From Armatimonadota bacterium (lineage in GTDB: Bacteria; Armatimonadota; Fimbriimonadia; Fimbriimonadales; ATM1), in contig JAJPJR010000013.1 in NCBI GenBank assembly GCA_021324165.1, positions 1-37,328 of the forward strand: a stretch of DNA of 37,328 nt, written 5' to 3'. Position 1 is the first letter of the stretch. Every line of letters begins with the position of its first letter. The notes under the pieces were generated by a model. The model ran no database searches and had not been told where the DNA came from. It saw only the letters and a program-made list of their open reading frames with translations. The translations under genes were made by a program, and so were the position numbers. Positions 1-37,328 of the stretch are shown piece after piece.

Positions 1-1
1 A

Positions 2-103
2 CATTTTTTGCAGGTTTCCCGCCCTCCTGGAGAGAAGGGCGAAAAAGGCGATTCCGGAACTGGAAGCACGGACACGCCTCCACCATCGAACGGCGGCCGA
101 TAA
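2..103 (+). CDS. C-terminal end of a collagen-like repeat protein (partial)
   Basis: The reading frame that enters from the left edge ends at TAA 101-103. It reads Pro-Pro-Gly-Glu-Lys-Gly-Glu-Lys-Gly-Asp-Ser-Gly, a Gly-X-Y triplet series typical of bacterial collagen-like domains, followed by a Thr/Pro/Ser/Gly-rich tail. The start and any anchoring domain lie outside the window. A good intrinsic terminator follows 12 bases after the stop, which supports this being a real gene end on this strand. Only about 33 residues are visible, so the function (perhaps a surface or spore-coat-like fibre) cannot be judged. Confidence 0.55.
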   Translation, partial: HFLQVSRPPGEKGEKGDSGTGSTDTPPPSNGGR

Positions 104-114
104 CTGTTGAACGT

Positions 115-153
115 GATCGCGGGCAGTCTTCTGCTCGCGATCTTCTTGTTTAT
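115..153 (+). terminator. Intrinsic terminator after the collagen-like gene
   Basis: A 12-bp stem (115-126 with 131-142, one G-T pair) closes a TCTT loop and is followed by the T-rich run TTCTTGTTTAT on the plus strand. It sits between the converging collagen-like gene and fusA. The T-run is only on the plus side, so it mainly serves the plus-strand gene, though the stem could also stop fusA transcripts. Confidence 0.7.
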
Positions 154-154
154 C

Positions 155-2272
155 CTAACGATGTTTCGCCGTGCCTTGAGTTTTCGTAACGATCTCCGCG
201 GCCACTCCTTGCGGAACCTCTTCATAGTGCGAAGGCGTAACGTTCGGCGCCGCGCGGCCCTGCGTCAATGAACGAAGCGAAGTTACGTAGCCGAACATTT
301 CGGCCAGCGGCACCAGCGCGTTGATGATCTGCACGCCTCCAACAGCCGGCTCGGTGCCTTCGATACGTCCGCGCCGCGATTGAATATCACCCATCACATC
401 GCCGATAAACTGCTCGGGGGTCGTGATCTCCACATGCATCACAGGCTCTTTCAAAACCGGGTTGGCTTTTTTCATTCCGTCGCGAAACGCAATCATCGCG
501 GCCTGTTTGAAAGCGATTTCGCTCGAGTCCACTTCGTGAAAACTTCCGTCCACCACGGCGACTTTAACATCAACAACCGGATAGCCCGCAAGCACACCCG
601 AATCGAGCGCCTCTTTCACCCCTTTTTCGATTGCGGGAATGTACTCTTTCGGAATTGCACCGCCGACGATCTTGTTTTCAAACACAAACCCCGATCCAGC
701 AGGAAGCGGTTCCAAAACCAGCCACACGTGACCGTACTGTCCCGATCCGCCCGACTGGCGGATGTATTTGCCCTCAACTTTGGCGGTGGTTCGAATCGTT
801 TCTTTGTATGCAACCATCGGTTTGCCTTGGTTTGCGTTCACGTTGAACTCGCGCCCAAGCCTGTCTACGATGATTTCCAAATGCAGCTCGCCCATTCCGC
901 TGATGATCGTCTGTCCGGTTTCGGCGTCCGTTGAGACTCTAAACGTCGGGTCTTCCTGCGCCAATCGCATGAGCGACGTGCCAAGTTTTTCTTGATCGGC
1001 TTTCGATTTCGGCTCGATGGCGATCGAAATCACCGGTTCGGGAAACTTGATCGCTTCCAAAACCACGGGTTTGTCAATCGCGCATACGGTGTTGCCGGTC
1101 GTAACGTCGTTCAATCCGATCACGCCCACAATCTCTCCCGCGAACGCCTCGTCGAGATCTTCCCGGCTGTTTGCGTGCATCTGCAAAATCCGGCTCACGC
1201 GTTCTTTGCGCGTTCTAAATTCGTTCGTTTGCGGATCGCGATAGCACACCGCATATTGCGTGCCTTTTTTCAGCGTGCCACTGTAAATGCGAACGAAAGT
1301 CAACCGTCCAACGAACGGATCGCTCATGATTTTGAACGCAAGCGCACACATCGGCGCGTCGTCTTGGGGCGGTCTTGCAACCTCTTTTTCAGTGTGAATA
1401 TCCACTCCCATCACCGCGCCTTTGTCGAGCGGACTCGGCAGAAACTCCACAATCGCGTCCATCAATCCCTGCACGCCTTTGTTCTTGAACGAAGTTCCGC
1501 AGATAATCGGAACGATTCTGTTTTCCACGGTTCCTTTGCGCAGCGTCGCGCGGATCTCTTCGAGTGTGATCTCTTCGCCTTCCAAAAAACGTTCCATGAT
1601 CGAATCGTTCACATCGGCGCACGCTTCGATAAGTTTTTCACGATAATCGGCTGCCTGCCCGCGCAGTTCCGCGGGAATCTCGCTCACCGTGGGCTCTTTG
1701 CCTTTCTCGTCGGTAAACGTCACGGCTTTCATGGTCAGCAGATCAACGTATCCCACAAAATCGCTTTCCGATCCGATCGGAATCTGAATCGGCACGCCTT
1801 TACACCCCAGGCGTTGTCGGATTTTTTCAACCACGCCGAAGAAATCCGCTCCGAGCCGATCCATTTTGTTGATGTAGATGATTCGCGGAACGCCGTATTT
1901 GTTCGCTTGTCTCCAAACCGTTTCGGATTGCGGCTGCACTCCGCCTACCGCGCAAAAAACCGCAACTACGCCGTCCAAAACGCGAAGCGATCGTTCCACT
2001 TCCACCGTGAAATCCACATGCCCCGGCGTGTCAATGATGTTGATGCGATGGCCTTTCCATTCGCACGTTGTGGCCGCGCTGGTGATGGTGATGCCGCGCT
2101 CCTGTTCCTGTTCCATCCAGTCCATCGTCGCCGCGCCTTCGTGAACTTCGCCGATGCGATGAATGCGGCCCGAATAGTAAAGAATCCGTTCGGTCGTGGT
2201 GGTTTTGCCCGCATCAATGTGCGCGGCAATTCCGATGTTTCGAACAAGTTCTAATGGATGACTGCGTGGCAT
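155..2272 (-). CDS. fusA: Translation elongation factor G
   Basis: This 705-residue GTPase drives ribosomal translocation and, with RRF, ribosome recycling. The G motifs are clear: G1 AHIDAGKTT (17-25), the G2 region RGITITSA (59-66), G3 DTPGH (81-85) and G4 NKMD (135-138). Length and order match the bacterial EF-G family across domains I to V. It is the last gene of the str operon read leftwards (rpsL, rpsG, fusA), starting 96 bp after the rpsG stop. The start is ATG at 2272 behind a purine-rich GAGAAG. The usual downstream tuf gene is absent; a terminator and a converging collagen-like gene occupy that place. Confidence 0.98.
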
Positions 2273-2368
2273 AAACTTCTCTTTCGAGCGAAAACCGTTC
2301 GCGCCGGATTACAGTCCGACTTTCAGGCAAACGTTGTTGAACAAGAGGCGCGTCATACCTTCCCTAAT

Positions 2369-2839
2369 TCAGAATCGGAAGTGCGCGAAAGCCTTGTTCG
2401 CGTCGGCCATCTTGTGTGTGTCTTCCCGCTTTTTCACGGTGTTGCCCTGGCCGTTGAAAGCGTCGGAGAACTCGCCGCTCAGTTTCTCCATCATGGATTT
2501 GCCTGCCCGTTTGCGCGCGTTCGTTACCAGCCATCGAATCGCAAGCGCTCTTCGCCGATGCGGCGGCACGTCCATCGGCACCTGATACGTTTGTCCGCCC
2601 ACGCGGCGGGGCCGCACCTCGACGATCGGCATGCAGTTTTCGAGCGCCTTTTCGAAAACTTCCACGGCGGGCGTTCCTTCTTTCTTTTCGCACATCGCCA
2701 ATGCGCCATAAAAAATCTGCTCGGCCTTAACCTTTTTGCCGTCTTGCATCAAACGGTTGATAAAACGCTGAGCAAGTTCCGAACCGAATATCGGATCGGG
2801 GTTGATCTGCCGCTTGGGAGTGTTGCCGTGTCTTGACAT
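2369..2839 (-). CDS. rpsG: 30S ribosomal protein S7
   Basis: This 156-residue protein is a primary binder of the 3' domain of 16S rRNA and organises the head of the small subunit next to the E site. The N-terminus MSRHGNTPKRQINPDP, the block around residues 75-90 with GGQTYQVPMDV, and the length are diagnostic of bacterial S7. It lies 3 bp after the rpsL stop, so the two are almost certainly co-transcribed and translationally coupled. In enterobacteria S7 represses its own operon through the rpsL-rpsG junction. Here that junction is only a few bases, so that particular mechanism is unlikely. Confidence 0.98.
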   Translation of the reverse strand: MSRHGNTPKRQINPDPIFGSELAQRFINRLMQDGKKVKAEQIFYGALAMCEKKEGTPAVEVFEKALENCMPIVEVRPRRVGGQTYQVPMDVPPHRRRALAIRWLVTNARKRAGKSMMEKLSGEFSDAFNGQGNTVKKREDTHKMADANKAFAHFRF

Positions 2840-2842
2840 GGT

Positions 2843-3226
2843 TTACTTCTTCGCGGCTTTCGGCTTCTTCGTCCCGTACTTGCTTCGGCCTTGCATCCGG
2901 TTGGTTGTTCCGGCGGTCTGCTGCGTTCCCCGCACGATGTGATACCGAACTCCAGGAAGATCTTTCACTCTTCCGCCCCGTACCAACACCACCGAGTGCT
3001 CTTGCAGGTTGTGGCCCACGCCTGGAATGTACGCCGTAACTTCCACGCCGTTCGTCAACCGCACGCGAGCGACTTTTCTTAGAGCCGAGTTCGGCTTTTT
3101 GGGAGTTACCGTTCTGACGATCGTGCACACCCCGCGTCGCTGCGGGTTGCCTTTCAGCGCCGGCGACTTCGATTTCGACTTCGGCGCCTTTCGGCCGCTT
3201 CGAACCATCTGATTGACTGTTGGCAT
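2843..3226 (-). CDS. rpsL: 30S ribosomal protein S12
   Basis: This 127-residue protein lies at the decoding centre and controls accuracy; it is the classic streptomycin-resistance locus. The conserved [20 protein letters not shown] block carries the streptomycin-site lysines, and the later [16 protein letters not shown] block carries the second resistance cluster in wild-type form. I chose ATG 3226 ([10 protein letters not shown]) because homologues start there. The frame stays open for 40 more codons upstream, but those codons lie in the promoter-proximal leader and contain its hairpin. It is first in the rpsL-rpsG-fusA unit. Confidence 0.98.
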
Positions 3227-3235
3227 ATTCCCTAC

Positions 3236-3268
3236 AAAAAAACACCAGGCTCGCCGTTGGACGCCTGG
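3236..3268 (-). promoter_or_regulatory. Terminator-like hairpin in the rpsL leader
   Basis: On the minus strand the rpsL leader holds a 6-bp GC-rich stem CCAGGC/GCCTGG (3263-3268 with 3245-3250) followed almost at once by seven Ts (3236-3242). It ends only about 10 bases before the rpsL ATG at 3226. Its shape is that of an intrinsic terminator placed between promoter and first gene, so it may attenuate the str operon. The stem is short with a 12-nt loop, so a passive leader hairpin is also possible. Confidence 0.45.
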
Positions 3269-3379
3269 GTTCAAATCTCCCCAAAAATTCTCGGGGCTAA
3301 GCTGTCTGCGTTCCGTGAGTTCCCGCGGGCACCCTCCGACGATCAAAATTCAGACCGGCCTGCGCCGGCCCGTACCGCT

Positions 3380-3409
3380 ATTAAACTCATTGTCGGCGCA
3401 GTTTGTCAA
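3380..3409 (-). promoter_or_regulatory. Sigma-70 promoter of the str operon
   Basis: On the minus strand, TTGACA (3404-3409, perfect -35) is separated by 18 bases from TTTAAT (3380-3385, 5 of 6 matches to the -10). It begins 12 bases after the stop of the upstream SDR gene, so rpsL-rpsG-fusA has its own strong promoter with a leader of roughly 145 nt. Confidence 0.75.
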
Positions 3410-3420
3410 GCCCAAACGGC

Positions 3421-4155
3421 CTAATGGAAGTAACTCGCCCCGTTCACGTCCAGCACCACCCCAGAAAGGTACGCCGCCTCATCGGACAACAAGAACGCCG
3501 CCGCATTGGCGCAGTCTTCGGGTGAAGCCACCCTGCCGAGAGGGATCGAGCCCTCGATCTCAGCCCTCCGCTCTTCCATCCCCTTGCGGGTCATCGCCGT
3601 CTCCACCCACCCGGGCGCGATGCCGAACACACCGATTCCCAGCCCGGCAAGCTCCACGGCCAGCGACCTTACAAGGTTGATCTGAGCGGCTTTGCTCGCC
3701 GCATAGGCGGCGGCCCCCGCCTCGCCTCGAAATCCCACCCTGGAGCACACATTCAAAATCCGATCCCCCTTGCTCGCCTGCTGCGCGAACCACCGCGAAA
3801 GGCGGACCGGCGCCATGAAGTTCACCGACATCGCCTGAGAGAACGAAGCCTCGAATTCCCGCTCGTCCCGCTCGGTAAAACTCCCCTGAACATAAACCCC
3901 AGCGTTGTTCACCAGGCCGCGTACCGGGCCCATCGAGACCGCCCATTCCCACACCTTGCGGCATCCTTCCAGGCTGCCCAGGTCGGCGCCGAAGGGGCAG
4001 GCAACTCCGCCCGAGAGTTCGGCCGCCTCGTGCGCTTCCTTAATATGAGACCGGCAGACGATGAGCGGCCTCCAGCCGTCGGCTCCCAATCGGATGGCTA
4101 TGGCCCGCCCGATTCCCCGCGATCCGCCCGTTATCAGTATGGGTTTGGCTTGCAT
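3421..4155 (-). CDS. Short-chain dehydrogenase/reductase, FabG-like
   Basis: This 244-residue classical SDR is a soluble NAD(P)-dependent oxidoreductase. It shows the dinucleotide-binding motif TGGSRGIG (9-16), the structural NNAG (83-86), and the catalytic residues Asn112, Ser138, Tyr151 and Lys155 (YAASK). The overall similarity is to 3-oxoacyl-ACP reductases, but no fatty-acid genes are nearby, so the substrate is unassigned. ATG 4155 follows a purine stretch AGGGAAGG that abuts the start. It is co-directional with rpsL but rpsL has its own promoter just past this stop. It diverges from the LuxR-type gene across 166 bp. Confidence 0.9.
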   Translation of the reverse strand: MQAKPILITGGSRGIGRAIAIRLGADGWRPLIVCRSHIKEAHEAAELSGGVACPFGADLGSLEGCRKVWEWAVSMGPVRGLVNNAGVYVQGSFTERDEREFEASFSQAMSVNFMAPVRLSRWFAQQASKGDRILNVCSRVGFRGEAGAAAYAASKAAQINLVRSLAVELAGLGIGVFGIAPGWVETAMTRKGMEERRAEIEGSIPLGRVASPEDCANAAAFLLSDEAAYLSGVVLDVNGASYFH

Positions 4156-4242
4156 CCTTCCCTGGTTCTGCCCAAAAATTACCCGCGAACGCAGTTTTTT
4201 CGAACTCTCAGCCTATCTCCGTTGTCTTAAGAGGGTGTAAGA

Positions 4243-4297
4243 AAGCACACATTTGTGGCTTCGCCGGGTATCGCCCCATCTTTTAGGGGCAGCTGCC
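4243..4297 (+). promoter_or_regulatory. Structured leader upstream of the LuxR-type gene
   Basis: Three potential stems lie in series before the LuxR-type start: an imperfect AAGCACA/TGTGGCTT pair (4243-4261), GCCCC/GGGGC (4273-4277 with 4286-4290), and the palindrome GGCAGCTGCC (4288-4297) that competes with it. I could not match this to any riboswitch class I know. It may be a regulator-binding site or a leader structure, or simply chance in a 166-bp divergent gap. Confidence 0.25.
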
Positions 4298-4321
4298 CAG
4301 GAAATTTAAGGGTTAAAAAAT

Positions 4322-4585
4322 ATGCACGCATTAGGACAAACAGTCTTCCCGTCGAGGGTTCAGTTATCGAAGCGAGAGATCGAGGTTCTTTCCCGCATAG
4401 CCGGCGGCCTCACCAGCAAGCAGACCGCTGACGAGTTGTTCGTCGCCAAGAGCACGGTGGATTACCACCTGGAGAACATTTATCGCAAGCTTGGTGTGAA
4501 CAACCGTATCAACGCGATCCGCGCGGCGGTGAACCTGGGGTTCCTTCCGCGGGAAAGCGCTTACGGCGGATTCGAAGTCCATTAA
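4322..4585 (+). CDS. Stand-alone LuxR/FixJ-type helix-turn-helix protein
   Basis: This 87-residue protein is almost only a GerE/LuxR DNA-binding domain. LSKREIEVLSRIAGGLTSKQ opens helix 1, and TVDYHLENIYRKLGVNNR carries the recognition helix and the tail typical of the NarL/LuxR family. There is no receiver or autoinducer domain, so it resembles single-domain regulators of the spore-regulator GerE type. ATG 4322 follows AAGGG at a normal distance. It lies upstream of a co-directional pseudopilin/dioxygenase/secreted-protein series and could regulate it, but nothing in the sequence proves that. Confidence 0.88.
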   Translation: MHALGQTVFPSRVQLSKREIEVLSRIAGGLTSKQTADELFVAKSTVDYHLENIYRKLGVNNRINAIRAAVNLGFLPRESAYGGFEVH

Positions 4586-4694
4586 TCTTAATCCAGCCTG
4601 ACCAGCATCAGGAAGGAATCGCCTTCTGAGCGTCGCATGTTAACCTCGCGGCCGACCGCGGCATCGCGGCGAGACGCAAGGAGGCGGTCTTTCC

Positions 4695-5636
4695 ATGACG
4701 AGGGTCGGGGTCAAGGCGTTCACGCTCATCGAACTGCTGGTGGTGGCGGCGATCATCGCCATTCTGGCGGCGATTCTGTTTCCGGTTTTTGCCCGCGCGA
4801 AAGAGAGCGCCAAGAAAGCCGTGTCCATCGCCAACATTCGGCAGATTTCTCAGGCAGTCATGCTCTACGCTTCGGACTGGAACGAGATCTACCCGCGCGA
4901 TGACGGCTGCCAGGCTCAAAGTTCGATCAACCCGAAGTTCAACCGCGACGGAGCAGTCAACGGAGATGGCTGCACGCCCCCCGGCCCGTATCCTTACCGG
5001 ATGAACCATTACAGTTGGCAGAAATGGATCAAGCCGTACACGCAAACGTTTTCGATTTTCTTTCATCCGCGTTGGGAGCAGGACCCGGACGTATGGAACA
5101 CCAACGGCGAAATCTGCAACGGCTACGCCATCAACCTCGCCCTAACCGGCGCACTGAATCGGTACGGAAACCCTAACCGCAACGGCGCCTATCGAAACAG
5201 TTTTCTGGGAGGGATGGCCTCGGCGGTTCCTGATCCATCTTCGGCGATGCTGTTCATGGAGTTCGTCAGCGGCCATATTAATTTCGTTCCGGTTTTCACC
5301 ACGCCGAATGCGAACATCCAAACCGCCTATCCCGCCGCTCTGCGCGAACTTTGGGCGCCGATGTTCAAGAGATGGAAGTCGCCCGACGACTGCACGCCGA
5401 CCGATGAAACTGATTCTCGAAGAGCGTCGTTCGCCGAAGGAATTCTGATCGGCCGGGTGGATGGCAGCGTGAAATGGTATCACGTCAACAGTTTTCTTGA
5501 ACAAACCCCCACGAAAAACGACTATCTCGTGGGCAGTTACGGCTCGACGTGGGACTGCGGCCCGATTGACGGCTCGCGCACCATCGCTGGCAAACCTACG
5601 TGGTCGCGCGAGTGGCCCCTTTGGGCTCTGAATTAG
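4695..5636 (+). CDS. Pseudopilin-like protein with prepilin N-terminal methylation motif
   Basis: This 313-residue protein has a type IV prepilin leader: after a basic start comes the cleavage motif A|FTLIELLVV, with Glu at position +5 of the mature protein, then a hydrophobic helix ending in FPVFARAKESAKK. Family knowledge: a prepilin peptidase removes the leader and the helix anchors the protein in a type II secretion or pilus-like filament. The long C-terminal part resembles the DUF1559-type pseudopilins abundant in Armatimonadota and Planctomycetota, with a closing aromatic/DG segment (GRVDGSVKWYHV). ATG 4695 has a strong AGGAGG ten bases upstream. It ends 16 bp before the dioxygenase gene. 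Confidence 0.9.
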   Translation: MTRVGVKAFTLIELLVVAAIIAILAAILFPVFARAKESAKKAVSIANIRQISQAVMLYASDWNEIYPRDDGCQAQSSINPKFNRDGAVNGDGCTPPGPYPYRMNHYSWQKWIKPYTQTFSIFFHPRWEQDPDVWNTNGEICNGYAINLALTGALNRYGNPNRNGAYRNSFLGGMASAVPDPSSAMLFMEFVSGHINFVPVFTTPNANIQTAYPAALRELWAPMFKRWKSPDDCTPTDETDSRRASFAEGILIGRVDGSVKWYHVNSFLEQTPTKNDYLVGSYGSTWDCGPIDGSRTIAGKPTWSREWPLWALN

Positions 5637-5652
5637 GTAAAGTCGTTTCGAT

Positions 5653-6411
5653 ATGTGCGCGATGCAGCTGGCACGAAAACTTTCCAAAGAAGAGCTCGAC
5701 GAATACCGCCGCACCGGCTTCATGAAGTACGGGCAGATTATCTCGGATGATGACGTGAACCGCGCGCGCGAGTATGTGGACGAGATGGTTGCGGGACTGA
5801 AACCAGGCGAACGACCGGAAGGGTTCGACATGACCCACACCAAGCATCCGTTCATGCTCGATCTGTGCCGCCATCCCAACATCTTGGATGTGGTCGAGCA
5901 GTTCATTGGGCCCAACATCGTGCTGTTCGCTTCGCACCTGATCTGCAAACCCGGCGGTGACGGCAAAGCCGCACCGTGGCATCAGGATTCCACCTACTGG
6001 CCGCTGGAGCCGATGGGAGTGATGACGCTTTGGCTGGCGATTGACGAAGCCACGGTGGAAAACGGATGCATGCGCGTGATTCCCGGAACTCACACCCTCG
6101 GAGAACTCGCGCACAAATCAGAAGACACGGCAGAAAACCTGCTGCATTTGGGTTTGGACATCACCCCGTTCGCGCACCTTCCTATTATTGATTGCGAATT
6201 GAAACCAGGCGAATGCACCTTTCACGAAGCGAGACTCGTGCACGGCAGCGCACCGAACCGATCACCCAAACGGAGGGCTGGCTACACGATGCGGTTCATG
6301 CCCGTAACGACCAAACTCGATCGAAGCAAAGAGTCGTTTTACCAAAACCACCCCCTGTATCTTCTTCGGGGCGAGGATATACATGGTGTGAACCAGTACG
6401 TGAACGCATAA
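5653..6411 (+). CDS. Phytanoyl-CoA dioxygenase (PhyH) family protein
   Basis: This 252-residue Fe(II)/2-oxoglutarate oxygenase is probably cytoplasmic, as no signal peptide is seen. Iron ligands fit His110-x-Asp112 (WHQDSTYW) and His197 (LVHGSAPNRS), with Arg208 downstream as the likely 2-oxoglutarate anchor. The pattern GCMRVIPGTH is characteristic of the PhyH family. The substrate is unknown; this family hydroxylates diverse small molecules in secondary metabolism. The start at 5653 (MCAM) lacks a clear Shine-Dalgarno, and the ATG at 5662 is a possible alternative. It sits between the pseudopilin and a secreted protein, 16 bp from each. Confidence 0.88.
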   Translation: MCAMQLARKLSKEELDEYRRTGFMKYGQIISDDDVNRAREYVDEMVAGLKPGERPEGFDMTHTKHPFMLDLCRHPNILDVVEQFIGPNIVLFASHLICKPGGDGKAAPWHQDSTYWPLEPMGVMTLWLAIDEATVENGCMRVIPGTHTLGELAHKSEDTAENLLHLGLDITPFAHLPIIDCELKPGECTFHEARLVHGSAPNRSPKRRAGYTMRFMPVTTKLDRSKESFYQNHPLYLLRGEDIHGVNQYVNA

Positions 6412-6427
6412 CGTCAGGAGGAGTTTG

Positions 6428-7534
6428 ATGAAGTCAATCTTTGGTCTGCTGTTGTTGTTCTGCATGGCGTGCGCGCACGGCGTGCGCGTTGTGTTCGTTG
6501 CTGCGCCCGGACAGGGGCAGTTGCACGATCTTCGATGGGGACTTACGCCCCTTCCTGGAGACGCCGTTGATCAACAGTGGGGCGTGTTTCAGCAGGGGAT
6601 GCGCGAAGACCAGTTCCCGGTGTGCGCGACGGCCGGTTCGCAGATCGGTGTAAAGATCGTTTGGGAAACCGGCGACACGCCCGGCCCTTGGTTTATCGGT
6701 TATTCGATCTGCAAGAGCACCGTTTCGGGACAAACGTTCTGGTTCGAAGGCATATCCGCCATTCATGGGCCGAACGACACGCACTGGTTCGCATCCACGC
6801 TACCTGCATGGGTAGACCGGCTCGATCTTACGGGAGCGGTGACGATTCCGCAGCCGTCCGGATTGCCCATCACACCGAAGGTTCGCAAATCCATTATCTT
6901 TAATGTGCTGAGCGCGCCTTTCAATCCGATGACGCCGGCGTGGGTCAACGTTCTGAACTCTTCCACCGTTTGGGCATACGGCTCGGCGAACGCCGTTCAA
7001 GCCACAACGAGTTTGGTGAGCGCCCTGCAAAGCCGCGGAACTTACAACGGCGGATTCAACTCTTATATCTCTTCGGCCAACGACAGCGGCGAAACGTTTC
7101 AACTCAGGAGGTTTTTGCAAGACCCGCTCTACCCTTACGGCGAATGCAACGAGTTTGCAGATTATATGGTGTGCATGTCGAGTTCCATCGGCGCGCTTGA
7201 CCTGGTTTCGCAGCGATCCAATTCGATTTTCGGCAGCGTGTATTTCACATTCAACACGATTGATCCGGCGGGAACGAATTCCGGCAACAACCCGCACCGC
7301 GGACAGTGGCATTATCACCAGATTCCCGTTCAGCCGAGCGCGAACTTTGCGGTTTGGGATGGGTGTCTCAACTTTTATCCTCCCACCGTGCCCGCAGGCC
7401 CGATCTACGGGCTGGCAAGAGACACCACTTATCGCGGAGGCTCGACAGACATCGGCCTGGTTGATCATTACAACATCGGCGGCTGGGTACCCACACCCGC
7501 CGCAGGATTTATTCCCAATCTCACCACGAACTAA
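6428..7534 (+). CDS. Secreted protein with a transglutaminase-like Cys-His-Asp pattern
   Basis: This 368-residue protein starts at ATG 6428, with AGGAGG five bases upstream; the TTG just before it is not needed. The signal peptide is MKSIFGLLLLFCMACAHG. I know no exact family. The C-terminal half has GECNEFADYM with Cys240, a His-rich segment RGQWHYHQ (His295/His297), then FAVWDG with Asp311 fourteen residues later. This spacing and the G-x-C-x-x-F-A context resemble the transglutaminase/NlpC-like cysteine triad. If correct it would be an exported peptidase, transglutaminase or amidase. It is followed after 12 bp by another small secreted protein. The fold assignment is inference. Confidence 0.6.
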   Translation: MKSIFGLLLLFCMACAHGVRVVFVAAPGQGQLHDLRWGLTPLPGDAVDQQWGVFQQGMREDQFPVCATAGSQIGVKIVWETGDTPGPWFIGYSICKSTVSGQTFWFEGISAIHGPNDTHWFASTLPAWVDRLDLTGAVTIPQPSGLPITPKVRKSIIFNVLSAPFNPMTPAWVNVLNSSTVWAYGSANAVQATTSLVSALQSRGTYNGGFNSYISSANDSGETFQLRRFLQDPLYPYGECNEFADYMVCMSSSIGALDLVSQRSNSIFGSVYFTFNTIDPAGTNSGNNPHRGQWHYHQIPVQPSANFAVWDGCLNFYPPTVPAGPIYGLARDTTYRGGSTDIGLVDHYNIGGWVPTPAAGFIPNLTTN

Positions 7535-7546
7535 GTTGGAGACATC

Positions 7547-8104
7547 ATGAAACGATTCACTGTTTTTGGAATTCTTTTCACGGCGTGCGCTTTTGCACAA
7601 ACCGGGGTGGCGATTCACGACGCAAAAGGCTCCAACATCGGCGTGACGGCCACGCAGATGCTCGCGATGATATTGGGACCGAAGCCGCTGCCGGGAATGG
7701 CGCTGACCGGCGAAAACCCCACGCGGATCGAACTCAACTCCAAGCCCGAAAACGGCGCACCCGGGTGCTCCACAATTCTGCGCGTTTGGAGCTGCAGCGG
7801 CGAACTTCAGTTCGTGCGCATCGAACTCAAGGTGTATGCCGATGAGAACGTCGCATTCCGTCAGTTCCGGCTTTTGCCAACGATGAGCGCAGCCGTTCTG
7901 AACGAAATTAAGAACGGGCCGAACCTTGTCGGGCGCTCCGCCTTCCAAAACTGTGCAAACGGCACCGGATATTACGCGTTCGTGAAAGGACGCACAATCG
8001 CCGCGATTACCGTGCGGTCGCAGATAGAAATGAGCAATGACCAGTTGTCCGCGCTGTCATTGAATCTTGCCAAAATGCAGGATCGGCTGATAAGAAACAG
8101 ATAA
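7547..8104 (+). CDS. Small secreted protein, function unknown
   Basis: This 185-residue protein has a clear signal peptide (MKRFTVFGILFTACAFAQ) and is probably exported. ATG 7547 follows TTGGAG at a standard distance. The mature part has four cysteines (in GAPGCSTILRVWSCSG and FQNCANG), which may form disulfides outside the cytoplasm, but no motif I recognise. It is 12 bp downstream of the transglutaminase-like gene and 4 bp upstream of the Tat-signal gene, so all are likely one transcript. A partner or inhibitor role for the upstream enzyme is possible but only guessed from position. Confidence 0.75.
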   Translation: MKRFTVFGILFTACAFAQTGVAIHDAKGSNIGVTATQMLAMILGPKPLPGMALTGENPTRIELNSKPENGAPGCSTILRVWSCSGELQFVRIELKVYADENVAFRQFRLLPTMSAAVLNEIKNGPNLVGRSAFQNCANGTGYYAFVKGRTIAAITVRSQIEMSNDQLSALSLNLAKMQDRLIRNR

Positions 8105-8108
8105 AGCG

Positions 8109-8384
8109 ATGGCGAAATTCACCCGGCGTCAAATCGCAAAACTTGCCGGACTCACGGCGATAGGAGCGGCCGCACCGCGAGCGTTCCCCAACACCTTGCA
8201 AGCCGAAGACCCCGTGGAAAAACTGCAGTCGCAGCTGGCAAAACCTTTCGATGAGCAGACCAAGCCGCTCGCCCTCGAAGCGTTGAAAGCGATCGAAAGG
8301 CTTAGCGTAGAACGCAAAAAGACCAAACTGCCCGAAAACAGCGAACCTTGCACCGTGTATGTTCCCACGGAGCCGCGGCGGTGA
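8109..8384 (+). CDS. Tat-signal mini-protein, probable detached N-terminus of the amidase
   Basis: This 91-residue protein opens with a twin-arginine-type leader: TRRQIAKLAGLTAIGAAA, that is RR, a moderately hydrophobic stretch, then an Ala-rich end. The rest is a helical linker rich in Leu, Lys and Glu ending VYVPTEPRR. Its stop TGA shares bases with the GTG of the amidase (GTGA, 8381-8384). In related exported amidases I recall, a Tat leader and similar linker precede the amidase domain in one chain. A -1 shift at CGG-CGG-TGA would fuse the two. So this is a split gene, a coupled two-protein export unit, or a one-base sequence error. Confidence 0.7.
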   Translation: MAKFTRRQIAKLAGLTAIGAAAPRAFPNTLQAEDPVEKLQSQLAKPFDEQTKPLALEALKAIERLSVERKKTKLPENSEPCTVYVPTEPRR

Positions 8385-9763
8385 GCCTTTCGCCCTTTGC
8401 CACAGTTTCTGAACTCGCGCGCGCATTGCGGCAAAAACAGATCTCGTCGGTTGAACTCACGAAAATGTATCTCGCGCGCCTGAAGTCCATTGGCGAAGTT
8501 CACCGCGCGGTTGCCGAAATCACCGAAGAGCGCGCACTGAAAGAAGCCAAAGCCGCAGACGAATCCCGACGACGATCCGGCCCGAAAACTCCTCTGCACG
8601 GAATCCCTTACGGAGCCAAAGACCTTCTGGCCGCAAAAGACATTCCGACGCGCTGGGGTTCGCCCGGACATGCAGACCAAGTTTTCGGTTTTGATGCCGC
8701 CGTGATCGCCAAACTCAAAAATGCGGGCGCGGTGCTCGCGGCAAAACTTTCGATGATCGAACTCGCCGGAGGCGGGAATTATAACGTTGCGAACGCGAGC
8801 GCGAACGGTGCGTGTCTTTGCGCATTCGACACAACGCGATGGGCGGGCGGGAGTTCATCGGGTTCGGGCGCGGCGGCCAAACTTGGATTATGCGGTTTTA
8901 CAATCGGAAGCGAAACGAGCGGAAGCATCACCTGCCCAAGCGCGTTCAACGGCGCAACAGGGTTCCGCCCAACCTACGGCCGAGTCAGCCGCCACGGAGC
9001 GATGGCTTTGTGCTGGACCCTCGACAAAATCGGCCCCATCGCTCGCAGCGCGGAATGTTGCGCGGCAGTTCTGCAGGCGATTTGCGGAAAAGACCCGAAC
9101 GATCCCAGTTCGCTCGACGCTTCACTCGATCTGAATCGAACCAAAAAGCCGCTCACCATCGGACTTTTGAACGAAGATTTCAAAAGCAACCAAGCGGCGG
9201 CATGCCAAAAGGCGTATCAAAACGCGCTGCGCGTGTTCTCGAAACTCGGCCACAAAACGGTGCAGGTCGCCTATCCAAAACTTCCTTATGGCACTGCGGT
9301 TGAAATCATCGTGAACGCAGAAGGCGCAAGCGCTCACGAACATTTCATCCGCGGGCCGAGATTTCATTCTCTTGCCGACAACCATCAGATTGCAGGCCTC
9401 GCGGCCGCACTCGAAACCAAAGCGGTGGACTATCTGTGGGCGCTGCGCCTGCGCACCGAAGCGCTCAAAGCGAATGCGATTTGGGAAAAGTGCGACTGCA
9501 TTTTCACTCCGGTGTTTTATCACGGAGCGCCGCCCATTGATGTGCCGTTCGACAAATCGTTTGCAAACATGGGCGGCGACGACGGGCCCTCGAACCTTCT
9601 CGGATGGCCGGCGATCGCGTTTCCGATCGGCTTCGAAGGCGGCCTGCCGCTTGGAGGCCAGATCATCGCTCCCGCCCTGCGAGAGGATGTCTGCTTCAGC
9701 CTTGCCAAACAGTTTCAGCGCGAAACCGACTTTCACCTTAAACTTCCTCCAATCCAGTCATAA
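8381..9763 (+). CDS. Amidase signature family hydrolase
   Basis: About 460 residues from GTG 8381. The Ser-cisSer-Lys triad of the amidase signature family is visible: catalytic Lys80 in LHGIPYGAKDLL, the cis-Ser in GGSSSGSG (156-163), and the nucleophile Ser182 in SETSGSIT. It hydrolyses carbon-nitrogen amide bonds; GatA of the tRNA amidotransferase is a relative, but no gatB or gatC is near, so it is likely a stand-alone amidase. The frame extends back to a TTG at 8348, but the GTG overlapping the upstream TGA is more natural. It lacks its own signal peptide; the upstream Tat mini-protein may provide it. Confidence 0.9.
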   Translation: MSLSPFATVSELARALRQKQISSVELTKMYLARLKSIGEVHRAVAEITEERALKEAKAADESRRRSGPKTPLHGIPYGAKDLLAAKDIPTRWGSPGHADQVFGFDAAVIAKLKNAGAVLAAKLSMIELAGGGNYNVANASANGACLCAFDTTRWAGGSSSGSGAAAKLGLCGFTIGSETSGSITCPSAFNGATGFRPTYGRVSRHGAMALCWTLDKIGPIARSAECCAAVLQAICGKDPNDPSSLDASLDLNRTKKPLTIGLLNEDFKSNQAAACQKAYQNALRVFSKLGHKTVQVAYPKLPYGTAVEIIVNAEGASAHEHFIRGPRFHSLADNHQIAGLAAALETKAVDYLWALRLRTEALKANAIWEKCDCIFTPVFYHGAPPIDVPFDKSFANMGGDDGPSNLLGWPAIAFPIGFEGGLPLGGQIIAPALREDVCFSLAKQFQRETDFHLKLPPIQS

Positions 9764-9810
9764 TCGCAAAAGCAGCCGCTTTTTCTGCGGCCCAAAAATG
9801 GAGACGAACG

Positions 9811-10638
9811 ATGAAAACCAAACTGACGACGATCGCCTGTGCGCTGCTTTTGACCACGCTCGCTTCCGCCTCCGCCGAAATCGCGTGGGCGAAAGATTGG
9901 AACGCGGCGGTTTCTGCCGCGAAAAGCGCGAACAAACTCATCATGATTGATTTTTACACCGATTGGTGCGGTTGGTGCAAAAAACTCGATTCCGATACTT
10001 ATACGAATTCCAGCGTCATCGCCGCATCGAAAAACCTGGTCGCGGTAAAGCTGGACGCCGAAAAAGCGGGCGCGCCGCTTGCGCAAAAATACAACGTAGA
10101 TGGGTATCCCACCATCTTGTTCGTGGATGCACAGGGAGCGGTGTTCGGCAGAATCGGCGGATATCTGCCGCCTGACCAGTTCCGCGCAGAAATGACGAAA
10201 TCGCTCGACACGTTCAAGTCGTTTCCTGCGGTCAGCGCCGCACTGAAAGCCAATCCGAAAAACGGCGAAGCCAATGCGCAAATGGCCAAACTGCTGGCGG
10301 CACGGGGCGACCTGGCGGGCGCAGAAAAATCTCTCGGCATTGCCGAAAGCAGCGGCTATAAAGGCAAGTATCTTGCGGGAGCATACAACGCCGTCGGCGA
10401 CTGCTACCAAAACCAAGAAAAATTCAAGCAGGCGATCAGCCTGTTCGAAAAGGCGGACGCATCTTCGAAAAACATGGAAGACAAAGGGTACGCACAGATT
10501 TCGATCATGTACTGCCTTTTGGGAGACAGTGACCTGCAAGGCGCCAAAAAGCAGGCTCAAAAAATCATCGCCGCGCCCAACATGCCGAAACAGTATGTGG
10601 ACATGGCGAAGGAAGTTCTGAAACAGATCGGAGGTTAG
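9811..10638 (+). CDS. Exported thioredoxin-fold protein with TPR-like repeats
   Basis: This 275-residue protein has a signal peptide (MKTKLTTIACALLLTTLASASA). A thioredoxin domain follows, with active site DWCGWCKK (Cys53, Cys56) and a cis-Pro region VDGYPTILFV. The C-terminal half (about 160-270) is alpha-helical with repeats ending in AGAYNAVGDCYQNQEKFKQA and similar segments, as in tetratricopeptide repeats. It probably acts as a thiol reductase or isomerase in the envelope, with the TPR half for partner binding. ATG 9811 has GGAG seven bases upstream. It ends the plus-strand series and is followed by a strong terminator. Confidence 0.9.
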   Translation: MKTKLTTIACALLLTTLASASAEIAWAKDWNAAVSAAKSANKLIMIDFYTDWCGWCKKLDSDTYTNSSVIAASKNLVAVKLDAEKAGAPLAQKYNVDGYPTILFVDAQGAVFGRIGGYLPPDQFRAEMTKSLDTFKSFPAVSAALKANPKNGEANAQMAKLLAARGDLAGAEKSLGIAESSGYKGKYLAGAYNAVGDCYQNQEKFKQAISLFEKADASSKNMEDKGYAQISIMYCLLGDSDLQGAKKQAQKIIAAPNMPKQYVDMAKEVLKQIGG

Positions 10639-10655
10639 CCTTCAAACAAACACGC

Positions 10656-10689
10656 AAAAGGCGCAGCAGATGCTGCGCCTTTTGATTTG
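10656..10689. terminator. Bidirectional intrinsic terminator
   Basis: A perfect 13-bp inverted repeat (AAAAGGCGCAGCA, 10656-10668, with 10671-10683) has A-runs on the left and T-runs on the right, so it terminates both the thioredoxin-TPR gene (+) and the converging secreted-protein gene (-). Confidence 0.92.
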
Positions 10690-10702
10690 GGGCCGCCCTC
10701 TG

Positions 10703-11512
10703 CTATTTGATTCGGTGCAGGCAGTTGATGCCGTCACCAAGATAGTCCGACGTGCCGCGCGTTGCATACAAGCTTCCATTGCGAAATTCGAACACCAAAG
10801 TGCGGTCGTTCGCATAGCCGCGATGATCCAGTTCGATGATCACCTGATTGCCGCGGCTGTACCAGAAGCCGTCATATTCGCGCCTTCGCAGGGCGAGTTC
10901 ATCTTTGATCACGATGGATGCGCCGTTTCGGCTTTGCAGGCTGATCACGACTTCATACGATTCGCGGCGCCTGGCGTAATGCGTTTCGCGATACACTCCA
11001 ATCATCTCCGGAGCGCAGTACCGATCGCCGTATCCATACCCGTTGCCATACCCGTTGCCGTACCCGTTGCCATATCGGTTATCATAGCCCACGTCAATCA
11101 CGATGTCGGTGTGCCACCTGTCGAACTCACGCGAACTTCGTCCGTGATAGCATCCGAAATCCAGAAATCCGCTTCCGTTTCCTGTGGCCTCGAAGTAGTA
11201 GATGTTCCGGTTGTCGCGCCCGCGATAGTAATCGCGGTTGTTCGGAAGCGAAGTTTCTCGCGTGGGGCGAAGGTTTCCGCTCGAACGGAGCAATCTCCAT
11301 TCGTCGCCCCCCCGGGGCGAACCAAGATCCACTGCGATGATGTCGCCGCGCCGAACCTGAATGCGGTTGCCGTTGTTTTGCATGCTCAAACGGTGCACCG
11401 TGGGGCTCATGCGCTGCGCCTGCGCGGGGTTCAGTCGCTGCGACTGATATTGCGAGCACAAAACCGCGGGCAAAAGCGCCGCTGTCAAAACGATCTTTGT
11501 CTTCAGTTCCAT
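10703..11512 (-). CDS. Secreted protein, chagasin-like segment with Tyr-Gly-Asn-Gly repeats
   Basis: This 269-residue protein has signal peptide MELKTKIVLTAALLPAVLC with Cys19, so it may be a lipoprotein. The first half has IQVRRGDIIAVDLGS, DEWRLLRSS, then YYFEATGNGSGFLDFGCYHG. That order resembles the chagasin/I42 cysteine-protease inhibitor fold, but the match is by eye and loops differ. A low-complexity YGNG x3 linker follows (see the DNA repeat). The second half is rich in Arg and aromatic residues and is unassigned. ATG 11512 follows AAGGAG. A 9-bp hairpin sits just before the Shine-Dalgarno. Confidence 0.7.
   Translation of the reverse strand: MELKTKIVLTAALLPAVLCSQYQSQRLNPAQAQRMSPTVHRLSMQNNGNRIQVRRGDIIAVDLGSPRGGDEWRLLRSSGNLRPTRETSLPNNRDYYRGRDNRNIYYFEATGNGSGFLDFGCYHGRSSREFDRWHTDIVIDVGYDNRYGNGYGNGYGNGYGYGDRYCAPEMIGVYRETHYARRRESYEVVISLQSRNGASIVIKDELALRRREYDGFWYSRGNQVIIELDHRGYANDRTLVFEFRNGSLYATRGTSDYLGDGINCLHRIK
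11039..11074 (-). repeat. Three 12-bp tandem repeats coding Tyr-Gly-Asn-Gly
   Basis: Units of CCCGTTGCCATA recur at 11039-11050, 11051-11062 (one change) and 11063-11074, giving an in-frame YGNG repeat in the secreted protein. The near-identical codons suggest recent slippage and possible copy-number variation between strains. Confidence 0.8.
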
Positions 11513-11530
11513 CTGTTTTAATCTCCTTTT

Positions 11531-11555
11531 CGAGCCCCGAGTTTTTCGGGGCTCG
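11531..11555 (-). promoter_or_regulatory. Leader hairpin before the chagasin-like gene
   Basis: A 9-bp perfect stem CGAGCCCCG/CGGGGCTCG (11531-11539 with 11547-11555) lies in the 5' leader, ending two bases before AAGGAG on the minus strand. No T-run follows on either strand. It may protect the transcript or separate it from the upstream fibre-like gene as an RNA processing barrier. Confidence 0.4.
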
Positions 11556-11639
11556 ATTCAGGCTTGCTAATTGGGGTAGACGCACGGGAGCGCCCCAGGT
11601 TTCGTGCCTGGGACCAATGGCGCTGCCCCGTCGAGCCGC

Positions 11640-13484
11640 TCAGTGAGCCACAATCGGCCCGCCCGACCCGCGCGGCTTCTTCATCTGGTGAATCGCGCGG
11701 TCAGGAGGTGCACCGTACAGTTCCGGGTTCAAATACTTCCCGCGGTACGGCGCCGGCTTCGGCTCCTCGGATTTGTATCCGTATTTTCTGACCCAAGGAT
11801 CGTTCCGCGTGGCCTCCACCCGCCAGGAGACTTTGATGCTCGGCTGGCTCGTGCGAATCACGAACTGATTGTTCTCGATCTCCCGCACGACTTTGGCCAG
11901 CACGAAATCATCGCTGCTGTCAATCACAGTAAGTTGATATCGGAAGTCCTTGTTGATCGCCTCGAAATATCTTGGGAGCGTAACCGTCGCATATCCGCGC
12001 GAATCGGTAATCACATTCCCCGAATACACATCCAGCGGTTCAGGGCCTTCGGTGCAGTAGTGGTTCAGAAACGCGTTTTCAGGATCCAACGGGTGATCAA
12101 TCTGAAACGACTTGGTTCCGGTCGCCGCAAAACGACCCACGGAATACACTCCGTAGCTGTTGGAATCCGCCACTTGCCCGAACACTCCAAACGCATAGTA
12201 CGAATTTGGAGAGTAGGTCGCGTAGCCGTACAATCCATACGCGTTTTCGCCATGCCCGACACCCCACGCGCCAACGCCATAGGATGAATCAGCCGAGAAG
12301 TAGCCGCCGGTCGGGTTGCCATAGCCGACAACACCGGTGCCGTTTGCCGCATTTCTGCCTTCACCCAAAATCGCCGCGGGGTATCCCGTGTTGTCCATCG
12401 TGACGCCGTACGTGCCGACACCGCCCGATCCCCAACTGATGCCGTAAACGCCGTAGTGAGAACTTGAGCTGCCCGACGTAGCACGGCCCACGACGCCGTA
12501 TCCAGAATCACTCGCGCTTTCACCAAACAAGGCTGCTTCGAATCCTGCCGTATTGGTCTGCACGGCGTGAACCGCGTCGTCGCCTCCGCTGGCAATGACC
12601 TGCACTTTATAAGTCGGCGACGTCGTGCCGATACCAACCCGTCCTTCAGGAGTTACGGTCAATTGCGTTCCGTTGTCAAACAGTTTCCATTTGTTTCCGT
12701 CCGAACCGTCCAGAAATGTCCATGCTGTCGTTGAACCCGAAGCGTAACCGTAGAACGGCAGTGAACCCGATGGGGTGCTCACATACATTCCACCGTATCC
12801 GCCGAATGTCGAATTGATTCCAAACACCTCGGCTCCTGTGAGCGGGGCGCTTCGGCCAACACCTACAAAACCGTTGTTGTAGTAGATTCCGTACGCCGAC
12901 TGCTGCCAAAAACTTGTGGGGGAAGTCTGCCACGTGCCGATCCCGGACGCATCCGAAGTCAACACTTTTCCCACGCCCGCACCGGTCGGCATTTTGAAGG
13001 CCGAGGTCTGCACCGTTCCTGCAATCAACGTTCCGCTGATGTTCACGTGTCCCGTTTGCTGCATGCCCGGCGTCGAGCTTTGCAGATACACATACGGAAT
13101 CGCCATTGTGTTTTGGCCGCCGGCGAATGCAGGCGCCTCCACATTCGGCATGCTTGCATAGACTAAATATCCGTGATTGGATTCCAAGCCGCTCGATGGC
13201 ATCACCGCACAATACTCGTGGTTCTGCACCTCGACATCCGCAATCGCACGGTGTACCAGCGCTTTAGACTTCGGGTCATAAAAGTTGAAAGCCAACTTTT
13301 GAAAACTGTTCGTCCCTTCCGCTCCTGTAATCCTCCCAAACAAGGTGATTTGAGAGCGATCGGAAGTGTGAATGAGCAGTTTGCGGAGTTGGATCGCACC
13401 TACCAAGACCGCGGCTGCAAGCGCAGCTCCCAATGCGCCGAAAGCGATCGTCCGCGGCGCTCTGATCCGCATGACAGTTTGCAT
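11640..13484 (-). CDS. Membrane-anchored fibre-like surface protein
   Basis: 614 residues from ATG 13484, which has AAGGAG six bases upstream; the frame is open 23 codons further but without a ribosome site. A short basic N-terminus is followed by a single hydrophobic helix (about residues 12-33), so it is anchored with the bulk outside. The middle holds motifs known from fibre and adhesin stalks: GVGKVLTSDASGIGTWQ, EGRVGIGTTSPTYKVQV, and a series of Y-G-V-x-G repeats. The C-terminal about 150 residues (from TKSFQIDHPLDP, then VTLPRYFEAINKDF) form a conserved end domain that I recall in many surface proteins of uncharacterised function. No phage genes are nearby. Confidence 0.75.
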   Translation of the reverse strand: MQTVMRIRAPRTIAFGALGAALAAAVLVGAIQLRKLLIHTSDRSQITLFGRITGAEGTNSFQKLAFNFYDPKSKALVHRAIADVEVQNHEYCAVMPSSGLESNHGYLVYASMPNVEAPAFAGGQNTMAIPYVYLQSSTPGMQQTGHVNISGTLIAGTVQTSAFKMPTGAGVGKVLTSDASGIGTWQTSPTSFWQQSAYGIYYNNGFVGVGRSAPLTGAEVFGINSTFGGYGGMYVSTPSGSLPFYGYASGSTTAWTFLDGSDGNKWKLFDNGTQLTVTPEGRVGIGTTSPTYKVQVIASGGDDAVHAVQTNTAGFEAALFGESASDSGYGVVGRATSGSSSSHYGVYGISWGSGGVGTYGVTMDNTGYPAAILGEGRNAANGTGVVGYGNPTGGYFSADSSYGVGAWGVGHGENAYGLYGYATYSPNSYYAFGVFGQVADSNSYGVYSVGRFAATGTKSFQIDHPLDPENAFLNHYCTEGPEPLDVYSGNVITDSRGYATVTLPRYFEAINKDFRYQLTVIDSSDDFVLAKVVREIENNQFVIRTSQPSIKVSWRVEATRNDPWVRKYGYKSEEPKPAPYRGKYLNPELYGAPPDRAIHQMKKPRGSGGPIVAH

Positions 13485-13560
13485 GTTCTTCTCCTTTTCA
13501 TATGGTGGTCGCACCCAAGAGTCTGTGTACTGCATCCCAAGAAGTCGGACCACCCACGAT

Positions 13561-13591
13561 ATTATGCCCGCGGGGTGTTATGCATGATCAA
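13561..13591 (-). promoter_or_regulatory. Possible promoter of the fibre-like gene
   Basis: On the minus strand TTGATC (13586-13591) and CATAAT (13561-13566) are 19 bases apart, about 80 bases before the start. The spacing is long, so this is tentative. A 7-bp inverted repeat GGTGGTC/GACCACC lies between it and the gene. Confidence 0.3.
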
Positions 13592-13606
13592 CTCGCCAGC
13601 CCCAGG

Positions 13607-15478
13607 CTAAGGCAGCGGCAGGCCCAGCGCCGAAAGCGAGCCTTTCAGCCACTCGATCCGCCCGTTCGAATCGCTCGGAATCGCCAAAGGGCGGCCCCTG
13701 CAGTCAATCATCAAACCCACCAACCCGTCCGACATCTTCGCTCCGCTCGCCTTGTCGCGTTTGCCGGCAACGTCGAACAGCCTTGCGATCAGTTTGCGCC
13801 CCTTCCCTTCGCCGACATCGAACCCTTTGGCAGGTTCGATGGTCAATTCCGGAGTGTGCGCTCCATCGAAAGGAATCACGCGCATCTCGCCGAACGGCAC
13901 TGAAACGTTCACGCCGTTTCCAGAAACCGTAACACACGGTTCACCCTGCTTGCCGATTCCCACAGGCGCAATGCAGGTGCCGATTTTAACCAAACAGTCT
14001 CGTTCGAACACCTGATATGCCGCATCGGGATGATGCACCGACAAAACGCCCAAATGCGGCATCATGAAAATCGAGTCAACCGTGATCATCGTAACCCCTT
14101 CGGGTTGATACGCATCAATCATCATCAAAGCGCTTTGCGCTCTGTTCGGCGCGTGGCTCAGCACGCCTCCCGAACCGATGATCATATCCAGCGCCATCAT
14201 CTGCACCAAAGTTTGACCCGATACCTCCTGTTCCAGCGCCTGCCCGATGTCCCTTTGCTGCTGAACTCCGACCAATCCGCGCGCAAGCGACTTGTGGTGC
14301 GTGAGCGCCAGCCTCAGCGCTTCGCGCGAAACCGCATGCTCGATCAAAAGGTCTTCATATGTCTGCGGAATCGTCGTGGGGCGGATCATTTTATTGCGAA
14401 GCCGGTTGCGCAGATCGAACGGATCCATTTGAAAAGGCAGCCACCTCGAAATGTTCTCGGTTCCCGCCTCTTTCAGCACGTTGCAGATTGAATAACTCAT
14501 GCCGAGGTTCGCCGACACCGTGCGGTTATAAATCCCGCTGAACACCGAAAAGATGTCGGTTGTGGCTCCGCCGATATCCACCCCAAGCAGATTGATGCCT
14601 CTGCTTTTGGCGTACTCTTCCATCAGCTTGCCCACGGCGTTGGGCGTCGCCATAATCTCTTCGCTCGTCCATTCCAGCAGTTTGTCATAGCCGGGAGCCT
14701 GCTGCATCACGTGTTCCAAAAACAGTTCATGAATCTCTTCGCGCGCGGGCCCGAGGTTCTCTTTGTCCAAAGTCGGACGAATGTTTTCAACGTCGCGCAC
14801 TTCGATATTCGGACCGATTTCTCGGTGCACCTCGGCACGCGCGTCTTTGTTGCCGGCAAAAATCACCGGCAGTTTCATATCGCCGAAGCGCGGTTTCGGA
14901 TCGGCGCGCCGAATCACCTCGGCCATGTTGATCAGGTGATCTTTCGTTCCGCCGTCGGTGCCGCCCGACATCAAAATAATATCGGGCCGCAGCTGTCGCA
15001 GCCGCTCCACTTTTTGATAATCTTTTCTGCCATCGTCCACGGCCAGCGTGTCCATTAAAATGGCGCCGGCGCCCAGAGCGGCGCGTTCGGCAGATTCAGC
15101 GCTCATCGCCTTCACAACGCCTGCAACCATCATCTGCAACCCGCCGCCTGCCGACGATGTGCTGAGATAAAGATCGGAGCCCTCCATCAAAGACTGTTTT
15201 TGTTCAACCGCTGCGCCGTTTTTCATCAACCGCCATACTCTGCCGTCTTTGATCAGCACGCGCTTTTCGCCAAGTTTTGCTTCGGTGATCTCTTCGAGTT
15301 CGCGCACGGCGTTCAGCACTCCAACCGTAACATCCTCGAAAGGTTTTTCGACCGTCGTGGGGGCTTCGCCGCGCGCGGCCAAACGGTAGTCGCCGTTGTT
15401 GTCTTTTTCAATAAGAATCGCCTTGGTTGTTGTGGAGCCGCAGTCGGTGGCTGTGATGCGCTTGATGTCCGATTCCAT
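13607..15478 (-). CDS. GlmL/MutL-type ASKHA ATPase (glutamate mutase accessory family)
   Basis: 623 residues from ATG 15478 (MESDIKRI). The ASKHA nucleotide-binding fold shows phosphate-1 motif ATDCGSTTTKAIL (10-22) and phosphate-2 motif LGVDIGGATTDIFSV. The family is the MutL protein found beside adenosylcobalamin-dependent glutamate mutase (GlmE/GlmS), where it is thought to act as a reactivase-like chaperone. Neither mutase subunit is in the window, so its partner is elsewhere or different. The frame continues 146 codons upstream with no coding character, so I reject the longer form. There is no clear Shine-Dalgarno, and a very stable hairpin lies 25 bases upstream. Confidence 0.85.
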   Translation of the reverse strand: MESDIKRITATDCGSTTTKAILIEKDNNGDYRLAARGEAPTTVEKPFEDVTVGVLNAVRELEEITEAKLGEKRVLIKDGRVWRLMKNGAAVEQKQSLMEGSDLYLSTSSAGGGLQMMVAGVVKAMSAESAERAALGAGAILMDTLAVDDGRKDYQKVERLRQLRPDIILMSGGTDGGTKDHLINMAEVIRRADPKPRFGDMKLPVIFAGNKDARAEVHREIGPNIEVRDVENIRPTLDKENLGPAREEIHELFLEHVMQQAPGYDKLLEWTSEEIMATPNAVGKLMEEYAKSRGINLLGVDIGGATTDIFSVFSGIYNRTVSANLGMSYSICNVLKEAGTENISRWLPFQMDPFDLRNRLRNKMIRPTTIPQTYEDLLIEHAVSREALRLALTHHKSLARGLVGVQQQRDIGQALEQEVSGQTLVQMMALDMIIGSGGVLSHAPNRAQSALMMIDAYQPEGVTMITVDSIFMMPHLGVLSVHHPDAAYQVFERDCLVKIGTCIAPVGIGKQGEPCVTVSGNGVNVSVPFGEMRVIPFDGAHTPELTIEPAKGFDVGEGKGRKLIARLFDVAGKRDKASGAKMSDGLVGLMIDCRGRPLAIPSDSNGRIEWLKGSLSALGLPLP

Positions 15479-15502
15479 GGTTTTTGCTTGTGAGCAGGAA
15501 CG

Positions 15503-15528
15503 ACGCCCCCGGGTACGGCCGGGGGCGT
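15503..15528. promoter_or_regulatory. Perfect 10-bp GC-rich hairpin between divergent genes
   Basis: ACGCCCCCGG (15503-15512) pairs with CCGGGGGCGT (15519-15528) around a 6-base loop. It sits in the glmL leader, 25 bases before its ATG, with no T-run. It could block or regulate translation or serve as a transcription barrier between the divergent genes. Confidence 0.45.
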
Positions 15529-15564
15529 AGTGCCAATTATGACCCGAGATCACGCTTTGTTGCG

Positions 15565-15577
15565 AGGTTTCAAACCT
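15565..15577. promoter_or_regulatory. Palindrome AGGTTT-C-AAACCT, possible operator
   Basis: A 13-base perfect palindrome with one central base lies 49 bases before the PEP-CTERM gene start in the divergent region with glmL. Its size suits a dimeric regulator. No regulator gene is adjacent, so this rests on symmetry and position alone. Confidence 0.3.
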
Positions 15578-15625
15578 TGCGCGGCTTGGGTACGCTGGGA
15601 ATGCTGCAGCGAAGGGGGACCGAAC

Positions 15626-16285
15626 ATGGCAAGGTACAAGCCGCTCGCCGTTTTTGGGATCGTTGCGGCGGTCGCGCCGATCGCCGCGGGCCAGATTACG
15701 GATATACCGCTTTTTCAGGGCATGGCCCGCGAAGATTTCGAATCCTTCACCAACTATCGCGACAACCCAAACCGTTTTGAGCCCGAACCGATGGAGATTC
15801 TTGATGGTCTCGCGTTTGCCGGCTCGCTCGATGAAAACATCATCATCTATAAGCCGGGATACGCCGACTACATGCTGGATCGTTTCGGCAATGCAGGCGT
15901 TGTAGACGGCGCCCAAGCGTTGGCGCTCGACCCCGGCGGAAATCTGATGATCGTCTTTCGAAATCCCGCCGTAGATTTTGGCGCGTTTTTTGGGTGTGGC
16001 AGGAGGTCTTACGATCGGTACGGATTCCTCAACGCAACATTTTATGACCAGAACTTCGAAATCCTAACTCAAAAAACATTTTTTTATCACGGCGGCGCGA
16101 ACAACAAAGGAGGCCTGGAATGGCATGGCTGGCATTCCACAAAGCTGATCGGTGCCATAGAATTCAACGCGCATAATCTTGCTGTGGACAGCCTGCGCGT
16201 GAACGTCGTTCCCGAACCCCCGCCGCTGTTCACGCTGCTGATCTGCCTGCTTGTCATACGGTTTTGGAACCACGCAAAGAGGTGA
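15626..16285 (+). CDS. PEP-CTERM surface protein
   Basis: 219 residues from ATG 15626, which follows GAAGGGGGA. It has an N-terminal signal (MARYKPLAVFGIVAAVAPIAAGQ). The C-terminus is a textbook PEP-CTERM sorting signal: VVPEPPPLF, a hydrophobic helix, and the basic end RFWNHAKR. Family knowledge: exosortase cuts at the PEP motif and hands the protein to the outer surface, often in exopolysaccharide producers; no exosortase is in this window. The central part shows no known domain. Its stop codon overlaps the ribosome site of the beta-helix gene 6 bp downstream, so the two are probably coupled. Confidence 0.85.
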   Translation: MARYKPLAVFGIVAAVAPIAAGQITDIPLFQGMAREDFESFTNYRDNPNRFEPEPMEILDGLAFAGSLDENIIIYKPGYADYMLDRFGNAGVVDGAQALALDPGGNLMIVFRNPAVDFGAFFGCGRRSYDRYGFLNATFYDQNFEILTQKTFFYHGGANNKGGLEWHGWHSTKLIGAIEFNAHNLAVDSLRVNVVPEPPPLFTLLICLLVIRFWNHAKR

Positions 16286-16291
16286 TTCGTC

Positions 16292-18112
16292 ATGATCGCG
16301 ATCGCAATCTGTTCGCTCACGCTTTCAAACATCTGGTATGTGGATGATGACGCGACCGGGCCGGGCTCGGGAACGTTCGACGATCCGTTTCCAACGATTC
16401 AACAAGGCATCAACGCGGCCGAATCCGGCGACACCGTGTTGATTCGCGACGGCACATACAAATCGAACGGCAATCGCAATCTTTTTGTTGACGGCAAAGC
16501 GATCACCCTCAGGAGCGAGCACGATTCCACCCAATGTGTGATTGATGCGGAAGGCTTTTCTACAATCTTTAACATAAAAGACGTGACCGGAGGCACCCTC
16601 ACGATTCAAGGCATCACAATGACCCACGGTGTTTCCATTCGCGGCGGCGCGCTCTATGCGGAAGATTCAAACATTTCGCTCGCCGGCGTGCGATGCATCT
16701 CTAATGCCGCAGGCTATGACGGAGGCGCCGCGTACTTCGAAAACTGCAACGTCAGCCTGACGGATACGACCTGCGACTCGAACAGAACGATCTCTCAAAG
16801 CGCGTCGGGAGGGGCGGTTTATGCTTGGAACTCCAAACTTCATGTCGAACAATGCGCATTCACGAACAATCTCGCGCGGGGATATGGCGGCGCCCTTGGA
16901 GCCGAGTCTTGCGATGTTGCGATGAGCGACTCGACGTTTTCTTCAAACGGCTCTCCGTTCAAAGGCGCCTATTATGGCGGTGCAGTTTCCATCTACCCGG
17001 GGCATGCAGATATCAAGCGATGCACCTTCGAAAACGGCTGGGCGTACGAGGTCGGCGGAGGCCTTTTTCTGTATGACGACAGTCCCGCCAGCTTTCCGCC
17101 TTCGCGCGTCATTGACTGCAAGTTCTCTCACAACCAGGCCGACACGGGCGGCGGGCTGCAACTCCTTTCGTTGCGCGCAATCGTCAAAGGATGCGAGTTC
17201 ACCGACAACGTCTCGGCAGGATACAGCGGATCGGGCGGCGGCCTTTATGCTTCGGGCAACATCACGATCAACGGCTGTGTGATGGCGCGAAACACCGCAC
17301 AGGGAGAAGAAGGCCTTGGATCGGCCATGGTGCTCGCCCTATACGGAACCATACGCGTATCCGATTGCGTGGCAACAAACAACCGCGGAAATTCCACAAT
17401 AGCCGTACAAAGCTTCGGGGCTGCGGACAAAGCGTACATCTCCAACTGCATCTTTTCGGCGAACAGCAGCCCTGTGTGCGTTGCCGGCTATGCACCCACT
17501 CTGCTGATCAACTGTCTGCTCGACCACACGGTTCCGCGCAGAAATGGCGGCAGCGTCGTGAATGCAAGCTCCGCGCAGGTGGAACTCGACAACTGCACGG
17601 TTACTGGAAGGCCGGATTCAGGGATCGGCTCGGGCCGTTATGGAGTTGGCGCGTGCTCGGCAAGTCAGGGCGGCACACTTTTAATTCGCAATTCGATTTT
17701 ATGGTTTTTTGGCGATTACCAAATACGACTCAATTCGGGAAGTGATCACGCGGACGTGCGGTATTCGTGCATCAAAGGCGGCTATGCGGGAACCGGCAAT
17801 ATCTCCGCCGATCCGCAATTTGCCGGCGTTGGCGACTACCGGCTCAGCCAGTTTTCGCCGTGCTGTGATGCAGGAGACAACACCAGCGTCCCCAGCGACT
17901 CTTGCGATTTGGACAACGACGGCGACTTCCAAGAGCAAGTGCCGTTTGATCTTGAAGGAAATGCGCGGTTTTTCGACAACCCGTTCGTTTCGGATACGGG
18001 CTTCGGCACTCCACCTGTTGTTGACATGGGGTGCTTCGAGTGGAATTCGCAGAGCGCCCCAAATTTCTGGTTTCAAGAGGGCCCGATTCTTAGGAGAGGG
18101 TGGGGCTATTGA
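16292..18112 (+). CDS. Right-handed beta-helix protein with choice-of-anchor-Q-like C-terminus
   Basis: 606 residues. After a very short uncharged signal-like start (MIAIAICSLTLSN) comes IWYVDDDATGPGSG, then FPTIQQGINAAESGDTVLI, the usual opening of DUF1565/pectin-lyase-like parallel beta-helices. Many PbH1-type coils with Asn ladders follow (GGALYAEDSNISLAGV, GGAAYFENCNVSLTDT and so on). The end ADPQFAGVGDYRLSQFSPCCD...DMGCFEW matches the choice-of-anchor-Q type tail, with an Asp-rich loop that may bind calcium. It is likely a surface carbohydrate-binding or structural protein. ATG 16292 has AGAGGTGAT six bases upstream. Its last codons overlap the converging gene. Confidence 0.88.
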   Translation: MIAIAICSLTLSNIWYVDDDATGPGSGTFDDPFPTIQQGINAAESGDTVLIRDGTYKSNGNRNLFVDGKAITLRSEHDSTQCVIDAEGFSTIFNIKDVTGGTLTIQGITMTHGVSIRGGALYAEDSNISLAGVRCISNAAGYDGGAAYFENCNVSLTDTTCDSNRTISQSASGGAVYAWNSKLHVEQCAFTNNLARGYGGALGAESCDVAMSDSTFSSNGSPFKGAYYGGAVSIYPGHADIKRCTFENGWAYEVGGGLFLYDDSPASFPPSRVIDCKFSHNQADTGGGLQLLSLRAIVKGCEFTDNVSAGYSGSGGGLYASGNITINGCVMARNTAQGEEGLGSAMVLALYGTIRVSDCVATNNRGNSTIAVQSFGAADKAYISNCIFSANSSPVCVAGYAPTLLINCLLDHTVPRRNGGSVVNASSAQVELDNCTVTGRPDSGIGSGRYGVGACSASQGGTLLIRNSILWFFGDYQIRLNSGSDHADVRYSCIKGGYAGTGNISADPQFAGVGDYRLSQFSPCCDAGDNTSVPSDSCDLDNDGDFQEQVPFDLEGNARFFDNPFVSDTGFGTPPVVDMGCFEWNSQSAPNFWFQEGPILRRGWGY

Positions 18113-18130
18113 TGAATCGGGCCCATTTTT
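18079..18130 (+). terminator. Terminator embedded in the overlap of two convergent genes
   Basis: An 11-bp inverted repeat GGGCCCGATTC (18079-18089) with GAATCGGGCCC (18114-18124) is followed by ATTTTT on the plus strand. The left arm codes near the end of the beta-helix protein, and the right arm codes the last residues of the opposite gene. The loop is 24 nt. Confidence 0.65.
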
Positions 18131-19122
18131 ACCACTTCAAAGTCGCTTGCTTTCACGTTTTTCAGCGTGTTCATTTCGTCATCGTTCCAGCGCGGGTCGG
18201 CCGTGCCGGAAAGAAACATGTCGCTGCCGTTGTCGGCCACAAACATTCCGTACTTTTTCAACGCCCGCAAAATGACTTGCGCATGCGGCGGATACGATGA
18301 AATATCGAAACTCGCTTTCAACCGAAACCGCGTTCCCATCGGCGGACGGTTTGTGCTGGTGTTGGAACTTGCATAATGCGTGGCGGGATGGATGTACGCC
18401 TTTCGGGTTATCTGCACAGTGAAACGCAGCGCATGATTGATTGCGCCTTGTTCATACACTTCGTCATAGCGCACCAACCCCGCAAGAATCGGCAGACCGG
18501 CCGCATCGGCGGATGTCCAGCCATCGGGCCGAAGCGCGTTGGAGTTTAAATCGAACTTCGCGCCGCACGCAGTCTGCCAACCCGGGCCGACATAAAACGA
18601 GTAAAACGTTTCATAAAGAATCCAGTTGTCAACGTCAATGACCAGCACATGCCGATCGCTGCCGTTTTCCACCGGCGCGTTAGGCGGGAACGGATAAGGG
18701 CCGGGATCGCTTTCATCGCCGTACCAGATGAAATCCATCGGCACTTTTGGCTGGTTTTTGCTCACGACGATGTAAGGAATGCCGAACGGCCCGCCGTTCC
18801 AGTTAGCGCCGAAATCTGGATGCAGCGGATCGTTCGCGCCGATGGTGCTGATGATGGAATCGGACAGCGGATCAACCGGTTCGGTGTCAATCGGTGTGTT
18901 CCACGGGTTGTCGTCGGGAAACATTCGGCGCCCGCCGAGGCTTCCGTTGATTCCGAGCGACGCGGCATTTGCACCGCCGCTTTTGATGGGGTTTCGGCTG
19001 CCTTGCGGGGACGAATTCTCCGTAATTTTCAGGAGGCGACCAGCCGGGTCGAGCGGCCCGTTGAAAACAGGTTCGGTGGCGCCGTAAGCGCCCAACGCCA
19101 AAACGATCGTCGTACTGAGCAT
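18106..19122 (-). CDS. Secreted protein of a conserved uncharacterised family
   Basis: 338 residues with a short signal peptide lacking positive charges (MLSTTIVLALGAYGA). The mature part has blocks I recall from a widespread uncharacterised family in soil bacteria: DDNPWNTPIDTEPVDP, HPDFGANWNGGPFGIPY, YGDESDPGPYPFPP, DRHVLVIDVDNWILYE, and the closing ALKKYGMFVADNGSDMFL. The richness in Asp, Trp and Tyr suggests an extracellular carbohydrate-active or binding role, but no function is established to my knowledge. ATG 19122 has GGAGAAGG upstream. It overlaps the beta-helix gene tail-to-tail by 7 bp. Confidence 0.8.
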   Translation of the reverse strand: MLSTTIVLALGAYGATEPVFNGPLDPAGRLLKITENSSPQGSRNPIKSGGANAASLGINGSLGGRRMFPDDNPWNTPIDTEPVDPLSDSIISTIGANDPLHPDFGANWNGGPFGIPYIVVSKNQPKVPMDFIWYGDESDPGPYPFPPNAPVENGSDRHVLVIDVDNWILYETFYSFYVGPGWQTACGAKFDLNSNALRPDGWTSADAAGLPILAGLVRYDEVYEQGAINHALRFTVQITRKAYIHPATHYASSNTSTNRPPMGTRFRLKASFDISSYPPHAQVILRALKKYGMFVADNGSDMFLSGTADPRWNDDEMNTLKNVKASDFEVVKMGPIHQ

Positions 19123-19546
19123 CTGCCTTCTCCCGCGACATCAGCCCGAATGTCTTATTAGTGTGTTGACGTGATCAGAGAAGGCATTGGTTCTGTGGCG
19201 AGAGGCTTTTGCGATTGGCCCCCGTTGGAGGAACCTTTCGATCACGAATTCGAGTTCGCCCAGGCTGTTTGGTTCTCGAACGAAAATCCGCTTAAGTTCA
19301 CTCAAAAACCTTGAATCGAGTGCTCAGCCTCGCCCAAGCTATGCAGGTCCTATGGAACGGGTTGCGAATGGATTGATCCTGATGTTCGACGCCCCCGCAG
19401 ATGCCGTCCCCGCAACGTCCGATCTCGGTCTATAGTGATCTGAGGTGCTGCTTTTCAACCAGCCTATAGGACGCTTTTTCCGGAGGGCTTTCGGCCCTAT
19501 AATTGGCTAGCACTCTTCGCATGACCGGAAAGATGAGTTGGAAACT
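19123..19546. other. 424-bp gap beside the restriction-modification operon, possible gene remnant
   Basis: No convincing gene. A plus-strand frame from GTG 19171 to TGA 19312-19314 codes 47 residues with protein-like composition (for example FCDWPPLEEPFDHEFEFAQA), and could be the remnant of a larger gene cut at the island edge. A second short frame runs 19352-19435 (27 residues). Near 19473-19501 lie the palindrome CCTATAGG and a small hairpin AGGGC/GCCCT followed by ATAATT. No transposase or direct repeats that would mark an insertion were seen. Confidence 0.4.
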
Positions 19547-22228
19547 TCATTGGTAACGCCGGAAGGCCGATTCGAGCTCGGCGAAGGTCTTGATCGGCTG
19601 CGCACGAAATTCCTCCGAGTCGACATACATGAACGAGTAGGTGATCTCTGACCCAACCTTGGATACGTCCTTGCACCACTGCTTGAGACGTGCCATTTTT
19701 TGCGGAACGTCCAGGTCTTCCTGGCCCTTGGTTTCGACGACGACGACCCGGCCGTCGGCTGTCTTTACCAGGAAGTCAGGGAAGTAAGTCGATATGCTTC
19801 CGTCAGCGGCGACGTAGTCGAGGCGGAAGTTCACGGCAAAGTAGTTCTTTGCGTATGAGGCGACGTCGGGGCAATCTTCCAGCCAGCGCGCGAATTCAAG
19901 TTCGAACGGGCTGTCGCCAATGATGCGGTTAAACACGCTCTTCTTTGCGGGCAGATACGGTTGGTCCTTTGCGGCAAATGGACGAGTGTTGCGGAGTTTC
20001 AAGAAGTCACGGATCTCAGCGTCACCTTTATCGCGGACAGTGAGAGCGTTGATCGCGGAGACAAAGGAGTCGAGAATTGTCTTCGATGCGGCAAGCTCAG
20101 AGAGGTTTCGGATCGTGTTGGGGTCCTCGAGGAGGACTTTCTGCGCGAAAAGTGAAGACTGGATGAACTCTTTGACCTTGCCATACAAGATGTCGTATCC
20201 GCTTACAAGGCGGAGCTTCTTCATCAGAGCTTGGGTGAAATACCCGATGACGCTTGAGTAGTCAATGATGCCAAAAGCATCGAGAATGGTCGTGTGCGTT
20301 ATCTCGTCTGTAACGATGTCTTTGAAGACGATTTGGCGTTGTTCCTCTTCCGAGAACTGGCGGTAGGTAACTTTCTCATTTCCCATACGAGATGGATCGA
20401 GCTCAGAAAGGTTCTTGTACTCGCGGAAGATTCGGGGGGTTAATACTGGCAATTCGATGTCGAGGGCATCGAGATCTTTTCCTTTATTATCTTTGTCAAC
20501 CTCGACCATGACGGGCGTTTTTGCGGGAGTTCCCGCGCCCATTGCCCTTCGCTCCAGGATGACCCCTTCCGCTTGGATTGATTCGACAAATTCCATGAAG
20601 AGCTTGGTGCCGACGACGCTCACTTGTTCAGGAACTTCCCCAATGTACATCTTGCGAAGTCCACGGCCAAGGGTTTGTTCGGGAAGGATTCTCGCAGGAG
20701 AGGTGTAGGTTCGCAGGCCGACAATCGTCGTCACATTCCGGACGTCCCAACCTTCTTTCAAGACGAGGACCGAGACTATGGCCTTGTGGGGATTGTCACT
20801 GTCATCTATTTCGTTGGCCGCCTTCCTTAGCGCATCGAGTTCCTCTTTGGATTTTCCAGATGAAGCCTCAGAGATCTCGCCGTTTTTCTTTGTATGGATG
20901 GTCAATACACTTCCCTTAAGGTCAGGATAGTGGGACTCCAGAAAATCCGCGACATCATCGCAATTGCGAGTGTCATCCGTCATCACAAAGAGCACGGCCT
21001 TTTTGCCGATCTTGGCATGCTCTTCGTAGGCTTTCCGCCATTCGATTACGCCAAGGTCGAGGTAGTCCTTATACTTTTCGGTGTACTTCGCGCTTTGGCG
21101 TTCGTCAAGTTTTGTGCGGCTAGGGGCGTCGGGAAGTACCGGATGTTTCACGACGTTTTGAAAGATGGCTTCTACCAAAGGATAGTCCGCAACCGTCTGC
21201 ACGAAGATCGAGCCATTGTCATGTTTGGGTGTCGCCGTGACATCGAGCTGCATGGCGAGCTTATCGCCTTTTTGGAGCAACTTGTTGTGGATGTCGCGAA
21301 TGTTTTTGAACCAAGCCATTCTTGGGTTATGGATATGGTGAGCCTCGTCATTCATGACCATCAGCTCGTCAATATCTCGGACGATGAGGCCCAGGTCAAC
21401 ATTGGAGTCGGTGGTTTTCGTCACCGGCTTGCCGCCGAGGAAATAGTCGCGCAGGTCATCGTCGTCGGGAGACGGCAACGTCTCGTTTCCCGCGTAGACG
21501 CGGTGGATGTTCGTTAGGAAGATGTTTCCTGTTGGGTGGGTGACGCGGACGTCGTCTTGCACATGCAATTGAAGTTGGAAGTCGCTCTTCCAGTCGCGCC
21601 CACAAAATCCGTTGTCGGGGACAACTGGGTCGGTCCGCAAAAAGATGTCGAGACCCTTAAAGTCTTTGTACAGCCGATCCAAAACAATAATGTTGGGGGC
21701 GATCACAAGAAAGTTGCGAGCCAGTTGGCTCTCCGCCTCGTACGTCTTATGAAAAAAGCTCCATGCCAGGGCAAGGCTAAGAACTTTGGTCTTGCCGCTC
21801 CCGGTGGCCATTTTGATGACGTATCGCGGCCAATCCTCGTCAAACATTCCGGCCGAGACGGCGCCGCTCGAGTCGAATCGCATGAGATCAAATTTGTCTT
21901 TGACCTTCACCACGTCGTTCAGATAGATGATCGTCTCAATCGCTTCACGTTGTGCAAAGTAGTACCGAAACTCTAAATCGGTCTGCCCGAATTGCTGCAT
22001 CAAATGAGGCTCATAGAACCACCATCTTAGAAGGGATTTGCTGGTCTCACTGGCTCCGTCGTACCCTGAGTCTCGCCAATTCTTCACAGCCTTTCGGAGT
22101 TTTGGGACAAGCGGCGGCATCAGCTTGTCCATCGTATTCTCGCGCAACTCTTCATCGGCAGGGAACCACCGATATTCTGGAGGTACGACGACGTAAGGGG
22201 ATTGGGGAAGTTTAGGATGCAGACCCAT
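19547..22228 (-). CDS. res: Type III restriction enzyme, Res subunit
   Basis: 893 residues, matching the family. The superfamily 2 helicase core is clear: Walker A ATGSGKT (141-147), DEAH box (294-297), TATP motif III (331-334), and the late motif QTLGRGLRKM. The C-terminal nuclease is a PD-(D/E)xK type: Pro817-Asp818 in YFPDFLV and Glu832-x-Lys834 in VVVETKGQ. Together with Mod it cuts DNA carrying unmethylated, inversely oriented target sites, using ATP. Its ATG follows the mod TAA directly, so translation is coupled. All motifs look intact, so the enzyme is probably active. Confidence 0.95.
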   Translation of the reverse strand: MGLHPKLPQSPYVVVPPEYRWFPADEELRENTMDKLMPPLVPKLRKAVKNWRDSGYDGASETSKSLLRWWFYEPHLMQQFGQTDLEFRYYFAQREAIETIIYLNDVVKVKDKFDLMRFDSSGAVSAGMFDEDWPRYVIKMATGSGKTKVLSLALAWSFFHKTYEAESQLARNFLVIAPNIIVLDRLYKDFKGLDIFLRTDPVVPDNGFCGRDWKSDFQLQLHVQDDVRVTHPTGNIFLTNIHRVYAGNETLPSPDDDDLRDYFLGGKPVTKTTDSNVDLGLIVRDIDELMVMNDEAHHIHNPRMAWFKNIRDIHNKLLQKGDKLAMQLDVTATPKHDNGSIFVQTVADYPLVEAIFQNVVKHPVLPDAPSRTKLDERQSAKYTEKYKDYLDLGVIEWRKAYEEHAKIGKKAVLFVMTDDTRNCDDVADFLESHYPDLKGSVLTIHTKKNGEISEASSGKSKEELDALRKAANEIDDSDNPHKAIVSVLVLKEGWDVRNVTTIVGLRTYTSPARILPEQTLGRGLRKMYIGEVPEQVSVVGTKLFMEFVESIQAEGVILERRAMGAGTPAKTPVMVEVDKDNKGKDLDALDIELPVLTPRIFREYKNLSELDPSRMGNEKVTYRQFSEEEQRQIVFKDIVTDEITHTTILDAFGIIDYSSVIGYFTQALMKKLRLVSGYDILYGKVKEFIQSSLFAQKVLLEDPNTIRNLSELAASKTILDSFVSAINALTVRDKGDAEIRDFLKLRNTRPFAAKDQPYLPAKKSVFNRIIGDSPFELEFARWLEDCPDVASYAKNYFAVNFRLDYVAADGSISTYFPDFLVKTADGRVVVVETKGQEDLDVPQKMARLKQWCKDVSKVGSEITYSFMYVDSEEFRAQPIKTFAELESAFRRYQ

Positions 22229-24511
22229 TTAGATCGTCACCTCAATCACCTTCATCGTGTCATTCCCAAAGATGTCAACGACTTTCACCGCGATCTTGCG
22301 GCGACCCTTGGGAAGCTTCTTTGCAACCGAAACCAACTCGAGATTACGTTTCTTCTTCGTTCGAAAGTCCTGCCACTCGTTTTCGAACACGTAATCGCCA
22401 GTCCAAACCTCCTCGTATTCGGCCGGCTCTCCCTCCCCCGACCCCTCCCTCTCGCCATGCGAAAGGGAGGGGGATTTGCGAACTCTGATAATCTCCTTCT
22501 TGCTCTCGAAATTAAAATCCACAGCCCAATAGTCCACCCAGTCGCTCCATTTCTTCGTGAGCTGCTCGCGCGTAACCACGCCGTTCGCGTCCTTGCTGAC
22601 CTTGACGATCTGGCCGCGCTCGACCACGATTTTGCTGCCCTTGTCCTTGATCTCCGCTTCGGCGGCTTTGATGCTGTCCTGGCTGTAGAACACGCTGAAG
22701 TCGGTCAGCTCCACGGCGACGGTGTTGCCCTGGATGCGGGGCGTGACCTCCAGGTACGCCACGTCGTGGAAGACCACCTGGTTCTTCTCGACGGCGCGCT
22801 TGTCGAACACCTCGGCGGGGATGTACTTGGGGGCGAGATCAATGCCCTTGCCCTTGGCCTCTTCGAGCGTTGCCGGGAAGAGGCCCATCTCGAATTCGAA
22901 GCCGAGGATGTCGGCACGGGTGATCTGCTTCTGGCGGCATTCGTTGATGACCTCTTCCACGTAGAGGCGTGTGACGGGGAGGTTGACGGGGCCGACCGAG
23001 ACCATGCGGCCCGCCTTCTTGGCGTGGAAGGTGGTGAAGCCGTCCACCGCTTCGGCCTGGTAGGCGCGCAGGATGAGCTTCACGAACTCGCGCTCCTTAG
23101 CATCGATCTGCTTGCGGCGCTCCTCTTCGCGCAGGTCGAGATTGACGCCGATGTAGTGCTGGCGCTCGTACTTGCCGAGGTTGAGGATTTCGAACGCGCG
23201 GTAGGGCTTGTCAGCGGCCTTCAGTTCGCGCTGAACCTGGATCATGCGCTTGCGGGTGGTGTGGATCGCGAACTTGCCGAGGTCGGCGCAAATCCACTTG
23301 CGACCGAGCTTTTCGGCAACGGCGGCTGTTGTGCCGGAGCCGCAAAAGACATCAGCCACCAGGTCACCTGGATTAGACGAAGCGCAAACAATGCGCTCAA
23401 GGAGAGGAGCGGGCTTCTGCGTAGCATAAGTCTTCTGCACAGAGGCTGAGATGTCTGTCCATATGTCCCTGCACCGGACTCCGTCTTCGGATCGGTACGT
23501 CTTTTTGCGAGGGACCTTGCCGGCTTCGACAACAAGCTTGCCAGTCTCAAGCCACTCTCGGGCGGTTTCGAGAGGCATTCTGTATCCGTTTTGTGGCCTC
23601 TTTTCACCAAGACCGAGATCGTATACGTATCCGCCGCCGCCAGGGTTGTCTACAGAAGTAAGTTGATAGACTCCTTGCTCGTCCTGTAAAGTGTAGAGCC
23701 GATCGCTTGCCTCACCGTAATCCTGAAAGATGTCGTTCCAAACCGATGATTCGCCTTTTGTGTAGGAGAAAATGGTATCGTGCGATTTGATGAACTTCTT
23801 ATTCTTCGCGGATGAGTCGCCGATGGCGGATTGCCATATGATTTCGTTTCGAAATCGATGAGGGCTGAATACTTCGTCTAATGCCAACCTCATGTTTCCA
23901 GAAAGCCGCCAGTCGCAGTGAGCGTAAATGCTCCCAGTATCTGCTAAAAGATCCCGCAACAGCACCAGCCGTTCGTAAATCATCGCGAGAAACGAATCAT
24001 CGCCTCGACCCCACGTGTCACGGTAGGCCAGCTCTTCCAGAACGTTCCGCCTCTTTGTGAATGTCTCGTCGCCGATCTCAATGTCCATGCTGAAGTCGGC
24101 GCCGACGTCGAACGGCGGATCAATGTAGATGAGCTTGATGCCGCCTTGCTTCTCGATCTCCTCGCGCATGGGCCCGTTCTTGAGCGAGGAGAGGATGAGC
24201 TTGTTGTCGCCCCAGATGAGCTTGTTGGTCCAGTCCTTCACCTGCCGGCCGCTGCCGGCGTCGAAAAGGTCCGGCTGCGCCTTGAGCGTCTTTTCCGACC
24301 TTGGCTCGTCCACGTGCTCGATCACCTGGAACGGCAGCACGACGGATGTGACCTCGTTGGTCTTGCCATTCCAAACCAACTCGACCTCCCGTTTATCCTC
24401 AAACAGCAGGAAGCGGTACTTGTCCGGCAGCGCCTTCCCCGCCTCGATATACCGGATCACCTCTTGCTGCTCTTGCTGCGTGAGTCGGTGCGATGAACCA
24501 GATCGTTTCAA
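22229..24511 (-). CDS. mod: Type III DNA N6-adenine methyltransferase, Mod subunit
   Basis: About 760 residues. Numbering from the longer start at 24517, it has motif IV DPPF (133-136), a target-recognition stretch (about 205-385), then motif I FCGSGTT (391-397), the beta-class order of Type III Mod proteins. It modifies adenine in the recognition site and supplies specificity to Res. The start is uncertain: the frame has only TTG starts, at 24517 and 24511, with no Shine-Dalgarno. A good promoter puts the transcript start near 24513, which favours 24511 or a later GTG. A palindromic G-rich repeat codes residues around 683-697 in frame. Base composition varies sharply along the gene. Confidence 0.93.
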   Translation of the reverse strand: MKRSGSSHRLTQQEQQEVIRYIEAGKALPDKYRFLLFEDKREVELVWNGKTNEVTSVVLPFQVIEHVDEPRSEKTLKAQPDLFDAGSGRQVKDWTNKLIWGDNKLILSSLKNGPMREEIEKQGGIKLIYIDPPFDVGADFSMDIEIGDETFTKRRNVLEELAYRDTWGRGDDSFLAMIYERLVLLRDLLADTGSIYAHCDWRLSGNMRLALDEVFSPHRFRNEIIWQSAIGDSSAKNKKFIKSHDTIFSYTKGESSVWNDIFQDYGEASDRLYTLQDEQGVYQLTSVDNPGGGGYVYDLGLGEKRPQNGYRMPLETAREWLETGKLVVEAGKVPRKKTYRSEDGVRCRDIWTDISASVQKTYATQKPAPLLERIVCASSNPGDLVADVFCGSGTTAAVAEKLGRKWICADLGKFAIHTTRKRMIQVQRELKAADKPYRAFEILNLGKYERQHYIGVNLDLREEERRKQIDAKEREFVKLILRAYQAEAVDGFTTFHAKKAGRMVSVGPVNLPVTRLYVEEVINECRQKQITRADILGFEFEMGLFPATLEEAKGKGIDLAPKYIPAEVFDKRAVEKNQVVFHDVAYLEVTPRIQGNTVAVELTDFSVFYSQDSIKAAEAEIKDKGSKIVVERGQIVKVSKDANGVVTREQLTKKWSDWVDYWAVDFNFESKKEIIRVRKSPSLSHGEREGSGEGEPAEYEEVWTGDYVFENEWQDFRTKKKRNLELVSVAKKLPKGRRKIAVKVVDIFGNDTMKVIEVTI
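22429..22473 (-). repeat. Palindromic G-rich repeat element inside mod
   Basis: CCCCTCCCT (22442-22450) pairs with AGGGAGGGG (22464-22472), with an inner TCGC/GCGA stem, next to a purine-rich tail (22429-22441). Read on the mod strand it codes Ser-Pro-Ser-Leu-Ser-His-Gly-Glu-Arg-Glu-Gly-Ser-Gly-Glu-Gly-Glu, a peptide typical of a dispersed repeat that I recall from many bacterial genomes and unlike the flanking Mod sequence. Confidence 0.65.
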
Positions 24512-24519
24512 GGCCAACC

Positions 24520-24549
24520 AGTATACGGAACACTCTTGGTGAGATTCAA
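24520..24549 (-). promoter_or_regulatory. Promoter of the mod-res operon
   Basis: On the minus strand TTGAAT (24544-24549) and TATACT (24520-24525) are 18 bases apart. The predicted transcript start is near 24513, at or within two bases of the TTG start codons, so the mod message would be almost leaderless. Confidence 0.6.
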
Positions 24550-24637
24550 ATGCTCTGAGTCGTGTTCAGCCGATGCGGCCCGAGCGTTTACGCCCCCTCG
24601 GCAGGTGATGAACTGAGAGAGAATGACGACGAACCAG

Positions 24638-24680
24638 CCCTCACCGCGCTTGGGCCAGGGTGAGGAGGGTGCGAGGGGGG
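24638..24680 (+). repeat. Second copy of the palindromic G-rich repeat, at the ispH stop
   Basis: CCTCACC (24639-24645) pairs with GGTGAGG (24659-24665) and is followed by a purine/G-rich tail ending GCGAGGGGGG. The layout (hairpin plus G-rich tail) is the same as in the copy inside mod, in opposite orientation. It contains the ispH stop codon (24641-24643) and its last codons. Confidence 0.5.
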
Positions 24681-25582
24681 ATGAAGGTGACGTCTTCTTC
24701 AACGGTCGTGAGGACTTCGAGGGGTGCGGAGGGGTTGGCAGAAAGAAACGCGCCGACGATGTTTTGCACAAGCTCTTCGGGGGTCGAGGCGCCGCTGGTA
24801 ACGCCGACGACGGGGTAATCACTTAGCCACTCCGCGCGGATTTCCGCCGGCTCGAGCAGAAGAAACGCGGGTTTGCCCGCCGCTTCGGCAACTTCGCGCA
24901 GACGGTTGGAGTTGCTGCTGGTTTTGCTGCCGACCACCAAAATCAGATCGCACTGTTCGGCAAGCCGTTTCACCGCAAGTTGACGGTTGGTGGTCGCATA
25001 GCAGATGTCCTCTTTTTTCGGCGTTTCAAGATGCGGAAAGCGGCGCTGCAGCACGCTCATGATTTTTTCGACTTCGTCAACGCTCAGGGTCGTTTGGGTG
25101 AGCACGGCGAGCCTGCCCGGAGGGGGGGATACGGATTCGGCTTCACGCACGTTGTCAACCAGGGTCATTTGTAAAGGGGCTTCGCCCATTGTGCCTGCGG
25201 CTTCGACGTGCCCGCGATGGCCGATGTAAAGAATGTGATAGTTTTGCGACGCATAGCGCACGGCTTCGCGGTGCACTTTGGTCACAAGCGGGCACGTTGC
25301 GTCAATCACGTGAAGGCTTCGCTGCTCGGCCTGTTTGCGCACATCGGGCGAAACGCCGTGCGCGCTGAAAACGACGACGCTTCGTTCGGGAATTTCGGCG
25401 ATCTGTTCGACAAACACCACGCCGCGCTGTTGGAACGAACGGACGACGTGCTCGTTGTGAACGATTGCGTGGCGCACATAGATGGGCGGGCCGTGAATTC
25501 TCAGCGCGAGGTCTACGACCTCGATGGCGTAGGACACACCGGCGCAGAACCCCCTTGGCGCGGCGAGGATGATCTTTTGCAT
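24641..25582 (-). CDS. ispH: 4-hydroxy-3-methylbut-2-enyl diphosphate reductase
   Basis: 313 residues. It catalyses the last step of the MEP isoprenoid pathway, reducing HMBPP to IPP and DMAPP with a 4Fe-4S cluster. The three cluster cysteines are present: Cys13 (RGFCAG), Cys97 (DATCPLV) and Cys194 (DICYATTNRQ). Substrate-site His42, His75 and His125 (GHVE) and the VGSKTSSNSNRL block are also in place. ATG 25582 fits homologues. The C-terminal tail RTLLTLAQAR is encoded by a repeat element that also gives the stop codon. No other MEP gene is nearby. It is 74 bp downstream of the LolA-thioredoxin gene, across a hairpin. Confidence 0.96.
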   Translation of the reverse strand: MQKIILAAPRGFCAGVSYAIEVVDLALRIHGPPIYVRHAIVHNEHVVRSFQQRGVVFVEQIAEIPERSVVVFSAHGVSPDVRKQAEQRSLHVIDATCPLVTKVHREAVRYASQNYHILYIGHRGHVEAAGTMGEAPLQMTLVDNVREAESVSPPPGRLAVLTQTTLSVDEVEKIMSVLQRRFPHLETPKKEDICYATTNRQLAVKRLAEQCDLILVVGSKTSSNSNRLREVAEAAGKPAFLLLEPAEIRAEWLSDYPVVGVTSGASTPEELVQNIVGAFLSANPSAPLEVLTTVEEDVTFIPPRTLLTLAQAR

Positions 25583-25609
25583 GTCAGCGTGATCCGATTA
25601 AACCGCGAA

Positions 25610-25634
25610 GGCAGGCCGATGGCTGCGGCCTGCC
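25610..25634 (-). terminator. Hairpin between the LolA-thioredoxin gene and ispH
   Basis: An 8-bp stem GGCAGGCC/GGCCTGCC (25610-25617 with 25627-25634), with TTCGCGGTTT following on the minus strand. The T-content is weak, so it may only attenuate read-through into ispH. Confidence 0.45.
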
Positions 25635-25656
25635 CTCCAGATTACGCTTGCCGGAT

Positions 25657-26640
25657 TTATTTTCCAAGGGCGAGCTTCATATCGTCGAGAAGGGCCATAC
25701 CTTTGAAGCCGATCACGCGGTGCACTTCGGTTCCGTCGTTCTTCAGGAAGTGAAGATCGGGAATGGCGGTGGATCCGAACTTCTGAGCGAGTGCGGGCTG
25801 TTCGTCGGTGTCAATGTCCACAAACACATAGTATTTGCCGAACGCTTTGGATTCGGGCGTTGGGAAGACTTCGCGTTTGTACATTTGGCACGGGCCGCAC
25901 CAGGTGGCGTTCATGTCAACGAAAAGCATCCGGTTGGTTGCTTTGGCGACTTTCATCGCTTCGTCGAGATTGGTGTACCACTTGGTAAGGTCGTTTGCGC
26001 TGATTTCGACTTTCTTGGCTCCGTCGGGCGGATTGAAAGCGAAGGTGTTGGGATCGAGCGCGCCGCCGATTTGGATGTCTTTCACCAGAATGAGCACATC
26101 AACCGAGTCGCCGTTTTTGGCGGCTTTGAATTCGGCGCCTTTTGCGAGTCCGGTTTTTTCATCCAGATAGATGGTGCCGGTTTTGTTGGCGTTTTTGTCA
26201 AGGGTAAACGTGAGCGGCGTTACGAGATTGCCTTTCATGCTCATTTTGCTGCCGACGGATGCGCCGGAAACGTTTTTGAACACATCGCCGATGAAGAACG
26301 GCGCCCACGCAAGGAAGTCATCTTTTTTCAGGGTTGCAAACAGTTCGTTCACACCGCCGGGACGCTCGACGTATTCGTTGGTGGACTTTGTGTATTCCCA
26401 ATAGGTTTTTCCGTCGGTGAGCGTGCAGCCTTCGGGGGTTGTGATTTTCGCCGCTCCGGAGCGGTCGAAAACGATCTGATAGTTTACGGCTGCCGAAGGA
26501 AGCTGCTGCACCGTGAAGTTTACGGTGAGCGACTTGGCGCCTTGAAGGGTCGAGATGTATTTTGCCAGCATGTCGGCTCCGCTGTTCGCTTGCGGAGCGA
26601 GCACGGCGCTGACGAGGCCGGCAGCCAAAACGGTTGTCAT
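25657..26640 (-). CDS. LolA-like domain fused to a thioredoxin domain, exported
   Basis: 327 residues with a signal peptide that lacks basic residues (MTTVLAAGLVSAVLAPQA). Residues about 22-208 resemble LolA/LppX-type lipid- or lipoprotein-binding half-barrels (YISTLQGAKSLTVNFTVQ, FDRSGAAKITTPEG, DPNTFAFNPPDGAKKVEI). Residues about 215-327 are a thioredoxin fold with active site ATWCGPCQ (Cys248, Cys251) and cis-Pro in STAIPDLHFL. This pairing is unusual and suggests a redox partner working on cargo held by the LolA-like part. ATG 26640 has AGGAGG upstream, and a perfect TATAAT lies in the gap before it. Confidence 0.85.
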   Translation of the reverse strand: MTTVLAAGLVSAVLAPQANSGADMLAKYISTLQGAKSLTVNFTVQQLPSAAVNYQIVFDRSGAAKITTPEGCTLTDGKTYWEYTKSTNEYVERPGGVNELFATLKKDDFLAWAPFFIGDVFKNVSGASVGSKMSMKGNLVTPLTFTLDKNANKTGTIYLDEKTGLAKGAEFKAAKNGDSVDVLILVKDIQIGGALDPNTFAFNPPDGAKKVEISANDLTKWYTNLDEAMKVAKATNRMLFVDMNATWCGPCQMYKREVFPTPESKAFGKYYVFVDIDTDEQPALAQKFGSTAIPDLHFLKNDGTEVHRVIGFKGMALLDDMKLALGK

Positions 26641-26681
26641 CCTTTGTTTCCTCCTCGGGAGTCTGATGAGAATTCCGGTTA

Positions 26682-26687
26682 ATTATA
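26682..26687 (-). promoter_or_regulatory. -10 element of the LolA-thioredoxin gene
   Basis: A perfect TATAAT on the minus strand, 42 bases before the ATG, in the 70-bp gap after the M61 peptidase gene. No good -35 is seen at the usual distance, where the M61 stop lies. Confidence 0.5.
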
Positions 26688-26710
26688 CTTCGGGTTTCGG
26701 GGTTAAGTTT

Positions 26711-28231
26711 CTACTGTTTTCGGCTGGGGCCGGGCCAGGCGGCTCCGAGATTTAGGGCGGCGGAGGGGGCTTGTGGGTCGGGCACGATGCCTTTCCAGTT
26801 GTCCCAGGTGAACCCGAGTTTGGGCAGATAGCGGTCTATGGGCACGTCGCCGGGTTTCATCACACATTCGTCATAGAGCGGGCCGAGGGCTTCGCCGCCG
26901 AACACGACGCACAGCTCGCGGATGCGGTTTTCGGCAAAGCCGGGCTTGCCGTCGGAACACTCTTTGTAAAGGGCGCGCATCACATCGTCGAGGCTGCTTG
27001 TGCCGTCGGATTCTGAACGGATGGCCATATCGAGGCATGCGCCGATCAGTTCTCCTTTCAGATAGTAGCTCATTCCGCCGTAGCCTTCGCTGTTGTTGGC
27101 TTCCCAAACGCGGCGGCTGCATTCGTCGGCGCTCACACGTTTGCGCGCGGGGACGTTTGCAATCGAAGCGATGGATTCGGAAATGCTGCGAAGAAACTGC
27201 GTGCGCGACCAGATGCCGGAGCGCACAGAAAGAATTTTGGCGTAATAGTCGGTGACTCCTTCGAGCCACCAAAGCGCGCCTGTGATTGCGGGCTTGGTGT
27301 AATCAAACGGTCCGAGGGGTTTTGCTCTGATGCGCTTGACGTTCCATGCGTGAAAAAACTCATGCGCAATGAAGTCGGTGTATTCGACGGCGCTTGGCGA
27401 AGGGTCGAGACCGATGCGTGTGCAGGATGCGTGTTCGAGGCCGCCGCCTCCGCCGCCGAAGTCGAACAGAAAGTAGTAGTGCGCATAGGGCAGACCGCCG
27501 AACATTTTGGCGCCTTCGGTTACGATTTTGGTGCACACGTCCACATAACTTTTCATATCCACGCGCGCGCTTTTGTTGAATGCGACGATTTTGTGCGGCT
27601 TTCCATATACCATGAACGGTTCGATGCGAATGTTCTTGCTGTGAATGACGGGGTTATCAACCAGCACATCGTAGTTTGGGGCGGTGAATTCGGCGATGTT
27701 TTTGTCGTTGGATTCGAGTTCATCGAGGGCGCACACAACGGGGCCTTCGATAGTTTTGACGATTTTCAACGTGTGTTTTTCGTTGGTGTGTCCGACGAAA
27801 CAGCCGAGGACGGCTGGGCCGTCGAAGCAGTACTCATCTTTTGTGATGCGGAGAAAATCGGAGAAGACCACGGGGTCTTTGTCGGCGACAGAATAAGAGA
27901 CGGACGTAACGGGTGAACGGGGCTTCCAGTCGTTGCGGCCGATGTGTTCGGCTTGAACCAGATTGTCGCCGTTTTTGAATGTGACGTTTGAAAGCGCTTT
28001 GCCGAAATCAATGATGCGGTAGTCGCCCGGCGCCCAGGCGGGCATTTGAAACTCTGTTGCGGTTTTGCCGGGATCGAGTTCGATTTTCACTTCGAGGGTT
28101 TGGAAGTTTTTTGCGGCCTGAACGGTATAGACGGCAGCGTGGAGGGAGCCGAACGCGGCGACGGCGGTCAGGGCTGTTAGGGCTGTTTTGATGGGTCGGA
28201 TGGCCGGTTTTTTGGGTAATTGCGGGTTCAT
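26711..28231 (-). CDS. M61-family glycyl aminopeptidase, exported
   Basis: 506 residues from ATG 28231; a GTG five codons earlier is an alternative. After a basic start a hydrophobic segment (TALTALTAVAAFGSLHA) serves as signal peptide. Numbered from the ATG, the zinc site is HEFFHAWNVKRIR (His290, Glu291, His294) with a distal Glu324 in WWLEGVTDYY, and GLEH (264-267) gives a further active-site mark; all are hallmarks of M61 gluzincins. The family cleaves N-terminal Gly or Ala. The PDZ domain usually at the C-terminus of bacterial members seems missing: the chain ends about 180 residues after the zinc site. Confidence 0.92.
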   Translation of the reverse strand: MNPQLPKKPAIRPIKTALTALTAVAAFGSLHAAVYTVQAAKNFQTLEVKIELDPGKTATEFQMPAWAPGDYRIIDFGKALSNVTFKNGDNLVQAEHIGRNDWKPRSPVTSVSYSVADKDPVVFSDFLRITKDEYCFDGPAVLGCFVGHTNEKHTLKIVKTIEGPVVCALDELESNDKNIAEFTAPNYDVLVDNPVIHSKNIRIEPFMVYGKPHKIVAFNKSARVDMKSYVDVCTKIVTEGAKMFGGLPYAHYYFLFDFGGGGGGLEHASCTRIGLDPSPSAVEYTDFIAHEFFHAWNVKRIRAKPLGPFDYTKPAITGALWWLEGVTDYYAKILSVRSGIWSRTQFLRSISESIASIANVPARKRVSADECSRRVWEANNSEGYGGMSYYLKGELIGACLDMAIRSESDGTSSLDDVMRALYKECSDGKPGFAENRIRELCVVFGGEALGPLYDECVMKPGDVPIDRYLPKLGFTWDNWKGIVPDPQAPSAALNLGAAWPGPSRKQ

Positions 28232-28252
28232 TTTAACGACGGACACGGATTT

Positions 28253-28266
28253 TAGACGTCTATACT
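28253..28266. promoter_or_regulatory. Palindrome TAGACGTCTA overlapping back-to-back promoters
   Basis: The 41-bp gap between two divergent genes holds the perfect 10-bp palindrome TAGACGTCTA (28253-28262). It overlaps TATACT (28261-28266), placed exactly six bases before the plus-strand ATG 28273, and abuts TAAAAT (28249-28254, minus strand) facing the M61 gene. One protein bound here could control both. Confidence 0.45.
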
Positions 28267-28272
28267 CTCGAT

Positions 28273-28971
28273 ATGATCTTAGAAACCGTTCTTTTTGCGG
28301 CCCTTGCCCCAGCCGTTGACTTCGATGACGCCGTTTGCCAGGGGCTGAACGACATCCAGTGCGACCTTTCGGTGGTTTCGGCCAACCGGGCGGAACTCCG
28401 CAAGATTAATAAGGATTTCGCGATGGGATATGAAGCCAAGTCGGGAATGATGCAGTGGAAGGAGCCGATGAAACTTCGGCTTTCTTCCAACATGAACGGC
28501 GAGAAAATTATTTACATCGTTTCGGGCGACAAGCAGTCGTATCTGATTCAGCGATTTAACTTGCGCAAGAACGATGACCTTTCGAAGGACCCCGGCCGTC
28601 ACCAGACGCTGTTTGATTTTGGGCTGATTACAAAATCAATCAGCCAGCAGTTTTTGAAAGGAACGTTCGTGCGAACGGAGCCCGACGGCACGAACGTGTT
28701 CGATGTGAATTATCGCTATGACAAAGATAAGACGCGGTATCGGATTTGGGTTCACCCCACCAAAAAATATATCGAGAAGCGGGTTTGGTATAACCGGCGC
28801 GGTCAGCTGATGGCGTCGTTCGAATACAGCGACCCTGTGCAGTCGAACGGAATTTGGATGTGTTCGCGCGTTACGGTGAAGAACGCCGAGAATCAGGTTG
28901 CGGGCGTTTCGCAGTATTCGAACATCAAGACCAATATCGGGCTTTCAGATTCGCTGTTCCGCTTGAACTAA
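28273..28971 (+). CDS. LolA/LppX-like exported protein
   Basis: 232 residues with a short signal-like start (MILETVLFAALAPAV). The rest shows the pattern of outer-membrane-lipoprotein-sorting-type proteins: a helix with NDIQCDLSVVSAN, then beta strands (MKLRLSSNMNGEKIIYIVSGDKQSYLI, GTNVFDVNYRYDKDK, RYRIWVHPTKKYIEKRVWYN, GIWMCSRVTVKN). A role in carrying lipids or lipoproteins across the envelope is likely for the family but unproven here. It has no Shine-Dalgarno, and TATACT sits six bases before the ATG. Its stop overlaps the hrcA stop by 4 bp, tail to tail. Confidence 0.72.
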   Translation: MILETVLFAALAPAVDFDDAVCQGLNDIQCDLSVVSANRAELRKINKDFAMGYEAKSGMMQWKEPMKLRLSSNMNGEKIIYIVSGDKQSYLIQRFNLRKNDDLSKDPGRHQTLFDFGLITKSISQQFLKGTFVRTEPDGTNVFDVNYRYDKDKTRYRIWVHPTKKYIEKRVWYNRRGQLMASFEYSDPVQSNGIWMCSRVTVKNAENQVAGVSQYSNIKTNIGLSDSLFRLN

Positions 28972-29999
28972 CTTACGAGTTTGGTGATGGCGTCGGAAAG
29001 CGCGCGTGCTGCGTGCTCGACGATCGGAATGGTCTGTTCGTAGCGCATGCGTGTGGGGCCGAGCACGGCGATCGCGCCGGCCTCTTCGTTGTGCACGAAA
29101 AACCGTGAGGCGATGATCGCGACGCTTTTGAGCGGTTCCGGTTCGTGTTCTTTGCCGATGGTGACGTTGGCGCGCGATCCGGGAGTGCGATCCAAAACTT
29201 GGTGCATGGTGTCGGCGTCTTCGATCGCTCGCACAAGGTCGGTGAGCGCGGCGATGTTGCGTTGAAACTCTGGCTCTGCCAGCAGATAGGTGGTTCCTTC
29301 GCGCACGATTTTTCCAAGCGAGCGTTCTTTGCATGCGGTTCGGAGCGCGCGCCATGCTCGGGTCATCATTTCGACGGCTGGCTGCTTTCGCGATGCGAAT
29401 TCGGGCGCCGAAGTGCGCGCGATCTGTTTGATGGTTTTGTTTGCGACGTGGGCGCTGAGAGCCGCCGATATTTCGTACAGATCGGACAAGGTGAGATCGG
29501 AGCTGGCTTCAAGAATGATGTTGTCAACTTCGCCGGTGCTCAGCAGTACGATCATGACGACTCGCGTGGGAGTTACGCCAGCCAGCGTTACCTGCCGCAC
29601 GGTTACGGATCGGTTTGAAACCGTGGTGGCGATGGACGCGTAGCGCGTGAGTTTCGTGAGCACGGCGCAGGTTTCGCGAAGCAGGTCGTCAAGATCCATA
29701 TCGGAGCGGACGACGGTGCGGACTTCCCTATCGGCGATTTTGGATTCGATCGGCTCGGCGAGCCGTTCGACGTAGTACCTGTAGCCTGAATCGGAAGGGA
29801 TGCGCCCTGCCGAGGTGTGCGGCTGTTCGAGCAGGCCGCGCTCGGACATTTCGGCCATTTCGCTTCGGATTGTGGCGGGGCCGATGCCCATCGGGTACCG
29901 CTCGCCCAGAAGTTGACTGCCGACCGGCTCAGCGGTGGCCACATATTCGATGACCACCGCCTTTAGAATCTGTTCTTTTCTGGTTGAAATCTCTTCCAT
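28968..29999 (-). CDS. hrcA: Heat-inducible transcription repressor HrcA
   Basis: 343 residues from ATG 29999 (MEEISTRKEQILKAVV). The N-terminal winged helix shows the signature EPVGSQLL, GIGPATIRSEMAEMSERGLLEQPHTSAGRIPSDSGYRYYV. The central and C-terminal GAF-like part ends IAVLGPTRMRYEQTIPIVEHAA, also typical. HrcA represses groE and/or dnaK operons by binding CIRCE repeats and depends on GroEL for folding. The usual grpE-dnaK-dnaJ neighbours are absent and no CIRCE repeat was found in the window, so it acts on distant genes. The frame is open much further upstream but overlaps ilvC there. Confidence 0.95.
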   Translation of the reverse strand: MEEISTRKEQILKAVVIEYVATAEPVGSQLLGERYPMGIGPATIRSEMAEMSERGLLEQPHTSAGRIPSDSGYRYYVERLAEPIESKIADREVRTVVRSDMDLDDLLRETCAVLTKLTRYASIATTVSNRSVTVRQVTLAGVTPTRVVMIVLLSTGEVDNIILEASSDLTLSDLYEISAALSAHVANKTIKQIARTSAPEFASRKQPAVEMMTRAWRALRTACKERSLGKIVREGTTYLLAEPEFQRNIAALTDLVRAIEDADTMHQVLDRTPGSRANVTIGKEHEPEPLKSVAIIASRFFVHNEEAGAIAVLGPTRMRYEQTIPIVEHAARALSDAITKLVS

Positions 30000-30044
30000 C
30001 GCGTGTGCCCGCTTAGAGTATGACGCCGAGACCCCCTGAAAGGT

Positions 30045-30059
30045 GATAATGGCGGGGTG
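30045..30059 (+). promoter_or_regulatory. -10 element placed for a leaderless ilvC transcript
   Basis: GATAAT (30045-30050) is followed by exactly six bases and then GTG 30057, so the predicted transcript start falls on the start codon. No clear -35 or Shine-Dalgarno. Confidence 0.4.
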
Positions 30060-31013
30060 ATTTGGCGCGATGAACAACTGAGTCTGGACAGTTTGCTGGG
30101 GAAAACGGTGTGCGTGATCGGCTTCGGGTCGCAGGGGCGGGCGCAAAGTTTGAACCTTAGGGATTCGGGGATTTCGGTTGTGCTGGGGCTTCGGGAGGGG
30201 AGCCCAAGGGCGGCGGAAGCGCGCGCGCTCGGCTTGAGGGTCGAGCAGATCGGCGAGGCGGTGGAAGGCGCTGACGTGATCGCGGTGTTGACTCCGGAAC
30301 GAAGCCACGAATCGGTTGTGGACGAGTGGATTTCGCCTTATGCTAAGGCTGGGGCGGCGGTGGTGTTTGCTCACGGGTTCAGCGTGCAGTATGGGCAGGT
30401 TCGGGTTCGGGATGATCTGCAGCGTCTGCTGGCGGCGCCGAAGGCGATCGGGCCGAGGCTTCGGACGCTTTACGAGTCGGGGCAGGGGGCTTATGCGATG
30501 ATCGCGGCGGAGCCTGGAGATATCGAGATTGCGAAGGCTTATGCAAAGGCGCTCGGCTGCGGGCGGGCGGGAGTGATTTTGAGTTCGTTTCGCGAGGAGA
30601 CGGAGACCGATCTTTTTGGCGAGCAGGCGGTTTTGTGCGGGGGAATGATCGCGCTTGCGCGGGCGGCGTATCAAACTCTGATCGAAGCGGGATATTCGCG
30701 CGAGGCGGCGTACATCGAGTGCGTGGAAGAGATTAAGTTGATCGCCGACTTGGTGTTTGAGCGCGGAATCGCGGGAATGACAAACAGCATCAGCGACACG
30801 GCGCAGTTTGGCGCAATGACCGCTCAGAATCTTATCGCAAACGCCGAAACGATCAGTGGGATGAGACGGATGCTGCAAGACATTCGAAGCGGCGGGTTTG
30901 CTAAACGTTTTGCCGAAGAGCAGGCGGCAGGGTTTCGCAAAGTCGAGACGTTTTGTGCGGAGTTGCGCGAGTCCGATATGGAACAGGCGCGCAGATCGCT
31001 GCTAAACGAATAA
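30057..31013 (+). CDS. ilvC: Divergent ketol-acid reductoisomerase
   Basis: 318 residues, a class I (short) KARI of the valine/isoleucine pathway. The Rossmann motif IGFGSQG (21-27) is followed by LGLREGSP, the NADP-specificity loop. HGFSVQYG carries the catalytic His, and EETETDLFGEQAVLCGG holds the first Mg-binding acids. The YIECVEEIKLIADL segment keeps both second-subunit Glu residues but has Glu where most members have His, and SISDTA keeps the Ser. The usual APKGPGH is changed to APKAIGP. No other ilv gene is near. The start is GTG 30057; an overlapping ATG at 30050 hits a stop after three codons. Confidence 0.87.
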   Translation: MIWRDEQLSLDSLLGKTVCVIGFGSQGRAQSLNLRDSGISVVLGLREGSPRAAEARALGLRVEQIGEAVEGADVIAVLTPERSHESVVDEWISPYAKAGAAVVFAHGFSVQYGQVRVRDDLQRLLAAPKAIGPRLRTLYESGQGAYAMIAAEPGDIEIAKAYAKALGCGRAGVILSSFREETETDLFGEQAVLCGGMIALARAAYQTLIEAGYSREAAYIECVEEIKLIADLVFERGIAGMTNSISDTAQFGAMTAQNLIANAETISGMRRMLQDIRSGGFAKRFAEEQAAGFRKVETFCAELRESDMEQARRSLLNE

Positions 31014-31015
31014 CG

Positions 31016-32797
31016 TTACCAACTGCCGCCGCCGCCCCCGCCGAAACCTCCGCCGGAGAATCCGCCGCCTCCGCTGAAGCCGGAAGAGCCGCCGCTCGCA
31101 CCCGATGATCGCGGAGGCACAGCCGCAGATGCGAGCGAAGACGTTACGCCGTTCAGCGAATTGGAGAACATCATATAGGTGAACGGATAGTTGGGCGGGC
31201 CGACGAACCATTCGGGCGGCTTCTGCAGATAGTCTTTGAACGCCTCGCACCACACATCGCCGAGGCCGAATGCGATCGCGTGCGGCAGATACGACTCGAA
31301 CAGCATCATGTCGGGATGTTTCTTTTCCATCCATTTGAGTTCTTGGCCGCGTGCGCGGCGGATGAATTCGCGGAACCCTTCCACCAGCGCGCGGGCTTTG
31401 GCGCCGGCGGCAGTGCGTTTGGGCATCGCGTTTCCAAATATCGCGACGATCACTGCCGAGATGATTCCTCCTACGATTGCGGGCAGAGGGTTTCCGACAG
31501 GATCGAGTTTTCCAGCGAAGATCGCGAGAACCGCGACGACAACGAGTCCGCCGACTGTCCACGCTGCTCGGACGGCTTGGGGCGACGCGTGATAGTAGCC
31601 CCTTTGCACCAGCTGCGCATACACTGCGTCTTTGTATTGTTGAATGTGCGGGCCGAGTTCGGTGCGCAAATCGGATTCATCGTGAACCTCTTTTTTCTTT
31701 AGTCGCGTGTAGATGGAGAGTTCGATTCCTTGCAGATCGCCTTCCGGTTTTTTGTCCGTCATGATGAGCGAAGTTTCGGAATGCTTGATGAAATGCCCGG
31801 TTTCTTGGACTGATATTTTTAGATAGCCTTTTACGGCAAGCGCTACGATTGCGGCGACGATGTCTCGCTGATCAACGCGCTCATCAATCATCGCTCCGGC
31901 TTCAGAACCGGTGAGATTGTCGGGCGGATCGTATTGCACGACCATCGGCCCGCCGTAAGGATCGCGTCCAAACCGGTACCAGAGCAGACCCATCAGAACT
32001 AAGATCGGCAGCGGGAGCAGGAAACCGAGGTTCGACTTGAGAAACCTGATGAGTGCGACGCTGAACGGGGGCTTATGAATTAGGTTTGCGGGGACGTTGA
32101 GCACGACGGTAACGCCTTCTCCGGGCATCAACGGTTTGGTGATCGTTCCTTGAGCGTGATTCGAACTGAGGGAAAGAACCGCATGGGCGTTTTTGGCGCT
32201 CACGTTTTTTGAGCCGCCATAAACGGTGTCGCTGGAGGATAAGCCGTAAGCGCCGGTGAACACGCGCATTCTGATTCGGTTTTCGGGCGCGTTGGGGAAG
32301 GTGATGTCGAAGGAAGGGCGCTGGATGACATCTTCGAATTCGGTGCCGATGACGTTCCAATACAGTTCGGCATACGGCTCCCATTCGCTGGGTGAATCGA
32401 ACCAGTTGATCGCTCCTTGGATTGTATAGCGCAGAACGTAGGTGGTGGGTGTGTCGGCTTGAATTAGGGTGTCGGGGTCTCCGATTCGGATTTTGACGGA
32501 ACCACCCTGCCATGAGAGCCGGGTTTGATAAGGCCTGCCGTATTCGTTGGTAACGGATTGGAGTTCGAAGAACAGATTCCGCGTTGTGCCTTTGCCGTTG
32601 TCATAGCGCAAGGGGATGGTGCGATAGATGCCGTGCTTGGGAATCGAGAACGTTGCGATGATCGTTTCGGTGATGTTCAGATCGCCGGATGCACCGACCT
32701 CGATGCCCGTGTGAAAGGAGTTGTATACCGTGTCTTGCGCGCGAAGCGCGGTTCCTGCAATGATGAGCAGACCCGCGGAAAGAATGCGGACGTTCAT
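31016..32797 (-). CDS. DUF2207-type membrane protein with Gly-rich tail
   Basis: 593 residues. Signal peptide MNVRILSAGLLIIAGTALRA, then an N-terminal extracytoplasmic beta-domain (about 21-260: INITETIIATFSIPKHGIYRTIP-like strands are typical of DUF2207). Hydrophobic helices follow at about 271-290 (LGFLLPLPILVLMGLLW) and in the middle of the C-terminal half (TVGGLVVVAVLAIFAG plus AIVGGIISAVIVAIFG). The end is low complexity, FSGGGGFSGGGFGGGGGGSW. DUF2207 proteins are often encoded beside lemA, as here, where the two genes overlap by ATGA. Their function is not established. A role in envelope homeostasis or surface display is possible. Confidence 0.88.
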   Translation of the reverse strand: MNVRILSAGLLIIAGTALRAQDTVYNSFHTGIEVGASGDLNITETIIATFSIPKHGIYRTIPLRYDNGKGTTRNLFFELQSVTNEYGRPYQTRLSWQGGSVKIRIGDPDTLIQADTPTTYVLRYTIQGAINWFDSPSEWEPYAELYWNVIGTEFEDVIQRPSFDITFPNAPENRIRMRVFTGAYGLSSSDTVYGGSKNVSAKNAHAVLSLSSNHAQGTITKPLMPGEGVTVVLNVPANLIHKPPFSVALIRFLKSNLGFLLPLPILVLMGLLWYRFGRDPYGGPMVVQYDPPDNLTGSEAGAMIDERVDQRDIVAAIVALAVKGYLKISVQETGHFIKHSETSLIMTDKKPEGDLQGIELSIYTRLKKKEVHDESDLRTELGPHIQQYKDAVYAQLVQRGYYHASPQAVRAAWTVGGLVVVAVLAIFAGKLDPVGNPLPAIVGGIISAVIVAIFGNAMPKRTAAGAKARALVEGFREFIRRARGQELKWMEKKHPDMMLFESYLPHAIAFGLGDVWCEAFKDYLQKPPEWFVGPPNYPFTYMMFSNSLNGVTSSLASAAVPPRSSGASGGSSGFSGGGGFSGGGFGGGGGGSW

Positions 32798-33342
32798 GCC
32801 ATTTTCACTGAAGGCAGTTCCCTTCCAGTGGGATCAACCGAAAAGAACTCTTCGTGGCGGAATCCGGTTGCGGTGCCGATGAGACCCAACGGGAAAGTTT
32901 CGATCATGGTGTTCAGATCGCGCACTGCCGCGTTGTAATACTGGCGCGCGCTGGCGATTTTGTTTTCGGTGTCTTTGAGTTCGTCTTGAAGTTTGATGAA
33001 ATTGGCGCTGGCTTTGAGTTCTGGATACTCTTCCGCGATCGCGAGAATCTGATTTACACGCGAAGAAAGCTGCTCTTCGGCGACGGCGCGGGAGTTTGCG
33101 CCAAGCGCGCCTTGTGCGTGAGTGCGGGCTTTTGTTACGGCTTCGAGCGTTTCACGTTCGTATCCAGAATAACCTTTGACTGTTTCGACAAGGTTCGGGA
33201 TCAGCGCTCCCCGACGCTCGAGCATCACCTCGACGTCCGACCAGGCGTTTCTCACCACGTTGCGCATTCGCGCGAAGCGGTTGAACCCCCAAACAACGTA
33301 AATGAGGATGCCCGCGAGAACGAGAAGCGCGACGATCATCAT
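32794..33342 (-). CDS. lemA: LemA family membrane protein
   Basis: 182 residues from ATG 33342 (or the adjacent ATG 33339, better spaced from AAAAGG); the frame runs back to a TTG at 33387 without a ribosome site. One N-terminal transmembrane helix (MMIVALLVLAGILIYVVWGF) is followed by the LemA coiled-coil helical bundle: FARMRNVVRNAWSDVEVMLERR, GALIPNLVETVKGYSGYE, LSSRVNQILAIAEEYPELKA and YYNAAVRDLNTMIETFP. The family is widespread and its role is unclear; it is thought to be an inner-membrane protein with an external helical domain. Its stop overlaps the DUF2207 start (ATGA), so the two are translated together. Confidence 0.95.
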   Translation of the reverse strand: MMIVALLVLAGILIYVVWGFNRFARMRNVVRNAWSDVEVMLERRGALIPNLVETVKGYSGYERETLEAVTKARTHAQGALGANSRAVAEEQLSSRVNQILAIAEEYPELKASANFIKLQDELKDTENKIASARQYYNAAVRDLNTMIETFPLGLIGTATGFRHEEFFSVDPTGRELPSVKMA

Positions 33343-33388
33343 GCCTTTTGGAATTCTGACGAACGGCCGGCTGCGAAAGGTGTGCAAG

Positions 33389-33841
33389 TCATCTTTTGAA
33401 TGTAAGGCAGTCGGGAATCACAAACGGGTTGCGTGCGCTGTAGGTTGCACCCGTGTAGCCGCGGAGCTGTTTTGTGAGGTTCAGCCACAGTTCCACCCAG
33501 GCCGGGTCGCTGCATGTGTCGCAGCAGGAGATCTGCACGAAATCCATCTGCGGCGCGCCGTTTTGTGCACGTGCGTCGGAGAGTTCGAGAAGGGTTTGCT
33601 TGTCGAACCGCAGACCGCGGCCAAGCCTGACGGCTCCGGGCTCGCCGTGACCGTAGAAGATGGCGGCATCGGAAACCGCGAGCGCTTCGACTGCCTCGCG
33701 GGGCGAAGGCTGTGCGATGGTTCGGATGCCATATTCGCTGCGATAGCGCACGGTGTTGATGAGATGGAACAGGTGCCACCAGACGCGAATCGCACCGAGC
33801 CAGCCGGTTGTGTCGCCGCGAATCAGAAGAAGCGTCTTCAC
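33389..33841 (-). CDS. Small protein with a caspase-like His-Cys pattern
   Basis: 150 residues from GTG 33841 (MKTLLLIRGD). I do not recognise a named family. AAIFYGHGEPGAV (His65) and MDFVQISCCDTC (Cys106 or Cys107) have the order and hydrophobic-strand context of the His-Cys dyad in caspase-fold peptidases (clan CD, as in CHAT and C14 domains). It would be a minimal version, and no signal peptide is seen, so it acts in the cytoplasm if real. The GTG is one base past the stop of the DUF6263-like gene (TGATGTG), and lemA begins 46 bp downstream. The fold call is inference; it may be a non-catalytic relative. Confidence 0.6.
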   Translation of the reverse strand: MKTLLLIRGDTTGWLGAIRVWWHLFHLINTVRYRSEYGIRTIAQPSPREAVEALAVSDAAIFYGHGEPGAVRLGRGLRFDKQTLLELSDARAQNGAPQMDFVQISCCDTCSDPAWVELWLNLTKQLRGYTGATYSARNPFVIPDCLTFKR

Positions 33842-33842
33842 A

Positions 33843-34562
33843 TCACAAGCGCGTCATCGTGGTGCTGACGTTGAACGACGCTCCGCCTTGCTGGCCCATT
33901 TTCATCGTGTTGGTGAACGCGCCTTTTTCGGGAAGGCCGTCACTGGCTCGAATCCAGATGGTTCCCGAGCCGGTCACGGCGACCGCGCCGGAACCCGACA
34001 TGACCAGGCTGATCTTGTAGCACGACTGTCCGCGGACGTTTTCGATTCCCAACAGTTTGTTGGTAACGGTCATTTTCATCTGGCCCATTTGGGACGGCTG
34101 GTCAACGGTGCTTTTCCACGTCTGGCCGATTTTGATCGGGCCGGGAGGATAGGACGTCGGATTGTTGAAACCGCTGGACTGCTGGCCGCTGATGGATACG
34201 ATTTTTCCTTGGCCGTCCATCACCACGGTGGCTCTTTGGCTGAGCGCTGCATCAATCTGGGGTTTGAAAACTTTGGGATCAACGCCGGGGACGTTCATGT
34301 TCATCTTTTCGATGCTGGACTGGATGGTGAATCGGTTCGGTTTGACGTCGGTGCATTTTTGCGCAACCACCATATCGGCGGTAACAGTCATCGGCTTGCT
34401 GCCTGCTCGACCCGGGACGACGGTTTTGATATTGACGCCGTGACGAACGACCTGGCCCCGATTCATTTTGAAGCGGATGTTGTACGCTTTTTGCAGGTCG
34501 TTGGCTGTTGTGTTGGCTGGGCTGAAAAACGAGAAGAAGAAACTCAGGATGAGCAAAATCAC
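33843..34562 (-). CDS. Exported DUF6263-like protein
   Basis: 239 residues from GTG 34562, which has a strong GGAGGT seven bases upstream. The signal is very short and uncharged (VILLILSFFFSFFSPA). The mature part is beta-rich with MTVTADMVV, TIQSSIEKMNM, IGQTWKSTVD, GTIWIRASDGLPEKGAF, as in the uncharacterised secreted families with paired 'TW' and 'G..w.d..tG' strands. It may bind lipid or act in the outer envelope, but no role is known. It is first in the packed cluster with the caspase-like, lemA and DUF2207 genes. A TATAGT-like -10 lies about 25 bases upstream. Confidence 0.7.
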   Translation of the reverse strand: MILLILSFFFSFFSPANTTANDLQKAYNIRFKMNRGQVVRHGVNIKTVVPGRAGSKPMTVTADMVVAQKCTDVKPNRFTIQSSIEKMNMNVPGVDPKVFKPQIDAALSQRATVVMDGQGKIVSISGQQSSGFNNPTSYPPGPIKIGQTWKSTVDQPSQMGQMKMTVTNKLLGIENVRGQSCYKISLVMSGSGAVAVTGSGTIWIRASDGLPEKGAFTNTMKMGQQGGASFNVSTTMTRL

Positions 34563-34604
34563 GTCGGCACCTCCGCGGACTGTGTATGACTATATCACAA
34601 CCGG

Positions 34605-35282
34605 CTAATATCGGGGGCCGCTCGGCGCTTCGGTTGGGGCTTCCGGCCACCAGGTAACTCGCGGGTACCAGGTGTCTTCGAACCTGCGCATTTTGGAGTG
34701 GCCGTCAATGTACAGGTAGTTGTTCAGACCTTCGTACCGAAAAATGGCGGCCTGCTGGGACGCTTTTTCGTAAGGGATATGGTCGGGATCGGGCGGCCAG
34801 GTGCCTTCCTGCCAATGCCACCATTCGATGAAATCGTGCTGAAACTCCTGCTTCCGCTCGGTAAGGTAGATGGTGTCGGCTTGATCAACGATCATGGATT
34901 CCGGGCAGGGGTAGTCGAACCAGGAGTTGTCGGCAAACGAGCAGGGACGGAGATGGGGATCGGTGTTGTCGGCATGCACGCGAAGGATGGACCGGTTGTT
35001 GTCGGCATAGGGGAGGAGTTTTTCGTACCATTCGACGGTTCCATCGGCGTTGATGTCTTGGGGGTCTCCCTTGGCTGCCCATTGGGGGTTGGGAAAGTAG
35101 CCGTCGTAGTCGGTTCGGTAGATGGTCGCGCTGAGGCCGAGCTGCCTGACGTTGGAAGCGGCGGAATAGGCGTACATTCGGTTGCGAACCTTCACAAACA
35201 GCGGGAACATTACGGCCATCAGCACGGCGATGATCGCGGTGCTTGAGAGCAGTTCGACGAGTGAAAACCCTCTTTGGCGCAT
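34605..35282 (-). CDS. Pseudopilin-like protein (second in window)
   Basis: 225 residues. The prepilin motif is G|FSLVELLSSTAIIAVLMAVMFP with Glu at +5 of the mature protein, cut by prepilin peptidase. The soluble part has SNVRQLGLSATIYRTDYDGYFP and ends YLYIDGHSKMRRF, the closing pattern shared with DUF1559-type pseudopilins. Sequence beyond the helix differs strongly from the copy at 4695, so they are not recent duplicates. ATG 35282 follows AGGGG. It diverges from the S41 peptidase across 98 bp. No assembly ATPase or secretin is in the window. Confidence 0.88.
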   Translation of the reverse strand: MRQRGFSLVELLSSTAIIAVLMAVMFPLFVKVRNRMYAYSAASNVRQLGLSATIYRTDYDGYFPNPQWAAKGDPQDINADGTVEWYEKLLPYADNNRSILRVHADNTDPHLRPCSFADNSWFDYPCPESMIVDQADTIYLTERKQEFQHDFIEWWHWQEGTWPPDPDHIPYEKASQQAAIFRYEGLNNYLYIDGHSKMRRFEDTWYPRVTWWPEAPTEAPSGPRY

Positions 35283-35368
35283 ACAAAAACCCCTGGGGAT
35301 TATCGGTTTCGGGCCCGGAGGTTTTTAGAGCGGGGCGTTTTCGGGAAACCGTTTTGGGGTTGAAAGCG

Positions 35369-35383
35369 TATTCTTGAGGGATG
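35369..35383 (+). promoter_or_regulatory. -10 element placed for a leaderless S41 transcript
   Basis: TATTCT (35369-35374) is followed by six bases and then ATG 35381. The six bases are TGAGGG, which could pass as a ribosome site but is too close to the ATG for usual spacing. No -35 seen. Confidence 0.4.
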
Positions 35384-36538
35384 TACGCGATTCCTTTTTT
35401 AGTGTCATTGCTGGGGGCGCCCCAATCTGCCGATGACTATGCGGCAGTTTGGGATAAGTGCGCGAACGCGATCAAAACGACTTATTATGCGAGAGCGAGC
35501 CGCAAGCAGGAGATGGAAGCGAGGCTGGAACGGTTCGCTCCGATAGCAAAGATTGCGAAGAACCGCGACGAGTTCGACGCCATTATGGACAAGATGATCG
35601 AAGAGTTCAAAGATTCGCACTTCGATTTTTTCACCGATCACGAACAGGGCTATTACATGATGGACGGGTTTCGCGGATCGGGAGCGGCAGAAATGCCCCA
35701 CATCGGCGCATGGTTTAAGAAGCAGAAAGATGGATATGCGATTCAGATGCTGTTGGAAGGAATGCCCGCCGCTGCAGCGGGTTTGCGAAAAGGAGACGTG
35801 GTGAAAACGGTTGATGGAGCGCCGTTCAGTCCGATCGAATCACTGCAATCGAAGGTGGACAAAGAGGTTACGCTGGGATGCGTGCGGGGTGGTAAACCTT
35901 TCGACGTGAAGGTGACTGTGCGAAAGCAGAAAGCGTGGGAGATGTTTTTGGAAGCATCGCGAAACAGCGTTCGCGTGATTGAGTATGAAGGAAAGAAAAT
36001 CGGCTATATGCATTTGTGGACGATGGTGAGCGAGGATTTCAAGAGCGCATTGGCGTCGGCGGTGTATGGACCTTTGCGCGACACCGACGGGATGATTTTG
36101 GACATTCGAGATGGATTCGGCGGAAGGCCGGAAGGTTTCGGCGATCCGTTTTTCAGGCCCGACAGCACAATCGGATGGAAGTTTTCGGAAACTTCGCCGC
36201 CGTCGGTTGAACTGTTCGGATACGGCAGGCCGATGGCGCTGATCATTAACGAAGGTTCGCGGAGCGCCAAAGAGGTGTTCAGCGCGATCATCAAAAAGAG
36301 CGGCCGCGCTGTGCTGGTAGGACACACAACCGGAGGATTTGTGCTGGGCACGGGGCCGAATCGGGTTTCGGAATGGGCGTATTTGGAGATTCCGATGGTG
36401 GATGTTTTGGTAAACGGCGAGCGGCTGGAAGGCAAAGGCGTGCCGCCCGATATTCCCGTTGCCAAAGAGATTGGAGATGACGGAACCGACCTGCATTTGC
36501 AAGCCGCATTGAAGGCCGTGCGGACAAAAATCAAGTAA
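35381..36538 (+). CDS. S41-type (C-terminal processing family) peptidase with PDZ domain
   Basis: 385 residues. Short signal-like start (MYAIPFLVSLLGAPQS). A helical N-terminal region, then a PDZ domain (about 105-180: LLEGMPAAAAGLRKGDVVKTVDG), then the tail-specific-protease fold: KKIGYMHLWTM, GMILDIRDGFGG, and the nucleophile motif NEGSRSAKEVFSA with likely Ser295. The Lys of the CtpA-type Ser-Lys dyad is not seen: the usual T-x-G-K-G reads HTTGGF. It may therefore belong to the S41B-like branch or be altered in activity. It probably degrades or trims envelope proteins. hisC starts 17 bp downstream. Confidence 0.87.
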   Translation: MYAIPFLVSLLGAPQSADDYAAVWDKCANAIKTTYYARASRKQEMEARLERFAPIAKIAKNRDEFDAIMDKMIEEFKDSHFDFFTDHEQGYYMMDGFRGSGAAEMPHIGAWFKKQKDGYAIQMLLEGMPAAAAGLRKGDVVKTVDGAPFSPIESLQSKVDKEVTLGCVRGGKPFDVKVTVRKQKAWEMFLEASRNSVRVIEYEGKKIGYMHLWTMVSEDFKSALASAVYGPLRDTDGMILDIRDGFGGRPEGFGDPFFRPDSTIGWKFSETSPPSVELFGYGRPMALIINEGSRSAKEVFSAIIKKSGRAVLVGHTTGGFVLGTGPNRVSEWAYLEIPMVDVLVNGERLEGKGVPPDIPVAKEIGDDGTDLHLQAALKAVRTKIK

Positions 36539-36555
36539 CGTGCCAAAATTGCGGC

Positions 36556-37328
36556 ATGGCGTATCGAATCCGTGCGGACGTGGATCAACTTGCGCCTTAT
36601 CGGCCCGGAAAAGCGATTGATGAATTGAGACGAGAGACAGGAGCCGACCCGATTTCGAAACTCGCGAGCAACGAAAACCCTTTGGGGCCTTCGCCAAAAG
36701 CGATTGCGGCGATCATCGAATCGGCGGCAGCCGTTCACCGATATCCTGATGCGGTTGCGCACGATTTGGTGCAGGCGCTTTCGTTTCGGCTGGGGCTTTC
36801 AGCGGAATGTTTTGCGGTGGGAAACGGCAGCGACGAGTTGATTCAGTATCTCGCATCGAGCCTTTTGGGGGCGAGCGATTCGGCAGTCATTCCTTCGCCG
36901 AGTTTTCCGCGATATGAGGCCGCAACGCGCACCGCGGGAGCGGCCCCGCTGTTTGCGGCGCTGCGCGATCAAGTTTTTATTGACGCCGATGCGCTGATCG
37001 AAAAGGCGATGCCGAACACGCGCATCTTTTGGGTTGCGAACCCGAACAATCCAACCGGAACGGTGATGGCGAAATCGGAGTTCGATCGGTTGATTGCGAA
37101 GGTTCCGAGCGGGTCGGTGATCGTTTTGGATGAAGCGTACTTTGAGTTTGTGGATGAGGAGGTACGTTTGAACGCGGTGGATTACGTTTTGCAGGGCGCG
37201 CCGGTGGTGGGATTGCGAACGTTGAGCAAGACGTATGGGTTGGCGGGATTGCGCATCGGTTATGCTTTCGGCCCCGCGGAGATTATGAGCGCAGTGAACC
37301 GCGTGCGCTGTCCTTTCAATGTGAACGC
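36556..37328 (+). CDS. hisC: Histidinol-phosphate aminotransferase (cut by the window edge)
   Basis: About 257 codons are visible from ATG 36556 (MAYRIRADVDQLAPYRPGK). This PLP enzyme of fold type I converts imidazole-acetol phosphate and glutamate to histidinol phosphate in histidine synthesis. Marks: KLASNENPLGPSPKA, GNGSDELIQYL, PNNPTGTV, VLDEAYFEF, and the PLP-binding Lys in LRTLSKTYGLAGLRIGY. The C-terminal third is outside the window. There is no Shine-Dalgarno in the 17-bp gap after the S41 gene; CAAAAT lies six bases before the ATG, similar to the leaderless arrangement of other genes here. No other his genes are seen. Confidence 0.94.
   Translation, partial: MAYRIRADVDQLAPYRPGKAIDELRRETGADPISKLASNENPLGPSPKAIAAIIESAAAVHRYPDAVAHDLVQALSFRLGLSAECFAVGNGSDELIQYLASSLLGASDSAVIPSPSFPRYEAATRTAGAAPLFAALRDQVFIDADALIEKAMPNTRIFWVANPNNPTGTVMAKSEFDRLIAKVPSGSVIVLDEAYFEFVDEEVRLNAVDYVLQGAPVVGLRTLSKTYGLAGLRIGYAFGPAEIMSAVNRVRCPFNVN

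What the first reader, a model, noticed from the sequence alone, without database searches (positions are those of the whole stretch)
31016..34562. Packed four-gene unit: DUF6263-like, caspase-like mini-protein, LemA, DUF2207
The genes are spaced 1 bp, 46 bp and -4 bp apart on one strand. LemA with DUF2207 is a known pair of unknown role. Insertion of a 150-residue protein with a His-Cys pattern (GHG and ISCC) like a minimal caspase/CHAT fold, plus an exported beta-rich protein, makes an unusual set. It could be an envelope stress or proteolysis module in which a cytoplasmic peptidase is controlled from the membrane. This is the window's best candidate for an undescribed functional unit.
Basis: partly seen in the sequence, partly recalled or inferred. 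Interest (0 to 1): 0.6.

Follow-up and report, generated by a model that had tools for sequence, protein, structure and literature searches.

The report
Stray caspase-like gene beside lemA
The four packed genes are real and the small one is very probably a caspase-like protease domain, but the cluster exists only in this genome: the protease gene is a lone relative of the toxin-like tips of large RHS surface proteins that landed next to an ordinary, older lemA-DUF2207 pair.

Summary
The four genes exist at the stated coordinates and spacings. Its best match is the CHAT peptidase of a SAVED-CHAT filament (Z 12.9, 2.6 A over 142 residues), followed by the Tce1 effector, caspases, legumains and separases. 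His65 and Cys107, placed after strands 3 and 4 as in clan CD, are invariant in 22 of 22 relatives. No protease assay exists. The 'functional unit' does not hold: lemA-DUF2207 is adjacent in 7 relatives without the 150-residue gene. Other stand-alone copies sit elsewhere, behind alr, a hisA-like ORF, rsmG or a 307-aa gene, or beside glcF. The DUF6263-like gene goes with the neighbouring prepilin gene. Unexpectedly, the same domain is the C-terminal tip of RHS/YD-repeat proteins in 12 Fimbriimonadales genomes, each followed by a small gene for a membrane-anchored or lipoprotein-like product, a candidate immunity protein. The stand-alone copies lack such a partner; in five of five places outside one genus they start within -4 to +2 bp of an unrelated stop codon. 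Best reading: a lone cytoplasmic copy of an RHS-tip caspase-like peptidase, a lineage-restricted member of a known kind, beside lemA by chance.

The parts
33389..33841 (-). 150-aa stand-alone caspase-like (clan CD fold) protein; predicted dyad His65/Cys107
33644..33652 (-). GHG motif, residues 64-66, with invariant His65 after strand 3
   Evidence: sub-threshold separase match at the same motif (E 0.083)
33521..33523 (-). codon of invariant Cys107 (second Cys of ISCC) after strand 4
33843..34562 (-). exported DUF6263-like protein with a signal-peptide-like N-terminus; stop codon 1 bp before the 150-aa start; its homologue also lies next to the prepilin gene in G003
   Evidence: low-confidence beta-rich model
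34605..35282 (-). prepilin-like protein, neighbour of the DUF6263-like gene here and in G003
32794..33387 (-). LemA family protein; likely start ATG at 33342
31016..32797 (-). DUF2207 membrane protein with Gly-rich tail, 4-bp overlap with lemA

Best explanation
The cluster is a chance juxtaposition in this genome of three things: the prepilin/DUF6263-like pair, the lemA-DUF2207 pair, and one extra gene between them. The extra gene encodes a single-domain, signal-less protein with a complete caspase/CHAT fold and a conserved His-Cys dyad, so it is most likely a cytoplasmic cysteine endopeptidase. It belongs to a Fimbriimonadales-centred family whose other members are the C-terminal tips of RHS/YD-repeat proteins, which by position act as toxin or release-peptidase domains. 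The stand-alone copies are best read as RHS-tip cassettes living apart from the RHS protein and translated by coupling to whichever operon gene lies upstream. Shown: gene positions, homology, predicted fold, dyad conservation, RHS fusion in relatives, non-conservation of the neighbourhood. Inferred: proteolytic activity, cytoplasmic location, translational coupling, the direction of the move (tip to lone gene), and any toxin or regulatory role.
For: Fold: pLDDT 93.1, pTM 0.88; 18 PDB matches at E<=0.001, all SAVED-CHAT or caspases; Z 12.9 to SAVED-CHAT, 10.9 to Tce1. Dyad invariant in 9 stand-alone and 13 fused members. RHS fusion: the stand-alone profile finds the fused copies at E-values from 2e-19; the eight fused proteins scanned carry TIGR03696 Rhs_assc_core above its cut-off. 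Non-conserved neighbourhood: of eight genomes holding both a 150-aa relative and DUF2207, only this one has them adjacent. Separate homes: alr, rsmG, glcF/folE2, hisA-like ORF. Stop-start coupling in 5 of 5 places against 31% of co-directional pairs. Zhang et al. 2012 (PMC3482391) describe caspase-like domains as C-terminal toxin domains of polymorphic toxins, and standalone toxin cassettes.
Against: No biochemical proof of protease activity, and a conserved fold and dyad can serve a non-peptidase role. The stand-alone copies have no recognisable immunity partner, which is odd for an active toxin cassette. Branch support for stand-alone copies arising from RHS tips is weak, so the reverse direction is open. 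The G001 and G007 copies sit on contigs of 3-4 kb, so their wider neighbourhoods are unseen.
Confidence: 0.6

Rival explanations
1. The four genes form a real envelope-stress or proteolysis module in which the caspase-like peptidase is controlled by LemA/DUF2207 and the exported protein.
For: Tight same-strand packing here; LemA and DUF2207 are membrane proteins with a conserved adjacency.
Against: The combination is private to this genome; lemA-DUF2207 lacks the peptidase gene in 7 relatives and the peptidase gene lacks lemA elsewhere. Tight packing is common in these genomes: 31% of co-directional pairs in the sampled loci are as tight.
Confidence: 0.05
2. The stand-alone protein is a domesticated housekeeping or regulatory protease, no longer tied to RHS systems, kept for a cytoplasmic function.
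For: Stable place between glcF and folE2 in three genomes of one genus; dyad kept over long divergence; no immunity gene beside it.
Against: Patchy: 21 of 291 genomes in the phylum hold any member, stand-alone or fused; location changes between genera.
Confidence: 0.27
3. It is a pseudo-enzyme or inhibitory decoy that protects against RHS caspase-like tips from neighbours.
For: Same domain as RHS tips in the same order.
Against: The dyad is invariant in all stand-alone copies, unlike a typical decoy.
Confidence: 0.06

Closest known systems
Tox-Caspase domains at the C-terminus of polymorphic toxins (Zhang et al. 2012, PMC3482391)
   Same: Caspase-like fold with His and Cys; relatives are the C-terminal-most domain behind an RHS core; standalone cassettes are described for polymorphic toxins in general.
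   Different: The window gene has no RHS or export domain and no immunity gene; the candidate partners of the fused relatives are membrane-anchored and were not tested as Imm36.
CHAT peptidase of the SAVED-CHAT filament (PDB 8tl0)
   Same: Best fold match, Z 12.9, 2.6 A over 142 of 150 residues.
   Different: 12% identity; no SAVED sensor, no fused partner.
Tce1 T6SS effector C-terminal domain (PDB 9qpe; PMC13323088)
   Same: Caspase-like His-Cys fold used as a delivered effector; Z 10.9.
   Different: 12% identity; not part of a T6SS here; Tce1 is itself only a putative protease.
DUF6345 (PF19872)
   Same: Same GH...C pattern; weak profile-profile match (E 2e-4, probability 45%).
   Different: Below Pfam's cut-off; DUF6345 proteins seen here are about 260 aa, often with an apparent signal peptide.
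LemA-DUF2207 gene pair
   Same: Adjacency here and in 7 relatives; the pair is also noted in PMC12631010.
   Different: Nothing unusual in this genome except the extra gene upstream.

Membership tests
Caspase-like superfamily (peptidase clan CD) | Caspase/CHAT alpha-beta fold | tested here: met
   pLDDT 93 model; Foldseek E 1e-4 and Z 12.9
Caspase-like superfamily (peptidase clan CD) | Catalytic His after strand 3 and Cys after strand 4, conserved | tested here: met
   H65 after E59-63 and C107 after E101-105; 22/22 invariant
Caspase-like superfamily (peptidase clan CD) | Dyad geometry and cysteine endopeptidase activity | not testable with these tools
   model coordinates are not readable here; needs a structure and an assay
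DUF6345 (PF19872) | Pfam gathering score 26.9 bits | tested here: not met
   17.6 bits; profile-profile E 2e-4 but probability 45%
Polymorphic-toxin Tox-Caspase tip | C-terminal domain behind an RHS or other trafficking region | tested here: not met
   window protein is a lone 150-aa domain; met in 12 RHS relatives, 8 of which were scanned and carry TIGR03696 above cut-off
Polymorphic-toxin Tox-Caspase tip | Immunity gene directly downstream | tested here: not met
   window gene is followed by lemA; RHS relatives are followed by small membrane-anchored genes in 12/12
LemA family (PF04011) | Pfam gathering score | tested here: met
   168.7 bits against 26.2
DUF2207 (PF09972 and PF20990) | Pfam gathering scores of both domains | tested here: met
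   66.5 and 112.7 bits
DUF6263 (PF19777) | Pfam gathering score 26.7 bits | tested here: not met
   21.9 bits; homologues of the window protein in 89 of 101 genomes
Conserved four-gene module | Co-occurrence of the genes in other genomes | tested here: not met

The most novel reading that the evidence does not exclude
The stand-alone caspase-like genes are a mobile or hitch-hiking class of promoterless RHS-tip protease cassettes that repeatedly settle directly behind the stop codon of unrelated operon genes and act in the cytoplasm as a suicide or regulatory protease without an immunity partner.
Probability: 0.15. Interest if true: 0.6.

Novelty: new member of a known kind. Interest (0 to 1): 0.33.

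Why it matters
It adds a compact 150-residue caspase-like family, without an above-threshold Pfam, NCBIfam, PADLOC or PHROG assignment, in Fimbriimonadales, seen both as an RHS tip and as a lone gene. That gives a small system for asking how a toxin-tip peptidase becomes a cellular gene. The RHS-fused relatives come with candidate membrane-anchored immunity partners, including lipoprotein-like ones, which Zhang et al. 2012 found exceptional. For the lemA-DUF2207 question it matters little.

Tried and rejected
Defence-system membership: no PADLOC match for the 150-aa protein. Phage or plasmid origin: no tblastn match in the phage and plasmid collections, no relative in viral contigs, no PHROGs match for the window protein. 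Relatives outside Armatimonadota: a strict one-pattern scan of GTDB species genomes gave six loci, all stand-alone copies already seen in the whole-genome search; this does not exclude distant relatives. Solved homologues by sequence: none for the single protein; the profile gives separase at E 0.083, aligned at its GHG motif, not significant. Foreign base composition: GC3 0.715 lies within the range of neighbours, 0.62-0.75. Fold of the DUF6263-like protein: single-sequence model too poor to use (pLDDT 49). Shared immunity family among the RHS neighbours: only one homologous pair among the immediate downstream genes (30%, E 8e-10). Membrane anchoring as specific to caspase tips: about half of the other RHS tips that could be read in the same genomes also have a hydrophobic downstream product, so the contrast is modest. 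Own-genome paralogues: none. Literature on DUF6345: no paper in the held library.

Full report
What is there. On the minus strand, 34562-31016, lie a DUF6263-like exported protein, a 150-aa protein (GTG start), a LemA protein and a DUF2207 protein, with gaps of 1 bp, 46 bp (from the LemA ATG) and a 4-bp overlap. LemA and DUF2207 are secure by Pfam; DUF6263 and, for the 150-aa protein, DUF6345 are only sub-cut-off matches. The window is contig 10 of a 2.3-Mb genome; titles of contigs that carry relatives name Fimbriimonadales and Armatimonadetes.

Is the unit conserved? No. In seven other genomes lemA and DUF2207 are adjacent without the 150-aa gene (loci L036, L108-L113). Of eight genomes that hold both a relative of the 150-aa protein and DUF2207, only the window has them together. 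The DUF6263-like gene has homologues in 89 of 101 genomes, mostly ones without the 150-aa gene, and in G003 it lies next to the same prepilin gene as here (L109). The surrounding genes (ispH, an ilvC-like gene, lemA, DUF2207, the genes at 25648, 26711 and 28273) recur near one another in the family but in different orders, so the 150-aa gene lies at a junction between two older pairs.

What is the 150-aa protein? Nine stand-alone copies (window, G001, G004, G007, G017, G041, G033, G166, G167) and thirteen fused copies were aligned; Gly64, His65 and Cys107 are the same in all 22. The model is confident (pLDDT 93) and has the clan CD order: His65 directly after strand 3, Cys107 directly after strand 4. 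Foldseek's 18 hits at E<=0.001 are SAVED-CHAT and caspase chains; VIA-align 2 gives Z 12.9 to SAVED-CHAT, 10.9 to the Tce1 effector domain, and 9.3-10.4 to caspases, legumains, separases and the C11 peptidase iotapain. The sequence profile's best PDB hit, not significant, is separase at its GHG motif. The fold claim is therefore supported; enzymatic activity is not tested.

Where else does it occur? The same domain forms the C-terminus of RHS/YD-repeat proteins in twelve other genomes of the order; the eight scanned carry the RHS-associated core above cut-off. A thirteenth fused copy (L167, G247) is in another family of the phylum and is not shown to be RHS. Directly downstream of all twelve RHS copies lies a gene of 100-236 codons whose product begins with a membrane segment or lipobox-like signal. 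These are candidate immunity proteins. About half of the other RHS tips read in the same genomes also have such a neighbour, so this is suggestive only. Zhang et al. 2012 (PMC3482391) already describe caspase-like domains as both releasing peptidases and C-terminal toxins in polymorphic toxins, and call lipoprotein immunity exceptional. The phylogeny puts the stand-alone copies in two groups, one of them (G033, G166, G167) among RHS tips, with weak support at the deep forks, so more than one move between RHS tip and lone gene is possible.

Placement of the stand-alone copies. Five different places have the gene starting within -4 to +2 bp of the stop of an unrelated co-directional gene: DUF6263-like (window), alr (L096), a hisA-like ORF (L095, GTGA overlap), rsmG (L097) and a 307-aa gene (L098/L099). 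In the sampled loci 31% of co-directional pairs are that tight, so five of five would arise with probability about 0.003 if independent; the test was made after seeing the pattern and rests on rough gene calls. The G033/G166/G167 copies differ: they lie next to glcF, with folE2 on the other side where the contig shows it.

How it most likely works. A signal-less, single-domain cysteine peptidase made in the cytoplasm, translated by stop-start coupling from the gene upstream. Its substrate and trigger are unknown. Being next to lemA is most likely not part of its function. Whether it is a parked toxin cassette or a domesticated protease is open.

Verdict. Observation correct; fold prediction supported; module interpretation not supported; lineage-restricted new member of a known kind.

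Noticed in passing
L101-L107, L162-L166 (RHS-tip loci): All twelve RHS proteins with a caspase-like tip are followed within about 70 bp by a small gene whose product begins with a membrane segment or lipobox-like signal; candidate membrane-anchored immunity proteins, mostly unrelated to each other.
   Followed up: partly
L095, L096, L097, L098/L099 and window 33841: Stand-alone copies start -4 to +2 bp from the stop codon of five unrelated upstream genes (hisA-like, alr, rsmG, 307-aa gene, DUF6263-like).
   Followed up: partly
window 33302-33868 + and 33753-34589 +: Antisense ORFs of 188 and 278 aa overlap the 150-aa and DUF6263-like genes and are longer than the 150-aa ORF; homologues support the minus strand, so these look like shadow ORFs.
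   Followed up: yes
genome G000, contigs C33, C42, C45, C57: The window's genome carries seven RHS-core matches, none with a caspase-like tip.
   Followed up: partly
89 of 101 genomes: The DUF6263-like exported family is widespread and often multi-copy in the order, with four matches in the window's genome.
   Followed up: no
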